The notes below the pieces were generated by a model. It was not told the DNA's origin, did no database searches, and saw only the letters and a list, made by a program, of their open reading frames with translations. 64,000 nucleotides of DNA from Austwickia sp. TVS 96-490-7B. Lineage in GTDB: Bacteria > Actinomycetota > Actinomycetes > Actinomycetales > Dermatophilaceae. The DNA lies in contig NZ_JAHPZL010000008.1 of assembly GCF_019331795.1 (NCBI RefSeq), positions 1 to 64,000 of the forward strand. The letters are read 5' to 3'. This document shows, piece after piece, positions 1 through 64,000 of this stretch (within the stretch, counting starts at the first letter, position 1; the number at the start of each line of letters is the position of its first letter). The position numbers and the translations under genes were made by a program.

Positions 1-635
1 ACGAATTCGTCGCCCAGCCCGTCCGAGCCTCCGAAGTGGCCTTCCGCGGCGCCATCTGGGATGTCCGTCGAGACCGGGTTGACCTCGGCGAAGCTGGAGA
101 AGTCACCCGCGAATACATCGAACATCCGGGCGCTGTCGCAGTGGTGGCACTGCGCCAACACCAGGGGCGCGACGAACTCATCCTCATCAAGCAATACCGC
201 CATCCCGTCAAAGCCACCGAATGGGAACTGCCAGCGGGTCTCCTGGATGTCGCGGGGGAGGCCCCGCACCGAGCCGCTGAGCGGGAACTGGCGGAGGAAG
301 TAGACCTCCATGCCGACCGCTGGCATCACCTCACCGATGTGTTTCCCTCTCCCGGAGGGCTCGGCGAGGCAATCCGGGTCTACCTCGCCCGCGACCTGCA
401 TGATGTGCCTCCAGAACAGCGGCATCAGCGAGACGGCGAAGAGCTCGGGATGCCGCTGGCCTGGATCGATCTGGATGACGCTGTGACCGCAGTGCTCTCC
501 GGCCGGCTCACGAATGCTCTCGCGCAACTCGGGGTCTTAGCTACCGCCGCCGCCCGTGACCGGCATTGGCAGACGCTGCGACCTGTCGACATTCCGTTCC
601 ATGCGCACCCGGCGTACCGGCAAGATACGGAATGA
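1..635 (+). CDS. NUDIX hydrolase, ADP-ribose pyrophosphatase-like (5' partial)
   Basis: Hydrolyses a nucleoside diphosphate linked to another group, most likely ADP-ribose, in the cytoplasm. The NUDIX box is visible as the segment from GLLDVAGE through AERELAEEVDLHA, with the REL.EE core that binds metal. The reading frame is open from base 3 without a stop, and the residues before the first in-frame GTG (36) read like the usual N-terminal strand of this family (xVxRASEVxFRGxIWDVRRD), so the true start is probably left of the window. In actinomycetes this family often sits near recombinase or CTP synthase genes, which cannot be checked here. The stop (633-635) lies just before the next gene. 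Substrate is inferred from family resemblance only. Confidence 0.85.
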   Translation, partial: EFVAQPVRASEVAFRGAIWDVRRDRVDLGEAGEVTREYIEHPGAVAVVALRQHQGRDELILIKQYRHPVKATEWELPAGLLDVAGEAPHRAAERELAEEVDLHADRWHHLTDVFPSPGGLGEAIRVYLARDLHDVPPEQRHQRDGEELGMPLAWIDLDDAVTAVLSGRLTNALAQLGVLATAAARDRHWQTLRPVDIPFHAHPAYRQDTE

Positions 636-639
636 CACC

Positions 640-1074
640 ATGGTGAGCGGGGCCAGTTTCGGGGACATCCTTAGCACCAATCGCATCTGTCCGTGTGGAG
701 GATGGCCAGCACCGGGGACGACGTACGGCGAGTGCTGCGGTGCCCTGCATGACGGGAGTCGGCGAGCCCTCACCGCTGAGGCGTTGATGCGTTCCCGGTA
801 TAGCGCTTTCGCGGTCGGTGATCCGGCCTACCTGTTACGGACCTGGCATGCCCGTACCCGCCCTGAAGATCTCCATCTCGACCCAGAGCATCAGTGGGTC
901 GGCTTAGAGATCCTGGCGAGCGAGGACGGCCAAGCGCATCACCAGGTGGGTACGGTCACCTATCGGGCGCATTCTCGAGGTCGGGATGGCCAGGAACGCG
1001 CGATGACTGAGCGCAGCCGTTTTATGCGACGCGCGGGGAAGTGGGTTTATGTCGACGGTGACATGATCGACTGA
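640..1074 (+). CDS. SEC-C motif / YchJ-like (UPF0225) protein
   Basis: A 144-residue protein of unknown role. The N-terminus holds a SEC-C type zinc-binding pattern, CPCGGWPAPGTTYGECCGALHDG, and the rest is a small alpha+beta NTF2-like domain with the family motif ALMRSRYSAFAVGD. This matches YchJ/UPF0225 proteins in length and order. I chose ATG 640 because it gives the normal family N-terminus and lies four bases after the NUDIX stop, suggesting translational coupling; an upstream in-frame start at 556 would lie inside the NUDIX gene. No function beyond zinc binding is established for the family. Confidence 0.85.
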   Translation: MVSGASFGDILSTNRICPCGGWPAPGTTYGECCGALHDGSRRALTAEALMRSRYSAFAVGDPAYLLRTWHARTRPEDLHLDPEHQWVGLEILASEDGQAHHQVGTVTYRAHSRGRDGQERAMTERSRFMRRAGKWVYVDGDMID

Positions 1075-1099
1075 CCTGGACATATCAGGATTAATCACC

Positions 1100-1127
1100 A
1101 TTCATTCGTTGTTACCGACCGTTCATT
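1100..1127 (+). promoter_or_regulatory. Possible PHO box upstream of phoX-like gene
   Basis: Three spaced repeats, ATTCATT (1100-1106), GTTACCG (1111-1117) and GTTCATT (1121-1127), resemble the GTTCACC-type direct repeats bound by PhoP in actinomycetes. Spacing is 11 then 10 bases rather than 11 and 11. The site is about 115 bases before a PhoX-family phosphatase gene, the class PhoP typically controls. Weak by sequence alone. Confidence 0.35.
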
Positions 1128-1240
1128 CAGGAGACACGTCGTCGTTGCCCAAGGGACACGGTGACTTACCGACGATGGCAGTGGCCCCAGCGTGGTGAGG
1201 CTCTCGTCGGCCACGCGCCCCTCTGCCCGAAGGACGCGAT

Positions 1241-3259
1241 ATGTCTCCGATTCCGCTTCCCTACCCCAGCCACGCACACCCAGGTGGACGGTCGCGGTCC
1301 ACCTGTCGATACCGGTGTGGTGACGCCTGCAGCCAGGACATTTCCAACACAGGGGACAATCCTCGCTTCACGGATATCGCCGCAGCCGCGATGAGTCGCC
1401 GAGGATTTTTGCGCTCTAGTGCTCTAGCCACCGCCAGTATCGGGCTGGCGAGCACTGCTGGGACCCGTATCGCTGTCGCTGCGCCTCACCCAGCTGGTGA
1501 GGACTCCGTGGCCGCCGAGGATGCTAGGCAGTGCGGACTCTTCGGTTTCACGGCGATTTCCGCGCAACCAGCGGGACGTGACGCGGTGGTGGTCCCCACC
1601 GGATGGCGTTGGTCACCTCTGATGACGTGGGGAGATCCCGTTGTCGCTGGGGCACCCCGATTCGATTTTGACCGTCAGAGCAGCGCCGCCCAAGAAAAAC
1701 AATTCGGTTACGGCAACGACTTTGTGGCCCTGCTACGGCAGGGACGCCACGATGCCATCCTCGTCGTCAACCACGAATACACCAACGACGAACTGATGTT
1801 TCGTGGGATCACCTCATCGAAGGACCTCAGCCAGGAACAGCTGCGCATCATCATGGCCGCCCACGGCATGTCGGTAGTCGACGTACGACGGCGCAACTCC
1901 CGTGCACCTTGGGAAGCCGTGCCCACTGGGCGTCGTAACCGACGAGTCACGGCGACGACCCCCTGCCAGTTGACCGGGCCAGCGGCTGGGGACCCGCTGC
2001 TGCGTACCCGGGCCGACCCCACCGGACGGCGGGTTTTGGGAACCCTCAACAACTGCTCCGGCGGAGTCACCCCCTGGGGGACAGTCCTCTCCGGTGAGGA
2101 GAACTTCAACCAGTACTTCACCGCAGATCGTGCCCCTGCCGATGCGAAACCACTCCTTGAGCGGTATGGCATCACTTCCTCAGGCCGAGGATGGGAACGT
2201 GTCGACCCCCGCTTCGATATCGGCGCGGAACCCCACGAACCCCACCGGTTTGGCTGGGTCGTGGAGATCGACCCCCATGACCCGCGCTCCTCGCCGCGCA
2301 AACACACCGCCTTGGGCCGGGTCAAACACGAAGGTGCCACTGTCGCCGTAGACCTCGACGGCACTGTCGTGGTCTACACCGGCGACGACGAACGATTTGA
2401 GTACCTTTACAAGTTCGTCTCCCACCGCTCTCTACGTCGAGGATGGTCGCCCTCGGCGAGATCCCACAACGCCCGCATCCTCGAATCAGGAGACCTCTAC
2501 GTCGCCGCCTTCACCGGGGAGAACGCCCGTGACGGACACCACAGCGGCACCGGACGATGGATCCCGCTCGTGCGTGACGGCCGATCCTGCATCCCCGACA
2601 TGACTGTCCCAGAGGTGTTGATCTTCACCAGAGCTGCCGCGGACCGAGTGGGGGCCACCAAAATGGACCGGCCCGAGGACGTCGAACCCAGCCCCGTTAC
2701 CGGGCGGGTCTACATGGTGTGCACCAACAACACTCGTCGTACCCCCGCCCAAGTCGACGCTGCCAACCCGCGACCCGCCAACAAACACGGACACATCATC
2801 GAAATCACTCCAGACCGCTTCAAGCACCGCAGCGACACCTTCACCTGGGATATCGTCCTGCTCGCCGGGGATCCCACCGACCCGGACACCTCCTTCGCAG
2901 GCGTCGACCCCCGACTCGTCACCCCCATCTCCTGCCCGGACAACATCACCTTCGACTCGCGTGGCAACCTGTGGATCGCCACCGATGGGCAACCTTCCAC
3001 CCTCGGGCACTGCGACGGGCTCTACATGATGCCCGTCGAGGGGCCAACCCGCGGACAACTCCGCCAGTTCCTTTCCGTTCCGGTCGGCGCCGAAACCTGC
3101 GGCCCCGTCATCTCCTTCGACGACCGCACCGTCTTGGTGGCCGTCCAACATCCCGGCGAGATCGACGGAGCCAGCCCGCAGGCCCCCGCCAGCCTTTTTC
3201 CTTATACCGGTGTCCGCCAGCCTCGCCCCGCCGTCATCCAAGTGCACCGGGATCGCTGA
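1241..3259 (+). CDS. PhoX-family alkaline phosphatase, Tat-exported
   Basis: A 672-residue secreted phosphatase of the PhoX/DUF839 type (calcium and iron dependent in characterised members), scavenging phosphate from organic esters outside the membrane. The twin-arginine signal is internal: residues 52-58 read SRRGFLR followed by a hydrophobic run and an AxA-like cleavage zone (IAVAAP). The 50 residues before it, including CRYRCGDAC and NTGDN, are a typical actinobacterial PhoX N-terminal extension, which supports the ATG at 1241 over the ATG at the Tat motif; a GAAGGA Shine-Dalgarno precedes 1241. Conserved blocks include LNNCSGGVTPWGTVLSGEENF, the VEIDP strand and KHEG. Possible PhoP control from the repeats at 1100-1127. 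Monocistronic. Confidence 0.9.
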   Translation: MSPIPLPYPSHAHPGGRSRSTCRYRCGDACSQDISNTGDNPRFTDIAAAAMSRRGFLRSSALATASIGLASTAGTRIAVAAPHPAGEDSVAAEDARQCGLFGFTAISAQPAGRDAVVVPTGWRWSPLMTWGDPVVAGAPRFDFDRQSSAAQEKQFGYGNDFVALLRQGRHDAILVVNHEYTNDELMFRGITSSKDLSQEQLRIIMAAHGMSVVDVRRRNSRAPWEAVPTGRRNRRVTATTPCQLTGPAAGDPLLRTRADPTGRRVLGTLNNCSGGVTPWGTVLSGEENFNQYFTADRAPADAKPLLERYGITSSGRGWERVDPRFDIGAEPHEPHRFGWVVEIDPHDPRSSPRKHTALGRVKHEGATVAVDLDGTVVVYTGDDERFEYLYKFVSHRSLRRGWSPSARSHNARILESGDLYVAAFTGENARDGHHSGTGRWIPLVRDGRSCIPDMTVPEVLIFTRAAADRVGATKMDRPEDVEPSPVTGRVYMVCTNNTRRTPAQVDAANPRPANKHGHIIEITPDRFKHRSDTFTWDIVLLAGDPTDPDTSFAGVDPRLVTPISCPDNITFDSRGNLWIATDGQPSTLGHCDGLYMMPVEGPTRGQLRQFLSVPVGAETCGPVISFDDRTVLVAVQHPGEIDGASPQAPASLFPYTGVRQPRPAVIQVHRDR

Positions 3260-3310
3260 CCTCCACCGCGCGTCCCGGACGGTCACGCCGATGACCGGAC
3301 GAATAAGGCG

Positions 3311-3341
3311 TTGTCGGCATCCAGCCACAACGCCGTACAGT
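3311..3341 (+). promoter_or_regulatory. Candidate aspS promoter
   Basis: TTGTCG (3311-3316) and TACAGT (3336-3341) form a -35/-10 pair with a 19-base spacer, about 70 bases before the aspS ATG. The -10 fits the actinobacterial TANNNT pattern; the spacer is slightly long. Confidence 0.4.
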
Positions 3342-3411
3342 GGTGGGCGCATCCGTTGTCGTGCCCCGTTCCCGCACCGTCTATGCAGGGGACATACGAA
3401 AGGAAGAGCGC

Positions 3412-5223
3412 ATGCTGCGCACCCACACCGCAGGATCACTACGGGCCGAGCATGTCGGCCTGACCGTCACCCTCACCGGCTGGGTCGCCAGCCGCCGCGA
3501 CCATGGGGGAGTGGAATTCATTGACCTGCGGGATGCCAGCGGAGTCGTCCAAGTCGTCGCCCGGGACGAGGTGCTCACCGGCGCTGCCCACGGTCTGCGC
3601 AACGAATACTGCGTCAAGATCACCGGTGACGTCACCCTGCGCGGCGCCGAAAACATCAACTCCGACCTGCCCACCGGCCAGGTCGAAGTCGTTGCCGCAG
3701 ACATTGAGGTCCTCTCCGAAGCAGCGCCTCTGCCCTTCCAGATCGACGAGCGCACCACCGTCGGTGAAGAAGCCCGCCTGCGCCACCGCTACCTCGACCT
3801 GCGTCGCCCCGGCATCCACAACGCCGGGCATGCGATCCGGCTGCGCTCCAAGGTTTCCCAGGCCGCGCGCCGAGTCCTCGATGCCCGCGACTTCGTCGAG
3901 ATCGAAACGCCGACGCTGACCCGCTCCACGCCCGAAGGCGCCCGTGACTTCCTGGTGCCCGCGCGACTGTCGCCGGGTAGCTGGTATGCCCTCCCGCAGT
4001 CCCCACAGCTCTTCAAACAGTTGTTGATGGTCGCGGGCATGGAGCGTTACTACCAAATCGCCCGGTGCTACCGCGACGAGGACTTCCGCGCCGACCGGCA
4101 GCCCGAGTTCACCCAGCTCGACATCGAAATGAGCTTCGTGACCGAGGACGACGTCATCGAGGTCGGCGAAGCCATCGTCCGAGAAATCTGGAAACTCATC
4201 GGGGTGGACCTGCCGACGCCGTTCCCCCGGATGGCGTACGCCGAAGCGATGGCGCGCTTCGGGAGCGACAAGCCGGACCTGCGGTTTGGACAGGAACTCG
4301 TCGACTGCACGGAACTGTTCAAAGACACCAGCTTCCGGGTGTTCCAAGCCGAGTACGTCGGCGCCGTCGTCATGCCCGGTGGCGGCAGCCAGCCACGGCG
4401 CCAATTCGACGCCTGGCAAGAATGGGCTAAGCAGCGCGGCGCTAAAGGCCTGGCGTACATCACCGTCGGTGAAGACGGCACCTTGGCCGGACCGGTCGCC
4501 AAGAACCTCTCCGAAGCTGAACTCGCAGCGCTACCAGCGCACACCGGAGCCCAGCCCGGGGACTGCATCTTCTTCGCCGCCGGTGCCACCAAACCCAGTC
4601 GCGCTCTCCTCGGCGCTGCCCGGTTGGAGATCGGCAAACGCTGTGGCCTGATCGACGAAGACGCCTGGAGTTTCCTCTGGGTCAACGACGCACCCCTCTT
4701 CGAGCCCACCTCTGAAGCCGTCGCAGCCGGTGACGTCGCCGTTGGCGCAGGAGCCTGGACAGCAGTGCACCACGCGTTCACTTCACCCAAAGCCGAATAC
4801 CTCGACACCTTCGACACTGACCCCGGACCAGCGCTCGCCTACGCCTACGACATGGTCTGCAACGGCAACGAGATCGGTGGAGGATCTATCCGTATCCACC
4901 GACGGGACGTCCAGGAGCGCGTCTTCACGGTGATGGGATTGAGCGAAGAACAAGCCCAAGAGAAATTCGGATTCTTGCTCGACGCCTTCGCGTACGGCGC
5001 CCCGCCGCATGGTGGAGTCGCTTTCGGTTGGGACCGCATCGTCATGCTCCTCGGAGGCTACGACTCGATCCGCGACGTCATCGCCTTCCCCAAATCTGGT
5101 GGCGGATTCGACCCACTCACTGAGGCGCCCGCACCGATCACCCCAGAACAGCGCAAGGAAGCAGGGGTCGACGCGAAACCGGCGCCCGCTAAGGACGCTG
5201 TCATCGAGGGCTCTCAGGCCTGA
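3412..5223 (+). CDS. aspS: Aspartyl-tRNA synthetase
   Basis: Charges tRNA-Asp with aspartate in the cytoplasm (603 residues, a normal bacterial-type length). An N-terminal OB-fold anticodon-binding domain ([22 protein letters not shown]) is followed by the class II catalytic core: motif 2 appears as [15 protein letters not shown] and motif 3 as [16 protein letters not shown], with the bacterial GAD insertion between them. ATG 3412 is preceded by AAAGGAAG and gives the usual MLRTHxAG start; longer in-frame starts upstream lie in the leader. A 9-bp hairpin follows the stop. No asparaginyl-tRNA synthetase is in the window, so whether the enzyme also charges tRNA-Asn is unknown. Confidence 0.98.
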
Positions 5224-5240
5224 GAATGCGACATCGGCTG

Positions 5241-5264
5241 CGGGGCCCCGGACGTGGGGCCCCG
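5241..5264 (+). terminator. Hairpin terminator after aspS
   Basis: Perfect 9-bp GC stem, CGGGGCCCC (5241-5249) with GGGGCCCCG (5256-5264), six-base loop, no T-run. It starts 18 bases after the aspS stop and lies before ATG 5283, supporting that ATG as the start of the next gene. Confidence 0.6.
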
Positions 5265-5282
5265 CCGCCGATCGTGACAACT

Positions 5283-5906
5283 ATGACCACAGGCCACGAC
5301 CGGATCACCCGTCCCGCCGCCGTACTCGTTGATGCCGACGGTGTCATCCAATTCCCCCCTACCGACTGGCAGGAACAACTCCACGCGCTGGGCGGGCCTC
5401 AATTTGTCACCGACTGCTTCGAGGTGGAGCAGCGCTCCCTGAGAGGGGACGGCGATTTTCGCGCGCACCTGGAGGACTACCTCCGTCAACATCAGCTCAG
5501 TTGCACTGTCGACGATGTCCTCGCGCCCTGGTTAACCATTCGGCCTGACCCGGAGGCACTCCACATCGTCGTACAGGTCAGAGAGCAGGGCACCCCGTGC
5601 TACCTGGCCACGAATCAACAGGCTGTGCGAGCTGCTCATATGCGCGCCACCCTCCGCTATGAGGATGTCCTGGATGGATGCTTCTACAGCTATGAGCTGG
5701 GTGTGGCCAAACCCGACCCCGAATACTTCCGGCGCATCGCAGCCCGTCTCGCATTGCGAGCAGAAGAACTGTTATTTGTGGATGACCGACCTGACAATGT
5801 CGCTGCTGCTCGAGCGGTCGGACTTGCGGCTGAGGTGATCCCTCCGCAGGGCCATCTCGCTTCTCTTCGAGAGATTTTCACGGCGTACGGTCTGCTCGGG
5901 GTGTGA
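5283..5906 (+). CDS. HAD-superfamily hydrolase
   Basis: A 207-residue HAD-family phosphatase of unknown substrate. The nucleophile motif is VLVDADGV (Asp17 and Asp19), and the C-terminal acidic metal-binding motif is FVDDRPDNVAAAR; the middle segment YLATNQQAVRA carries the motif II Thr and GVAKPDPEYF the motif III Lys. This layout matches the small subfamily with variant-3 type third motifs (epoxide hydrolase/haloacid dehalogenase-like). I chose ATG 5283 because an upstream in-frame ATG (5226) would put the aspS terminator hairpin inside the gene. Stands alone, same strand as aspS. Confidence 0.85.
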   Translation: MTTGHDRITRPAAVLVDADGVIQFPPTDWQEQLHALGGPQFVTDCFEVEQRSLRGDGDFRAHLEDYLRQHQLSCTVDDVLAPWLTIRPDPEALHIVVQVREQGTPCYLATNQQAVRAAHMRATLRYEDVLDGCFYSYELGVAKPDPEYFRRIAARLALRAEELLFVDDRPDNVAAARAVGLAAEVIPPQGHLASLREIFTAYGLLGV

Positions 5907-6031
5907 CGTGCATTACCAGGGCATCCTCTATCGAGACAGCTGCGCTGCGGGATGAACGAGATAGACCGTGATCTCGACGAGGGTGGGCTGCTCTAGGATC
6001 TCCTGGAATCACAGATTTTGGGGGGATGATC

Positions 6032-7429
6032 ATGAAGAGAAGACGCGCGATGTGGTCGGCGGTTACCGCCGCCATGATGGGCCTCACCCTTGGCGTGTCG
6101 GGCTGCCATCTCAACGCGGGGACAGATGCGGCGAAAGAATTCACAGAGCATTTCACCCAAAAATTTCCCCATGACATCGAAAAGGCTGAGACGTCAGGGG
6201 ATAACACTCTTCCCGGAGCGGGGGCTCTTAAGGCGGGAATCATCGCCAAACCGGAAGCCAGTGACGAGGCCCTGGAAGCAATCCAGAGAGAGTTTGAACA
6301 ATACGTCCCGACGGTCTCAGTAAGCTACACTCGGACTGGACTATGGTCCAACGGAGTGGTGGTCTGCCCCAATGATGGGCCCCAAGAACAAGCCAAAGAG
6401 TTACGTCGACGGCTCCGTGCCGCCCACCGGCAGTTTCAAGGGCGGCTGACATGCTATGGACCAGCACAGTCGGGATATGCCTATAGCGGAACAGCGCAGA
6501 TGTTTGGAGCCGACACGACCACCTTCCATGAAGTCGCTCCTTCCGGAATAGACATCAACCTCATTCCTGCCAAGGAAGTCGATGGTAGCTTCACCACTAA
6601 CGGACAGTGGGGCACCATCCCGGCCACCGTAGGCGCAACCCTGGAAAAGATCGATGAGTCAGCGGTCATGCGTCAGATCGAAATCTACGGACCTCTCTTG
6701 AAGGTGCTGGTGGAACCCCAGGGGCTGGGATCACTGCGCACGGCAGCGGCAGCTACGGCCGGCCCGGCTCTCAAGGTCGTGATTGGGCACTGGATCAGGC
6801 CGAAATCCCAAGCCGATTCCATCCTGGCGCTCGCTGGCGCCGCCGACCGCATGCACGAGGTCGGCGGCGTTAGATGGGTCAGCGTGGACTCAGAGACAAT
6901 TAAGTTTACTGCGACCTCTCGCACAGCGATGCTGCAGGGACTTCGCGTCGGAGTCCAGATCCCACTGGGGAAAGACGCAGTGAGAGTCATAGGCCAGCTG
7001 GGTTCCTGCTATCCACAATCTCTGTACCGTGATTGTTCAACCCACGACACGAACGATGGGATCGCCGTGAACGCCGCCACCGTTGACGCTGGGATCACCA
7101 TTTATCGGAGAATCCGTGACCTGCCGACTGTCACCCAAGTCGACATGCGCGACACAAGATTCCAGGATGTCCCCGCTGGAGCCACTGTATCTGTCACAGA
7201 TCCTGTCGTGAAAGGCATCAGCGCGAAGATCACTACCAGCGGATCATTTATCGACCTCGTTCGATCGCTCAAACCACGTGTCCCCACGGGAGTGAAGCTT
7301 ACCTTGACGAACAAGGACAAACAGTGCAGATTCCGCGCTGAACCTAGTTTAACGAAATTTGACTATTGCGATCACGATATCGATCAGCGAGAACTGATGG
7401 CGGCCTGGGACGCGGCCCCTTCGTCGTGA
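6032..7429 (+). CDS. Uncharacterised lipoprotein
   Basis: A 465-residue exported lipoprotein I cannot assign to a family. The N-terminus has a basic start (MKRRR), a hydrophobic stretch and the lipobox GVSGC (Cys25), so it should be anchored on the outer face of the membrane. The mature part has many alternating hydrophobic and polar strands and no motif I recognise; paired cysteines (for example CRFRAEP and FDYCDHD near the end) could form disulfides. A G-run at 6020-6025 abuts the ATG at 6026 but is ideally spaced from the ATG at 6032, which I prefer. The next gene, a membrane glycosyltransferase, is 72 bases downstream and may be transcribed separately. Confidence 0.7.
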   Translation: MKRRRAMWSAVTAAMMGLTLGVSGCHLNAGTDAAKEFTEHFTQKFPHDIEKAETSGDNTLPGAGALKAGIIAKPEASDEALEAIQREFEQYVPTVSVSYTRTGLWSNGVVVCPNDGPQEQAKELRRRLRAAHRQFQGRLTCYGPAQSGYAYSGTAQMFGADTTTFHEVAPSGIDINLIPAKEVDGSFTTNGQWGTIPATVGATLEKIDESAVMRQIEIYGPLLKVLVEPQGLGSLRTAAAATAGPALKVVIGHWIRPKSQADSILALAGAADRMHEVGGVRWVSVDSETIKFTATSRTAMLQGLRVGVQIPLGKDAVRVIGQLGSCYPQSLYRDCSTHDTNDGIAVNAATVDAGITIYRRIRDLPTVTQVDMRDTRFQDVPAGATVSVTDPVVKGISAKITTSGSFIDLVRSLKPRVPTGVKLTLTNKDKQCRFRAEPSLTKFDYCDHDIDQRELMAAWDAAPSS

Positions 7430-7489
7430 TCAGGTGCCATTTCAGCGCTGGAGCGGCGTCCTTCCCCTCCATGCGGTGGCCTGACTTTC

Positions 7490-7495
7490 TATGCT
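7490..7495 (+). promoter_or_regulatory. -10 element for a leaderless transcript
   Basis: TATGCT at 7490-7495 ends six bases before the ATG at 7502, so transcription would start at or next to the start codon. No Shine-Dalgarno is present, consistent with leaderless mRNA common in actinomycetes. No good -35 is visible. Confidence 0.45.
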
Positions 7496-7501
7496 GCTCG
7501 C

Positions 7502-8968
7502 ATGAACTGGTCGGCCCATTCCCGCGCCATAGCCGCAGGTGTCGTCACCGCTGACCCCCCTATCTCAGACCGTGCTCTTCAACGATGGTGTCACCTGGGT
7601 GGCCTGGCATCAGCGATGATTCTGCTGCCCTTCACGGTGCGGCATGGATTATTTCGGGATGAGGCGGCGACGATCTACGCGGCGACCACTTCCTGGAATC
7701 AGTTCGTGGCTTTGTTCAGCCACAATGATGCCGTCTTTGCTGGGTACTACTCCCTCGCTCGGGGGGTCGCGGCTCTCTCACCTGATCCGTTGATCGGATT
7801 ACGGCTGCTCTCGGTACTCGCTTTCGGAGTGACCGTGGCGCTGAGCTCATCGATCGGTCAGTACGTCGGCGGGGCTGGTGGGGCGCTGGCGGCCGGAATC
7901 CTGGTCGCTACCAACCCGATGATGATCCATCAAAGTATGGAGGCTCGACCGTACGCGCTGGTAGCGGCGTGTCTCGTTGCTGCAGTCAATCTGATGTTGC
8001 GGCGGCGGGCGGTGCGTGCCGCCGCAACACTCGCGGCAGCGGCAATAGTGCTTCATGTGTTTGCCGCGCTGGTGGTTGGGGTCCTCGCGATCGCTGGGTG
8101 GCTGTCGATGCGTCGACGACAGCGACCTCTGCCGCGCGGGTCATGGCCTGCGGCGATACTTCTGACAGCCGTGGTGGCTGCCCTGGCCATCGTGAGTGCA
8201 CCGCAACGCACCAGACAGGTTCCGTGGATCGAGCCACCTCGCGGCTGGGCGATCCTGGATGATGTCTTGGCACCAGCAGGCGGACTCTGGGTCCCCTCAG
8301 GGGGATGGGCTTGGGCCGCTGTGGCCGTCGATCTGCTCATCGCGGCAGGCGTCGGCATAGTGCTCCAGCGAGGGCATCGGGATCGGGGTCAGTATCTGGC
8401 CGTCCTGTCCTGGCTGCTGGTGCCAGCGGCGGTCCTGACTCTCGTGAGTATGCGCACGCCAGTCTTCAACGCCCGTTACGTGATTGGTTCAGTGCCAGCA
8501 GTAGGGGTCCTCGCTGCATTATGTGTCGCCGACCTGCCCTCGCAGATCGCCAGGGCGGGGATCGCAGTGGTAGCTGGGTTGTCAGGAGTGGTAGGAGTGG
8601 GCGCGTTGTCGGCGCCGATCCACCAGGATGGTTTCGAAGAAGCACAAAGCTACCTCCAGGCGACTCGCCACGACGGAGATGTCCTGGCCACGCCTAGCCA
8701 TTTCTTGAGCACCGCTTTTGATCTACGGGCAGTGGACATGCCGCGATATCCGCAAGCCGATCCAGCGGGTCTGGACGAATGGTCTCTGGATAACAACGCG
8801 GTGCCGGACCAAGCGCAGCGGGTCAGGTTGGTGTTGTTGAACCGGGAGCATGCCCGCACCGGGCACAGCGACCTCGAGACAGTTTTGGCAGCACGTGGTT
8901 TTGTACGAGAGCACCGACAGGACTGCGTGAAGGTGATCATCATCGACTATCGACGTACTCCGCAGTGA
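7502..8968 (+). CDS. GT-C fold membrane glycosyltransferase (GT39/PMT-like)
   Basis: A 488-residue polytopic membrane protein resembling lipid-linked-sugar mannosyltransferases. After the first membrane helix (LGGLASAMILLPF) comes the outward loop LFRDEAATIYAA, whose Asp-Glu pair is the hallmark catalytic acidic motif of GT-C enzymes. About ten further hydrophobic segments follow, among them LIGLRLLSVLAFGVTVAL and VVGVLAIAGWL, then a soluble C-terminal part of about 100 residues. The substrate is unknown; cell-envelope glycan or protein mannosylation are the family roles. It appears to have its own leaderless promoter. Neighbouring genes do not suggest a pathway. Confidence 0.75.
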   Translation: MNWSAHSRAIAAGVVTADPPISDRALQRWCHLGGLASAMILLPFTVRHGLFRDEAATIYAATTSWNQFVALFSHNDAVFAGYYSLARGVAALSPDPLIGLRLLSVLAFGVTVALSSSIGQYVGGAGGALAAGILVATNPMMIHQSMEARPYALVAACLVAAVNLMLRRRAVRAAATLAAAAIVLHVFAALVVGVLAIAGWLSMRRRQRPLPRGSWPAAILLTAVVAALAIVSAPQRTRQVPWIEPPRGWAILDDVLAPAGGLWVPSGGWAWAAVAVDLLIAAGVGIVLQRGHRDRGQYLAVLSWLLVPAAVLTLVSMRTPVFNARYVIGSVPAVGVLAALCVADLPSQIARAGIAVVAGLSGVVGVGALSAPIHQDGFEEAQSYLQATRHDGDVLATPSHFLSTAFDLRAVDMPRYPQADPAGLDEWSLDNNAVPDQAQRVRLVLLNREHARTGHSDLETVLAARGFVREHRQDCVKVIIIDYRRTPQ

Positions 8969-8994
8969 GCCACAACGGACGGATCCCGGGCAGG

Positions 8995-9000
8995 TAGATT
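8995..9000 (+). promoter_or_regulatory. -10 element for a leaderless transcript
   Basis: TAGATT at 8995-9000 ends six bases before the ATG at 9007, the same geometry as at 7490. No Shine-Dalgarno precedes this ATG. Confidence 0.45.
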
Positions 9001-9006
9001 CAGGGC

Positions 9007-10236
9007 ATGTCGCACGTACCGGTGGACCTCGGCGAACCACTCGACGCGATGCAGCAACGCATCTTGGGTTGTTTGATGGAGAAACAGATCACGGTGCCCG
9101 CCAGTTATCCCCTCACGCTGAACGCATTGCGCACCGCCTGTAATCAGACTTCCAGCCGAGACCCCGTCACGACGTACGAGAGTGCAGACCTGGAGCGGTG
9201 CACGCGTGACCTCAAACATCGTGAACTGCTGCGAGTTGTGGTCGCGGACCGGGGACAACGCACCTTGAAATATCATCAGCGACTTGATGAGCGGCTCGGA
9301 CTGAACGATCCCGGACGTGCCTTACTGACCGTGCTGCTGCTCCGTGGGCCGCAAACCGCAGGTGAACTGCGCACCCGCAGTGAACGGTTGCATCAGTTCC
9401 CTGACCGGGCTGTGGTCGAGGACGCCTTGCATGAATTGCGTGACCGTGGGCTCGTGTGCGAGTTGGCGCGACGTCCCGGACAGCATGATTCCCGATGGGT
9501 GCATACCTTGGGGCCGGTCGACGCATGGGGGCACGATGATGGAGCATCATCGACTGCGCATATCGACCGTGAGATGGTCCTCGCTGCAGGCCACGACGCC
9601 AGGGACGCCAAGGTTCGGACGTCGTACGACGCCGCCGCTGCTGCCTACGCCGACGGGCAAGCACATGATCTGACGGGAAGACCTTTTGATGCCTGGTTAT
9701 TGAGTCGCCTCGCCGATGAAGTGGGTGTCGGTCCGGTCGCGGACGTGGGTTGCGGAGTCGGAAAGGTGGCCGGTTTCCTGGCCAGCCAAGGGGTGCAGGT
9801 CAGCGGATATGACCTCTCGCCGGCGATGATTGAGCAGGCTCAGCGGCGTTTCCCCGACGTACCCTTCGCGGTGGGGGATTTACGGCGCCTGCTGCGCCCC
9901 TCGACCGCTGCAGGGTGGGCGGCGGTCACATCCTGGTATTCCCTGGTCTATCTCGCACCCTCAGAATTACCCGCCGCGCTCCAGGCTCTCGCGAGAGTGG
10001 TACAGCCTGGCGGCCTGCTGTTGTTGGCGGTGCACGCTGGCACAGAGGTGCACCACGAGAGTGAACTGGCTGGTGTCTTGGTCGACCTGGATCTGGTCTT
10101 GCACGACCCGGTGGTGTTCCGGGGGACCGTCGAAGCTGCTGGATTGCAGGTGGTGGAGTGGTATCTGCGGGGCCCGGTAGACGATGAATATCCGAGTGAC
10201 CGGTTGTATGTCCTCGCCCGGGTAGCCCACACCTGA
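9007..10236 (+). CDS. YceH (DUF480) - SAM methyltransferase fusion protein
   Basis: A 409-residue fusion. Residues about 8-175 are a YceH/DUF480 tandem winged-helix domain, recognisable from RILGCLMEKQITVPASYPLTLNAL and NQTSSRDPV. Residues about 203-405 are a class I SAM-dependent methyltransferase: motif I VADVGCGVGK (244-253), then YDLSPAMIEQA, which binds the SAM ribose. YceH has no firmly established biochemical role; the methyltransferase substrate is unknown. The fusion suggests a DNA- or RNA-binding module targeting or regulating the methyltransferase. The gene is probably leaderless (TAGATT at 8995) and ends at a bidirectional terminator. Confidence 0.85.
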   Translation: MSHVPVDLGEPLDAMQQRILGCLMEKQITVPASYPLTLNALRTACNQTSSRDPVTTYESADLERCTRDLKHRELLRVVVADRGQRTLKYHQRLDERLGLNDPGRALLTVLLLRGPQTAGELRTRSERLHQFPDRAVVEDALHELRDRGLVCELARRPGQHDSRWVHTLGPVDAWGHDDGASSTAHIDREMVLAAGHDARDAKVRTSYDAAAAAYADGQAHDLTGRPFDAWLLSRLADEVGVGPVADVGCGVGKVAGFLASQGVQVSGYDLSPAMIEQAQRRFPDVPFAVGDLRRLLRPSTAAGWAAVTSWYSLVYLAPSELPAALQALARVVQPGGLLLLAVHAGTEVHHESELAGVLVDLDLVLHDPVVFRGTVEAAGLQVVEWYLRGPVDDEYPSDRLYVLARVAHT

Positions 10237-10245
10237 CATGGGGGA

Positions 10246-10284
10246 GTGGATGGCCCAGAATAGTCAGTCACCTGGGCCATCCAC
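10246..10284. terminator. Bidirectional hairpin terminator
   Basis: Perfect 13-bp stem, GTGGATGGCCCAG (10246-10258) with its complement at 10272-10284, 13-base loop. It sits between the convergent methyltransferase-fusion and MMPL genes and can serve both. Confidence 0.7.
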
Positions 10285-10288
10285 GACG

Positions 10289-12499
10289 TCAGTGCGTGAT
10301 GCCGTGCCGTTCATACCAGCGGCGCATCGGCGCGGGAGCCCACCAGTTCCACCGGCCTAAGAGATGCATCGTCGCTGGCACCAACAGCATCCGCACCAAG
10401 GTGGCATCCAACACCACGGAGACAGCGAGGCCAATGCCGATTTGTTTGACGATCAGCATTTTCGCGATCCCCAAACCGGCCAGAACGATGAGGATTAACA
10501 ATGCCGCCGACGTGATGATCCGCCCGGAGCGTTGCACACCTAATTCCACGGCGCGGGCATCGTCGTACCCCTGTTCATGCAATTCCACCACCCGTGACAG
10601 CAGGAACAACTCGTAGTCCATTGCCAAGCCAAACCCAAAGGCCAACATGATCACTGGTGTCACTGATTCGACTCCACCAGCCGAGGTGAAACCCAACATG
10701 CTTTCCAGATGTCCCCCCTGGAAAATCCAGGTCAGGATGCCGAGACTGGCGCCCAGCGATAGGACGTTAAACAACAAGGCTTTGATGGGTAAAGCCAACG
10801 ACCCGGTCATCAAGAACATCAGGATGATCGTCGCTAACGCCACGATGCCAGCAGCCAACGGTGCCCGCGATTCGATGGCCTCGAGATAGTCGAGAAGTCG
10901 GGCGTCTCCACCGGAGACCCAGGTCTGGTACGCCGGCCGGTGCGCACGTAACTCTTCGACAAGGCGACGACCTTGACCGTTGTCAACGTTGGCGTCCTTG
11001 GCGCGTACCCCCAAAGCGACATGCTGGTCGTCGACCCGCCGTACCGGATCGATACTGGTGACGCCGGGAAGCTTCGCCACAGTTTCGGCGCCGTACGCGG
11101 TCAGCTGCTCCGGGGTGGCGCGAGCCAAGACGACCGCTGTGGGTTCGAGGACCAGCGGGTAATCCCGTCCCAGCGCATCAAAGAATTGTCGCTGGGTGTT
11201 TTCTGCGGGCAACAGGTCAGAACTGGAAGAAACCTGCCGCATCGACATCAACGGCCAAGCCGCAGCCAGCAGCACTGCGGTCGTCACCACGACAACCGCG
11301 ATGAACGACTTCCCCACAGCGCGGGCAAGGCGAGCGAACATCCCGTCGTCGGGGGAGTCATCGGTACGACGACGCACTAAGCGCCGCCCGCCGAGCATGC
11401 ACAGGGCGGGCACTAACGTCAATGCCACTACCAAAGCGACCAGGACAACGGTGACCCCAGCCAGTCCTACCGCGCGGATGACCGGAGCGGGAAAAACGGT
11501 CAACCCAGCTAAGGAGATGGCGACAATCACCGCGGAGAACAACACGGTGCGTCCAGCGGTGGCGACGGTATGTGCAGCGGCTTCAACGAGATGGTCATGG
11601 TCAATGTCGTCATGCGCCACGTCCGGGGCGATCCGCCGGATTTCCTCCCGATAACGGCTGACGATTAACAGCCCGTAGTCGATACACAAAGCCAACCCAA
11701 GGAGAGTGGTGATGTTGACGACGGTGGCGTCCAGCTCAGTGACATAAGAGAAACCCCACAGACTGGCCAATCCACCAGCGATCGCAGCGAGCGCGCCGAT
11801 AATAGGGATACCTGCGGCGAGGAAACCGCCGAAGACAAAGACCATCACGACCAGGGATAGCGGGAGGGCCAACCCCTCACCGATGGCGAGGTCACGTTGG
11901 ATTTGGGCGGTGATGTCATGCAGGAAGGTCACGCTGCCGCCGAGGGAGACCTGCGCGGCCGGGATTGAGCTGAACGCGGTTTTGGTGGTGTTTTCCAGGT
12001 CGCGGGCGATGTCCATCCGGCGGCTTTGGGGCAGATCGTCCTTGATCGTGGCGACGATGAGGAAGGAGTCCTCCCGGTTCTGCGCGAACAGAGCGGCTGT
12101 CTGGGGTGTTTTCGCGGCTTGCGGCGCCAGGAAGGGTGAGCGCACCAGGTGGACGTCGGGGGTGGCGGCGAGTTTCTGTTGGAGATCTTTGCCGGCAGTC
12201 AGGACGGCGGGGTCTTGGGCGCGAACGCCGTCGACGCGAAGCAGGATGGACGGGCCGGCATCTGGCGCATGAGCGAGGATGTCGGCCGCGTCGTGAGATT
12301 CGCTGGGGACGAAGGGTTCTGCTTGATGGAGTCGTGTGAAGAGGGAGGGTGTACCAAAGGCCCCGGTGGCTCCGCCGTAGCAGAGCGCAGCGATGATCAG
12401 CCAGGCGATGACGACGATGCGGGCCCGGCGGGCCATGACTGCTCCGAATCGGTGCAGCAATGGTGTTCGGGCAGGTCGAGGCGGATGTGTGACGCTCAC
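10289..12499 (-). CDS. MMPL-family RND transporter
   Basis: A 736-residue inner-membrane exporter of the MmpL/RND superfamily, driven by the proton gradient; members export lipids or hydrophobic drugs. The two-fold repeat is clear: a first helix (IVVIAWLIIAALCYG), a periplasmic-type loop, a helix bundle with the proton-relay motif CIDYGLLIVSRYREE, a second large loop after about residue 400, and a second bundle with AMDYELFLLSRVVEL. The start is GTG at 12499, giving a short cytoplasmic tail. The cargo is unknown and no partner gene (regulator or lipoprotein) is adjacent. Divergent from rarA. Confidence 0.9.
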   Translation of the reverse strand: MSVTHPPRPARTPLLHRFGAVMARRARIVVIAWLIIAALCYGGATGAFGTPSLFTRLHQAEPFVPSESHDAADILAHAPDAGPSILLRVDGVRAQDPAVLTAGKDLQQKLAATPDVHLVRSPFLAPQAAKTPQTAALFAQNREDSFLIVATIKDDLPQSRRMDIARDLENTTKTAFSSIPAAQVSLGGSVTFLHDITAQIQRDLAIGEGLALPLSLVVMVFVFGGFLAAGIPIIGALAAIAGGLASLWGFSYVTELDATVVNITTLLGLALCIDYGLLIVSRYREEIRRIAPDVAHDDIDHDHLVEAAAHTVATAGRTVLFSAVIVAISLAGLTVFPAPVIRAVGLAGVTVVLVALVVALTLVPALCMLGGRRLVRRRTDDSPDDGMFARLARAVGKSFIAVVVVTTAVLLAAAWPLMSMRQVSSSSDLLPAENTQRQFFDALGRDYPLVLEPTAVVLARATPEQLTAYGAETVAKLPGVTSIDPVRRVDDQHVALGVRAKDANVDNGQGRRLVEELRAHRPAYQTWVSGGDARLLDYLEAIESRAPLAAGIVALATIILMFLMTGSLALPIKALLFNVLSLGASLGILTWIFQGGHLESMLGFTSAGGVESVTPVIMLAFGFGLAMDYELFLLSRVVELHEQGYDDARAVELGVQRSGRIITSAALLILIVLAGLGIAKMLIVKQIGIGLAVSVVLDATLVRMLLVPATMHLLGRWNWWAPAPMRRWYERHGITH

Positions 12500-12659
12500 G
12501 TGACCACTGTCTCATCTGCACGGAAAGGCCGTGACATCGGTGGGCTGGATGGTGATCACGTGGCTATGCCGTAGTGGTGGATCAGAGCTGATATGCCGGT
12601 GACGCAGACCTTCTGGTGGGGCAGGTCGTCCTTGCGGCAGGCCCTGCGAGACTGGACCT

Positions 12660-14072
12660 GTGGACTCTGTCGATCTGTTCTCTGACACGCCTCCTCCGGA
12701 GACGAATTCGTTCGGCGATAGCTCAGGTGCCGGGGTGCGGCCGTTGGCGGTTCGGATGCGGCCGAGGAATGTGAACGAGGTCAGAGGCCAATCATCGGTG
12801 TTGCGTCCCGGTAGCCCACTGCGGCGGCTCATTGAGGGGCACGGGGGGGCTGCCGGTCCGCTCAGTGCCATCCTGTGGGGCCCTCCCGGGACCGGTAAAA
12901 CCACATTGGCGCATCTGGTTGCTCAAGCGGCGGGCCGTGAGTTCGTCGAGTTATCTGCGGTCACTGCCGGGGTGAAGGACGTGCGTGCCGTGATGGAGGC
13001 AGCACGTCGTACCCGCAGTTTGCACGGTCGTCAGACCGTGTTGTTCCTCGATGAAATCCACCGGTTCAGCAAAGCCCAACAAGACGCTTTGCTGCCTGGG
13101 GTGGAAGATCGCACCGTCTTGCTGGTGGCGGCGACCACGGAGAACCCGTCGTTTTCGGTGATTGCCCCCTTGTTGTCTCGGTCGATGCTGATCCGGTTGG
13201 AGTCCTTGACCGATGAGCAAGTCGGCGAAGTGATTGATGCGGCCCTGACGGATGATCGAGGTCTGTCCGGGGCGTTCGTGGTGGAACCACAGGCTCGGGA
13301 CCATCTGGTGCGGATGGCAGGTGGAGACGCCCGGCGGGCGCTGACGTCATTGGAGGCAGCTGCCGGGGTTGCGATGGATGCGATGCCGGGTGGGCGGGGT
13401 CTTCCTGACCGGGAGAACCCTGTCATCGTGACTGTCGAGCAGGTCGAGCAAGCGGTGGCTCAGGCCGTGGTGCGGTATGACCGGGCCGGTGATCAGCATT
13501 ACGACGTGGCAAGCGCATTTATTAAGTCCATGCGCGGGTCCGACGTAGATGCGGCGTTGCACTATTTGGCGCGGATGCTGGAGGCAGGGGAGGATCCGCG
13601 TTTCATTGCACGTCGCATTGTGATCTCGGCGAGCGAGGAGATCGCTATGGCCGATCCGACTGCGCTGCAGACGGCGGTCGCAGCGATGCACGCTGTCGCG
13701 CAGATTGGGATGCCGGAGGCGCGACTGGTGTTAGCGCAGGCAGTGGTGCACAACTGTTTGGCTCCGAAATCTAATGCGGTGTATCTCGCTGTGGATGCGG
13801 CGCTCGCTGATGTTCGAGCCGGCCGTGGTGGTGCCGTGCCGGTCCATCTGCGTGATGGGGGATATGGCGGTGCGGCGCGGCTGGGTCATGGGGTGGGGTA
13901 TGTCTATGCCCATGACGAGGTGGATTCGGTGGCTGCCCAGCAGTATTTGCCGGATGATCTGGTCGGGGTTGCGGATTATTACCGACCGAAAGATCGCGGT
14001 TTTGAGGGGCGACTGGTGGAGCGGTGGGCGTGGTTACGGCGGAGGCTGTCCGGGGGGACGCGGAGTCATTGA
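12660..14072 (+). CDS. rarA: Replication-associated recombination protein A (AAA+ ATPase)
   Basis: RarA/MgsA acts at stalled replication forks in the cytoplasm. The 470-residue protein shows Walker [10 protein letters not shown], Walker B FLDEIHRF, sensor 1 ([10 protein letters not shown]) and the arginine-finger region [12 protein letters not shown], then the C-terminal tetramerisation domain ([27 protein letters not shown]). Length is slightly longer than the Escherichia coli protein because of an actinobacterial N-terminal extension (MDSVDLFSD). Start is GTG 12660 with no evident Shine-Dalgarno. In many actinomycetes rarA is followed by rpsD and alaS; here two peptide transporter operons stand between rarA and alaS. 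Confidence 0.95.
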
Positions 14073-14108
14073 TCGGAGCGCACTCCAGGTGTGACGTGTG
14101 TGGCTTAT

Positions 14109-14134
14109 GGTGCTGCTGTTATCACATCAGCACC
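14109..14134 (+). terminator. Hairpin after rarA
   Basis: 7-bp stem GGTGCTG/CAGCACC with a 12-base loop, 36 bases after the rarA stop; no adjacent T-run. Confidence 0.4.
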
Positions 14135-14297
14135 AGCTTCTGGGTGCGTTGACTGCTCCTTTTTATTCCGAGATTCAGGGTGATCAGCCGTTTCCTCAAA
14201 ACAGTTGACAGGTAAGCTCGGCAAACCCTGCGATTCGCACTCGAGTGTCAGCGTGTCGGTGCTAGCTTTTCGATCCAGTAGGTCATGCAAGGTCCTC

Positions 14298-14324
14298 GGG
14301 GGGTCGTGACGGTCACGGCCCCCC
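14298..14324 (+). promoter_or_regulatory. Strong leader hairpin before peptide transporter operon 1
   Basis: Near-perfect inverted repeat GGGGGGTCGTGAC / GTCACGGCCCCCC separated by a single G, with one wobble pair. In RNA this folds with a small central loop. It lies in the likely 5' leader of the operon, so it may attenuate transcription or block degradation. Confidence 0.5.
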
Positions 14325-14439
14325 TCGGACGCTGATCCGACACCGTCGTCGACTCCTCCGGGTCCAGGAAACGTCCTGCCAGGTCGGCGACACCGCCCGC
14401 ACGACAGCGCGACACGAGACGGGGTCCGAGGACGACACC

Positions 14440-15429
14440 ATGATTAAGTACATCCTCCGGCGGTTGGCGAATTATGTCGTGATGATCTTCGTCGCGACCT
14501 CGATCGCCTATTTCGCCGCTGTGAATTTCATGAGGCCGGAGAACAGGCTGCTAGAGCGCACTCCTCGGCCTACGTTTGAACAGGTGAAGGCCCAGTTACG
14601 GGCCAACGGGTTGGATCCCGAACTCAGTGCGACACAGAGGTACCTTGACTGGCTCAAGGGGGTGGTCCTGCACTTCGACTGGGGGATGGGGCCGGATGGC
14701 AGCAGAATCAATGATGAGTTCTTCATGCGAGCGTTGATCTCTGGTCGTCTAGTACTCCTGGCTACATTGCTTTCTATCGTGCTAGGCATCTCGCTGGGCG
14801 TTTTCGCAGCCTCCCGGCAGTACAAGTTGTCCGACCGAGTGGTCACTACCCTGAGCTATATCATTAGCTGCATCCCTGCTCCGGTGACCTATCTCATGGT
14901 GCAGATGACTGGGATCGGCCTCAATGAACGTAGCGGTGGAACTGTTGTTTACGTCACTGGCATGCGATCGCCGATTCCCCCGGAAGGGACCGGTGCGCAC
15001 ATGGTGGATGAGCTGCAACACCTCATTCTGCCAACCATCGCATTAACGATTGTTGGATATGTCAGCTATCAGATGTTGCAACGCACGCTTCTTTTGGACA
15101 ACATCAATGCAGATTACGTCCGCACTGCTCGAGCTAAGGGGCTAACCAAATCCCAAGCTGTGCGTAAACATGCACTGCGCACATCATTTATCCCTGTCGC
15201 CCAATCAATTGCCTTTCAGATTCCGCTAATCTTCACTGGCACGTTTATCATCGAAACCGTCTTCGCCTGGCAAGGGCTGGGGCGTTACACCCTGGACGCA
15301 ATCACGATGACACAAAGCGTCAATGCCGCCGTCGCAGGAGTGGCCTTTGGCGGAGTCATGTTTGCCATTGGTGCGATCCTGGCCGACTTGTCTGTCGCCG
15401 TAGTCGACCCGCGAGTGAGGGTGAGCTGA
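14440..15429 (+). CDS. Peptide ABC transporter permease, DppB-like (operon 1)
   Basis: A 329-residue inner-membrane permease for di- or oligopeptide uptake. It has the DppB layout: first helix YVVMIFVATSIAYFAAV, a large outward loop, then five helices, and the cytoplasmic EAA-type loop DYVRTARAKGLTKSQAVRKHALR that docks the ATPase. First gene of a four-gene plus-strand operon (permease, permease, fused ATPases, binding protein). ATG 14440 is preceded by GAGGAC. The outward loop is long (about 60 residues around RPTFEQVKAQLRANGL), as in many Gram-positive OppB proteins. Confidence 0.9.
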   Translation: MIKYILRRLANYVVMIFVATSIAYFAAVNFMRPENRLLERTPRPTFEQVKAQLRANGLDPELSATQRYLDWLKGVVLHFDWGMGPDGSRINDEFFMRALISGRLVLLATLLSIVLGISLGVFAASRQYKLSDRVVTTLSYIISCIPAPVTYLMVQMTGIGLNERSGGTVVYVTGMRSPIPPEGTGAHMVDELQHLILPTIALTIVGYVSYQMLQRTLLLDNINADYVRTARAKGLTKSQAVRKHALRTSFIPVAQSIAFQIPLIFTGTFIIETVFAWQGLGRYTLDAITMTQSVNAAVAGVAFGGVMFAIGAILADLSVAVVDPRVRVS

Positions 15430-15430
15430 C

Positions 15431-16522
15431 ATGCCCGACAAAGAGACGCGCACAGATGGCGCGGTCCTGCCGGAGATCTCCGAGGTAGTCCCCATCGAAG
15501 CCACTTCCCTCGATGGCGTGGACGGCGGGAAGACCCCGGACATGGCGACCGCAGAAGGGGTCGCCGGGAGCGAACCCTCAGGACTGGTTGGACAGATCAC
15601 CACCGCCGCCGTAGTGCAGCAGATGCCTTCTGCTGAGACGCAGAGCGACGATGATTCGGTAGCAGTGACGTCAAAATCTGCTCTCATCATCAGGCGATTA
15701 CTGCGTAACAAGGGCGCCGTGCTGGGTCTAGCAATGTTGACGGTCGCAGTGGCCTTCACGCTTGTAGGTAATGCCGGAAACGAATTCGACTACACCACGC
15801 AGGACCTTCTCAATATTGGTGTCGGACCTGGAGAGGGTGGTCATCGCCTAGGCACTAATAGTGGCGGCGTCGACCTGTGGGCGATGCTGGTGCGGGGCAC
15901 CGGCAAATCTTTGATGATTGCCGTGGTCGTAGGCTTGTGCGCTCCGATGATCGGTGCTGCATATGGCACCGCCATCGCATTCTGGGGTGGGACGAGAGAG
16001 CGTCTGGGGATGTGGATCCTAGACATGCTTTTGCTCATGCCATACTTCTTGCTCATCGCAGTCTTCATGGGCTCTACCGGTGGTAGCGCCATCCATTTAG
16101 CGATTTTCCTCACCATGTTCCAATGGATGGGACTTGCCCGTGTAGTCCGAGCAACCACTCAGTCACTGCGGGAACGGGAATTCGTGATTTCCGCTCGCTA
16201 TTTGGGTGTCTCTGACTGGGAGATCATTCGCCGACACATTATTCCCAACATCGGTTCCTACCTCATCCTCAATGTGGTGATTGGAACCTTCGGCGCGATC
16301 ATCTCGGAAACAGCGTTGTCCTTCTTGGGTGTGGGAGTACGCCCGCCGGATGTGTCCCTAGGCCAGCTCATCGGCCAGGCCAGTAGCCAACTGTCGGCGT
16401 ACCCCTGGCTGTTTTGGGGTCCGGTCAGCTGTCTGCTGTGGATCACCTTGTCCCTTTCTCTCGTGGGTGACGGTCTGCGTGACGCACTTGACCCCAATAG
16501 CAAGTCCGGAGGCCGTGCATGA
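15431..16522 (+). CDS. Peptide ABC transporter permease, DppC-like (operon 1)
   Basis: The partner permease, 363 residues. The first 75 or so residues (MPDKETRTDG... through DDDSVAVTS) are acidic, low in aromatic residues and without a membrane segment, longer than the short N-terminal tail usual for DppC. The first helix (VLGLAMLTVAVAFTLV) follows RRLLRNKG. The EAA loop is REREFVISARYLGVSDWEIIRRHIIPN and the C-terminus GDGLRDALDPNSK is the family signature. ATG 15431 is one base after the previous stop; the end overlaps the ATPase gene by ATGA. Confidence 0.9.
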   Translation: MPDKETRTDGAVLPEISEVVPIEATSLDGVDGGKTPDMATAEGVAGSEPSGLVGQITTAAVVQQMPSAETQSDDDSVAVTSKSALIIRRLLRNKGAVLGLAMLTVAVAFTLVGNAGNEFDYTTQDLLNIGVGPGEGGHRLGTNSGGVDLWAMLVRGTGKSLMIAVVVGLCAPMIGAAYGTAIAFWGGTRERLGMWILDMLLLMPYFLLIAVFMGSTGGSAIHLAIFLTMFQWMGLARVVRATTQSLREREFVISARYLGVSDWEIIRRHIIPNIGSYLILNVVIGTFGAIISETALSFLGVGVRPPDVSLGQLIGQASSQLSAYPWLFWGPVSCLLWITLSLSLVGDGLRDALDPNSKSGGRA

Positions 16523-18678
16523 ACGCCCAGTCGACCGCCGAGTTCTCTACCGGGACGACCCCAGTCTTGTCGGTTCGAGACTTACATGTTCGGTTTGGTT
16601 CCGAAGCTGGTTCGGTGCATGCCGTCCGAGGAATTGACTTCGATCTCTACCCGGGACGAGTGCTGGGGATCGTCGGTGAGTCTGGCTCTGGTAAATCCGT
16701 CACCTCGCTGGCAGTGATGGGGTTGCTCCCTGATACCGCGAAGATCACCGGGTCAATCACATATGGTGGCAAAGAACTCCTTGGCCTTTCTGACCGAGAG
16801 ATGTCGACTCATCGAGGGAGCGACATCGCCATGATTTTTCAAGACCCGTTGAGCTCGCTGACGCCTGTTTTTACCGTCGGTGACCAGATTATCGAAGCAT
16901 TACAAGCGCACGGAACACTCGAGAAGGAGGCAGCTCGAGCCCGCGCAATCGAGCTGCTTGAAATCGTAGGCATCCCCAGTGCGAAAACCCGCGTCGACTG
17001 CTACCCGCATGAGTTCTCAGGCGGGATGCGGCAACGGGTGGTCATCGCTATAGCTATCGCCAACAATCCACGAGTGATCATTGCTGACGAACCAACTACC
17101 GCGCTGGACGTCACGATTCAGGCACAAATCCTTGATGTACTTAAGGTAGCGCAAAAAGAAACTGGCGCGGCTGTCATCATGATTACTCATGATCTTGGAG
17201 TCGTCGCTGGCATCGCCGATGAAGTCATGGTGATGTACGCCGGACGAGCTGTAGAAAAGGGAAGTGTCAACGAACTTTTTACCCGGCCACGGATGCCCTA
17301 CACCTTGGGATTGTTGGGCGCGATACCTCGAGTAGACCGTCGGGAGAAGGCTAGCCTGGTGCCCATTGAAGGGAACCCTCCGAACCTCTTAGCCGACCCT
17401 ACTGGATGTCCTTTTTCCCCTCGCTGCCCGATGGCGGAATCTTCGTGCCTCGATGGTGAGCCTGATTTGGTTGTTCTCGGAGGGGATCATCGATCAGCCT
17501 GTCGGCGACACGCTGATCTTGTAGGGGTAATCGACGCATCAGCTGTCTTCCCGGTCCCGAAAGTTCCGGACATGGCGTTGGCAGCTGTGCCCCGACAAGA
17601 GCGGAGTGAAGTTCTTCAAGTCTCAGCTTTACACAAGCATTTTCCACTCCTTAAAGGCGCCTTCCTTAAAAAGAAGGTGGGGGACGTGAAAGCCGTCGAT
17701 GGAATCGACCTTGATATCCGTGAGGGAGAATGTTTGGCGTTGGTTGGCGAATCGGGGTGCGGTAAGACCACTACGCTGCAGCAGATTATGGAGTTGTCTC
17801 CTCAAACGCATGGAGACATCAGTGTCCTGGGCACTTCAGTAAAAGATCTCAGAAAAAAATCTGAAGTGACTGCGCTACGTCGTAACATTCAGCTGGTTTT
17901 CCAGGATCCCATGGGTGCGCTCGACCCCCGTTTCACTGTTTTTGAAATCATTGCTGAGCCTTTACGAGCTTATGGCATCACAGGAGCAGAGCAAGAGTCC
18001 CGAGTCCGAGCATTAATGCGGACTGTAGGGTTGGAGCCTGATCACCTCAACAGATTTCCCACTCAGTTCTCTGGCGGACAAAGACAACGCATCGGCATTG
18101 CTCGAGCATTGGCGCTTAATCCGAAATTGCTCATCCTTGACGAGCCGGTATCAGCTCTGGATGTATCGATCCAAGCCGGTATCATTAATCTGCTTGATCG
18201 GTTGCGTGCAGATTTAGGGATCTCTTATCTCTTTGTCGCTCATGATCTGGCGGTTGTGCGACACATCAGTGACCGCGTTGCAGTGATGTATCTTGGGAAG
18301 ATTGTCGAGATCGGGCAGGTTGATGAAGTCTTCGATCATCCGCGGCATCCTTATACTCGGGCATTACTCTCCGCAATTCCGGTGCCAGACCCGGCCCTAG
18401 AAAAATCACGTCAGCGTATTCTCCTCACCGGAGATCTCCCGAGCCCGCTCGACCGTCCAGTCGGCTGCGACTTCGTCTCCCGCTGTCCATTGCTCGCCAT
18501 GCTGCCGGAGCGTGACCAGCAACGGTGCCGCGCCGAAGAGCCATCTCTGGAACAGGTTGATCGCTTAGATCATCGTCAAGCCTGCTTTTTCTCCGAGTCA
18601 CCGGTCCTCGCGACCTCCGGCGTCATCCCTCGCGCCGACACCTCGTCGGTGCCTCACACCGCAAGGAGACCATCATGA
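16519..18678 (+). CDS. Fused peptide ABC transporter ATPases, DppD-DppF-like (operon 1)
   Basis: A single 719-residue chain containing both ATPases that energise peptide uptake. Half one: Walker A GESGSGKS (residues 53-60), signature FSGGMRQR, Walker [13 protein letters not shown] and the OppD C-terminal cysteine zone (GCPFSPRCPMAESSC). Half two begins near residue 375: Walker A GESGCGKTT (about 410), signature FSGGQRQR, Walker [13 protein letters not shown] and a second cysteine zone near the end. The cysteine zones can hold an iron-sulfur cluster in some homologues. Overlaps the genes on both sides by four bases. Confidence 0.93.
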   Translation: MNAQSTAEFSTGTTPVLSVRDLHVRFGSEAGSVHAVRGIDFDLYPGRVLGIVGESGSGKSVTSLAVMGLLPDTAKITGSITYGGKELLGLSDREMSTHRGSDIAMIFQDPLSSLTPVFTVGDQIIEALQAHGTLEKEAARARAIELLEIVGIPSAKTRVDCYPHEFSGGMRQRVVIAIAIANNPRVIIADEPTTALDVTIQAQILDVLKVAQKETGAAVIMITHDLGVVAGIADEVMVMYAGRAVEKGSVNELFTRPRMPYTLGLLGAIPRVDRREKASLVPIEGNPPNLLADPTGCPFSPRCPMAESSCLDGEPDLVVLGGDHRSACRRHADLVGVIDASAVFPVPKVPDMALAAVPRQERSEVLQVSALHKHFPLLKGAFLKKKVGDVKAVDGIDLDIREGECLALVGESGCGKTTTLQQIMELSPQTHGDISVLGTSVKDLRKKSEVTALRRNIQLVFQDPMGALDPRFTVFEIIAEPLRAYGITGAEQESRVRALMRTVGLEPDHLNRFPTQFSGGQRQRIGIARALALNPKLLILDEPVSALDVSIQAGIINLLDRLRADLGISYLFVAHDLAVVRHISDRVAVMYLGKIVEIGQVDEVFDHPRHPYTRALLSAIPVPDPALEKSRQRILLTGDLPSPLDRPVGCDFVSRCPLLAMLPERDQQRCRAEEPSLEQVDRLDHRQACFFSESPVLATSGVIPRADTSSVPHTARRPS

Positions 18679-20390
18679 CCTCACGCGCCCCACGCAGCGC
18701 CTTCATGCTTATCGCCTGTGCCAGCCTCGTCCTCGCAGGGTGTTCTTCCGGGGGTGATAAGTCATCGAAAGCTCCCGAAACGCAGGATATTGTCGGCGCC
18801 TCTAAGCTGGTTGCTAATAATCCTAAACCCAGAGCAGAACTCAGTGAAGGGGGGACTTTCACTCAGGAAATTGGTGACTGGCCCTCCAATTTTAACAAGA
18901 ACCACATCGACGGCAACAGCACTGAGTATGGATATGTGATCAACGCCACTGACCCAATGTTGTTTGAGTGGGAAGCCGACGGCAAGATTAAACCCAACAA
19001 AGATTTTTTGGAAGAAATGCCTGTTGACAAGAAGGAAGGAGGTAAGCAGGTTATTACTTATACGCTCAACCCTAAGGCTAAGTGGAATGATGGCACCCCG
19101 ATCGATTGGACGGCATTCGAGGCATTCTGGAAGGCCTACCGCCTCCCGGTCGATAAAGGCGAATATGGAAACGTAGCCACCACTGGCTTCGAAGACATCG
19201 AGTCAGTGAAGAAAGGCGATGCGGACAATAAAGTCGTCGTCACCATGAAGCAAGAATTCTATCCAGCTGTGGAGCTCTTTCAGGTTCTCATTCATCCCAA
19301 GCTCGCCATTGACGCGAAGACCTTCAATACTGCCATGAAGAGTGACTTCCATCCTGAATGGCGCTCTGGGCCATTTACCCTTGATAAAATTGATCAGCAA
19401 GCCAAAACGATTGTCCTTAAGCGGAACGATAATTGGTGGGGGGATAAGCCATTGCTGGATAAGTTGATTTATCGGCAAATGGAAGATTCTGCCACCATAC
19501 CTGCTTTCAAAAACGGTGAGGTAGACGCGACTTCAGTGGGCAACAAGGCGCGCTACCAGCAGATTCAGGGGGCGAAAGATCTTGATTTGCGTCGTAGCCA
19601 GCGGCTTGTCACTAACGTGAATATCCTCAACTCTAAAGCTGAAGGCTTGGGTGACCTCAACGTCAGGAAAGCCTACTGGCAAGCTCTTGATCGCGAAGAA
19701 TGGAAGAAAGTTCGCTTTGATGGACTGAATTGGACCGAGAAGCCTACCAATTCAGGTCTCTTCTTTACATTCCAGCCGGAATATGAAGAAACTATTTCAC
19801 TGGCATTTGGAGCCGCGGAAGCCAAAAAGACTCTGGAGTCCGCTGGGTATAAAATGGGAGCTGACAACTACTTCGCCAAGGATGGCAAGAAGCTCACCTT
19901 GAAATACACGACATTTGGAGATGACCCGCTGGCGAGGGCGTTGGCCCAAACGACCCAGTCCCAGATGAAGAAAGCTGGAATTGATCTCCAAATTGACCAA
20001 CGCCCATCCGCATCCTTCAGTGAAACTGTCAGCAAGCACGAATTTGGTGTTATAGCAATGGCGTGGAGCGCAACAACGGCATGGCCGATCACTAATCTTT
20101 GTCAGACGATGTGTACCGACAGTGCCAGCAATTACTCGTCCACCGGTTCCAAGGAACTCGATGAGCGGATGCGGAAGCTCGGATCCATCTCGGACATGAA
20201 AGAACAAGCCAAGGAGATGAATGCCATCGAGCGCGAGTGGAACAAGGAATACGGTCAGATCCCGATGTCGACAGCGCCAATGATTATGGCGGTGCGGAAG
20301 GGATTGGCTAACTGGGGGCCTGCGGCCTTTGCGGGAATGCATCCGCGTTGGCAGGATGTGGGTTGGGAGAAGGGCAGCAACCACAAGTGA
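18675..20390 (+). CDS. Peptide-binding lipoprotein, SBP family 5 (operon 1)
   Basis: The 571-residue extracellular receptor of the transporter. The signal peptide ends in the lipobox LVLAGC (Cys23). Mature features typical of family 5 are visible: WNDGTPIDWTAFEAFWKAY, FTLDKIDQQAKTIVLKRNDNWWG and LNVRKAYWQALDREEW. It is the last gene of the operon, starting by ATGA overlap with the ATPase gene. Base composition is clearly lower in GC than the housekeeping genes: the 60 bases from 19381 contain 24 G or C, while 60 bases in carB (from 57301) contain 41. A terminator with a T-run follows. Ligand size cannot be told. Confidence 0.92.
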   Translation: MTSRAPRSAFMLIACASLVLAGCSSGGDKSSKAPETQDIVGASKLVANNPKPRAELSEGGTFTQEIGDWPSNFNKNHIDGNSTEYGYVINATDPMLFEWEADGKIKPNKDFLEEMPVDKKEGGKQVITYTLNPKAKWNDGTPIDWTAFEAFWKAYRLPVDKGEYGNVATTGFEDIESVKKGDADNKVVVTMKQEFYPAVELFQVLIHPKLAIDAKTFNTAMKSDFHPEWRSGPFTLDKIDQQAKTIVLKRNDNWWGDKPLLDKLIYRQMEDSATIPAFKNGEVDATSVGNKARYQQIQGAKDLDLRRSQRLVTNVNILNSKAEGLGDLNVRKAYWQALDREEWKKVRFDGLNWTEKPTNSGLFFTFQPEYEETISLAFGAAEAKKTLESAGYKMGADNYFAKDGKKLTLKYTTFGDDPLARALAQTTQSQMKKAGIDLQIDQRPSASFSETVSKHEFGVIAMAWSATTAWPITNLCQTMCTDSASNYSSTGSKELDERMRKLGSISDMKEQAKEMNAIEREWNKEYGQIPMSTAPMIMAVRKGLANWGPAAFAGMHPRWQDVGWEKGSNHK

Positions 20391-20422
20391 GTTAGTCTTT
20401 GGCAAACTCATGTCAGGAGAGA

Positions 20423-20457
20423 GGAGAGGATCGGACTCTGTCCGGTCCTCTCCTTTT
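20423..20457 (+). terminator. Rho-independent terminator of peptide operon 1
   Basis: 14-bp stem GGAGAGGATCGGAC (20423-20436) with 20440-20453, one G-U wobble, three-base loop, followed by TTTT. It begins 33 bases after the binding-protein stop. Confidence 0.85.
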
Positions 20458-20659
20458 GCGACGGATGCGCTGTCCCACTGCGCCGTAGGCACGGTTCCCT
20501 TTGCCATCATCTATCGTGTTTGGGGGGCGGGAGTGATCATTCCTGGCTAGTGGCCATAGGCATCATCGTTGCGCACCCTGGAGCTAAAGCGGACTCATAA
20601 GCTATGGATCCATCACGACGAAGGCACCTGGTTGCTTCGACATCCCAGCGCAGTGGCCC

Positions 20660-20712
20660 ATGACATGGCTGTGGGTCCGAGAGCGTCGCTCCCGGACCCA
20701 CAGCCATGTCAT
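20660..20712 (-). terminator. Hairpin terminator of peptide operon 2
   Basis: Perfect 20-bp stem (20660-20679 with 20693-20712) plus an inner GAGCG/CGCTC helix. It lies 10 bases beyond the stop of the last minus-strand gene. No T-run on either side. Confidence 0.75.
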
Positions 20713-20721
20713 ACGCAGGGA

Positions 20722-21846
20722 TTAGGTGGGCGAGGAGCTGTTGTCCTCGACGGCAGCAACGGCTGCTGCAGTCACGTGACCGTCCTGCACATCTTCACTG
20801 GTGATGGTGCCAGTGGGTGCGGCAATGTCAGTGACATCGACGGTCTCCACCACGGTGCGCGGCTCGGCAAAATGGCACGCAGACTCATGTTCGCTGACAC
20901 CATCTGGCCGCATCGACAAGATGGGCTCTTCGGTAGAGCAGCGTTCCTGGGCTTTCCAGCATCGGGTGTGGAATCGACATCCTGAGGGTGGGTTGGCAGG
21001 GGAGGGCACGTCACCGACTAGGACAATCTGCTCTCGTTTGCCGCGCAACGTCGGGTCAGGCACTGGCACCGCCGACAGCAATGCCTGGGTATAGGGATGT
21101 GTCGGGTGGCCGTAGATCTGGTCTTCCTCACCCAGCTCAGCCATCTTTCCTAGATACATCACCCCGACCCGGTCAGAAATGTGCCTGACCACCGACAGGT
21201 CATGGGCAATGAAGACATAACTAAGGCCTAGCTCATCCTGAAGGCGTTCCATGAGGTTGACGACCTGAGCTTGGACCGAAACGTCCAATGCCGACACTGG
21301 TTCGTCACAAATCAACACTTTAGGATTCAAGGCGATCCCGCGAGCAATGCCAATTCGTTGACGCTGGCCGCCGGAGAACTGGTGCGGATACCTGTTAATG
21401 TGTTCTGGGTTTAACCCGACCATGTCCAGAAGATTTCGCACCGCTTTGTCATAGCCCCCCGCGGGAATGGCATCACGGTGGATTCTGAAAGGCTCACCAA
21501 TGATGTCGCCAACAGTCATTCGAGGATTCAATGACGTATAGGGATCCTGGAAGACAATCTGGATGTTACGCCTGATATGGCGCATTGCTGCGCCTCGCTG
21601 GGCGTACATGTCAGCGCCATCAAAGGTCACTGTTCCACTGGTAGGTTCCTCCAATCGCATGAGAAGGCGACCCAGAGTCGATTTACCGCAGCCGGACTCA
21701 CCCACGATTCCTAGGGTTTCGCCCTTGTTGAGAGTGAAACTCACCCCGTCGACAGCCTTGACATGACCAACAGTACGTCGAAGCACACCGCCTTTAATCG
21801 GGTAATGCTTGACTAAGTCTGTGGCGACGAGAATAGGCTCAGGCAT
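20722..21846 (-). CDS. Peptide ABC transporter ATPase, DppF-like (operon 2)
   Basis: A 374-residue cytoplasmic ATPase. Walker A is GESGCGKST, signature FSGGQRQR, Walker [13 protein letters not shown], and the C-terminal oligopeptide/dipeptide domain has the cysteine pattern [15 protein letters not shown] 45-residue variable tail ends in [11 protein letters not shown] 21846 is preceded by GAGGAGG and overlaps the stop of the upstream ATPase by eight bases (ATGCCTGA); a start 18 bases earlier would place the Shine-Dalgarno inside the gene. Last gene of the minus-strand peptide operon. Confidence 0.93.
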
Positions 21847-22882
21847 CGTAAACCTCCTCGGCAAGATGGCATGCGGTCATGCGGCCCGGAGCAATTTCAC
21901 GCAGCTCAGGCAACTGAGACATGCACGTATCGTTCTTGTACCGGCAACGAGGGTTAAAAGGACAACCTTCAGGCATGCGTAACAAGTTCGGTGGGAGACC
22001 ACCGATTGCGGCAAGAGTTTGACCTTTCTGATCGAGTCGTGGGATCGAGTCAAGCAAACCCTTGGTGTAGGGGTGCGCGGGACGCCGATACAGCTCGTAA
22101 ACGTCAGCGGTCTCCATGAGTCGGCCGGCATACATCACAGCGATCCGATCGGCAACATCGGCGACAACACCCAAGTCGTGCGTGATCAGAATCAGCCCCA
22201 TCTGGTGCTCTTCCTGCAGATCTTTCAGCAGCTGCATGATCTGGGCTTGGACGGTGACGTCGAGAGCGGTCGTGGGCTCGTCAGCGATCAGTACTGCCGG
22301 ATCAAGGGCGATGGCCATCGCGATCATGATGCGTTGACGCATCCCACCAGAGAACTGGTGCGGAAACGCACGGACACGTTGTTTTGCTGCCGGAATTTTG
22401 ACTCGCTCCATGAGCTGGACTGCGCGTGCCATGGCATCGCTTTTATTCATTCCGCGGTGCTGTCGAAACATCTCGGCGATCTGCCAACCCACTGGGAAGA
22501 CCGGGTTTAGAGAGCTCAACGCATCTTGGAAAATCATGGAGATCTCGGGGCCACGGACTTTACGTCGGCGGTCTTCGGGCATCCCCAATAGTTCGTGACC
22601 ATTGTATTTCACGGACCCGCTGGGAATCTTTGCGGGTGGCATATCCAAGATACCCATGACTGCCTGGGCAGTGACTGATTTTCCGGAGCCAGATTCTCCG
22701 AGGATTGCTAAAGTCTCCCCGGGCTGCAGTTGAAAACTGACTCCATTGATCGCATGGGCTACACCTTCGTCGGTGTGGAAGTCGACGTACAGGTCCTGGA
22801 CATCAAGGAGGGGCGCGTCCCCAATCCGGGCGAACTGTGAGCTGTCTCGCGCCCCTGCCGCGGGATGTGTGGTGGTCGTCAT
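21839..22882 (-). CDS. Peptide ABC transporter ATPase, DppD-like (operon 2)
   Basis: A 347-residue ATPase partner of the DppF-like protein. Walker A GESGSGKS, signature FSGGMRQR, Walker [13 protein letters not shown], and a cysteine-rich end ([15 protein letters not shown]). ATG 22882 is preceded by GAGGACGG at good spacing and gives [10 protein letters not shown]; longer in-frame starts run back into the end of the permease gene. Thirteen bases separate it from the upstream stop, and eight bases overlap the downstream gene. Confidence 0.93.
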
Positions 22883-22895
22883 CGTTGTGCCGTCC

Positions 22896-23882
22896 TCATC
22901 GCTGCTTGGGATCAAAAGCATCACGGACCACATCTCCCAGCGTCATGAACGCCAAGACGCACAGGCTCAGGAAGAGCGAGGGGAACAGCAGGCCATAAGG
23001 GGCCTGATAGATGTAGTCCAGTGATTCATTGATAGCGCTGCCCCAGGAAATAGCAGGCTCGCGAAGCCCGATTCCTAGGAATGACAGTGTCGCCTCTGCG
23101 GCGATGTATGCGCCCAAGTTGATGGTGGCCACTACGATCACTGGGGCCAGCGAGTTTGGCAAAATGTGACGAATGATGATGCGCCACGGTGAAGCGCCGA
23201 GAGCCTTAGCCGCCAGCACATACTCGTTTTGTTTCACTTGAATGACTGAACTGCGCATCAGCCGAGTGATCGCAGGCCAACCGAAGATCATCAAGACGAA
23301 TACGACCTTAACCACGATCAGCAGGTAGGAATCGCCAGGGCGACTAGGCCATGTCGTCATAAAAAGGATGCCGCCCAGCAGCATTGGAATAGCGAATACC
23401 ATGTCAGTGAGCCGGGAAAGGAGCGAGTCGAGCCAGCCGCCATAAAATCCGGCTATCATTCCGAGCGTCCCACCGACCACAGATGTAGCGATAGTGGTGA
23501 GCAAGCCGACCATCAGCGAAGCCCGAGCGCCGTAGACACATCGGGCAAAGGTGTCCCGGCCCAGGCGGTCAAAGCCAAAAATTGCTCCTTGGTCACCGGG
23601 CGGGTTGTTTGACCGAGCCAACTGACCGTACGTCGGATCGACTCTAGTGAACAGCTGCGGGGCAATTGCCATCAACAAGAAGATGAGGATGACTGAAGCG
23701 GCCATCCAAAACAACGGACGGCGGCGAAGCTGACGCCATGCATCCTGAGTCAGGGATCGACCAGGGGCAGCAGCACCGCCGTCTGTCAGCTGTTGTGGCG
23801 TGGATGATTCTCCGCTTGCTGTCGGTATCTCCTGTGGGTGCAGAGGTGTCGGTTCGACCTTCAATGTTTTCGGGTCAGTCAT
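22896..23882 (-). CDS. Peptide ABC transporter permease, DppC-like (operon 2)
   Basis: A 328-residue inner-membrane permease. A hydrophilic tail of about 60 residues precedes the first helix (LFWMAASVILIFLLMAIAPQLF). The EAA loop reads KQNEYVLAAKALGASPWRIIIRHILPN, and the end LGDVVRDAFDPKQR is the usual DppC C-terminus. ATG 23882 overlaps the DppB stop by eight bases (ATGACTGA), which fixes the start against a longer frame upstream. Confidence 0.92.
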   Translation of the reverse strand: MTDPKTLKVEPTPLHPQEIPTASGESSTPQQLTDGGAAAPGRSLTQDAWRQLRRRPLFWMAASVILIFLLMAIAPQLFTRVDPTYGQLARSNNPPGDQGAIFGFDRLGRDTFARCVYGARASLMVGLLTTIATSVVGGTLGMIAGFYGGWLDSLLSRLTDMVFAIPMLLGGILFMTTWPSRPGDSYLLIVVKVVFVLMIFGWPAITRLMRSSVIQVKQNEYVLAAKALGASPWRIIIRHILPNSLAPVIVVATINLGAYIAAEATLSFLGIGLREPAISWGSAINESLDYIYQAPYGLLFPSLFLSLCVLAFMTLGDVVRDAFDPKQR

Positions 23883-24801
23883 GGCTAATCCTTGGGTCCA
23901 GCAAACCGTAGAGGAGATCAACGAGGAGATTCATGATCAGGAACACTAAGACGAGCATCGTCACCGCTCCGACTACCGACATTCCGTCGCGGTTGGCGAT
24001 GCCAGTGAAGATCATGCTTCCGACGCCTTGAATGTTGAAGATCCTCTCGGTCACGATGGCCCCGCCGAGCAGAGCCCCAAAGTCAGCTCCGATGAAGGTC
24101 ACCACTGGAATGAGGGAGTTGCGGAGGGTGTGGACGCCAATAGCCCGTCGATGAGTCAGACCTTTAGCAATGGCTGTCCTGGCGTAATCAGCGCGGAGGT
24201 TTTCTACCAGGTTTGTCCGGGTGAGTCGGGCCACATAGGCCACCGATAAAGTCGCCAGAACCAGCCCGGGAAGCAACAACTCCTGGAGAGGAGCTCCTGA
24301 TGAAACCGTCGGTTTGAACCAGCCGAGTTTGATGCCAAAGATGATTTGCGCCATGGGGCCTAGCACGATAATCGGGATGGAGATGAAAATCAGAGTTGCT
24401 AGCATCACCGCCGTATCGACGATACCTCCCTTACGGGTACCAGCAAGAACTCCCACGCCGATGCCGATCACGATTTCGAAAAGGATGGCTACTGACGCTA
24501 ATTTTACCGTGTTTGGGTAGCGTTGAAGTAGTTCACTGCTCACTGTGTTGTTGAAATAGTTGGTCCCAAAGTCTCCTTGGGCCAGATTAGTCACGTACTT
24601 CCCATATTGAACGAGAAGTGGATCGTCGAGATGATGATCCTTCCGATATTGCGCTACATATTCGGCAGAGCATGGACGCTCGCCGCATTTGCCATCAGTG
24701 GGATCTCCGGGAAGGGCGAAGACCATTGCAAAAATGAGGAATGTTGCCCCAATAAGGACGGGTATCATTTGCAACAGTCGTCGGACCACATACTTTCCCA
24801 T
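23875..24801 (-). CDS. Peptide ABC transporter permease, DppB-like (operon 2)
   Basis: A 308-residue permease with the classical DppB start MGKYVVRRLLQMIPVLIGATFLIF, conserved GDPTD, and the EAA loop LRADYARTAIAKGLTHRRAIGVHTLRNS. ATG 24801 is preceded by AGGAGG. It follows the binding-protein gene by 195 bases, a gap that contains a 13-bp hairpin, so it is probably in the same transcript but expressed at a lower level. Confidence 0.92.
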   Translation of the reverse strand: MGKYVVRRLLQMIPVLIGATFLIFAMVFALPGDPTDGKCGERPCSAEYVAQYRKDHHLDDPLLVQYGKYVTNLAQGDFGTNYFNNTVSSELLQRYPNTVKLASVAILFEIVIGIGVGVLAGTRKGGIVDTAVMLATLIFISIPIIVLGPMAQIIFGIKLGWFKPTVSSGAPLQELLLPGLVLATLSVAYVARLTRTNLVENLRADYARTAIAKGLTHRRAIGVHTLRNSLIPVVTFIGADFGALLGGAIVTERIFNIQGVGSMIFTGIANRDGMSVVGAVTMLVLVFLIMNLLVDLLYGLLDPRISHD

Positions 24802-24912
24802 GGCACCTCCTAGGTCATATCATGCGGGTAGGGGTCAGGCCAGGACGGGCTGTTTCAGCTCAGGGACGACGACGACATGGCACCTTGCCGTTGCAGGGCA
24901 CCGGTGAAGCAT

Positions 24913-24947
24913 GCCAGCGGCCTGCACGGGGTGCGCAGGCCGCTGGC
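24913..24947 (-). terminator. Intercistronic hairpin between binding-protein and permease genes
   Basis: 13-bp perfect stem (24913-24925 with 24935-24947), nine-base loop, no T-run. Placed just after the binding-protein stop inside the operon, it fits a partial terminator or mRNA stabiliser that keeps the binding protein in excess. Confidence 0.55.
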
Positions 24948-24996
24948 GATGATCCGTCAGGGCTGAATCCTGTTCCAGGTCGCTAAGGCCTGGGGA

Positions 24997-26607
24997 TTAC
25001 TTCTGCTTGATCGAGGCGTAGTCGACGATGCCGAACGGCGTGATCTTGACGTTGGTGACTTTGGTGGACCAACCAGCGTGCTGACTCATCGTCCAGAGCG
25101 GAACTGACGGCATTTGCTCGGTCAGCATTTGCTCGGCCTCGTGGTAGAGCTTGAACCCTTCGGCGGTCGACTTTGCTGCTGCAGCTTCTTTCAGCTTGGC
25201 ATCGAACGCAGCATTGCTGTAGTCGTTGTCATTGCTTGATCCACCAGTGCCGTAGAGGGGTGCGAGGAATGTTTCAGGGGAGGGGTAGTCCATCTGCCAT
25301 CCGGCCCGGAACATACCCTTAATTTCGCGGTTCTTGACGGCGTTACGGAAGGTCTTGAAGTCCACCTTCGCGTCAGCTTCACATTTGATGCCGAGGGTGT
25401 TGGTGATCGACTGGCAAGCGGGCTCTGCCCAGGATCGGTGCGCGGAGTCGCCGTTAAATCCAATGGTGAGGGTGCCCGAGAAGCCGCCTGCTTCCTTGAG
25501 GAGTTCGCGCGCCTTGTCTGGGTTGTATTTGCAGAAGTCGCCGCAGGTGCCCTCTGGGTAGTCACCGACGACCTTGGGAGCGACCCAGCTATCCAGGGGC
25601 CGGCGTTCGCCGGCGAAGACTTTGTCGACGATCGTCTGTCGGTCAATCGCCATGGAGATCGCCTTCTTGAACTTGGGGTTCTGTACGGCAGGGTCGGCTT
25701 TGGGAGCGGCAAAATCGACCATTTGAACCACGCCAACATCGTTACGCATGGCCCAGCGATCAGGAAGGTCCTTATGGTATTTCAAGCCGTTAATGGCGTC
25801 AGCGGGCATGTCATCGATGACATCCAGGTTGTTGGCGAGCAGATCCTTGTAAGCCGCCCCGATGTCCTGATAGATCCGGAAAGTGATCTTGTCAGAGTTG
25901 CCTTTGAAAGCGCCGGAGTAGTGCGGGTTCTTCTCCACCACGATTTGCTGGTTGGCATCCCATTTGGTGACCATGTATGGCCCGGCGCTGATGGGTTTTT
26001 TACCGAAACCACCCTTGGGGTCCGCGAAGAAAGCATCTGGCATCGGCGCGAACGCAGTGTAGCCCAGCCGCAACGGGAAGTCGGAGACCGGGTTGGCCAG
26101 AGTGATCGAGAAGGAATAGTCGTCAACCTTCTTGAGGCCACTCATCTCTTTGACGGTTGCGCCGCTCTTGGAGACTTCTGCATACCCTTCAACGGGTTCC
26201 AGGAAGGTGCCGGCGACCATGGCGTTGGGGCCGTAGGCGGCGTAATTCCATGCCTTGATGAAGTTGTCTGCCTTGACTTCGGTGCCGTCGGAGAACTTAT
26301 AGCCCTTCTTCAACGTGACGTTGAAGGTCTTGCTGTCCGAGGTCTCAATCTTCTCGGCAATGTCATTCTCAGGTTTGGCGGTCTCTTTGTTGTAGCGGAC
26401 GAGGCCGGCGACCGTGGTGGTCAACACGTTCCCGGCGCAGGTTTCATTGGTGTTGGCCGGGATGAGATCGTTTTGTGGGTTGCAACCATGGACGGTGATG
26501 GCGTTTCCCAAGCTGCCACCTGAGCTGTCTCCGCCGCCGCAGGAAGCTGCAACAAGAGATGTGGCGCAGAGGCCGACCACGATGGCCGCACGGGTCTTTG
26601 CTCGCAT
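24997..26607 (-). CDS. Peptide-binding lipoprotein, SBP family 5 (operon 2)
   Basis: A 536-residue extracellular receptor. The signal MRAKTRAAIVVGLCATSLVAASC ends in a lipobox-like AASC (Cys23). Family 5 features: KKGYKFSDGTEVKADNFIKAWNYAAYGPNA, and near the end the conserved PLWTMSQHAGWS. It is closer in layout to the orphan lipoprotein at 37092 than to the operon 1 receptor. ATG 26607 is chosen for a strong AGGAGG Shine-Dalgarno and a proper signal peptide; a frame open far upstream is non-coding leader. First gene of the minus-strand operon. Confidence 0.93.
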   Translation of the reverse strand: MRAKTRAAIVVGLCATSLVAASCGGGDSSGGSLGNAITVHGCNPQNDLIPANTNETCAGNVLTTTVAGLVRYNKETAKPENDIAEKIETSDSKTFNVTLKKGYKFSDGTEVKADNFIKAWNYAAYGPNAMVAGTFLEPVEGYAEVSKSGATVKEMSGLKKVDDYSFSITLANPVSDFPLRLGYTAFAPMPDAFFADPKGGFGKKPISAGPYMVTKWDANQQIVVEKNPHYSGAFKGNSDKITFRIYQDIGAAYKDLLANNLDVIDDMPADAINGLKYHKDLPDRWAMRNDVGVVQMVDFAAPKADPAVQNPKFKKAISMAIDRQTIVDKVFAGERRPLDSWVAPKVVGDYPEGTCGDFCKYNPDKARELLKEAGGFSGTLTIGFNGDSAHRSWAEPACQSITNTLGIKCEADAKVDFKTFRNAVKNREIKGMFRAGWQMDYPSPETFLAPLYGTGGSSNDNDYSNAAFDAKLKEAAAAKSTAEGFKLYHEAEQMLTEQMPSVPLWTMSQHAGWSTKVTNVKITPFGIVDYASIKQK

Positions 26608-26860
26608 GGGTGAGAACCTCCTGCACGCGTCCTTGCCCGGGTGGCAATGGACTCTTGAGCTGTGAGCCGACCTACCCGAGTTCGTCGGCGTCCCGCTGAC
26701 ATGTGAGGCATGACTGGCGGAACCCCGTACATAGGTGAGGCATACGTACGGGCTGTGCGCCAACTTAGAACTTTTTTGCGCTGAAGTAGGCGTGTTGAGA
26801 CGAAAATGTGACTGGGTGGCGAGCCGGACGGCACCATGTATACCACCTAGCGCATACATA

Positions 26861-26888
26861 TACATAGATCTCGGCGTTGATCGATCAA
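26861..26888 (-). promoter_or_regulatory. Candidate promoter of peptide operon 2 with palindromic operator
   Basis: Read on the minus strand, TTGATC (26888-26883) and TATGTA (26866-26861) are -35/-10-like with a 16-base spacer. The -35 lies in the perfect palindrome TTGATCGATCAA, a plausible repressor site. It implies a leader of roughly 245 bases. Confidence 0.4.
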
Positions 26889-26893
26889 TAATG

Positions 26894-26899
26894 TATAAT
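26894..26899 (+). promoter_or_regulatory. Consensus -10 box, plus strand (alaS side)
   Basis: A perfect TATAAT, rare in this GC-rich window, about 150 bases before alaS. No TTGACA-like hexamer is at the right distance; TTGATC at 26877 is only 11 bases away. Confidence 0.35.
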
Positions 26900-26997
26900 G
26901 CCGGATTCTTTCCGCCGCTGTGGGCTGGAGTCTCACGTGGCGTCGCCCTCCCAGCGGCGGCCTGCCACGGCCTGCCCAGTAGGCTAGTAAGTCTCAT

Positions 26998-27020
26998 CGC
27001 ACCGGAGAAGGTCCGGTGCG
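26998..27020 (+). promoter_or_regulatory. Hairpin in the alaS leader
   Basis: 9-bp perfect stem CGCACCGGA / TCCGGTGCG with loop GAAGG, ending 30 bases before the alaS ATG. Could modulate alaS expression; no T-box features are seen. Confidence 0.4.
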
Positions 27021-27050
27021 CATACCGTCGTCTCTTGCAAGGACACCCGC

Positions 27051-29753
27051 ATGGAAACCGCCGAGATCAGGCGCCGTTGGCTGCAGTTCTTCTCCAACCA
27101 CGGGCACACGGTGGTGCCCAGCGCCCCCCTGCTCTACGACGACCCCAACCTGTTGTTCGTCAACGCCGGGATGGTGCCCTTCAAGCCGTACTTCCTCGGG
27201 CAGGAGGCGCCGCCGTACGCTCGCGCGACCTCGGTGCAAAAGTGCGTGCGGACCGGCGACATCGACGAGGTCGGCAAGACCACTCGGCATGGCACGTTCT
27301 TCCAAATGAACGGCAATTTCTCCTTTGGTGACTACTTCAAAGACGATGCGATCCGTTTCGCTTGGGACCTGGTCACCGGCAGCCAGGAGTGCGGTGGGCT
27401 GGGCTTTGATGGCGACAAGGTCTGGGTGACCGTGCTTGGCCCGGGCTTCCACCCCGACTATCCCGACGGCGATGTCGAAGCTCGCGAGATGTGGAAGTCA
27501 GTGGGCATTCCCGAGGAGCGCATCCAGGGCCGCAGTCTGAAGGACAACTACTGGCACATGGGTGTTCCTGGCCCAGGAGGCCCGTGCTCCGAGATTTACA
27601 TCGACCGGGGAGCGGAGTTCGGCCCGGACGGTGGCCCGGCGGTGGACGAGGACCGGTTCCTGGAAATCTGGAACCTCGTCTTCCAGACCGAGGAGCTCGC
27701 TGCCGTTCGTGCGAAGGATGACTTCGACATCGCAGGGATGCTCCCAGCAAAAAACATTGACACCGGCATGGGGCTGGAGCGCACTGCGTACCTGCTTCAG
27801 GGCGTGGACAACCTCTACGAGATCGACGAGGTCTACCCTGTCATCGAGCGGGCCGAGCAGATCAGTGGACGCCGATATGGCGCAGCTGTGCCCGACGATG
27901 TCCGTTTCCGGGTGGTCGCGGACCACGTCCGCAGCTCCATGATGCTCATCGGCGATGGGGTGACCCCAGGCAATGAGGGACGTGGATACGTGCTGCGTCG
28001 TCTGCTACGCCGCGCCGTACGGTCGATGCGGCTGCTGGGTGTGCATGACCCTGCGCTCCCTGAGCTGCTGCCGGTGTCCATGGAACGGATGAGCAACTCC
28101 TACCCTGAATTGCGGCGCGACTTCGGCCGGATCAGTCAGGTGGCGTACGCCGAGGAAGAGGCCTTCCGGCGCACCCTTACGTCGGGCACTACCATCCTGG
28201 ACACGGCGGTGAATCGGACGAAATCCGACGGTGGCACCCAACTCTCTGGTGGCGACGCGTTCAAGCTTCATGACACCTACGGCTTCCCGATCGACTTGAC
28301 CTTGGAGATGGCGTCCGAGCAGGGTCTCAGCGTTGATGAGGACGGTTTCCGGCGGTTGATGCAGGAGCAGCGGGAGCGGGCCAAGGCTGACGCGAAGGCC
28401 AAGAAACAAGGGCACGGCGATGTCGCCGTCTACCGGGAGATCGCCGACAGCTTGGGCCGACCGGTGGAATTCACCGGTTATACGGAGGTCGTCTCTGAAG
28501 GCACCGTTGCCGGTCTGGTGGTCAACGGGTCTGGAGCACGTTCAGCGCGGGAAGGCGACCAGATTGAGCTGGTCCTGGATCGGACGCCGTTCTACGCCGA
28601 AGGCGGCGGACAGCTCGCTGACGGCGGGTTGATCACGTTGGCCGGTGGCGCAATCGTGGAAGTCGATGATGTCCAGTCTCCGGTCACTGGGGTGATCGTG
28701 CACCGGGCTCGGGTCCTCTCCGGAGAGGTCGTTCTTGGGGAATCAGCGCAAGGCGCGGTCGATATCGTGCGCCGACGTGGGATCAGCCGTGCCCACACCG
28801 CGACGCACATGGTGCACAAGGCGATGCGAGAAGCACTGGGGGAGACTGCGACCCAGGCTGGTTCGTTAAACCGTCCAGGAAGTTTCCGGTTTGACTTCAA
28901 TGCGGGCTCACCGGTGCCCGCCACCGTGTTGCGTGATGTCGAGGCCGAGGTCAATGCGCATTTGCTAGAGGACCTCCCGGTCCATGCTGAGGTCATGACC
29001 CAACAGGAAGCCATTGACTCCGGGGCGATGGCGTTGTTCGGCGAGAAGTACGGCGCCCAGGTGCGAGTCGTGTCTGTGGGGGACTGGTCGCGGGAGCTAT
29101 GTGGTGGCACTCACGCACAACGCTCTGGTCAGTTGGGCATCGTCAAGCTGCTCTCTGAAGCATCAGTGGCTTCTGGGGTACGCCGAGTTGAGGCTTTGGT
29201 CGGTGCAGATGCCTATTCTTACTTGGCGCGTGAAAGCGTCATCGTGGGGCAGCTGACCGATGTCCTCAAAGCGCGACCGGAAGACCTGCCGGACCGACTC
29301 AACAGCATCCTGGGCAAGCTCAAAGATGCTGAAAAAGAAATTACAGCGATGCGTCAGCAACAAGTCCTGGCTCAAGCAGCGGGATTGGTGGCCCAGGCGC
29401 ACGATGTCTCCGGGGTAACCGTGTTGACCCACGATCTCGGTGAGGGTGTCGGTGCTGATGACCTGCGTGGTCTGGTGCTTGACCTTCGTTCCCGGCTGGG
29501 CGATGAGCGCCCGGTCGTGGTGGCTGCCGCCGCGGTCTCCGGTGGGCGACCGCTGGTCGTCGTAGCGACCAATGATGGTGCCCGGAGCCTTGGGGTGCGT
29601 GCTGGCGACCTGGTCAAACGCGCAGCCCAGGTGCTCGGTGGCGGCGGAGGTGGCAAGCCAGATGTCGCGCAGGGCGGTGGCAGCGATGTCACTAAGGTCG
29701 GGGCTGCTCTTGATGGCGTGGATCAGGCCGTTGCGGCCGCGGTGACCGGCTGA
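27051..29753 (+). CDS. alaS: Alanyl-tRNA synthetase
   Basis: Charges tRNA-Ala in the cytoplasm; 900 residues, a normal length. Class II core at the N-terminus ([38 protein letters not shown]), then the editing domain with the zinc-type pair HTATH and CGGTH, and a C-terminal C-Ala domain with Gly-rich [15 protein letters not shown], which resembles the DHHA1 motif. ATG 27051 follows AAGGAC. Opens the operon alaS-ruvX-mltG-aroE-aroC-aroKB; the next gene begins one base after its stop. Confidence 0.98.
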
Positions 29754-29754
29754 C

Positions 29755-30252
29755 GTGCGGCCGGGACGACGGTTGGGGATTGACGTCGGGGAAGCCCGGG
29801 TCGGGGTCGCGATCTGCGACCCCGGTGGGCTCCTCGCCACCCCGGTGGAATCGGTGCCACGTGACCATGAGGGCCAGAGCGATCTGGACCGGATCGTAGC
29901 TCTCGCACAGGAGTTCGAGATCTGTGAAATTGTCGTTGGGTTACCGCTGAACCTGTCCGGGGCGCAGGGTCCCGCAGCTGTCAAAGCCCGGGATTATGCG
30001 CGGTTATTAGGGAAGCGGTTGGCGTCGTCTGGGGTGCCGGTGAGACTTCTCGACGAACGGCTCAGCACGGTTGACGCTCACCGAGCCCTCCGCGATAGTG
30101 GCCGTGAAACCCGAGGTCACAGGGCTGTCGTGGATCAAGTCGCGGCGGTGTTGATCCTTCAATCTGCACTGGATCAGGAGCGAGCGACCGGGGCGCCTCC
30201 GGGGGAGAGGCTAGACTCGCGGAAGCCGCGGGCACCGCGGCGCCGGACGTAG
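29755..30252 (+). CDS. ruvX: YqgF/RuvX-family putative Holliday junction resolvase
   Basis: A 165-residue RNase H-fold protein; in E. coli the family member processes pre-16S rRNA and a Holliday junction role has been proposed. The first strand LGIDVGEARVGVAICDP carries the catalytic Asp, EIVVGLPLNLSG is the second motif, and LLDERLSTVDAHRAL and DQVAAVLILQ are the conserved C-terminal helices. GTG 29755 follows the alaS stop immediately. The C-terminus has a basic, Arg/Pro-rich tail of about 20 residues. In actinomycetes this gene is normally found directly between alaS and mltG, as here. Confidence 0.93.
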   Translation: MRPGRRLGIDVGEARVGVAICDPGGLLATPVESVPRDHEGQSDLDRIVALAQEFEICEIVVGLPLNLSGAQGPAAVKARDYARLLGKRLASSGVPVRLLDERLSTVDAHRALRDSGRETRGHRAVVDQVAAVLILQSALDQERATGAPPGERLDSRKPRAPRRRT

Positions 30253-30262
30253 GAAAGCTGAG

Positions 30263-31405
30263 ATGACCGACCCCCTACACGAGTCGATCTTCGGTGAACC
30301 AGAACCGCCGACGCGCAGGCAACGCCGCGAAAGTCGTCGTGGTGGGCATCGCTCCCGCCGCAAAGGCCATGGTGTTCTCACCTGGATCGCTGTCATGATG
30401 GTGCTGGCCCTGGCGGGCTGGTTTGCCGTTGCGAACTTCAAACCGTTGTATGACTCACTGTCTGCACCCAAAGATTTTGAGGGTGAAGGCGGCGAGTCGG
30501 TGAGCATCGTGGTCAATCCGGGTGACTCCGGGACCCAAATCGCCAAGACATTGGTCGATGCGGGGGTGATCAAGACCCCGGCGGCGTTCACTGCTGCCCT
30601 GGAGGCCAACCCGGGCGACGAGGTGCAGCCGGGCACGTACACGCTGCGCAAAGAGATGAAGGCCAGCACAGCGCTGTCGATGCTGCGTGGCACCGGTCGT
30701 GAAGTCGTCAAAGTGACGATCCGTGAAGGCTTGTGGAAGTCCGATGTCTACGCGGCACTGTCCAAAGCCACGGGCATCCCCAAGGGGGAGTATGAGGCTG
30801 CGGAAAAGGCCGCGGCCTCAGATCCCGGGTCGTTGGGGCTTCCGGCGTCGTCCAAGGGCAACCCGGAAGGGTGGCTGTTCCCGGCGACGTACTCGTTTGA
30901 CAAGAAGTCGTCGGCAGCCAACCAGCTCAAAGAGCTCATCGGTAAGACCAAGGAAGAGCTGACCGGTCTGGGCGTCAATGACGACCAGTCGGAGCGGATC
31001 CTCACCATCGCGAGCATCATCGAAGCCGAGTCGCGTTTCGATCCGGACCGCCCCAAGGTCGCCCGGGTCATCCTCAACCGGTTGGCCAAGCCGATGCCGC
31101 TGCAAATGGACTCGACGGTCTCATACGGCGTCCAGCGGCGATCGATCACCACGACCGATCAGGAACGGGCCGCGAAGAACGGATACAACACCTACGCCAA
31201 CCCCGGTCTGCCTGCCGGTCCCATCGGCAACCCTGGGACGGCCTCGGTCAAGGCCGCGGTGTCGCCGGCGTCCGGCCCGTGGCTGTATTTCGTGGCGGTT
31301 AATCCCGAGACCGGTGAGACCAACTTCGCGACCACCATGGAGGAGCACAACCGGAACGTGTTGCTGTTCCAGAAGTGGTGCCAGTCGCATCCAGGGAAGT
31401 GCTGA
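30263..31405 (+). CDS. mltG: Endolytic murein transglycosylase
   Basis: Cleaves nascent peptidoglycan strands at the membrane and so sets glycan chain length. The 380-residue protein has a basic cytoplasmic tail (RRQRRESRRGGHRSRRKGHG), one membrane helix (VLTWIAVMMVLALAGWFAV, about residues 38-56), a LysM-like region and the YceG catalytic domain with ASIIEAESR, where Glu254 aligns with the family's proposed catalytic glutamate, then LQMDSTVSYG and NPETGETNFATT. Its end overlaps the likely start of aroE. Confidence 0.95.
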   Translation: MTDPLHESIFGEPEPPTRRQRRESRRGGHRSRRKGHGVLTWIAVMMVLALAGWFAVANFKPLYDSLSAPKDFEGEGGESVSIVVNPGDSGTQIAKTLVDAGVIKTPAAFTAALEANPGDEVQPGTYTLRKEMKASTALSMLRGTGREVVKVTIREGLWKSDVYAALSKATGIPKGEYEAAEKAAASDPGSLGLPASSKGNPEGWLFPATYSFDKKSSAANQLKELIGKTKEELTGLGVNDDQSERILTIASIIEAESRFDPDRPKVARVILNRLAKPMPLQMDSTVSYGVQRRSITTTDQERAAKNGYNTYANPGLPAGPIGNPGTASVKAAVSPASGPWLYFVAVNPETGETNFATTMEEHNRNVLLFQKWCQSHPGKC

Positions 31406-32328
31406 CACCCCAGTTTGGAGAGGAGCGATCACTGCGGCGCGCTGCGGTGATCGGCTCCCCCATTGGGCATTCTGCATCTCCGGTGTTGCATCGTGCGGCC
31501 TACGCCGCGCTCGGATTGACTGAGTGGCGGTACGACGCCATCGCAGTCGGGGGAGCCGGAGAACCTAGCGTCGAAGAGTTCGTGTCTGGGCTCGGTCCGC
31601 AATGGGTGGGGCTGTCAGTGACCATGCCGGGGAAAGAAGCTGCGGCCGTGCTCGCCAATTCCTGCTCGGCAGGAGTGACCCTCACCGGTGCCGCGAACAC
31701 GCTGATCCGCCACGTGGACGGCTGGTACGCCGATAACACCGACATTGTCGGTCTGGTCGAGGCCGTCCGATCAGTTCTCGGTGGCGAACGCCCCTTGCAG
31801 GGGCGGGACGTGCTGCTGTTGGGCTCCGGGGCCACGGCAAGAGCTGCTTGTGTGGCGGTGTCTCGGTTGGGGGCTGAGGGAGTGTGTTTGGCCGTCCGGG
31901 GTCGTGCCCGAGCTCAGACCGTCGAGCTCGTCGAACGCCTCGGGCTGAGCTGTCACCAACGATCGGTGAGTGACCTCACGACGTACGCTGTCGATTTCCC
32001 GGTGATGATCAGTACCTTGCCGACCGGCACCGATCTGGGGCTGGGCACGCAGGGCGCTCTCGCTCCGGGATCGGTGGTGATGGATGTGGGCTACGGTCAC
32101 TGGCCCACCCCGGTGGCGCGCTGGGCGGGCTCTCATGGTGCGTTGGTGGTCCCGGGTACGGAGATGCTGCTGCATCAGGCAGTGGAGCAGGTGGCTTTGA
32201 TGACGGGAATGCGGCCGCCGACGGGGGTGATGCGTTCAGCGCTGGAGTCGGCGACCGGAGTGTCTTCCCCTCAGTCGCAGAGCGTGGCAGTGGACCTGAT
32301 CCACGATGATCGCGGCCCTACAGCCTGA
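31399..32328 (+). CDS. aroE: Shikimate dehydrogenase
   Basis: Reduces 3-dehydroshikimate to shikimate with NADPH. Visible motifs: [17 protein letters not shown] (substrate-binding SxS), [10 protein letters not shown] (catalytic Lys), DNTDIVGL, and the nucleotide-binding [12 protein letters not shown] 31399 overlaps the last seven bases of mltG and yields 309 residues, but the strong Shine-Dalgarno GGAGAGGAG (31417-31425) is better spaced from a CTG at 31432, which would give a family-typical N-terminus ([14 protein letters not shown]). The true start is therefore unsettled. Confidence 0.93.
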
Positions 32329-32363
32329 GACGGGTGCGGTCCGACATTCGGTCGTCTGGCAGC

Positions 32364-33593
32364 ATGATCATCATGCGATGGTTGACCGCTGGAGAATCAC
32401 ATGGACCCGCTCTCGTCGCGATCCTGGAGGGGATGCCAGCCGGGGTGCACGTGGGCAGCACCCAGATCCAGCAGTGCCTCGCTCGGCGGCGTTTGGGACA
32501 TGGCCGTGGCGCCCGACAAAAATTTGAGCAGGACACCCTGGAAATCCTCGGCGGAATCCGACACGGACTGACCCTGGGGTCACCGATCGCGGTGCAGATC
32601 GGCAACAGCGAGTGGCCTAAATGGGCCACTGTGATGAGTCCTGATCCGGTGGATGATGCCGCGTACGCCGCGGCGAATGACATCAACGCGCCCCAGGAGA
32701 TCGCCCGCAACCGACCATTGACCCGCCCGCGACCAGGGCATGCCGATCTCGCTGGAATGCAGAAATATGGTTTCACCGATGCGCGACCGATCCTGGAACG
32801 AGCTTCGGCACGAGAAACCGCTGCCCGGGTGGCACTTGGTGCGATCGCGGCAGCTTTCCTGGAGCAGAGTTGCGGCATCACTATGGTGTCGCACACGGTC
32901 GCTATTGGGACTGCCGCGGTCGCTGATGGTTCGCCCTGGCCTACTCCTCAGGATGTGGCCGCTCTGGACGCTGACCCAGTGCGAGCGCATGACCCGCAGG
33001 CTTCGACGGCGATGGTCGCTGAGATCGACGCTGCGCGTCGAGACGGCGACACCCTGGGCGGGGTGGTCGAGGTCCTGGTGTATGGCTGTCCACCTGGAGT
33101 GGGTAGCTATGTGCACTGGGACCGCCGGCTCGACGCTCGGTTAGCGGCGGCGCTGATGGGGATCCCAGCGATCAAGGGCGTTGCTGTTGGTGATGGATTC
33201 GACAGTGCCACTCGGCGAGGCTCAGCCGCTCACGATGAGATGGAACGTGACAGCAGCGGACGTATCCGTCGTCGTACCGGACGAGCTGGGGGCCTTGAAG
33301 GGGGGATGACCACCGGGGAGATCCTGCGGGTTCGTGCCGCGATGAAACCCATCAGCACCGTGCCACGCGCCTTGGACACCGTCGACATCACCGGAGATGC
33401 TCCCGCCAGTGCTATCCATCAACGCTCTGATGTGTGCGCTGTCCCCGCAGCAGGGGTGGTCGCCGAAGCCATGGTCGCGTTGGTCCTTGCGGAAGCGGTC
33501 CTGGACAAATTCGGTGGTGACTCGATCGCGCAGACTCGGGCTGCTCATCAGGGGTATCTCGAGTCGATCCCGGAAGGAATGCGTTCATGGTGA
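32364..33593 (+). CDS. aroC: Chorismate synthase
   Basis: Makes chorismate from EPSP with reduced FMN, the last step of the shikimate pathway. Signatures: [54 protein letters not shown] and [18 protein letters not shown] 32364 ([14 protein letters not shown]) best matches the length of actinobacterial homologues; ATG 32373 is the alternative. The last seven bases overlap the aroKB start (ATGGTGA). 409 residues. Confidence 0.97.
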
Positions 33594-35212
33594 CCTCTGA
33601 CCCGCACTGCGATGGTCCGATGGTGGTCCTGATTGGACCTCCCGGCGCGGGGAAGAGCACCGTTGCTGCGGCGCTCGCGGAGCTTCTCGGGGTGGACGTT
33701 GTCGACACTGACCAGCGCATTGAGCAACACGCGGGGATGTCGATCGCTGACATCTTTGTCGACCACGGCGAAGATCAGTTTCGCCAGTGGGAACGCCATG
33801 TGGTTGCCGAGGAACTCCGCACGCATCGGGGGGTGCTTGCTCTGGGGGGTGGTGCGATCCTTGCGGCGCACACTCAGCAGGCGCTGATGGGTCGACCGGT
33901 GGTGTTTTTGGATGTTTCCTTACGGGAAGCCGTACGTCGAACTGGCATGGATCATGGGCGCCCGCTGTTGGCACTGAATCCGAGGTCGGCGTGGTTGCGG
34001 TTGATGGAGGATCGTCGACCGGTGTATGAACGATTGGCCCGGTGCCGGATTGACACCAGTGAGCGCACCCCGGCGCAGGTTGCTGAGCAGATCGTGGCTG
34101 AGTTGGGGCTGCCCCAAGCCGCGGCGTCTTCAGTGCGGATCTCGGTGGGTGCGGGTCCGGAGGCGTACGACGTGGTCGTCGGTCGAGGATTGGCTGAGCA
34201 GCTACCTGCCATGTTGGGGTCGGCGGTGCAGCAAGTCGTGCTGGTGCGGCCGGAGTCGTTGCCTCAGGTGGCGGTGCCGGTGCGTGAGGCCCTGAGCAGT
34301 GCTGGTTTGCAGGTGCATGAGGAGACGCTGCCTGATGCGGAGCAAGCGAAGACGGCGCAGGTCGCTGCCAGATTATGGGCGGTATTGGGTCAGAGGGGGG
34401 TGACCCGCAGTGATGCTGTCGTCACTGTGGGGGGTGGTTCGGTCACTGATCTAGGTGGGTTCGTCGCAGCGACCTGGCTGCGCGGAGTCGCAGTGGCGCA
34501 TGTGCCAACGACGCTCTTGGGCATGGTGGACGCCGCGATCGGAGGCAAGAGCGGGATTAACACCGCTGAGGGGAAAAACCTCGTCGGGGCTTTTTATCCG
34601 CCGGTGGGGGTGCTGGCTGACTTGGACCTGCTGTCGACGCTGCCGCACGCTGATCTGGTGGCGGGCCTGGCCGAGGTGATCAAGGGCGGGTTCATTGCGG
34701 ATCCGACGATCCTTGACCTGATCGAGCAGGATCCGCAGGCGGCGATCGACCCGTCGGGTGAGGTGTTGCCGGAGTTGGTCCGGCGCAAGATTCAGGTGAA
34801 AGCAGACGTGGTGACGGCCGATCTGAAGGAGTCGTCGCTGCGGGAAATCCTCAACTACGGTCATACGTTCGCGCACGCGGTGGAGCAGGTAGAAGGGTAT
34901 ACCTGGCGCCATGGCGACGCCGTGGCGGTGGGCATGGTGTATGCCGCGGAGCTCGCCCGACTCGCAGGTCGGCTATCCCCAGAGGACGTTGACCGACACC
35001 GACGGATCCTGCAGGCAGTGGGCTTGCCTACGTCGTACCGATCTGGTCGGTGGGATGACCTGCTGGCGGTGATGCGTCGCGACAAGAAGGCTCGCGGGTC
35101 GTTGCTGCGGTTTGTGGTATTGGATGGGATTGGTGTGCCGGGGCGGTGGGATGGGCCGGATGAGGGATCGCTGCGCGCGGCGTACGACGCGATCTGTCAG
35201 GGCCCATCCTGA
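33587..35212 (+). CDS. aroKB: Bifunctional shikimate kinase / 3-dehydroquinate synthase
   Basis: A 541-residue fusion of two pathway enzymes. Residues about 10-175 are shikimate kinase: Walker [10 protein letters not shown] (17-25), shikimate-binding [11 protein letters not shown] and GGGAI. Residues about 182-541 are 3-dehydroquinate synthase: [38 protein letters not shown] and [11 protein letters not shown] (metal ligand His). There is no stop or frameshift between the halves; the linker is only about 10 residues ([11 protein letters not shown]). In most actinomycetes aroK and aroB are separate neighbours. No aroQ-type dehydroquinase follows; a hairpin-free 105-base gap leads to the ABC genes. 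Confidence 0.96.
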
Positions 35213-35317
35213 ACTTTTCAGACTTCTCCTGACTGTCCGCTGAGTGTTACCTGAGCGTGCCCGGCATTCCATGGAACTGGGATGACGGGCGCTGCTGAGC
35301 TAGGGAAAGCTGGGGGC

Positions 35318-36226
35318 ATGATCGAAGCGAGTCATCTGAGTAAGCATTACGGTGCGGTGCGGGCGGTGGACGATGTGTCCTTTCGCATCCCGGCCGGGAA
35401 AGTTGTCGGGTTCCTGGGGCCCAACGGCGCGGGCAAGTCCACGGCGATGCGCTGCCTCACGGGGTTGACCCTCCCGACATCCGGGGCGGTGAGCGTGTGT
35501 GGGAGACCGTTTGCCCAGCTGCCCAACCCTGGACGACACGTGGGGGTGTTGCTGGACGCGTCCGCCCAGCATGGTGGCCGCACCGGGCTGGAGGTGTTAA
35601 CCCTGGGTGCGATGACAATGGGGATATCACGAGGGCGGGTCCGAGAAATAGCCGCGATGGTGGGCCTATCCGATAAAGAAATCAAACGGCGGATCAAAAA
35701 CTATTCGTTGGGGATGCGCCAGCGCCTGGGGATCGCACACGCGCTGCTGGGAGACCCGAAGATCCTCATCCTTGATGAGCCAGCAAACGGTCTGGACCCG
35801 AGTGGGATCCGGTGGATGCGTGACCTGCTGCGAGGATTCGCCGACCAGGGCGGAGCCGTGTTGCTCTCCAGCCATCTGTTGAACGAGGTGGAGACCATCG
35901 CCGATGAACTGATCGTCATCGGGCGGGGGCGGATCGTGGCGCAAGGCACGAAAGAGATGCTTCTCGGCGGCACGGGAACTGTGGTGAATTGCGCTGACGG
36001 TCAAGATAAAACGTCACTGACAGAGGGGCTGGCTCAGGCGGGTTTCAGTGTCCGCCAGGATGAGCATCACGCATTGATCGTCGATGCGGATGCAGCCACG
36101 ATCGGCATCATCGCTCGGGATCGTCAGGTGGCATTGACCGCGCTCCATCCGGCGCATTCTGCGGGCCTGGAAGAACTCTTCTTCCAGGTCACCTCGCAAA
36201 CCTCTCGGGAAGGGGCGGCGGCATGA
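35318..36226 (+). CDS. ABC exporter ATPase
   Basis: The 302-residue ATPase of a two-gene ABC-2 type exporter. Walker A GPNGAGKST, signature YSLGMRQRLG, Walker B ILILDEPANGLD, switch His in SSHLL. The C-terminal 90 residues are the variable domain typical of drug or antibiotic-immunity exporters (BcrA/NatA-like). ATG 35318 follows a G-rich Shine-Dalgarno-like run and starts at MIEASHLSKHYG; an in-frame ATG at 35282 is possible. Overlaps the permease gene by ATGA. Substrate unknown. Confidence 0.88.
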   Translation: MIEASHLSKHYGAVRAVDDVSFRIPAGKVVGFLGPNGAGKSTAMRCLTGLTLPTSGAVSVCGRPFAQLPNPGRHVGVLLDASAQHGGRTGLEVLTLGAMTMGISRGRVREIAAMVGLSDKEIKRRIKNYSLGMRQRLGIAHALLGDPKILILDEPANGLDPSGIRWMRDLLRGFADQGGAVLLSSHLLNEVETIADELIVIGRGRIVAQGTKEMLLGGTGTVVNCADGQDKTSLTEGLAQAGFSVRQDEHHALIVDADAATIGIIARDRQVALTALHPAHSAGLEELFFQVTSQTSREGAAA

Positions 36227-37011
36227 CTCAGGACATGACTCAGAGGCAGGCGGAACCAGTGGCTGCGGTGCAGGAAGAGATCACCGGGGTGTCTTTTGCC
36301 CGGTTGGTGCAGGTTGAAGCCCGCAAAATCGTCGACACCCGATCCGGCCGGTGGTTCCTCGGGGTGCTGCTTGCCCTCGTCCTCCTCGTCTTGACTGTAC
36401 TGAAGCTGACGGCCAAAGACGCGAATCCGGTGACCTTCACTGGTTTCTTTACGCCAGCGAGCGAGGTCTTAAAGATCTTGGTCCCCGTGTTGGGGATCCT
36501 CACGATGACCAGTGAGTGGCAACAACGTACCGCCATGGTGACCTTCACCCTGGAGCCACGTCGGGGCCGGGTCCTCCTGGCGAAGGCATTGGCAACTTTC
36601 GGGGTGATCGCGATCCTCCTTGTGATCACCGCGCTACTGGCTGCGCTGTGCGCGGCACTGTTTAGCACTGGCAGCCAGACGTGGAAGATTGATGCTGCCA
36701 CGATGGGGAAACAGCAGGTGCCTCTGGTGCTGTCGGTGCTGATGGGGATGGCCTTCGGGCTGTTACTCTCCAATAGCGCGTTGGCCATCACTTTGTATTT
36801 TGTCCTGCCCATGATGGCCTCATCGCTGTTGCTTTTTGAGAAGACCCGCAAGCTCCTTGAATGGGCTGGGCCCTCGGTGATGTCTGCTCCGTGGAATGCG
36901 GATTCAGTGACCACGCAGCAGTGGCAGCAGGCGATGTGCTCAATGGTGGTCTGGCTGATCGTGCCAATGATCATCGGCACGATCGTCACATTGCGTCGTG
37001 AGGTGAAATAA
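36223..37011 (+). CDS. ABC-2 type permease
   Basis: A 262-residue membrane partner of the preceding ATPase. Six hydrophobic segments are visible, including WFLGVLLALVLLVLTVLKL, FGVIAILLVITALLAALCAALF and the last one VVWLIVPMIIGTIVTL. The 30-residue N-terminal tail is hydrophilic. Resembles ABC-2 permeases of the BcrB/NatB kind. It ends 26 bases before a strong bidirectional terminator. Confidence 0.82.
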   Translation: MTQDMTQRQAEPVAAVQEEITGVSFARLVQVEARKIVDTRSGRWFLGVLLALVLLVLTVLKLTAKDANPVTFTGFFTPASEVLKILVPVLGILTMTSEWQQRTAMVTFTLEPRRGRVLLAKALATFGVIAILLVITALLAALCAALFSTGSQTWKIDAATMGKQQVPLVLSVLMGMAFGLLLSNSALAITLYFVLPMMASSLLLFEKTRKLLEWAGPSVMSAPWNADSVTTQQWQQAMCSMVVWLIVPMIIGTIVTLRREVK

Positions 37012-37037
37012 AAAGCAGAGGAAGTAGTCCGGTCATC

Positions 37038-37072
37038 GCCCTGCCCTGCCCCCACTGGGGGCAGGGCAGGGC
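37038..37072. terminator. Bidirectional terminator hairpin
   Basis: Perfect 16-bp stem GCCCTGCCCTGCCCCC (37038-37053) with 37057-37072 and a three-base loop, between the convergent permease and lipoprotein genes. Confidence 0.8.
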
Positions 37073-37091
37073 CATCTCTAAGGTCTGTCGC

Positions 37092-38888
37092 TCAGGATCG
37101 AGACAACTCGCTGTAAATCGGTGCCCCAAAAACATCGATCTTGACGGGCTGCATCCGCTCGCCCCATCCCACCGTCGAATTGACATACCACAGTGGGATC
37201 TCCGGGAGGTCTTCCAGGATGGCTTTCTCTGCTTCCTTGTAAGCCTGCCGACGCCCTTCAGAATCCTTCGTGGCCGAGGCTTTTTCGAGCCAAGTCTGCG
37301 CCGCTGCGCCGTCGTACCCACTTGGGTTGTCAGATGCGTCAGCCCGGAAACGTGGATCGAGGAAACCACCCAGGTCAGGACGCACCATCCGACGGGTATC
37401 TAACAACGGCATGGCGAGTTCGTGTTTGGCCACGACCCTGGCCAAGGTGGCAGCGCTGGGGAAAGGATGCCCGGTGCATTCGATCCCCGTCGCCTGGGTG
37501 ATCTGAGAACACAACGCCTCCACTACCGGCAGTCCGCCAGCGTCAGCGGCGTATGCGATTTGTAGTGAGGTGGGCGGATCCTTGAGTTTGCCGACCATCT
37601 CTTTGGCTGCAGCGGCGTCGAAACGGCAGGTATCCCCACACAGGTCAGGGGAGTAGCCAGCGACCACTGGTGCCGCCAGATCAGAGGCTGGTGCGCGGGT
37701 CCCGGCGTACAAGCCACCGGCCAACGACGCCCGGTCGATGGACCGAGAAATAGCTTTGCGCAAGGCCAGTCCATCCGGTGTCGACCATGGCTTAGCCGAC
37801 ATGGGGAACACCAGCGATGTGGTCGCGCCGACGCTCTGGTTGAGCGCACGGAAGCCCAAGTCCGATTTATAGCGACCCACGTCAGGCAGCGGCATCGCAT
37901 CCAAAGCGTCCAACCGGCCGGAGCGCAACTGCGGATACGTCATCGCCGGATCCGGGAAGAACCTGAAGGTCAACCCGCCGTTGTGAGTTGGTTCGCCCCC
38001 GGAGTACGACGCATTGGGGATGAGGCGAGCTTCCTTGCCAGGGGCCCAGCCTCCGGCGAGCTGGTACGGCCCATTACCCACTGGCGCGGCAGCGTATGTC
38101 GCCGGGTCCTTCAGCGCCGCCGATGGCAACGGGGAGTAGGAGAGCAGCGCTAACCGGTCCCGGAAGGTGGCATCCGGGACAGCTAACTGGATCGTGAACT
38201 CCAGATCATTGACCAAGGTCAACCCGGTGAGCACCGTCGGGCGCTTCGCGGGATCCACCGTGCCCGGTCCGGACTTGCCCCCACCGGAAGGAGTCGGCGC
38301 CGGACTGCTCGGCGCGCTGTGTGCCGGGGAAGCCGACGGACGAGAACTTGTCGGTGACGATCCGGGCGTCCCACCAGGGGGGACCTCGGGATCGGGCTCT
38401 GGTAGTCCACGCATGGCCCGATACCCCGAGATCGGGCTGAAATGGTCAGCGTGGAGTTGCTTATGGGCAGGGTTCGCTGCGTAATTCCAGGCGTCGACGA
38501 AGGACGCCGCAGTCACCGGCTGCCCGTTACCAAACACCCATCCCTTACGCACCTTGACCGTGTACAAGGTGGGGCTGCTCTGTGACACATCCTCGGCCAC
38601 CTCGTTGACCAGCCGCCCTTTCGGGTCATAGCGCAACAAACCTCGATAAATCAACGAAGCGATCCTGGTGCCAAAATCCCCGCTGACGTCAGCAGGAAGC
38701 AGCTCCCGGGATGGTTCGACCGCATTCACCACGACCGGGATCTTGTCCGGACTCAACGGCGAGGAGGCAGCCGCTCCCCGCTGAGACGGCTGGTCCTGGT
38801 TGTCACTGCTGCATCCGGCCAGACCGATCACCAGGATGCCGGTCGTCACCGTCGCCACCCAAGGAACGGCGAAACGTCGACGCGACAT
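37092..38888 (-). CDS. Orphan peptide-binding lipoprotein, SBP family 5, with Pro/Ser insert
   Basis: A 598-residue exported receptor. The signal ends in IGLAGC (Cys26). The fold is family 5 (GWVFGNGQPVTAASFVDAWNYAANPAHK; LRKAISRSIDR; PLWYVNSTVGWGERMQPV). Residues about 162-217 are a Pro/Ser/Gly-rich low-complexity insert (PGGTPGSSPTSSRPSASP...) where the operon 2 paralogue has a short loop. ATG 38888 follows GGAGGT, preferred over an ATG 18 bases upstream. No permease or ATPase of the peptide class is adjacent, so it may feed one of the two transporters at 14-26 kb or act as a sensor. Confidence 0.88.
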   Translation of the reverse strand: MSRRRFAVPWVATVTTGILVIGLAGCSSDNQDQPSQRGAAASSPLSPDKIPVVVNAVEPSRELLPADVSGDFGTRIASLIYRGLLRYDPKGRLVNEVAEDVSQSSPTLYTVKVRKGWVFGNGQPVTAASFVDAWNYAANPAHKQLHADHFSPISGYRAMRGLPEPDPEVPPGGTPGSSPTSSRPSASPAHSAPSSPAPTPSGGGKSGPGTVDPAKRPTVLTGLTLVNDLEFTIQLAVPDATFRDRLALLSYSPLPSAALKDPATYAAAPVGNGPYQLAGGWAPGKEARLIPNASYSGGEPTHNGGLTFRFFPDPAMTYPQLRSGRLDALDAMPLPDVGRYKSDLGFRALNQSVGATTSLVFPMSAKPWSTPDGLALRKAISRSIDRASLAGGLYAGTRAPASDLAAPVVAGYSPDLCGDTCRFDAAAAKEMVGKLKDPPTSLQIAYAADAGGLPVVEALCSQITQATGIECTGHPFPSAATLARVVAKHELAMPLLDTRRMVRPDLGGFLDPRFRADASDNPSGYDGAAAQTWLEKASATKDSEGRRQAYKEAEKAILEDLPEIPLWYVNSTVGWGERMQPVKIDVFGAPIYSELSRS

Positions 38889-39032
38889 ACGACCTCCCTG
38901 CGGCACCGGCGGCCGCTGGTTGACGAGGGACAGGATGGGTATGGCACGACCCTACGCGATACTGCTGAACGTCAACTGGTCCGCCACGGCGGGTCCAGCC
39001 CCATCGAGGCCGGGGCAGAGCGTCGTCACCGG

Positions 39033-39038
39033 TAGAAT
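39033..39038 (+). promoter_or_regulatory. Candidate -10 for efp-nusB
   Basis: TAGAAT, 38 bases before the efp GTG. No clear -35 hexamer. Confidence 0.35.
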
Positions 39039-39076
39039 CGTGGCGATCCCTTTGTGTCGAGAAGAGAGACGACCAC

Positions 39077-39637
39077 GTGGCAACCACGAACGACCTGAAA
39101 AACGGCTTGGTCCTCAACATTGACGGTCAGCTGTGGACCGTCATCGAGTTCCAGCACGTCAAGCCCGGCAAGGGCGGTGCCTTCGTGCGCACCAAGCTGA
39201 AGAACGTGCTCTCAGGCAAGGTCGTCGACAAGACGTTCAACGCCGGCACCAAGGTCGAGACCAGCAACGTCGACAAGCGCACCATGCAGTACCTCTACAA
39301 GGACGGCGACGACTTCGTCTTCATGGACGGCAAGACCTTCGACCAGCTGTATGTCAGCAGCGCTGTCGTCGGCGACGCCGAGAAATACATGCTGGAAAAC
39401 CAGGACGCCATCGTCGCCACGCACGACGGTTCGCCGCTGTTCGTCGAACTCCCAGCCTCCGTCGAGTTGGTCATCACTTACACCGAGCCGGGCCTGCAAG
39501 GTGACCGCTCCACTGGCGGCACCAAGCCTGCGACGTTGGAAACGGGCGCGGAGATCCAGGTGCCGCTGTTCCTGGAGCAGGGCACTAAGGTCAAGGTTGA
39601 CACCCGCGACGGCAGCTACCTGGGTCGCGTCAACTGA
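39077..39637 (+). CDS. efp: Elongation factor P
   Basis: Rescues ribosomes stalled at polyproline by binding between the P and E sites. The 186-residue protein has the three-domain layout and normal length. The functional loop is [12 protein letters not shown] with Lys32 at the tip; domain III ends with the family signature [13 protein letters not shown]. Start is GTG 39077. Its stop overlaps the nusB ATG by one base (TGATG). In many actinomycetes efp follows aroB and pepQ; here an ABC exporter and a lipoprotein stand between. No EF-P modification gene is seen nearby. Confidence 0.98.
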
Positions 39638-40140
39638 TGTCGACCTCGTCCGGGCCGCATGAGGAGACCTCCGGCGCTCGCGGCGCCGCCGCGCGCGGGC
39701 GAGGTGGGCGAGAACCCCTCAGTGGTGCTCGCACCAAAGCTCGACGAGCCGCATTAGACCTGCTGTTCGAAGCCGAGCAGCGTGGCCTGAACGCCAGGAC
39801 TTTGCTGGCCGAGCGCACTGCTCGGCCGGTCGACGACAAACGGTTACGCCCCTACACCGTGACCCTCGTCGAAGGAGTGATCCACCGCTGGCGGGTCATC
39901 GAGGAAGCCCTCGGCACCTACAGTCAGGGCTGGCCGGTCAGCAGGATGCCGGCGGTGGACCGAGCCATCCTGCGAGTCGGAGCTTGGGAGATCCTCTTCA
40001 ACGACGACGTCCCGGACGCCGTGGCAACCCAGCAGGCGGTGGAGTTGGCGACGGCCTTGTCGACCGATGAATCACCCAACTTCGTCAACGGTTTGCTGTC
40101 TCGGCTGTCCGAGGTGAAGGACACCATCGACCGCAGTTGA
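39637..40140 (+). CDS. nusB: Transcription antitermination protein NusB
   Basis: Binds boxA RNA with NusE for rRNA antitermination. The helical NusB domain runs from about residue 29 (RRAALDLLFEAEQRG) to the end, with SRMPAVDRAILRVGAWEILF and ATQQAVELATALSTDESPNFVNGLLSRL as the signature helices. The first 28 residues are a Gly/Ala/Arg-rich extension seen in actinobacterial NusB. Forms a two-gene operon with efp and ends at a very strong hairpin. Confidence 0.96.
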   Translation: MSTSSGPHEETSGARGAAARGRGGREPLSGARTKARRAALDLLFEAEQRGLNARTLLAERTARPVDDKRLRPYTVTLVEGVIHRWRVIEEALGTYSQGWPVSRMPAVDRAILRVGAWEILFNDDVPDAVATQQAVELATALSTDESPNFVNGLLSRLSEVKDTIDRS

Positions 40141-40162
40141 CCGGTACGACGAGATCGTGCGG

Positions 40163-40208
40163 TGTGGAGTGTGGGCCCGAGGAAAATTCCTCGGGCCCAC
40201 ACTCCACA
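40163..40208 (+). terminator. Long hairpin terminator after nusB
   Basis: Perfect 22-bp stem (40163-40184 with 40187-40208) around AA, starting 23 bases after the nusB stop. No T-run. It isolates the following protease gene from nusB transcription. Confidence 0.75.
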
Positions 40209-40323
40209 GTGGCGGCGACTGGTCTGATGGGCCTCTGCGACAGGGGTGTATCACCACGGCGGGTCACAGCCTCCCCTGGGTGACGGCGATATTCTCCGCC
40301 GTTCTTCCCGGAGGGAGCCAGCC

Positions 40324-41946
40324 ATGAACGCCAGGAACACCGGGTCATCGTCCCGGAAGGCAGCAGAGGGCGAAGGAAAATGCCCACCCCCGAACGCCGA
40401 AAACGTGCTCTTCCCACCTCGACTGGACGTCCTCGCGCTGGCCGAAGCCACCGGCGCAGGACCTGCCTACGCGACCATCCTCGAATCGATCTGCGGTTCC
40501 ACTGACGACAGCCAACCGGTCGAACAGTATGACGGGACTCTCGGCGTCAGTGTGGATTTCGTCGCTTCCCATCAGCGTCCAGTGGTGCAGGTGCAGTGGA
40601 ACGACGACCTTGGCAGTCGTTACACCGATCCCGGTGATGTCGCTGGAGTGAGATGGGGCAGCGGCACTTTGATTGCTCCTGACGTGATGCTGACCTGTGG
40701 GCACCTCTTTGACCAGGATCCTCATGGATGGCGGGTGCCACGTCAGAACGGCACCACCACCGCGATCAGCCCCACCGAGATCGCCAGCAACATGCACATC
40801 AACGTCGACTACCAGATCGACCCCACGGGAAACCTGCGAGCGGAGGTGCGTTTCCCGATCATCGAGCTCGTGGAGTACCGTCTCGGCGGAATTGACATGG
40901 CAGTCTGTCGTCTCGCAGGGACGCCTGGGGTGACCTACGGGGTGACCAGAGTTGCTACGGCAGATGCTGTTGTCGGCGACATGTTGGCGATCATCGGTCA
41001 TCCGGCAGGGCAGCCTAAACGGGTCGAAGCGGGCCCGGCAGTAGCGATCGGTGAAGGTCGAATTTCCTACAGCGACATTGACACCCTCGGTGGTAACTCC
41101 GGGTCGGGCATCCTGCAAGCGACCACCGGCAGACTGGTTGGCGTGCACACCAACGGAGGGTGCGCTGCGCAAGGCGGCGCCAACTCTGGGGTCACCATCG
41201 GTGCGGTGCTGGCGGTGTCTCCCACGGTGACGAAGCTGAGTCAGCGCACCGTGTTGGCGCAGGATGTCAACGGAACATTGCTCCAGCGAGACACCATTCG
41301 TGCGTGGGACTCCCACCTCGCCCAGGACACCCTTCTGGCTCAAGACACCGGGTTAGGCAAGGATTCCCAGCTCGCTCAGGACACGCTGCTGTCCAAGGAC
41401 ACCCATCTCGTTGCGGATACGCCGTTGGCACGGGATACCCACCTGTCGTATGACCTGAACACTGGTTGGCGTGACGTCGCCCATGCTGCGGCTCCACGGG
41501 AGGGCGTGTACACCGTTCTGCAGGAGGAAGGAACGAATGTCGACGACGTACTACACCGGACCTACACCAGCCGTGGCAAGGACATCCTGCAGCATGGTCA
41601 CACCAGTCGTGCCGGTGACACCACGAACACGTTCTACTCCGACGACGATCCACACACGTGGAACGAAAACGCGAATACCTTCTGCGAGGGTGCATGGAAC
41701 CCGGGGGCGGTCCTGCATGATCCGATCGTCAACCCTGTCAGTAGGACGACCCGGTTGCGCCCATTTGTCCAAGCGGGAGCTTTCCGCGTACTCAGTCCAG
41801 TTCAGCAGTACGGCGACATGTCAGAGGTGCCGATCGACTCGCAGGACGACTCCGTCGTAGTCGTCGACCGGGAAGAGTTGCTCGGGTTGTTGTCCCAGGC
41901 AGCTCAGGCTCTCGACGCTGCGATGGAGGAGCTGATGCGGTCATGA
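40324..41946 (+). CDS. Trypsin-like serine protease with tandem hexapeptide repeat tail
   Basis: A 540-residue protein, no signal peptide, so probably cytoplasmic. Residues about 75-300 are a chymotrypsin-fold protease with an apparently intact triad: His127 (TCGHLF), Asp191 (GGIDMAV) and Ser259 (GGNSGSG). Residues 319-372 are nine tandem hexapeptides of the form xLxxD(T/S), with degenerate copies at 310-315 and 373-378. A second stretch (about 400-450) is also rich in Thr, Ser and Asp (TYTSRGKD, TSRAGDTTNTFYSDDD). The tail ends in a helical segment (REELLGLLSQAAQALDAAMEELM). ATG 40324 follows GGAGGGAG. Its stop overlaps the start of an MvdD-like ATP-grasp gene, implying co-translation; the repeat tail is my candidate substrate of that ligase (inference). 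Confidence 0.85.
   Translation: MNARNTGSSSRKAAEGEGKCPPPNAENVLFPPRLDVLALAEATGAGPAYATILESICGSTDDSQPVEQYDGTLGVSVDFVASHQRPVVQVQWNDDLGSRYTDPGDVAGVRWGSGTLIAPDVMLTCGHLFDQDPHGWRVPRQNGTTTAISPTEIASNMHINVDYQIDPTGNLRAEVRFPIIELVEYRLGGIDMAVCRLAGTPGVTYGVTRVATADAVVGDMLAIIGHPAGQPKRVEAGPAVAIGEGRISYSDIDTLGGNSGSGILQATTGRLVGVHTNGGCAAQGGANSGVTIGAVLAVSPTVTKLSQRTVLAQDVNGTLLQRDTIRAWDSHLAQDTLLAQDTGLGKDSQLAQDTLLSKDTHLVADTPLARDTHLSYDLNTGWRDVAHAAAPREGVYTVLQEEGTNVDDVLHRTYTSRGKDILQHGHTSRAGDTTNTFYSDDDPHTWNENANTFCEGAWNPGAVLHDPIVNPVSRTTRLRPFVQAGAFRVLSPVQQYGDMSEVPIDSQDDSVVVVDREELLGLLSQAAQALDAAMEELMRS
41278..41439 (+). repeat. Nine tandem hexapeptide-coding units (xLxxD[T/S])
   Basis: Units in order: LLQRDT, IRAWDS, HLAQDT, LLAQDT, GLGKDS, QLAQDT, LLSKDT, HLVADT, PLARDT. 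Eighteen bases each with no indels; the DNA varies at third positions, so the pattern is kept at protein level. Position 5 is always Asp and position 6 always Thr or Ser; position 2 is Leu in eight of nine. Confidence 0.9.
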
Positions 41947-42962
41947 TCGGTATCGTCTCCTCCCCAGATGACTTGCATGCCCAGGTCGTCCGGGATGAGC
42001 TGGACGCTCGTGGGGCAGAGCACGTCCTGATTGATACAGGGTCACTTCCAGCGGTCACCAGTGTGACTGTCACCCAGCATGACGACACCTGGTCGGCGAT
42101 GTGGGATCGTGGAACCTTTGGGGGGCGGGTCGATGTCACGGATCTGCACGCGATGTGGTGGCGTCGACCGCAACCGTTTGACATTCCGGTGGAGGTGTCC
42201 GAGCCCATTGATCGGGATTTCGCTCGCGGTGAGTGTGCGGCATTCTTGACAGGGCTGTGGTCCTGCTTGGACGCCCGGTGGGTCAATGATCCGGACGCTG
42301 ATGAGGCAGCGAGTCGGAAGATGCGCCAGCTGAAGGTCGCAGCATCTTTGGGGCTGGATATTCCCCGGACTTGCATGACCAGCGATCCGGCGGTGGCCCG
42401 CGAGTTTATCGACGTCTTCGGTGGGGTCGCCCGCGACGATGGTTCTCTGGTTGGCGAGTCAGCGGTGATCTTCAAACCGTTTTCGGCCACTGAGGCGACA
42501 TGGCGGGAAACCCGCCCGGTTCGCACTGGTGACCTCGCATTATTGGACGGGGTGCGTTGCGCCCCAGTGATCTTTCAGGAGTATGTCGGTGGGGCGGATG
42601 TCAGGGTCACCGTGGTGGGAGAGCAGGTGTTTGCGGCTGCCACGAGGTGCGACGAGGGCGGTTATCCCTACGATTTCCGGGTCGATCCGGATCGGACCTG
42701 GTCGGTGCACCAGTTGCCGGAGCCCGTGGCCGCGGCGCTATTGGGGTTGCACCGTGCACTCGGGATTTGGTACGGCGCGGTGGACCTGCGGTTGACCCCT
42801 CAGGGTCGGTATGTCTTCTTAGAGGTCAACCCGGCAGGGCAATGGTTGTTCACTGAGTTGCCGACGGGCTTGGAGATCTCCGCTGCGTTGGCGGATCTGT
42901 TGGTGTTCTTTGATCGTGGTGGGACGCGAGGTGAGATGGCGAATAGATGCCAGGTCGGGTGA
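41943..42962 (+). CDS. MvdD-like ATP-grasp ligase (graspetide-type maturase)
   Basis: A 339-residue ATP-grasp enzyme resembling the MvdC/MvdD and TgmB group, which use ATP to join Thr/Ser or Lys side chains to Asp/Glu side chains in graspetide RiPPs. The N-terminal domain has WWRRP (72-76), typical of this group. The ATP-grasp core has VIFKPF (Lys178), the hinge FQEYV (211-215), and the metal-binding strand FLEVNPAGQW (292-301; Glu294, Asn296), whose NPxGQW ending is characteristic. Starts by ATGA overlap with the protease gene. No standard short precursor peptide is adjacent. The 3' end overlaps the convergent CHAT gene by 113 bases. RimK-like or other ligase activity is possible but the WWRRP and NPxGQW motifs argue for the graspetide branch. 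Confidence 0.88.
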   Translation: MIGIVSSPDDLHAQVVRDELDARGAEHVLIDTGSLPAVTSVTVTQHDDTWSAMWDRGTFGGRVDVTDLHAMWWRRPQPFDIPVEVSEPIDRDFARGECAAFLTGLWSCLDARWVNDPDADEAASRKMRQLKVAASLGLDIPRTCMTSDPAVAREFIDVFGGVARDDGSLVGESAVIFKPFSATEATWRETRPVRTGDLALLDGVRCAPVIFQEYVGGADVRVTVVGEQVFAAATRCDEGGYPYDFRVDPDRTWSVHQLPEPVAAALLGLHRALGIWYGAVDLRLTPQGRYVFLEVNPAGQWLFTELPTGLEISAALADLLVFFDRGGTRGEMANRCQVG

Positions 42963-45627
42963 TGGGCGCAGGTCCTGGTGTGTCATTGCGTGGCGGGGGG
43001 AGATGCCGCTGCCAAGGGCCCCCGAAGCAGGTGAACGGGGTGCCCAGCGGAAGTGTCGAGGCAGCAAGAGCCAAGGCCTGATCGGCTGGTGACCCATCGG
43101 CCAGGCCTTGATGCAGTTGGACCATCACTGCTGCGGTCTGTTCGTCGCGGACCGGAGTTAACGGGGCGATCACGGTGTGCACGCCGAGTGCGAGAAGCGC
43201 GGACGGCCACCCGAGTGGCTCCTCACCGGGGCGTGCGGTGCCCCGTCCGGTGTCGCAGGCGGACAAGACCACCAAGGACGCTCGGATGGTGCGGCTCTCC
43301 AATTCGTGAGCGAAGAAAGGGCCGTCAGCTAGCCGGAGCGAGCTGAACAGGGGGCTGCGCCGGTGATGGTCGCCATGAGCGGCGATGTGGACAATATCGG
43401 CAGTCGACAGCCCAGCGAGCAGATCGTCACGGGTGGCGGGGGATGGGGGCGGCGTGTCCTGACCGGTCCATACGGTCAGGACACGCCGGATCTCTGCTGG
43501 CGCGTGCGGCAGGCCAGGGCCGTGGAGGGACACGATCCGGGGTGGTCGAGGTTGTTGCTGCTCTTCTCGATTGAGTTGTCGAGACCAGCTGAGCAGGGAC
43601 GGCGCGAGGGTGGTGGGGTAGCCACGACGACTGGGGAGCATCCCCCAAGGGATGACGCCGAACAGATCCCCACCGAGGACGACCAACGACGAGCTTCCTG
43701 CCAACTGTATGGCGGGGACGAGGAGCTCATCCAGTGCGCTGAGAGAACGCCGGGTGGCATCGCTGACGAGGTGAGTGAGGAAGGGGTCATCAGCGACGCG
43801 TACGACAGCGTCGATGTCGTTGCTGACCCGGTCGATCTGTCGCCATAGCTGATCGGCGGGACCAAGATCGACCATCTGGGTGTTCCCCGTCGGGGGCGAG
43901 ATCACAGCCATGACATGGTGGTGCAGGTGGAGGAGCGCCAGGACCGTCGTACCGTGTCGGTGTGTCGTGGTGACGGCATCGACGATCTCAGCGTGGGACG
44001 GGCCGTGTGCGGTGACGTTGTCGAGGCGGCATCGGGCTCGCCACCGGGTGGCGGCGGTGGCGCGTTCCAGCCGTCGTACGTCGGCTCGGGCTTGCGCGGT
44101 CGTCGTCGAATCAGCGTGAGCGAGGTCATCGCGGGCTTGGCGCAACCTACTGAGCAGAAAGGCCTCTTCAGCGTCCGGTGGAGGATGGACGGGAACGAGA
44201 GGGTCGATGGCGCGTCGCCACCGTTCCAGTCGGTGAAGCACGCTCCAGGGTCGTCCGGAGTTGTAGGCCAGTCCTAGATCGAGGTCGGCGAGCCTACGGG
44301 CGTGGACAGCGAGCGCGGTACGGGCATCTAGACCTGCGATGCGAGATTGGGTGTTGGCGAGGTCGTCTGCGGCTCGGGCGAGCCGGGCTCGGGCGGCGCG
44401 GATCCGTCCTCGGGCGAGGTCGACCCGGATGCGGGCGTGGGCGTATCCCAGCCGTGCGGTCACGTGGGGGGATTGCGTCAGTGATCGGGCGTCGTCGAGG
44501 ACACGCGCTGCGATGTGAGCTGCGTGTATCGGGTCGTGACTATTGTCGGATCCGTCGCAGAGGGCTTCGGCCAGTTCGAGACGGGCAGCGGCAGCGGTGT
44601 CACTGTCGCCAATCGCTGTTGCCGCGTTGATCAGGTGGTGTGCGCTCTGGGCGCGGGCTGCGCAGCTGAGGTCAGGGGGAGTGGCCGCGAGGTCCGCCGC
44701 GTAGGCGGCGGCTTGGAGTTGGACGAGTCGGGCCCGGTTTTCCCACCATGGTTCGTGACGTCGGTGGAATTGATGGACGGCGTGTTCGGCGCGTCGGGCG
44801 GCGCGGAGAGGGTCGCCGAGGAGGAGTTCGCATCGGGCGAGATCGACGTCGATTTCGGTGACCTCCCGATGGACGCCGTCGGCGGTGAATGCGGCTGCGG
44901 ATTCGTGGAAGGCTTCAGCGGCTTCCCGGATTAGTCCTGCTTCGCAGAGGACTCGGGCCCGGTCGAGCAGGGTGATCCCGCAGTTCATCGCGATGCCGGT
45001 GCGGGCGGCGTCATCCATGAGCCGAAGCGCTTCGGGCAGGTCACCTTGGATGAAAGCGGCGCATCCTTGGTTGTGTCGGGCTTTGAACCACAAGGTGGTC
45101 AGTCCTGCCTCGTCAGCGAGTGTCGCCGCGGTGTCGAAATCAGTGCGAGCGGCGGCGATATCGTGGCATTGGTGGTGGAGGATGCCGCGATGCATGACCA
45201 GGCGGACCTGGTCGGCCAGGGGCATATCCAGTCGGTATTCCTCAGCTCGGCGCAGGGCGTCCAGAGCTCCAGTGATATCGCCGCAGCGAGCACGCAGGAT
45301 GCCTCGTTGGACGTCGCTGGCGGCGATCAGATCTGTGCGAGTGGCTTCGGTGGATTCTTCACTGATTCGGTCGAGTTCAGCTAAGGCGGCAGCGGGTCCT
45401 TCCCGGTCGAAGGTCACCCAGGTCGCAGTGAGACGGAGGCGCATCAGCAGGTCGTGGGGCAAAGACGTTCTCGACGTGGTGGCCAACTCTTGGGCGTGCA
45501 GCAGGCAGCGATGCCCGTCGTCGAGGTGATATCCGTTGAAAGCGATACGAGCTTGGTCGAGGAGGTCGTTGACCTGCTCGGCAAGGAGAGGGGGGTCCTC
45601 CGTCACTCTGGGAAACGGCGGGTGCAC
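42850..45627 (-). CDS. TPR-CHAT domain caspase-like protease
   Basis: About 925 residues. The N-terminal two thirds are tetratricopeptide-like helical repeats (for example CGDITGALDALRRAEEYR and GDLPEALRLMDDAARTG), a protein-binding scaffold. The C-terminal CHAT domain is a caspase-fold peptidase with catalytic His751 (VHIAAHGDHH) and Cys791 (LSACDTG), 40 residues apart as expected. Strands such as SSLVVLGGDLFGVIPWGMLPS and GVHTVIAPLTPVRDEQT are typical. The start is uncertain; GTG 45627 is the first good candidate after the upstream stop at 45656. The unconserved C-terminal 36 residues overlap the ATP-grasp gene. Last gene of a minus-strand operon led by a small acidic peptide and an ECF sigma factor. 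Confidence 0.85.
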   Translation of the reverse strand: MHPPFPRVTEDPPLLAEQVNDLLDQARIAFNGYHLDDGHRCLLHAQELATTSRTSLPHDLLMRLRLTATWVTFDREGPAAALAELDRISEESTEATRTDLIAASDVQRGILRARCGDITGALDALRRAEEYRLDMPLADQVRLVMHRGILHHQCHDIAAARTDFDTAATLADEAGLTTLWFKARHNQGCAAFIQGDLPEALRLMDDAARTGIAMNCGITLLDRARVLCEAGLIREAAEAFHESAAAFTADGVHREVTEIDVDLARCELLLGDPLRAARRAEHAVHQFHRRHEPWWENRARLVQLQAAAYAADLAATPPDLSCAARAQSAHHLINAATAIGDSDTAAAARLELAEALCDGSDNSHDPIHAAHIAARVLDDARSLTQSPHVTARLGYAHARIRVDLARGRIRAARARLARAADDLANTQSRIAGLDARTALAVHARRLADLDLGLAYNSGRPWSVLHRLERWRRAIDPLVPVHPPPDAEEAFLLSRLRQARDDLAHADSTTTAQARADVRRLERATAATRWRARCRLDNVTAHGPSHAEIVDAVTTTHRHGTTVLALLHLHHHVMAVISPPTGNTQMVDLGPADQLWRQIDRVSNDIDAVVRVADDPFLTHLVSDATRRSLSALDELLVPAIQLAGSSSLVVLGGDLFGVIPWGMLPSRRGYPTTLAPSLLSWSRQLNREEQQQPRPPRIVSLHGPGLPHAPAEIRRVLTVWTGQDTPPPSPATRDDLLAGLSTADIVHIAAHGDHHRRSPLFSSLRLADGPFFAHELESRTIRASLVVLSACDTGRGTARPGEEPLGWPSALLALGVHTVIAPLTPVRDEQTAAVMVQLHQGLADGSPADQALALAASTLPLGTPFTCFGGPWQRHLPPPRNDTPGPAPITRPGIYSPSHLASHHDQRTPTDPPTQRRSPSPSATQ

Positions 45628-45655
45628 TGTGGTGGTGTTGACCGGGTCCGTGGGT

Positions 45656-46153
45656 TCACAGCTGCACCGTCGGGGTCGTGACGGGAGGGGAGTTGTCAGG
45701 CCTGATGACAAACCGGGCTGCTCCCGGCAGGACGTTGGTGAAGGTGAGGCGGCCGTCGGGGTCGGCGTCGAGGGCCCGGGGATGGCTGTCGTCCAACCAC
45801 AGCTCCACCCGGGTCCCGGGGATGCTGACCCAGCATTCCACATCGAGTCGGAGATCGTCGTCGAGCAGGTCCTGTCGTCGGACCCGGATCATGAGACTGA
45901 CTGCACTGCCCCGGAAAGTTGCCGTGTCGGTGCAGGTGGGGTTGTCGCTGCCGGAGCTGCGGAGGCTCGACAAGGTGCCCTCTTGCAGTTCGGCTAGTTC
46001 GGCATGGAGTCCTGCCAGGGTCATCCGATAGGCGATCCGGGTGGTCATTCCCCGTGGCAACGGGTCCCCGCGTTCGCAGCTATGCCGGAGAGCGTCCAGG
46101 ATCGCAGTGTCAGTCTGGTCGAGAAGGTCGGATTCACGGTGGGAGTGGGTCAT
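45656..46153 (-). CDS. Uncharacterised protein in the sigma-CHAT operon
   Basis: A 165-residue soluble protein, no signal or membrane segment. The first 70 residues are helical (DLLDQTDTAILDALRHSCERG). From about residue 95 the pattern looks like a small beta-sandwich: VECWVSIPGTRVELWLDD then ADPDGRLTFTNVLPGAARFVI, which resembles the DxxGxFxFxxVPxGxxRL strand of carboxypeptidase-regulatory-like domains. ATG 46153 overlaps the sigma gene stop (ATGA), preferred over ATG 46165. Position after a sigma factor suggests an anti-sigma or adaptor role, but nothing in the sequence proves it. Confidence 0.7.
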   Translation of the reverse strand: MTHSHRESDLLDQTDTAILDALRHSCERGDPLPRGMTTRIAYRMTLAGLHAELAELQEGTLSSLRSSGSDNPTCTDTATFRGSAVSLMIRVRRQDLLDDDLRLDVECWVSIPGTRVELWLDDSHPRALDADPDGRLTFTNVLPGAARFVIRPDNSPPVTTPTVQL

Positions 46154-46749
46154 GGGGCGCTCCACGTGGGGTCGGCCAGGAGCGCTGACCTCAACGTGGC
46201 CAGGCAGCGTCCCCGGGTGGGACCGATCGAGCCGACCGGCATACCCAATGATTGAGATATCGAGGCGTAGTCGGGGCGGTCAGCGAAGCAAATCACCCGC
46301 AGGAGCGCCTGACAGCGGGGGCTGAGTTGACGAACGTGCATCCACAGTCGGTCGGCCTGGACGTTTGCTACTGCCCGTTCCTGAGGGTCGACCGGGATGC
46401 TGCCGGTGATGACGGGCCTGCCATCGAGGGACAGCGCCGAGTCGTCGCTGCTGAGGGTACGGCGGCAACGGTGCATCAACCGCCACGATTCTCGACGTAC
46501 CGTGGTGAGCAGCCAGCCCACCACGGCGTCAGGGTCGTGCACGTCGTCTTGGTGCTCCACGAGGTGGAGCCACGCCTGTTGTACGGCGTCCTCAGCGGTG
46601 GCCGCGTCCAGACCGGCGGAACGCGCGACCTGCCACAACAGTGGCGTCACTAACTCCACCAGGTCGATCATGCGTTCACCGTCCCCGGCGCGCACATCCC
46701 GCAGGATGGCACCAGCGCGTTGTCCCAGGGTCGTTGCCGCGGCGGGCAT
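46150..46749 (-). CDS. ECF-type RNA polymerase sigma factor
   Basis: A 199-residue sigma-70 family factor with only regions 2 and 4. Region 2 is seen in LVTPLLWQVARSAGLDAATAEDAVQQAWLHLVEH and VVGWLLTTVRRESWRLMHR; region 4 in LSPRCQALLRVICFADRPDYASISQSLGMPVGSIGPTRGRCLATLRSAL. ATG 46749 follows CCAGGAG. It sits 15 bases after a small acidic peptide gene and overlaps the next gene by ATGA. It probably drives its own operon and perhaps the convergent protease/ATP-grasp pair; I could not find a shared promoter motif by eye. No classical zinc anti-sigma gene is present. Confidence 0.9.
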   Translation of the reverse strand: MPAAATTLGQRAGAILRDVRAGDGERMIDLVELVTPLLWQVARSAGLDAATAEDAVQQAWLHLVEHQDDVHDPDAVVGWLLTTVRRESWRLMHRCRRTLSSDDSALSLDGRPVITGSIPVDPQERAVANVQADRLWMHVRQLSPRCQALLRVICFADRPDYASISQSLGMPVGSIGPTRGRCLATLRSALLADPTWSAP

Positions 46750-46764
46750 CTGGGCACTCCTGGA

Positions 46765-46926
46765 TCAGGCAGGGGGATCGTCGGGATCGACTGACACGTC
46801 AGCTGGGTCGCCTAAGGTGTCGTAAACCCACACCGGCCGATCACCATCGAGAGGGGCATCCTCCAGGTCAGCGGGGAGAGTGTCTTCAGGGTCGAAGGTC
46901 TCGAGGGAACGTCGCGTCGCGGCCAT
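46765..46926 (-). CDS. Small acidic peptide, first gene of the sigma-CHAT operon
   Basis: A 53-residue open frame with a good Shine-Dalgarno (AAAGGA, six bases before ATG 46926). Fifteen residues are Asp or Glu (net strongly negative), with six Thr/Ser. It contains two DTL motifs in acidic settings, EDTLPAD (14-20) and YDTLGDP (35-41), reminiscent of the D-T-L steps in the protease repeat array (QDTLLAQDT). No signal peptide and no Cys. It could be an anti-sigma-like regulator or a ligase substrate; I do not recognise a family. Confidence 0.65.
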   Translation of the reverse strand: MAATRRSLETFDPEDTLPADLEDAPLDGDRPVWVYDTLGDPADVSVDPDDPPA

Positions 46927-47095
46927 GACGGGTCCTTTCTGTCCGGGCGGGAGCTAGGATGCCTCCACACCTCCGCGGGAGCGTGCAACGACGGTCTTGA
47001 TACATCATTGGCCTGCCTTGGTGGGTATTGGCAAGAGGGAGGAGCCGGGCGGGCATTTCCGGGCATCGTGGCGCTCGCAGCTGGGGACATGAAGA

Positions 47096-47126
47096 CGCCG
47101 CCACCGAGGTGGTCCCGGTGGCGGCG
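47096..47126 (-). terminator. Hairpin terminator after pgi
   Basis: 11-bp perfect stem CGCCGCCACCG (47096-47106) with 47116-47126, nine-base loop, 29 bases beyond the pgi stop. Confidence 0.65.
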
Positions 47127-47154
47127 CCGTGTCATCAGACGAAGCAGTGGTCTC

Positions 47155-48837
47155 TCAGCGACGGTGCTCGCGGTAGTAACCGATCAGGGCCTGGGTGGAG
47201 GAGTCGTGCGCGGTCACAGCGCCATTGTCTCCTGCTACGGCCGGGGTCAGTTGCTGGGCGAGCTGCTTGCCGAGTTCAACGCCCCACTGATCGAAGCTAT
47301 CGATGCCCCACACGATGCCCTGGACAAAGGTGATGTGTTCGTAGAGCGCGATCAGTTGACCGAGGACGGCCGGGGTGAGCTCCGGGGCCATGATCGAGGT
47401 CGTCGGGCGGTTCCCGGTGAAGACCCGCGCTGGGACGATCGCCTCAGCGGTGCCTTCGGCGCGGACTTCGTCAGCGGTCTTACCGAATGCCAGCGCAGCG
47501 GTTTGGGCGAAGAAGTTGGCCAAGAACAGTTCGTGGACGTCGGCATTCCCATCTCGCAACGGATGGGCCGGATTGGCCACCGCAATGAAGTCAACCGGAA
47601 TGAGCCGGGTGCCTTGGTGGATGAGCTGGTAGAAAGCGTGTTGTCCGTTGGTGCCAGGCTCGCCCCAGAACACCTCACCGGTGTCGCAGGTCACGGGGGT
47701 GCCGTCCCAGCGGACCGATTTCCCATTGGATTCCATGGTCAGCTGCTGCAGGTACGCCGGGAATCGGTGCAGGTATTGCGTGTAGGGCAGGACGGCATGG
47801 GTGTGGGCGCCTAAGAAATTCACATACCACACGTTGAGCAACCCCATCAGCAACGGGACGTTGTCTTGAGGTGCGCTCTGCGCAAAGTGAGCGTCCATGG
47901 TGTGAAAACCACCGAGGAAATCTTGGAAACCCTGCGGGCCGATCGCCACCGCCAGCGCCGTACCCACCGCGGAATCCACGGAATACCGTCCGCCCACCCA
48001 GTCCCAGAACCCGAAGGCGTTGGCCGGGTCGATCCCGAACGCAGCGACCTTGTCCAAGGCCGTGGACACCGCCACAAAATGCTGCGCCACCGCCTGAGCA
48101 TCCTGCTCTGCTGACCCGTCGATCACCCCGGCGTCTCGCAGCGATGACACCAACCAAGCCCGAGCCAAGCGGGCATTAGTGAGCGTCTCCAGCGTGGTGA
48201 ACGTCTTGCTCGCCACGATGAACAACGTGGTCTGCGGGTCCAGGTCAGCGGTTTTTTCGGCGATATCGCTCGGGTCGATATTGGAGACGAAACGACACTC
48301 CAGCCCAGCTTGCACATACGGCTTAAGGGCTTCATAGGCCATGACCGGCCCCAAATCGGAACCGCCAATGCCGATATTGACGACAGTGCGGATCTGCTGG
48401 CCACTCACTCCGGTCCAGTCCCCGCCGCGTACCCGCTCAGCGAAGGCATACACCCGTTGCAAAGTGGCGTGAACATCAGAATCGACATTCTGACCGTCCA
48501 CGGTCAGCGGCTCACCGGTGATGCCGCGTGGTCGACGCAACGCGGTGTGCAACACGGCACGGTCCTCAGTGATGTTGATGTGCTCCCCGGCATACATCGC
48601 CTGACGTCGTTCTTCCACCCCAACCTCGGCGGCCAATTCCAGCAACGCCTCGCGAATGTCGTCGGTGAGGAGGTTTTTGGACAGGTCGACATGCAGGTCA
48701 CCGGCAGTCGCGGTGAAACGTGTGGCGCGTTGGGCATCCTCGGCGAAAGCCTGCCGCAGATCAGGCACCGCCTCGGCTGCGAGCGTGGTCAGCTTCGCCC
48801 AGGCGAGGGTGGTGGTCGGGTCCACCGGAGCGCGCAT
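47155..48837 (-). CDS. pgi: Glucose-6-phosphate isomerase
   Basis: Interconverts glucose 6-phosphate and fructose 6-phosphate. The 560-residue length is that of the long bacterial type. Signatures: [16 protein letters not shown] (phosphate binding), [11 protein letters not shown], the catalytic Glu in the segment around [12 protein letters not shown], and [13 protein letters not shown] near the end. ATG 48837 is preceded by GAGAGG. Monocistronic between two hairpins, next to the pyruvate formate-lyase genes, a sensible fermentative neighbourhood. Confidence 0.98.
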
Positions 48838-48933
48838 GATGTTTTACCTCTCGTCGTGGGACGGGCCGTGGCTGAAGGAATCGGCCCTGACCTCATCCTA
48901 ATGACCTGCTGGTCTTCGCTGCTCGGATGCGTA

Positions 48934-48968
48934 GACGGCCCCGACCCCGGGCAGGGGACGGGGCCGTC
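48934..48968 (-). terminator. Hairpin terminator after pflA
   Basis: 10-bp stem GACGGCCCCG (48934-48943) with 48959-48968 plus an inner CCCC/GGGG helix, 15 bases beyond the pflA stop. Confidence 0.65.
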
Positions 48969-48983
48969 ACGACCCTTCAGAGT

Positions 48984-49832
48984 TCAGTAGGTGGTCAGAC
49001 CGCGGGAGCGGAAGACCTCCCGGGCTGTTTCGATCTCATCGGCGTGCGGTGGCCGGACGTCGTCCAGCCGATAGGTCATGCCGAGTCGTTGCCACTTATC
49101 CCGACCCATCTGGTGGAAAGGCAACACTTCGACCCGCTGAATGTGTCCGCCGTCGCTATGCCATCCGGCGACATGGTCGGCGACTGCGGCGACATTGTCG
49201 GGCGCATCGGTCAGACCAGGGACGAGGACAAACCGGATCCACACGGCGGTACGGCGTCGGGCTAGGCGAGCTCCGAAGTCAAGAGTCGGTGCGAGTTCAC
49301 GGCCGGTGACCTCGCGGTAAGTGTCCGGTAGTCCGGATTTGACGTCGAGAAGGACCAAGTCCACGTCGTCAAGTACGTCGTCGTGGGCTTTGGCGCCGAG
49401 AAAACCGGACGTGTCCACCGCAGTGTGCACGCCGAGTTCCTTAGCGCCGCGCAGAATCCGGTGCAGGAAAGCCGGCTGTTGCAGGGGCTCACCGCCGGAG
49501 ACAGTCAACCCGCCACCGGTGCGGGCGAAGATCCCCCGGTAGCGAGCGATCCGGGCGATGATCTCTTCGCTGTCAGTCGGTTCACCGTCGAAGGAGCGCA
49601 TGGTGTCCGGGTTGTGACAGTAGGCGCATCGCAGCGGACAACCGGACAGAAAAACCGTCAACCGGGTGCCAGGACCATCGACGGCGGTCACCAATTCCCA
49701 GGAATGCACCGACCCCAGCTGCCCTGAACGGACCCGCTCCAGGCGGCGTGGTGTGGCGATGGGAAGCGCAGACGCGGGTGCTCCCGGCGCGGCGACCGCC
49801 GCGCCGGGAGCACCCGTGCATGAATCTTTCAC
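48984..49832 (-). CDS. pflA: Pyruvate formate-lyase-activating enzyme (radical SAM)
   Basis: Generates the glycyl radical on PflB using SAM and a 4Fe-4S cluster. The cluster motif is CPLRCAYCHNP (CxxxCxxC), preceded by the family block VHSWELVTAVDGPGTRLTVF; GEPLQQPAF and VDTSGFLG follow. The start is uncertain: GTG 49832, four bases after the pflB stop, is the first likely start and makes 282 residues, but then a perfect 19-bp hairpin (49775-49816) encodes residues 6-20 (Gly/Ala/Pro-rich). A later GTG at the VHSWE block would leave the hairpin non-coding but shorten the protein. Confidence 0.93.
   Translation of the reverse strand: MKDSCTGAPGAAVAAPGAPASALPIATPRRLERVRSGQLGSVHSWELVTAVDGPGTRLTVFLSGCPLRCAYCHNPDTMRSFDGEPTDSEEIIARIARYRGIFARTGGGLTVSGGEPLQQPAFLHRILRGAKELGVHTAVDTSGFLGAKAHDDVLDDVDLVLLDVKSGLPDTYREVTGRELAPTLDFGARLARRRTAVWIRFVLVPGLTDAPDNVAAVADHVAGWHSDGGHIQRVEVLPFHQMGRDKWQRLGMTYRLDDVRPPHADEIETAREVFRSRGLTTY
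49775..49816 (-). promoter_or_regulatory. 19-bp hairpin at the pflB-pflA junction
   Basis: Perfect inverted repeat 49775-49793 with 49798-49816, four-base loop, 21 bases beyond the pflB stop. It can work as a partial terminator setting the PflB to PflA ratio, and may lie inside the pflA N-terminal codons. Confidence 0.6.
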
Positions 49833-49836
49833 CAGG

Positions 49837-52137
49837 TCAGGCGCTCTGGTGGAAGGTCCGGGAGATGACGTCGAGCTGCTGCTCACGGGTCAACCGCACG
49901 AAGTTCACGGCGTACCCGGAGACCCGGATCGTCAGTTGCGGGTACTTCTCTGGGTTTTCCATCGCGTCGTACAGGGTGTCCCGGTTGAGGACGTTGACGT
50001 TGACGTGGAAGCCCTCAGCGCCCATGTACGAGTCGAGGATCCCGACGAGGTTGGCGACCTGCTCATCCTCAGTGCGACCCAGACCAGAGGGGACGACCGT
50101 GTTGGTCAGCGAGATCCCATCCTGCGCTTCGGCATAGGGCAGTTTGGCGACCGATAGCGCCGAGGCGAGCATTCCTCGGGTGTCGCGTCCGTTCATCGGG
50201 TTGGCGCCCGGCGCGAACGGGGCGCCAGCTCGACGACCGCAGGGGGTGTTGCCGGTGTGCTTGCCATACACCACGTTGCTGGTGATGGTCAGCACCGACT
50301 GGGTGTGCAGGCTGTTGCGATACGTCGGCAGCTGACGGATCTTGCTCATGAAGCTCTCAACCAGCTCCGCGGCGATGGAGTCAACCCGGTCGTCGTCGTT
50401 ACCGAACGCCGGGAACTCGCCGTCAACGTCGTAGTCCACGACCAACCCGGACTCGTCTCGCACCGGACGGACCGTCGCATATTTGATCGCAGACAGAGAA
50501 TCCGCGGCCACCGACAGGCCGGCGATGCCGCAGGCCATGGTGCGCAGGATCTGACGGTCATGCAACGCCATCTCAATGCGCTCGTAGGCGTACTTGTCGT
50601 GCATGTAGTGAATGCAGTTGAGGGCATCCACGTAGGTCTGGGCGAGCCAGTCGAGCAGGACATCGAACTTCGCCCGGACATCGTCATAGTCCAGGACGTC
50701 CCCGGTGGCAGCAGGCAGGGCCGGGCCGATCTGCTTGCCGGACAGCTCATCCCGGCCGCCGTTGATGGCGTACAGCAGGGCCTTGGCCAGGTTGACCCGG
50801 GCGCCAAAAAACTGCATCTGCTTGCCGATAGCCATCGCTGACACACAGCAAGCGATCCCGGCGTCGTCACCCCAGTTGCCCCGGATGTGGTGATCCGACT
50901 CGTACTGAATGGCAGACGTGTCGATGGAGACCTTCGCGCAGAAGTCCTTGAATCCCTGCGGCAGGTCCTCGCTCCAGAAGACGGTGATGTTGGGCTCCGG
51001 AGCCGGACCCAGGTTGTACAGGGTCTGCAACATGCGGAACGAGTTCTTCGTGACCAGGGTGCGGCCGTCCTCGCCCATGCCACCGATGGACTCGGTCACC
51101 CAGGTCGGGTCACCGGAGAACAACGCGTCGTATTCCGGGGTCCGCAGGAACCGCACGATGCGCAGCTTGATGACGAAGTCATCCATGAGCTCCTGCGCCT
51201 GCTCCTCAGTGATCTCCCCGGCGACCAGGTCGCGCTCGATGAAGACGTCCAAGAAGCTAGTCGTACGGCCCAGGCTCATCGCCGCGCCGTTCTGCTCCTT
51301 CACCGCAGCCAAGTAGCCGAAGTACAGCCACTGGATGGCCTCTCGGGCGGTGCGGGCCGGTCCGGAGATGTCGCAGCCATAGCTTGCGGCCATGGTCTTG
51401 AGTTCACCGAGCGCGCGGATCTGCTCAGCGTTTTCTTCGCGATCGCGGATGACGTCCTCGATGGAACGCTGCGCGTCGAGTTCGATCCGCTCGTGCTGCT
51501 TGGACTCGATCAGCGCGTCTACGCCGTAGAGCGCCACCCGACGGTAGTCACCGATGATGCGGCCACGGCCGTAGGCGTCCGGCAGGCCAGTCACGATGTG
51601 TGCCGACCGGGCAGCACGAACGTCCGGTGGGTACACATCGAAGACGCCAGCATTGTGGGTCTTGCGGTAGTCCGTGAAGATCGTCTTAACCTGCTCGTCG
51701 ACCGGGTACCCGTAGGTTTTGAGGGCACCTTCGACCATGCGCCAACCCCCGTTGGGCATGATGGCCCGTTTCAGGGGGGCATCGGTCTGTAGCCCGACGA
51801 TTAGCTCGTCGTCCTTGGCGATATATCCCGGAGCGTGAGACGTGATGGTCGACGGGGTGTGCGGGTCGACGTCGTAGATGCCCTTCTCGCGCTCCTGGGG
51901 GAACATCGCGGTCAGGTGGGCCCACATCTGAGTGGTGCGCTCGGTGGCCCCAGCCAGGAACGAAGCGTCCCCGGTGTACGGGGTGTAGTTGCGCTGGAGG
52001 AAGTCGCGGACGTCGACGCGCTCGCACCAGGGCCCGCGTTCGAAGCTCCGCCAGGCGACGTCGGAGGCGGCAGGGTCGGAAATGGGCGGCAGGTCGCTGC
52101 TCTGGGTCTCGGAGCAGGGGGCGTCGGTCATCGACAC
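49837..52137 (-). CDS. pflB: Formate C-acetyltransferase (pyruvate formate-lyase)
   Basis: Converts pyruvate and CoA to acetyl-CoA and formate without oxygen. The 766-residue enzyme has the adjacent catalytic cysteines Cys430-Cys431 in [10 protein letters not shown] and the glycyl-radical loop RVSGYAVNF with Gly741 near the C-terminus. Start is GTG 52137 with GAGGAG upstream; ATG two codons later is possible. Followed by pflA. Its presence shows anaerobic fermentation capacity. The protein would be cleaved at Gly741 if exposed to oxygen in the radical form, as known for the family. Confidence 0.98.
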
Positions 52138-52275
52138 AGGCGTACTCTCCTCATCGCTCGGGGTACGGCGAAGGAGCGCGTCAGGGATTGCCGCGCCGTC
52201 GCGTCGTACCGATAGGGCCCTCGGGGGAACCGGTGGGTCCCAGCCCGATCACGACAGCTTTGTCGCGGTACCTAT

Positions 52276-52299
52276 GGAGCCTGGGGGCTCCTCTTTTTT
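52276..52299 (+). terminator. Rho-independent terminator in the pflB leader, plus strand
   Basis: Stem GGAGCC (52276-52281) / GGCTCC (52286-52291), loop TGGG, followed by TCTTTTTT. Classical intrinsic terminator, oriented against pflB, with no plus-strand gene before it. Confidence 0.7.
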
Positions 52300-52613
52300 G
52301 AGTCTACTACCTGATCTGAACGCCTCTTGAACAGGGCGGAGGAAGGACTTTGGTCCTACTCGTTTGGCACATCCTTGCAGGTCAACAGCCAAGGAAACGA
52401 GGCGAGATCAATGGTCAGACCAATTCTGGAAAAGTGTGCAGGCCAGCGGTATTTTTACGGAAATAAGAGGGAATTAATAGGTGGGTTTCGCACGGCCACA
52501 TGTCGCGGGGCTGATAGCCGTACGCCGACCCAGCTATGACCCGGGAAGACTGCCGCGATACCCCTCGCATCGGCTCGTCGATGGTGATGCACCCAAGTGC
52601 CTCATCGACACGG

Positions 52614-52619
52614 TAGGGT
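52614..52619 (+). promoter_or_regulatory. Candidate -10 of the pyr operon
   Basis: TAGGGT fits TANNNT and would start transcription near 52626, giving a leader of about 60 bases that includes the PyrR loop. No clear -35. Confidence 0.4.
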
Positions 52620-52654
52620 GGGCCCCGTTCGACGTTCGACATCCTTTAACCACC

Positions 52655-52666
52655 GTCCTGTGAGGC
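52655..52666 (+). promoter_or_regulatory. PyrR-binding loop just before the pyrR ribosome binding site
   Basis: GTCCTGTGAGGC matches the conserved core of the PyrR RNA-binding loop (UCCNGNGAGGY). It lies immediately before the Shine-Dalgarno AAGGAGG of pyrR (52671-52677), so UMP-bound PyrR would cover the ribosome binding site, the translational mode described in mycobacteria. Confidence 0.7.
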
Positions 52667-52686
52667 GGGGAAGGAGGTCCGGCGCC

Positions 52687-53355
52687 ATGGTGCGACGCGA
52701 CTCGGCCACGACACAAGCCACCGACCTTGAGGGGACGGCGGTCGCCGTTCCCGATCCGATCCCACCGGATAATCCACCGCCGGGCTCGGATCGACTGAAG
52801 AACACCGACATCGCCGACGACGCCCGCGTCGTCCTGGGCAGCAAAGACATCACCCGTGGGCTTCGCCGCATGGCTCACGAAATCGTGGAGCGCAATAAAG
52901 GCGCCCACGACCTTGTCGTGCTCGGCATCGTCAGCCGAGGCGCGCCGCTGGCTCGCCGTCTGGCCGGACAACTCGGTGAGGTCGAGGGAGCAGACATTCC
53001 CGTCGGCACTCTCGACGTGACGATGTACCGCGATGACCTGCGACGACAACCGACCCGCAAGGTCGAACCCACCGTCATCCCGCCGTGCGGTATTGACGAC
53101 AAAATCGTCGTTCTCGTCGACGACGTGCTCTATTCCGGGCGCACCATCGCTGCCGCCCTTGACGCACTCGGTGACATTGGCCGTCCTCGCGCCGTCCGGC
53201 TCGCAGTTCTCGTCGACCGAGGTCACCGTGAACTACCCATTCGAGCCGACCACGTTGGGAAGAACCTGCCCACCTCCAGCGCTGAGCGAGTCCATGTGTT
53301 GCTCGCGGAGTCCGACGGGTTGGACGAGGTCCGCATCAGTGGAGGCGACCGCTGA
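52687..53355 (+). CDS. pyrR: PyrR, pyrimidine operon regulator / uracil phosphoribosyltransferase
   Basis: RNA-binding regulator with weak uracil phosphoribosyltransferase activity. The PRPP-binding motif is IVVLVDDVLYSGRTIAAALDAL; GIVSRGAPLARRLA and DVTMYRDDL are the other conserved blocks. About 35 residues (to PPGSDRL) precede the conserved domain, more than usual; ATG 52687 has AAGGAGG nine bases upstream. 222 residues. First gene of the pyrimidine operon; its own leader carries the binding loop at 52655-52666, so it controls itself and the operon. Confidence 0.96.
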   Translation: MVRRDSATTQATDLEGTAVAVPDPIPPDNPPPGSDRLKNTDIADDARVVLGSKDITRGLRRMAHEIVERNKGAHDLVVLGIVSRGAPLARRLAGQLGEVEGADIPVGTLDVTMYRDDLRRQPTRKVEPTVIPPCGIDDKIVVLVDDVLYSGRTIAAALDALGDIGRPRAVRLAVLVDRGHRELPIRADHVGKNLPTSSAERVHVLLAESDGLDEVRISGGDR

Positions 53356-54293
53356 TGAAGCTCCCACATTTCCTGTCCACCGATGGGCTGACCCGCGACC
53401 AGATCACCCAGCTTCTGGATACCGCAGAAGAAATGGAAAAAGTCCGTCGACGCGAGGTCAAGAAGATCCCCGCGCTGCGCGGCATCACCATCGTCAACGC
53501 CTTCTTCGAAGATTCCACCCGCACCAAGAACTCCTTCGACCTAGCTGCCAAATCCTTGTCGGCTGACACCATGGGGTTCTCTGGCAAGGGGTCCTCCACC
53601 TCCAAAGGCGAATCGCTGCGGGACACGGTGCTGACTATCGCCGCAATGGGCGTCGACGGCTTTGTCATCCGACACGGAGCTTCAGGCGCACCGCAACTGG
53701 CGATGGAATGGACCGGACTACCGGTCGTCAACGCTGGCGACGGCACCCACGAGCATCCCACCCAAGCCCTGCTTGATGCCTATGCCATGCGGCAACGCCT
53801 CGGCGACCTCGCAGGCAAACACATCGCCATCGTCGGTGACCTCTTGCATAGCCGGGTCGTCCGGTCCAATATCTTCTGTCTGTCCACCCTTGGCGCCCAC
53901 GTCACCCTGGTCGCGCCGCCCACATTGATGCCCCCAGGTATCGAAACGCGAGCAGCGCACGAAGGTTTTTCCACGACGTACGACCTGGACCAGGTCATCT
54001 CGGATGTTGACGCCATCATGATGCTGCGCGTCCAACGCGAGCGCATGAACGGAGGGTTCTTTCCCAGCGAAGCTGAATACAGCGCTCTGTTTGGCCTGAC
54101 CAGGCAACGACTGGCCAAACTCGGCAAACACACCGTGATCTGTCACCCCGGCCCGATGAACCGCGGCCTTGAGATCGCTCCTGAAGCTGCCGACGCTGCC
54201 AACAGTCTGATCCTCGACCAGGTTGCCGCCGGGGTTTACACGCGCATGGCTGTCCTGTTCCACGTCTTCTCCGGTGAAGGGAGCGCGGCATGA
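53355..54293 (+). CDS. pyrB: Aspartate carbamoyltransferase catalytic chain
   Basis: Joins carbamoyl phosphate to aspartate, the committed step of pyrimidine synthesis. The carbamoyl-phosphate loop is FFEDSTRTKNSFDLAAKSL; HPTQALLDAYAMRQRLG and the aspartate-binding MMLRVQRERM are typical. 312 residues, class without regulatory PyrI (none is present). Starts by TGATG overlap with pyrR and overlaps pyrC by ATGA. Confidence 0.98.
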   Translation: MKLPHFLSTDGLTRDQITQLLDTAEEMEKVRRREVKKIPALRGITIVNAFFEDSTRTKNSFDLAAKSLSADTMGFSGKGSSTSKGESLRDTVLTIAAMGVDGFVIRHGASGAPQLAMEWTGLPVVNAGDGTHEHPTQALLDAYAMRQRLGDLAGKHIAIVGDLLHSRVVRSNIFCLSTLGAHVTLVAPPTLMPPGIETRAAHEGFSTTYDLDQVISDVDAIMMLRVQRERMNGGFFPSEAEYSALFGLTRQRLAKLGKHTVICHPGPMNRGLEIAPEAADAANSLILDQVAAGVYTRMAVLFHVFSGEGSAA

Positions 54294-55579
54294 GCCTGCT
54301 CGTGAAAGGTGCCGACCTGCTCGGCCGTGGCCGTGCTGACCTGCTGGTACGGGATGGCAAGATCGAAGCTGTCGGTGCCGCACTGGACGTGCCCGCTGGG
54401 ACTGAGGTCATCGACGCTGACGGTCTGGTCGCATTGCCAGGTCTCGTTGACATCCACACCCATCTACGCGAACCCGGTCGGGAAGACGCCGAAACCATCG
54501 AGAGCGGCTCTCAGGCCGCGGCCGTCGGCGGATATACCGCGGTGATGGCGATGGCCAACACTGAACCTGTCACTGACACGGCGATTCTCGCGGAATGGGT
54601 GTGGGAACAAGGGCGTCGATGCGCCTACGCCGATGTCTACCCGATCGGCGCTGTGACCAAAGGATTGGCCGGTGAGCAGCTCGCTGAACTGGGGCTGATG
54701 CACCGCAGCCGTGCGCAGGTGTCGATGTTTTCCGACGACGGTAAATGCGTGCACGACCCGCAGGTGATGCGGCGGGCCCTCGAATACGTCAAGACCTTCG
54801 GTGGGGTCATCGCCCAACACGCCCAGGATCCCCGGTTGGCGCCGCACACTGCGTGCTGCCATGAAGGTCCGATCTCCGGGCGGCTGGGGCTGCCCGGGTG
54901 GCCTGCAGTGGCGGAAGAGACCATCATCGCTCGTGACGTCATGCTGGCCCGTCAGACCGGATCACGGTTGCACGTGTGCCACCTGTCCACGGCGGGGAGC
55001 GTGGAAATCGTGCGATGGGCGAAGTCGCAGGGGATTGACGTCACTGCCGAGGTCACCCCACACCATTTGATGTTGACCACTGATCTGGTGGCTAGTTACG
55101 ACTCGGTCTATAAGGTCAACCCGCCGCTACGTCCCGCTGAGGACGTCGAAGCGGTCCGGGCAGGGTTGGCCGATGGCACCATCGACGCCGTCGCCACCGA
55201 CCATGCCCCCCATGCCCTGAACGACAAACAGCATGATTTCCAGGTCGCAGCGTTTGGGATGGTGGGCTTGGAGACGGCCCTGGCCGTGGTGACCGAAACG
55301 ATGGTCCGTCCTGGCCGCATGACCTGGGAAGACGTCGCCTATGCCATGTCGGTGCGTCCGGCTGAGATTGCTCAACTGACTGATCACGGGCGTCCATTGG
55401 AACCGGGTGAACCTGCCAATATCACCCTGGTCGACCCGCAGGCAGAAATCACCGTTGACCGAGACGCTTCCCGGTCGTTGTCCCGCAACAACCCTTATCA
55501 CGGCCGTACTCTGCACGGCCGGGTCATGACTACCCTGCTGCGTGGCGTCCCGACCCTGTTGGAGGGCCGACTCCAGTGA
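54290..55579 (+). CDS. pyrC: Dihydroorotase
   Basis: Cyclises carbamoyl aspartate to dihydroorotate in a zinc-dependent amidohydrolase fold. Metal motif [13 protein letters not shown], later His ligands in [19 protein letters not shown] and the catalytic Asp in [13 protein letters not shown]. 429 residues, class I type. Overlaps both neighbours by four bases. Confidence 0.98.
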
Positions 55580-56805
55580 CGACGATCCCCGCTCAGCGGA
55601 TCGTCCGGGGCCCGGCCGTCCTCGTTCTCGAGGACGGCCGGACTTTCACCGGACGTGCCTTCGGTGCCACCGGCACCACCCTCGGCGAAATCGTCTTCTG
55701 CACCGCGATGACCGGCTACCAGGAGACCCTCACCGACCCCAGCTACCACCGCCAGATCGTGGTGATGACCGCCCCACACATCGGCAACACCGGTATCAAT
55801 GATGAGGATCAGGAGAGCGAGGCCATCCAGGCTGCCGGGTTCGTCGTCCGTGACCCCGCCCCACGACCCAGCAACTGGCGCAGCCGTCGATCTCTCGAGG
55901 ACGACCTGCGTGACAGCCAGATCGTCGGGATCTGCGACATCGACACCCGCGCCTTAACCCGGCACTTACGTGACGCCGGGACGATGCGAGCCGGGATCTT
56001 CACGGGCGACGTCGCCCGCCGCCCCCTCACCGACCTGACCGCCGAGGTGCTGACCGTGCCTCGCATGTCCGGTGCTCGACTCGCCGAGCAGGTCAGCACC
56101 TCGCAGCCGTACGTCGTCCCCGCGGTCGGCGAATGTCGCGCCGTGGTCGCCGCGATCGATCTTGGCATCAAAGCGACCACGCCCCGCCAGCTCGCGGCAC
56201 GAGGCGTCGAAGTGCATGTCCTGCCCGCCGCGACGACATATCAGCAGTTGTGGACCATTCCCGGTGTCACCGCTGGCGCCGCCGCGCGCGCAGGAGGCCC
56301 TGACGGGGTCTTTTTCTCCAACGGACCAGGTGACCCCGCCACCGCCGATGACCAGGTCGCCCTGGTCCGAGCGGTCCTCGATGCGGGCATCCCAGGCTTC
56401 GGGATCTGCTTCGGTCACCAACTGATCGGGCGAGCCCTTGGCTTCACAACCTATAAATTGCCCTTCGGCCATCGAGGGATCAACCAGCCCGTCCTCGATC
56501 GCACCACCGGGCGAGTCGAGATCACGGCACAAAACCACGGATTCGCCGTGGACGCGCCTCTGGACGGGCCGGTCGCCGCTCCGAGCGACGCCGCGCACGG
56601 TACGACGTACGGTCGGGTCGAGGTCTCCCACATCGGCCTCAACGACCAGGTCGTCGAAGGACTGCGCTGCCTGGACATCCCGGCATTCTCCGTGCAATAC
56701 CACCCCGAAGCCGCCGCCGGTCCACACGATTCGACACACCTATTTGACCGGTTTATGCACCAGATGACTGATGGCACCACTACGACGTCCGAGGGGGAAG
56801 CCTGA
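55576..56805 (+). CDS. carA: Carbamoyl-phosphate synthase small subunit
   Basis: Glutaminase subunit that passes ammonia to CarB. N-terminal CPSase domain ([40 protein letters not shown]) and a C-terminal class I amidotransferase with nucleophile Cys in [16 protein letters not shown] and the His-Glu pair in [14 protein letters not shown] 55576 overlaps the pyrC stop (GTGA). 409 residues. The usual GICLGHQ is GICFGHQ here. Confidence 0.98.
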
Positions 56806-59800
56806 TGCCTCGAAGAGACGACATCACCAGCGTCCTCGTCATCGGCTCCGGACCGATCGTGATCGGCCAAGCCGCAGAATTTGACTACTCTGGCACCCAA
56901 GCCTGCCGGGTGTTGCGCGAGGAAGGCCTGCGCGTCATCCTCGTCAATTCCAACCCGGCAACGATCATGACCGACCCGGACATCGCCGACGCGACCTACG
57001 TCGAACCGATCACCCCGGCGGTCATCGAGACGATCATCGCCGCAGAACGCCCCGACGCCGTCCTAGCCACGCTCGGCGGACAGACCGCACTGAATGCGGC
57101 CATGGCACTGCACGAGAACGGCGTCCTCGACCGCTACAACTGCCCCCTGATCGGCGCGAATGTCGACGCCATCAAGCTCGGCGAAGACCGCGAAGCCTTC
57201 AAAGGCGTCGTGGAACGCTGCGGAGCCGAGTCCTGCCGCAGCCACATCTGCCACACCATGGAAGAGGTCTGGGCGGCCGCGGAGGATCTCGGCTATCCGC
57301 TGGTGGTGCGGCCGAGCTTCACCATGGGCGGGCTCGGCTCAGGATTCGCCTACACCCCAGAAGACTTGGCGCGCATTGCCGGTGCCGGCCTGCACGACAG
57401 CCCCACCAGTGAAGTCCTCCTCGAAGAATCGATCCTCGGCTGGAAAGAATACGAACTCGAGGTCATGCGCGACACCGCCGACAACGTCGTGGTCGTCTGC
57501 TCCATCGAAAACCTCGACCCCTGCGGGGTGCACACCGGTGACTCCATCACCGTCGCCCCAGCGATGACCCTCACCGACCGCGAATACCAGCGGTTACGTG
57601 ACATCGCCCTCGCTGTCATCCGCGAGGTTGGCGTCGACACCGGCGGCTGCAACATCCAGTTCGCCGTCGACCCCGCCACCGGCCGGATCATCGTCATCGA
57701 GATGAACCCCCGGGTCTCGCGCTCCTCAGCGCTGGCCTCCAAAGCAACCGGCTTCCCCATCGCCAAAATCGCTGCTCGCCTCGCTCTGGGCTACACCCTC
57801 AACGAGATCCCGAACGACATCACCGCACAAACCCCCGCCAGTTTTGAACCCACCCTGGACTATGTGGTCGTCAAGGTGCCGCGGTTCGCTTTCGAGAAGT
57901 TCCCCGCTGCCGATCCGACGCTGACCACCACCATGAAAAGCGTCGGCGAGGCTATGGCGATCGGCCGGAACTTCACCGAAGCCCTCCAAAAAGGGCTGCG
58001 CTCACAGGAACGGCCCGCCGGGTCATTCCATTGGCGGGGGCCACGACCCACCCCCGAGCAGGCGCAGTCGTACCTGCTGTCCGCGCAAACCCCCACCGAT
58101 GGGCGGATTGTGACGGTTCAGCAGGCATTGCGGGGCGGATGCACCGTCGAAGAGGTCCACGAGGCCACCGGGATTGATCCGTGGTTCCTCGACCAGATTG
58201 ATCTGCTCAACGACATCGCCGCGCAGATCCGAGAATGTGGCCGCAGCCTGCGCCACCTGGAAGCGGACACGCTGCGACTGGCTAAACGGCACGGATTTTC
58301 CGACGTCCAGATCGGGGAGTTGGTGGGGCTGTCCGAGGCGGTGGTCCGTGGGGTGCGTCAAGCGCTCGACATCCGTCCCGTGTTTAAAACCGTCGACACC
58401 TGCGCTGCCGAGTTTGAAGCACGTACGCCGTACCACTATTCGACGTACGACGAGGAGACCGAGGTGGCGCCGCGGGACCGACCCGCGGTGCTGATCCTAG
58501 GCTCTGGACCCAACCGGATCGGTCAGGGTGTGGAGTTTGACTACTCCTGTGTGCACGCGAGTTTCGCGCTGCGAGCGGCCGGATATGACACGGTGATGGT
58601 CAACTGCAACCCGGAAACAGTGTCCACCGACTACGACACCTCCAGCAGGTTGTATTTTGAGCCGCTGACCTTGGAAGACGTGCTGGAGGTCTACGAGGCG
58701 GAGAAAGCTGCGGGGCCGGTTGCTGGGGTGATCGTGCAACTCGGTGGGCAGACCCCGTTGGGTCTGGCGCACGCCTTGAAAGACGAAGGACTGCCAGTGG
58801 TGGGCACCTCACCGGAGGCCATCGACTTAGCTGAGGACCGAGGACAATTCGGTCGGGTTCTCGCCGAAGCGGGGTTGCCAGCGCCGCGACACGGGACAGC
58901 GTTCAGTGCGGCGCAGGCTGTGCACATCGCCCGGGACATTGGCTATCCCGTCTTGGTGCGGCCGTCGTATGTCCTCGGCGGACGTGGCATGCAGATCGTG
59001 TACGACGACGCGACCTTGCAGGCCTACGTCGACCGAGCGACCCAGGCATCGCCGGATCATCCGGTGCTGATCGACCGATTCCTCGACGACGCGATCGAGA
59101 TCGACGTCGACGTGTTGTATGACGGCGAGGACATGTATGTCGGCGGGATCATGGAACACATCGAAGAGGCCGGGATCCATTCAGGTGACTCGGCGTGCGT
59201 GTTGCCGCCAGTGACGTTGGGGCCGCGAGAACTGGACCGGGTGCGCCGATCCTGTCTGGCCCTAGCCCGCGGTTTGCGCGTGCAGGGACTCATGAATGTC
59301 CAATTCGCTCTGGCACAAGACGTCTTGCACGTCTTGGAGGCGAACCCACGGGCCTCCCGGACCGTACCTTTCGTGGCGAAAGCCACCGGTGTGCCGCTGG
59401 CCAAAGCGGCAGCGCGGGTGATGCTCGGGGCGAGCATTGCGCAGTTGCGTATCGAAGGCATGCTGCCATCACGAGGTGACGGTGGGGCCATGCCAGTCGA
59501 CGCGCCAGTGTCAGTCAAGGAAGCGATTCTGCCGTTCAAGCGATTCCGCACCGAGCAGGGACGGTTGGTGGACTCCGTCCTCGGTCCGGAGATGCGTTCC
59601 ACCGGTGAAGTGATGGGTATTGACCGCACCTTCGGCGCGGCATTCGCCAAAACTCAGATGGGAGCGCTGTGGGGTTTGCCTACGGCAGGACGGATTTTCG
59701 TCTCAGTCGCCAACCGCGACAAACGGGCGATGATCTTCCCAGTAAAAAGACTCGCCGACTTGGGTTTTGAGTTGTTGTCCACTGCTGGCACCCATGACGT

Positions 59801-60185
59801 GCTGCGTCGTAACGGCATCGACTCCCGCGTGGTGCGCAAACACAGCGAAGGGCCTGGCCCGGATGGGGAACGCACGATCGTGGACCTGATCGAAGCAGGC
59901 GAGGTCGACATGATCGTCAATACCCCCGGAGGGGGCGACGCTCGCCGAGACGGCTATGCCATCCGCACTGCGGCGACTGGTATGGACCGACCCATCATCA
60001 CGACAGTCCAGCAATTGGGCGCTGCTGTGCATGGAATCGAATCGGTCCTGGCCCATCCAGTGCAGGTGCGCTCGCTGCAAGAACACGCCGCCGGGGTGGA
60101 CTTGAGCGGTGCCCCGGGGGCAGCGGCCACGGACGCCGTACCAGCTGAGACAGGTCCGCGGTCATCAGGAGGGGAACATGGATGA
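56805..60185 (+). CDS. carB: Carbamoyl-phosphate synthase large subunit
   Basis: Makes carbamoyl phosphate from bicarbonate, ammonia and two ATP, feeding pyrimidines and arginine. The 1126-residue protein shows the duplicated ATP-grasp halves, each opening with a GSGPxxIGQ motif ([34 protein letters not shown]), plus the oligomerisation domain between and the MGS-type allosteric domain at the end ([34 protein letters not shown]). A 40-residue Ala/Gly-rich tail follows. ATG overlaps the carA stop (TGATG); its own stop overlaps pyrK by eight bases. Confidence 0.98.
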
Positions 60186-61077
60186 GATCACCCGGATCCG
60201 GGAAGCTGGGATCGCACAGCAACCGGCCCGATTGGCCGATCACACCGTGGTAGGGGACTACCACCAGCTCACCTTTGAGGTCGAGCACATCGCTGAGATG
60301 GCCCGACCAGGACAGTTCGTCACCGTGACTGTGGGTGGGGAGATGTCCGGCGCGTTATTACGACGGTCCTTCTCGATCAGTTCGGCCACCCCTGGTGACG
60401 GAAACACCCCGGGGCGAGTGGGCCTCGTCGTCTCCGCGCGCGGCCAAGGCACCCACTGGCTGGTGTCGTTGACGCCAGGCGCCGAGGTGGACATGGTCGG
60501 CCCGTCGGGACGGCCCTTCCCGCTGCCCACCTCGCCGGTGCCCTGCATCCTGGTTGGCGGAGGCTATGGCAGTGCACCCCTGTTCTGGCTCGCGCAGGTC
60601 CTCCAAGAACGAGACTGCCCACCAGCGATGATTCTCGGTGCCGCCACCCGGGATCGGTTGTACGGGGTGACCCGAGCCGCTGACGTCACGGACCAGGTCA
60701 CTGTCACCACCGACGACGGCTCCCTGGGGGTGAAAGGGTGGGTCAGTGACGTCCTCGCCGATGTCGTTGACCGGACCGGGGCCGGAGCCATTTACGCCTG
60801 CGGCCCGATGCCCATGCTGCGCTCAGTCAGCGAGATCGCTGCAGCGACTGGCGCGATCGCCCAGGTCGCGGTGGAGGAAGCGATGGCCTGTGGAATCGGA
60901 GTGTGCATGACCTGCGTGATGCCGGTTGAGGGCCGTGATGGCGCGACCCGGATGGTCCGCTCCTGCGTGGAGGGGCCGACTTTCCGGGGCGACCGGGTCC
61001 GCTGGGACGCCTTTGACGACGGACGCTGTCATGTCCCACCGGATGCGGTGGGCGCACCACGGGCGGGAGGTCACTGA
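60178..61077 (+). CDS. pyrK: Dihydroorotate dehydrogenase electron-transfer subunit
   Basis: FAD and 2Fe-2S protein that passes electrons from PyrD to NAD. FAD motif RRSFSISSA, nucleotide motif [11 protein letters not shown] and [10 protein letters not shown], and the cysteine cluster [12 protein letters not shown] plus a later Cys (MVRSC) for 2Fe-2S. 299 residues. ATG 60178 follows AGGAGG and overlaps the carB stop (ATGGATGA). Its presence next to pyrD marks a class 1B, NAD-linked enzyme. Confidence 0.96.
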
Positions 61078-62054
61078 TGTCCACGGCGACACCCGCACAG
61101 ATCGACACCACCGTTGACCTGGGCGGCCAGGTGTCTCTGCCCAATCCGGTGCTGACCGCGTCCGGGTGTGCAGCCAATGGACGAGAACTGCACCGGTTCT
61201 TCGACATTTCTCGTTTGGGGGCGTTCACCACGAAGACGGTGATGATGCGACCTCGATCCGGTCGAGGTACCCCCCGGATGGCGGAGACCCCGTCGGGGAT
61301 GCTCAATTCCATCGGGCTGCAGGGTCCGGGGATTGACTCGTTCCTGAGGCATGACCTCCCGTGGCTGAAAACGGTCCAAGCACGGGTGCTGGTATCGATC
61401 GCTGGCAATGATCCTCGGGAGTTCGCTGATGTCGCCCGCATGGTGCGCAACAGCGACGATTTCGATACCTGCGTTGGGGTGGAGGTCAACATCTCCTGCC
61501 CCAACGTCGCCAATCGGGGGTTGGTCTTTTCCTGCGACCCAGAGTCCACTGCTGAGGTGCTGCGGGAGGTGCGTTCCGAACTGCCCCCAGATGTCCCGGT
61601 ACTGGCAAAACTCAGCCCGGATGTCACTGACCTAGTGGCTATTGCCAGGGCTGCCATCCAGGCTGGCGCGAGCGGGTTGACCATGATTAATACCTTGTTG
61701 GGCCTAGAGATCGACACCGACCGGTTGCGCCCTCACTTGGCGGGGATCACCGGGGGACTGTCAGGTCCGGCAATCCGCCCGGTTGCGGTGCGTGCGGTCT
61801 TTCAGGTGCACGCTGCGATGCGGGACGGTCGACTGCCCCAGGTTCCCATCATTGGTGTCGGCGGGATCCGCACCGGTTTAGACGCTGTGCAATTCCTCGC
61901 GGCCGGAGCCAGCGCCGTCCAGGTCGGGACCGCCACCTTCCACGACCCTCAGGCGCCGGTGCGGGTGTTGACCGAGTTGATGGACGCGGCGACAGACCGC
62001 GGTTTCACCTCGTTGTCTCACCTGGTCGGCATTGCCCATGACCGAATGGTCTGA
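61077..62054 (+). CDS. pyrD: Dihydroorotate dehydrogenase, class 1B catalytic subunit
   Basis: Oxidises dihydroorotate to orotate with FMN. The motif VEVNISCPNV is seen; class 1 enzymes use a cysteine as catalytic base in the neighbouring loop (here VFSC is a candidate). MINTLLGLEID and GVGGIRTGLDAVQFLAAGASAVQVGTA are the FMN-phosphate sites. 325 residues, no membrane-binding N-terminal helices, so soluble and not quinone-linked. Starts by TGATG overlap with pyrK. A hairpin follows the stop. Confidence 0.97.
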   Translation: MSTATPAQIDTTVDLGGQVSLPNPVLTASGCAANGRELHRFFDISRLGAFTTKTVMMRPRSGRGTPRMAETPSGMLNSIGLQGPGIDSFLRHDLPWLKTVQARVLVSIAGNDPREFADVARMVRNSDDFDTCVGVEVNISCPNVANRGLVFSCDPESTAEVLREVRSELPPDVPVLAKLSPDVTDLVAIARAAIQAGASGLTMINTLLGLEIDTDRLRPHLAGITGGLSGPAIRPVAVRAVFQVHAAMRDGRLPQVPIIGVGGIRTGLDAVQFLAAGASAVQVGTATFHDPQAPVRVLTELMDAATDRGFTSLSHLVGIAHDRMV

Positions 62055-62064
62055 GAAGTCCACC

Positions 62065-62098
62065 GCTGGTGACGGCGCAGCATCGCGTCGTCACCAGC
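62065..62098 (+). terminator. Hairpin between pyrD and pyrF
   Basis: 10-bp stem GCTGGTGACG (62065-62074) with 62089-62098, 14-base loop, 10 bases after the pyrD stop; no T-run. Confidence 0.5.
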
Positions 62099-62185
62099 AC
62101 CGTCGTACGGACGACGACGTCCGATCACACTCGTTGATCGACGCCTGCCCCGGGTGATCTGGTGGGGCGTCAGGAAAGGAATGTC

Positions 62186-63094
62186 ATGACTTGTCCGTCC
62201 GGTTCCGTCGAGGCCGTCGCGGAGGGGAGTGCGAGCGCTGGTGCGCCTTTCGGGGTGCGTTTGCAGCGGGCGATGCGCCGCTGGGGGCCAGTGTGCGCGG
62301 GAATTGACCCGCATCCTGCGCTGGTGGACTCCTGGGGGCTGCCGTATGACCTGTCCGGACTGGAGCGGTTCTCGATGACCTGTGTGGAGGCTTTTGCCGG
62401 TCAGGTGGCAGCGGTGAAACCTCAGTCAGCTTTTTTCGAGGTCTTCGGGTCCCCAGGGGTGGCGCTGTTGGAACGGGTGGTCACTGATCTCCAGCGGGAG
62501 GGCACCCAGGTGATCGTGGATGTGAAACGCGGCGACATCGGATCCACGATGCAGGCGTACGCCGAGGCGTTCTTGGGGGCGCAGGCGCCGTGTCGCCCGG
62601 ATGCGATCACGCTGAGCCCGTATCTGGGCTACGGGTCGTTACGTCCGGCGGTGGACCTGGCCCTGCAGACCGGGGCTGGGGTGTTTGTGCTGGCGCTGAC
62701 CTCTAACCCGGAGGGGAAGCTGGTACAGCATGCCGAGCTGGACGGGACTAGCGTGGCTGGCCATGTCGTGACGGGGGTAGGTGCCGACAATGCCTCCGCT
62801 GGCGGGCGAGGCGAGTGGGGGAGTGTGGGCATGGTCGTCGGCGCCACGGTGGGCGATGCTGTCGCCGACCTGGGGCTGGATCTGGCGGCGGCTAACGCCC
62901 CCTTGTTGGCGCCTGGGTTGGGTGCCCAGGGAGCGACTGCGGATGATCTCCGCAGGGTTTTTGGGGCGGCATTGCCCCGAGTTTTGGCGTCCAGCAGCCG
63001 AGAAATCCTCTCTGCCGGGCCAGATGTCGTCTCGCTGCGCGAGCGCGCCAGGGTCGTCGCGGACTCGGTTCGAGCATTGGTGGAGGGGGCATGA
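62186..63094 (+). CDS. pyrF: Orotidine 5'-phosphate decarboxylase, type 2
   Basis: Forms UMP from OMP, the last pathway step. The type 2 active-site signature is IVDVKRGDIGSTMQAYAEA (Asp-Lys-Asp triad region); CAGIDPHP and LAPGLGAQGAT are the substrate and phosphate loops. 302 residues with a 25-residue Ser/Ala-rich lead. ATG 62186 follows AGGAAAGGA; an in-frame GTG 24 bases earlier is less likely. Separated from pyrD by 131 bases and a hairpin, so it may have its own promoter. Confidence 0.96.
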   Translation: MTCPSGSVEAVAEGSASAGAPFGVRLQRAMRRWGPVCAGIDPHPALVDSWGLPYDLSGLERFSMTCVEAFAGQVAAVKPQSAFFEVFGSPGVALLERVVTDLQREGTQVIVDVKRGDIGSTMQAYAEAFLGAQAPCRPDAITLSPYLGYGSLRPAVDLALQTGAGVFVLALTSNPEGKLVQHAELDGTSVAGHVVTGVGADNASAGGRGEWGSVGMVVGATVGDAVADLGLDLAAANAPLLAPGLGAQGATADDLRRVFGAALPRVLASSSREILSAGPDVVSLRERARVVADSVRALVEGA

Positions 63095-63456
63095 CCGAGG
63101 TCGGCGGTGCCTCTCGGGGCGGGGATACGGCGTCTCACGATGATGATCCGTTGAAGGAGCTGAGTGCTATTCGGGACAGTATTGATAATATTGATGCGGC
63201 GTTGATCCATCTCCTCGCTGAACGATTTAAATGCACGCAAAAAGTCGGCAGATTGAAGGCTAAACATGGTCTGCCGCCTGCGGACCCGGAGCGGGAAGCG
63301 ACGCAGATCGCGCGGCTTCGAGCCCTCGCTGAGCAATCTCATTTGGACCCAGCTTTCGCCGAGAAATTCCTTACTTTCATCATTGATGAAGTCATTCATC
63401 ACCATCAGGCGATCGCTGCCGGCAGAGAAGCTGACAGCGGCAACTTGACGTCATGA
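63091..63456 (+). CDS. Chorismate mutase, AroQ class
   Basis: Converts chorismate to prephenate for Phe and Tyr. The 121-residue all-helical domain has LKELSAIRDSIDNIDAALIHLLAERF, the catalytic Arg/Lys pattern KVGRLKAKHGLPPADPEREATQIARL and a final long helix. This is the small intracellular actinobacterial type, whose activity may depend on DAHP synthase. ATGA overlap with pyrF implies co-expression with pyrimidine synthesis, away from the aro genes at 31-35 kb. Confidence 0.92.
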   Translation: MTEVGGASRGGDTASHDDDPLKELSAIRDSIDNIDAALIHLLAERFKCTQKVGRLKAKHGLPPADPEREATQIARLRALAEQSHLDPAFAEKFLTFIIDEVIHHHQAIAAGREADSGNLTS

Positions 63457-63563
63457 TGAGGGGTTTCGTCGGGGCTTCTTCGGTGGGGTTCTCCCTGGTG
63501 GGCTCTGGGACGCCGGTCAGCCTCAGCACATGACAACTTGGGCGTCTGACCAGGCGTGCCCCG

Positions 63564-63592
63564 TTGCACCTGACCGGCGCTTTCGCTAGGTT
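63564..63592 (+). promoter_or_regulatory. mihF promoter
   Basis: TTGCAC (63564-63569), 17-base spacer, TAGGTT (63587-63592). The best -35/-10 pair in the window. Transcription would begin near 63599. Confidence 0.65.
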
Positions 63593-63603
63593 CAACCCTG
63601 GGC

Positions 63604-63714
63604 ATGGCGAAAAACCCCCGGTCGGAGCCCCTGCGGCGCCCCCGTGGAGCCATCCCGCCTTCTGACAACTGGCAGCATCTTGCGAGGAGAATCCCGTGGC
63701 TCTACCCCAGCTGA
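63604..63714 (+). CDS. Possible upstream ORF overlapping the mihF start
   Basis: A 36-codon frame (MAKNPRSEPLRRPRGAIPPS...), ATG about five bases after the predicted transcription start, so leaderless, and stop 19 bases inside mihF. Basic and proline-rich. It would put ribosomes across the mihF Shine-Dalgarno. May be chance; no homologue known to me. Confidence 0.3.
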   Translation: MAKNPRSEPLRRPRGAIPPSDNWQHLARRIPWLYPS

Positions 63715-64000
63715 CCCCCGAGCAGCGCGCGGAAGCACTCGAGAAGGCCGCGGCCGCGCGCCGTGAGCGGGCCGCCGTGAAGAACCGCTTGAAGAACGCT
63801 CAGGGCTCCCTCGCCGACGTGGTCAAGGAAGGCAAGACCAACGACGTCATCGGCAAGATGAAGGTGTCTTCCCTGCTGGAGTCCATGCCGGGTGTTGGCC
63901 GGGTCCGGGCTCGCCAGATCATGGAAGAGATCGGCATCTCGGAGACTCGCCGCGTGCGGGGCCTCGGCGCCAACCAGGTCGCGGCGCTGCTCGAGCGCTT
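63696..64000 (+). CDS. mihF: Integration host factor, actinobacterial type (3' partial)
   Basis: Nucleoid-associated protein essential in mycobacteria, binding DNA through a helix-two-turn-helix fold. The visible 101 codons read LTPEQRAEALEKAAAARRERAAVKNRLK, then VIGKMKVSSLLESMPGVGRVRARQIMEEIGI and VRGLGANQVAALLERF, the conserved S13-like H2TH region. Start is GTG 63696 with GAGGAGA upstream. The gene runs off the window only a few codons before its expected end. In actinomycetes it typically follows pyrF and precedes gmk, as the context here suggests. Confidence 0.95.
   Translation, partial: MALPQLTPEQRAEALEKAAAARRERAAVKNRLKNAQGSLADVVKEGKTNDVIGKMKVSSLLESMPGVGRVRARQIMEEIGISETRRVRGLGANQVAALLER

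Follow-up and report, generated by a model that had tools for sequence, protein, structure and literature searches.

Graspetide-type ATP-grasp ligases and the repeat-bearing C-terminal tails of neighboring proteases as their likely substrates

The leader of graspetide precursors carries a Phhx(1,2)h motif (PMC8939145), and in the customary layout this leader is N-terminal and belongs to a small, separate precursor. This layout is a custom and not the chemical definition of graspetides. Corallotide (CorA/CorB), from graspetide group 15, has a repeated precursor of 22 kDa in which a TIGR04187 ligase makes single isopeptide rings at KxxxD (PMC13097080). It resembles the locus described here in the ligase type, the large repeated precursor and the single-ring KxxxD motif, the last of which also occurs in several Lys-type tails of the present set. 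Unlike the present proteins, CorA is a stand-alone precursor without a protease domain, has its leader-like part at the N-terminus, and is accompanied by a hydroxylating enzyme. Gra-4 contains TxxKxxDD repeats with evidence for both lactone and lactam formation (PMC9576775); the same repeats are present in one of our loci (L042), but the Gra-4 precursor is small and separate. The fuscimiditide ligase ThfB was reported to form a 6-residue ring to Ser in a side reaction and to cyclize whole fluorescent proteins (PMC12291112), and its leader remains functional when transplanted to the C-terminus (PMC13003496). Such substrates are engineered, however, and the natural precursor of ThfB lacks an enzyme domain and carries its leader at the N-terminus.

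A further set of graspetide ligases is encoded beside peptidases. Branches 7 and 8 of Makarova 2022 (PMC8939145) combine ATP-grasp ligases with several unrelated peptidase families and no small precursor, a feature that the loci described here share. Those branches include YscW homologues, truncated ATP-grasp ligases and cyanobacterial members; neither of the two partners was seen as conserved in 16 lineage groups of the present set, although no YscW profile was run. The 2022 survey sought precursors among proteins of at most 150 aa and left the peptidase-associated ligases without one (PMC8939145); substrates in the tails of large enzymes were therefore beyond its reach. In the 2026 survey (PMC13097080), group 32 has diverse neighboring protease families and group 9 has a serine proteinase in over half of its members, both as in the present set, but these proteases were read there as maturation or resistance genes. 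Hidden protease tails could explain the peptidase-linked ligases that lack a precursor, a possibility only, since identity of the present loci with branches 7/8 or groups 32/9 has not been shown. In the open-access literature searched, no account was found of a protease carrying a graspetide core; subscription papers and the 2021 survey were largely outside that search, and an earlier description is possible. What is probably new here, the reaction itself being inferred, is the direction of graspetide chemistry to the tails of enzymes from three protease families, with recognition through a C-terminal motif.

The protease-ligase pair and the tail of the protease

The window, the whole stretch of 64,000 nucleotides from Austwickia sp. 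TVS 96-490-7B that was analyzed, contains a trypsin-like protease gene whose stop codon overlaps the start codon of an ATP-grasp ligase gene by 4 bp (ATGA; Table 1). An earlier note, made by reading the sequence alone, had claimed this overlapping pair, an intact catalytic triad and the absence of a separate precursor nearby. The pair held, with its coordinates and the named motifs WWRRP, FKPF and FLEVNPAGQW all present. The triad also held (CGH127LF, GGID191MAV and GGNS259GSG), and the protein meets the criterion for S1 peptidases, namely an S1 domain bearing His, Asp and Ser. The absence of a precursor held as well but was incomplete, in that a candidate core inside the C-terminus of the protease had been overlooked.

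Table 1. Features of the protease-ligase locus, with positions in the window.
Feature	Position	Strand	Remark
Trypsin-like protease	40324..41946	+	540 residues: catalytic domain, repeat tail, PF motif, C-terminal helix; proposed ligase substrate
Lys/Arg/Ser/Thr-rich N-terminal stretch	40324-40380		by eye
Trypsin-like (S1) catalytic domain, ~residues 57-309	40492..41250	+	Pfam Trypsin_2; ordered part of AlphaFold model
Eleven [T/S]-x4-D motifs, residues 309-377	41248..41454	+	candidate graspetide core
Three further T-x4-D motifs, starts at residues 415, 427, 436	41566..41646	+	motif listing
RPFVQAG, residues 479-485	41758..41778	+	proposed recognition (follower) motif
C-terminal helix, residues 516-539	41869..41940	+	AlphaFold model, pLDDT ~80-85 there
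ATP-grasp graspetide-type ligase	41943..42962	+	339 residues; profile and fold matches
TPR-CHAT protein, 159-aa protein without Pfam match, ECF-type sigma factor	42850-46749	-	convergent group

The ligase was found to match TIGR04187 with an E value of 9.5e-62 (209 bits) and MvdC/MvdD with about 155 bits. These scores are all below the NCBI curated cut-offs for TIGR04187, MvdC and MvdD (350, 425 and 475), while the Pfam gathering scores were exceeded for the MvdD pre-ATP-grasp domain (29.5 bits) and RimK (26.7 bits). The fold is a model prediction (AlphaFold, mean pLDDT 88 from an alignment of 15); the nearest folds were MdnC, CdnC, AMdnB, PruB and PsnB, all graspetide macrocyclases, with RimK further away. 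MdnB/MdnC were matched at 2.1e-61 by sequence profile and at 5.2e-27 by fold, versus 5.7e-12 and 2.9e-15 for RimK. By sequence and predicted fold, the criterion for an MvdC/MvdD/MdnC-type ATP-grasp ligase is met, and this assignment is likely correct despite scores below the NCBI cut-offs. Placement of the ligase had been set beforehand as a test; grouping with graspetide maturases means that the claim was not refuted. The genome of the window contains only one match to the ligase.

The Pfam Trypsin_2 match of the protease spans residues 112-274 (E 4.2e-13), and residues 310-514 were modeled as disordered. The eleven [T/S]-x4-D hexapeptides at the beginning of this tail are contiguous, the sole gap being three residues after the first. 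The tail meets the criterion for a graspetide substrate, that is, regular Thr/Ser/Lys donors upstream of Asp/Glu acceptors. Its RPFVQA sequence resembles graspetide leader motifs and satisfies the Phhx(1,2)h-type criterion, but follows the core, whereas ordinary leaders precede it. P480 and F481 are conserved without exception in the 15 aligned paired S1 proteases, and the first seven astacin and M43 tails to be examined have a PF motif as well. The usual layout is thus not met by this system, in which both core and recognition motif form the C-terminal tail of a 540-residue protease. Small ORFs adjoining more distant ligases begin with similar motifs (MQPFALNYARP in L051 and MKPFIFQAQ in L089) and are likely the precursors of those ligases. 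For the window ligase, the graspetide core is likely the C-terminus of the protease itself, residues 309-441, so that the substrate would be built in; crosslinking is inferred, and there are no mass data.

Precursor ORFs of 20-150 aa containing P-F-hydrophobic were sought on both strands of positions 39001-47000. Two such ORFs were found: one lies within the protease gene but in a different frame, and the other runs antisense to the sigma-factor gene. This listing was limited to the P-F-hydrophobic motif and did not systematically cover precursors without it.

Occurrence of the tail module

Scanning of genome_contigs with the protease gave 29 loci, of which 21 were paired with a ligase, seven were ligase-less (L026-L030, L036, L039) and one (L040) was truncated inside the protease and excluded from the counts. 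The ligase is directly downstream of the protease in the 21 paired loci, between a 4-bp overlap and 126 bp downstream, and these loci range from Cellulomonas and Cellulosimicrobium to Marivita, metagenome assemblies of Chromatiales and Cytophagales, and Halorubrum. The plasmid collection contained five protease relatives, four of which (L085-L088) were examined. A tail of this kind, Thr-type or Lys-type, was observed in 22/22 ligase-paired S1 proteases (the window and the 21 loci) and in none of the 11 homologues without a ligase (seven genome loci and four plasmid loci). Many rows are close relatives, so these counts are not independent. The pair is conserved, and the earlier note, which had named lack of conservation as a refutation, was not refuted on this point either.

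Other domains occupy the tail position in several ligase-less homologues. At the C-terminal end, Pfam assigns DUF346 repeats to L026 and L028 and ricin-type lectin repeats to L027 and L029. By eye, L030 looks similar to the lectin-type pair, and the ends of L036 and L039 consist of other sequence. The four plasmid homologues end in FG-GAP-like repeats, in a part annotated as murein endopeptidase, or right after the catalytic domain. Lectin-type, DUF346 or FG-GAP repeats are thus found there in 6/11 cases. Of the seven genomes with ligase-less loci, six gave no ligase match elsewhere at 1e-10 and one gave a weak match of 43 bits; for the plasmid homologues, the ligase was sought in the plasmid collection only and not in their chromosomes.

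Ligase searches revealed two further protease families. The gene before the ligase encodes an astacin in L002, L003, L074, L076, L077 and L104-L107, and an M43 peptidase in L042 and L072, the latter on a Burkholderia stagnalis plasmid; Pfam confirmed four astacins and both M43 proteins, and the other astacins were assigned by an in-house profile. Their tails contain Lys-Asp/Glu repeats, or eight T-x4-D motifs in L072, followed by PF motifs such as APFVLATPHH and then by a predicted or apparent helix. When the S1 module was made into a profile, it matched both M43 tails and all five astacin tails then collected (E 1e-11 to 2.5e-3), whereas S1 proteins without a ligase gave E values of at least 1. 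A profile built the other way round, from astacin and M43 modules, found 10/22 S1 tails but missed the window tail, whose E value (1.7) did not improve on that of ligase-less L027 (0.97).

In the ligase-first set of 58 rows, all 21 ligases with at least 314 profile bits have a protease with the module upstream (10 S1, nine astacin and two M43; module E ≤ 1.2e-7), versus 0/36 rows (35 distinct ligases) below that score. L109 and L110 are the same ligase, and L094 lacks upstream DNA; L009, L011, L065, L070 and L071 were excluded as weak or partial, and L041, L047, L066-L069 and L075 as copies. Six positive rows (L073, L096-L098, L100, L101) are apparently second copies of protease-scan loci, and seven (L099, L102-L107) are neither among the profile-building rows nor copies of them. 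The nearest ligase under the cut (L089, 310 bits) adjoins a 53-residue ORF resembling an ordinary precursor. Weak module matches were observed in DNA upstream of two ordinary ligases (L095, 1.1e-3; L010, 2.1e-3). In the ligase tree, the tail-linked ligases are joined with weak support (26 rows, 87/49) at a node that includes the protease-less L004, and two ordinary ligases form the next branch (96/91). The near-copies L019, L021, L033 and L037 were left out of this tree, and of L072-L110 only L072, L074, L076 and L077 were included. Overall, the architecture, its conservation, the co-occurrence of tail and ligase, and the common module on three protease families are shown.

Two loci deviate from this arrangement. 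L004 (with L047, from G055) is the tree neighbor of astacin-linked L077 (G1373), and the two have a downstream gene in common; no protease was found upstream of L004, which may be an orphaned ligase. In L103 (G1671), protease, tail and ligase are in one open frame lacking the C-terminal helix and the start of the ligase, possibly a natural fusion or an assembly error.

Donor-acceptor spacing was compared with that in shuffled sequences. The T/S-to-D/E distance of 5 was the most enriched of 12 distances in 21/29 paired tails (z 3.5-8.9). The remaining eight are Lys-type, with best K distances of 4 (four tails), 5 (two), 3 (one) and 1 (one, L074). In L022 only a weak K signal was detected (K distance 3, z 2.8), and L074 deviates, with z of 5.7 for T to E at 3 and of 6.0 for K to E at 1. 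Lys donors occur in the tails of relatives as KxxxD, Kx4E/D and TxxKxxDD, the last in four exact copies in the M43 protein L042. Distance 5 was also the best in 3/7 controls; lectin-type controls L027 and L029 contain seven and nine [T/S]x4D motifs within lectin repeats, at lower density and with z of 1.8 and 2.5. S1 tails were taken from about 75 residues past the DIDTL motif, and the first window motifs were thus left out. The distance from one motif to the next ranges from 6 to 16 in seven tails, and the window tail has isolated gaps of 12 and 43; this variation, with the +5 pair kept, speaks against a solenoid.

Proposed mechanism and rival explanations

The two genes likely make up a protein-scale graspetide system of their own, with recognition at the C-terminal end, a reading to which we assign a probability of roughly 0.75; the evidence is comparative only, and crosslinking is inferred. 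In this proposal, the protease would be made with a disordered C-terminal tail holding about 11-14 Thr/Ser-x4-Asp pairs, and the ligase, made beside its partner, would bind the element with the PF motif, which lies beyond the repeats and would act as a natural follower, replacing the leader. The ligase would activate Asp/Glu side chains of the flexible tail with ATP, and the upstream Thr/Ser, five residues before Asp, would attack to form 6-residue omega-ester rings; Lys donors in the modules of relatives would give isopeptide rings. The product would be a protease with a ring-studded tail. The reaction, the ring size and follower recognition are inferred by analogy with the published precedents. 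The claim of the earlier note that the ligase acts on its co-translated partner is thus supported on comparative grounds, with a refinement: the likely substrate is a dedicated repeat tail and not the catalytic domain, and the leader-like motif lies C-terminal to the core.

As a guess, the rings may shield the tail from proteolysis, and the tail may be a stalk, a binding arm or an inhibitor in cis. The inhibitor role is suggested by the fact that all graspetides characterized by 2022 inhibit proteases (PMC8939145), and the protected stalk or binding arm by the lectin-type or other repeats at this position in ligase-less homologues. Because two metalloprotease families have the tail too, a stalk or binding arm is tentatively favored over a cis inhibitor, an inference without functional data.

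A bolder reading is that a portable "stapled enzyme" cassette, consisting of Thr/Lys-Asp/Glu repeats, a follower motif and a helix and served by a dedicated ATP-grasp ligase, has been placed on proteases of no fewer than three unrelated families, in bacteria and in one haloarchaeon, with whole enzymes as the graspetide product and the proteases as the missing substrates of peptidase-linked graspetide ligases. We lean only slightly towards this reading. If true, it would supply a substrate for the peptidase-linked set of ligases and a natural example of C-terminal recognition, so far only engineered. It would also mean that the modification decorates enzymes, some microbes stapling whole enzymes and not only small peptides. 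A simple search rule would follow, namely to look at the C-terminal part encoded by the gene that precedes the ligase gene, and protein engineering would gain multi-ring tags.

Among rival explanations, a self-releasing RiPP survives best and remains possible: the crosslinked tail would be cut free by the fused protease as a secreted graspetide, the protease being the tool and not the product. A protease in cis fits this explanation, as does the protease inhibition by all graspetides characterized by 2022. Against it, 16 lineage groups showed neither a conserved exporter nor a GG site nor a separate gene for processing, transporter-like proteins at varying distances being all that was seen, and the other domains at the tail position in ligase-less homologues suggest a permanent appendage. 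Neither the absence of an exporter nor domain replacement excludes tail release. The earlier note had offered release of crosslinked fragments as an alternative, which stays hypothetical.

A second explanation, considered unlikely, is that the protease is a maturation enzyme only, cutting what the ligase has modified, be it a small precursor from another locus or peptides released from other proteins. It is close to the 2022 reading of peptidase-linked ATP-grasp ligases and is the customary reading of peptidases adjoining graspetide ligases (PMC8939145, PMC13097080). However, one tail module accompanies three protease families (S1, astacin, M43), the tail is missing from S1 homologues without a ligase, and there is no small PF-motif ORF of the precursor kind near the window pair and only the single ligase match in its own genome.

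That the tail is a structural or ion-binding, solenoid-like repeat and the ligase acts otherwise, for example by RimK-like amino acid addition, is very unlikely: the strictly six-residue periodicity of one part of the window tail and the [T/S]x4D motifs within the lectin repeats of ligase-less homologues are in its favor, but motif distances vary (6 to 16, once 43 in the window) with the +5 pair kept, residues 310-514 are modeled as disordered, donors switch between Thr and Lys, and the ligase is nearer MdnB/MdnC than RimK by both sequence and fold.

Neighboring genes and distribution

A conserved third gene was sought in 26 loci from 16 lineage groups, and one family was found in more than two groups; by eye it looks like ABC transporters, at varying distances. 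The convergent group next to the ligase (Table 1) includes a CHAT gene whose 3' end overlaps that of the ligase by 113 bases. The CHAT, 159-aa and sigma-factor genes were not counted as parts of the system, as none had a tblastn match at 1e-4 in L002-L040; L002-L011 span only about 4 kb, and a distant CHAT gene could have escaped detection. Export by contractile injection systems is likewise unsupported, with eCIS_core in 1/12 genomes searched.

A scan of viral_contigs with the ligase profile gave 21 pattern matches, with no relative among them, and the plasmid scan gave one ligase relative at 1e-40, in an unannotated region of Burkholderia stagnalis. At 1e-60, the ligase profile matched the center genome alone among 247 genomes (phylum of G349), 349 (phylum of G356) and 145 (class of G358). 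Matches were found in 4/199 genomes in the phylum of G351 and in 2/151 in the class of G350, the latter including the center; apart from the center, none of these had a tailed protease upstream. These searches scored only the top candidates per genome, and some matches may have been missed.

The N-terminal stretch rich in Lys, Arg, Ser and Thr in the window protease (Table 1) is also present in L002, L012, L016, L017, L023 and L031, and tailed S1 and astacin proteases with such a start have no obvious signal peptide; signal peptides were assessed by eye only, without a prediction tool. The ligase-less plasmid relatives L085-L088, from Agarilytica, Geminocystis, Sinorhizobium and Shinella, adjoin genes for other hydrolases, namely S8 peptidases (L085, L087, L088) or a GH19 chitinase-type enzyme and a murein amidase (L086). 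By eye, L085, L087 and L088 start with signal-peptide-like hydrophobic stretches, unlike the tailed proteases.
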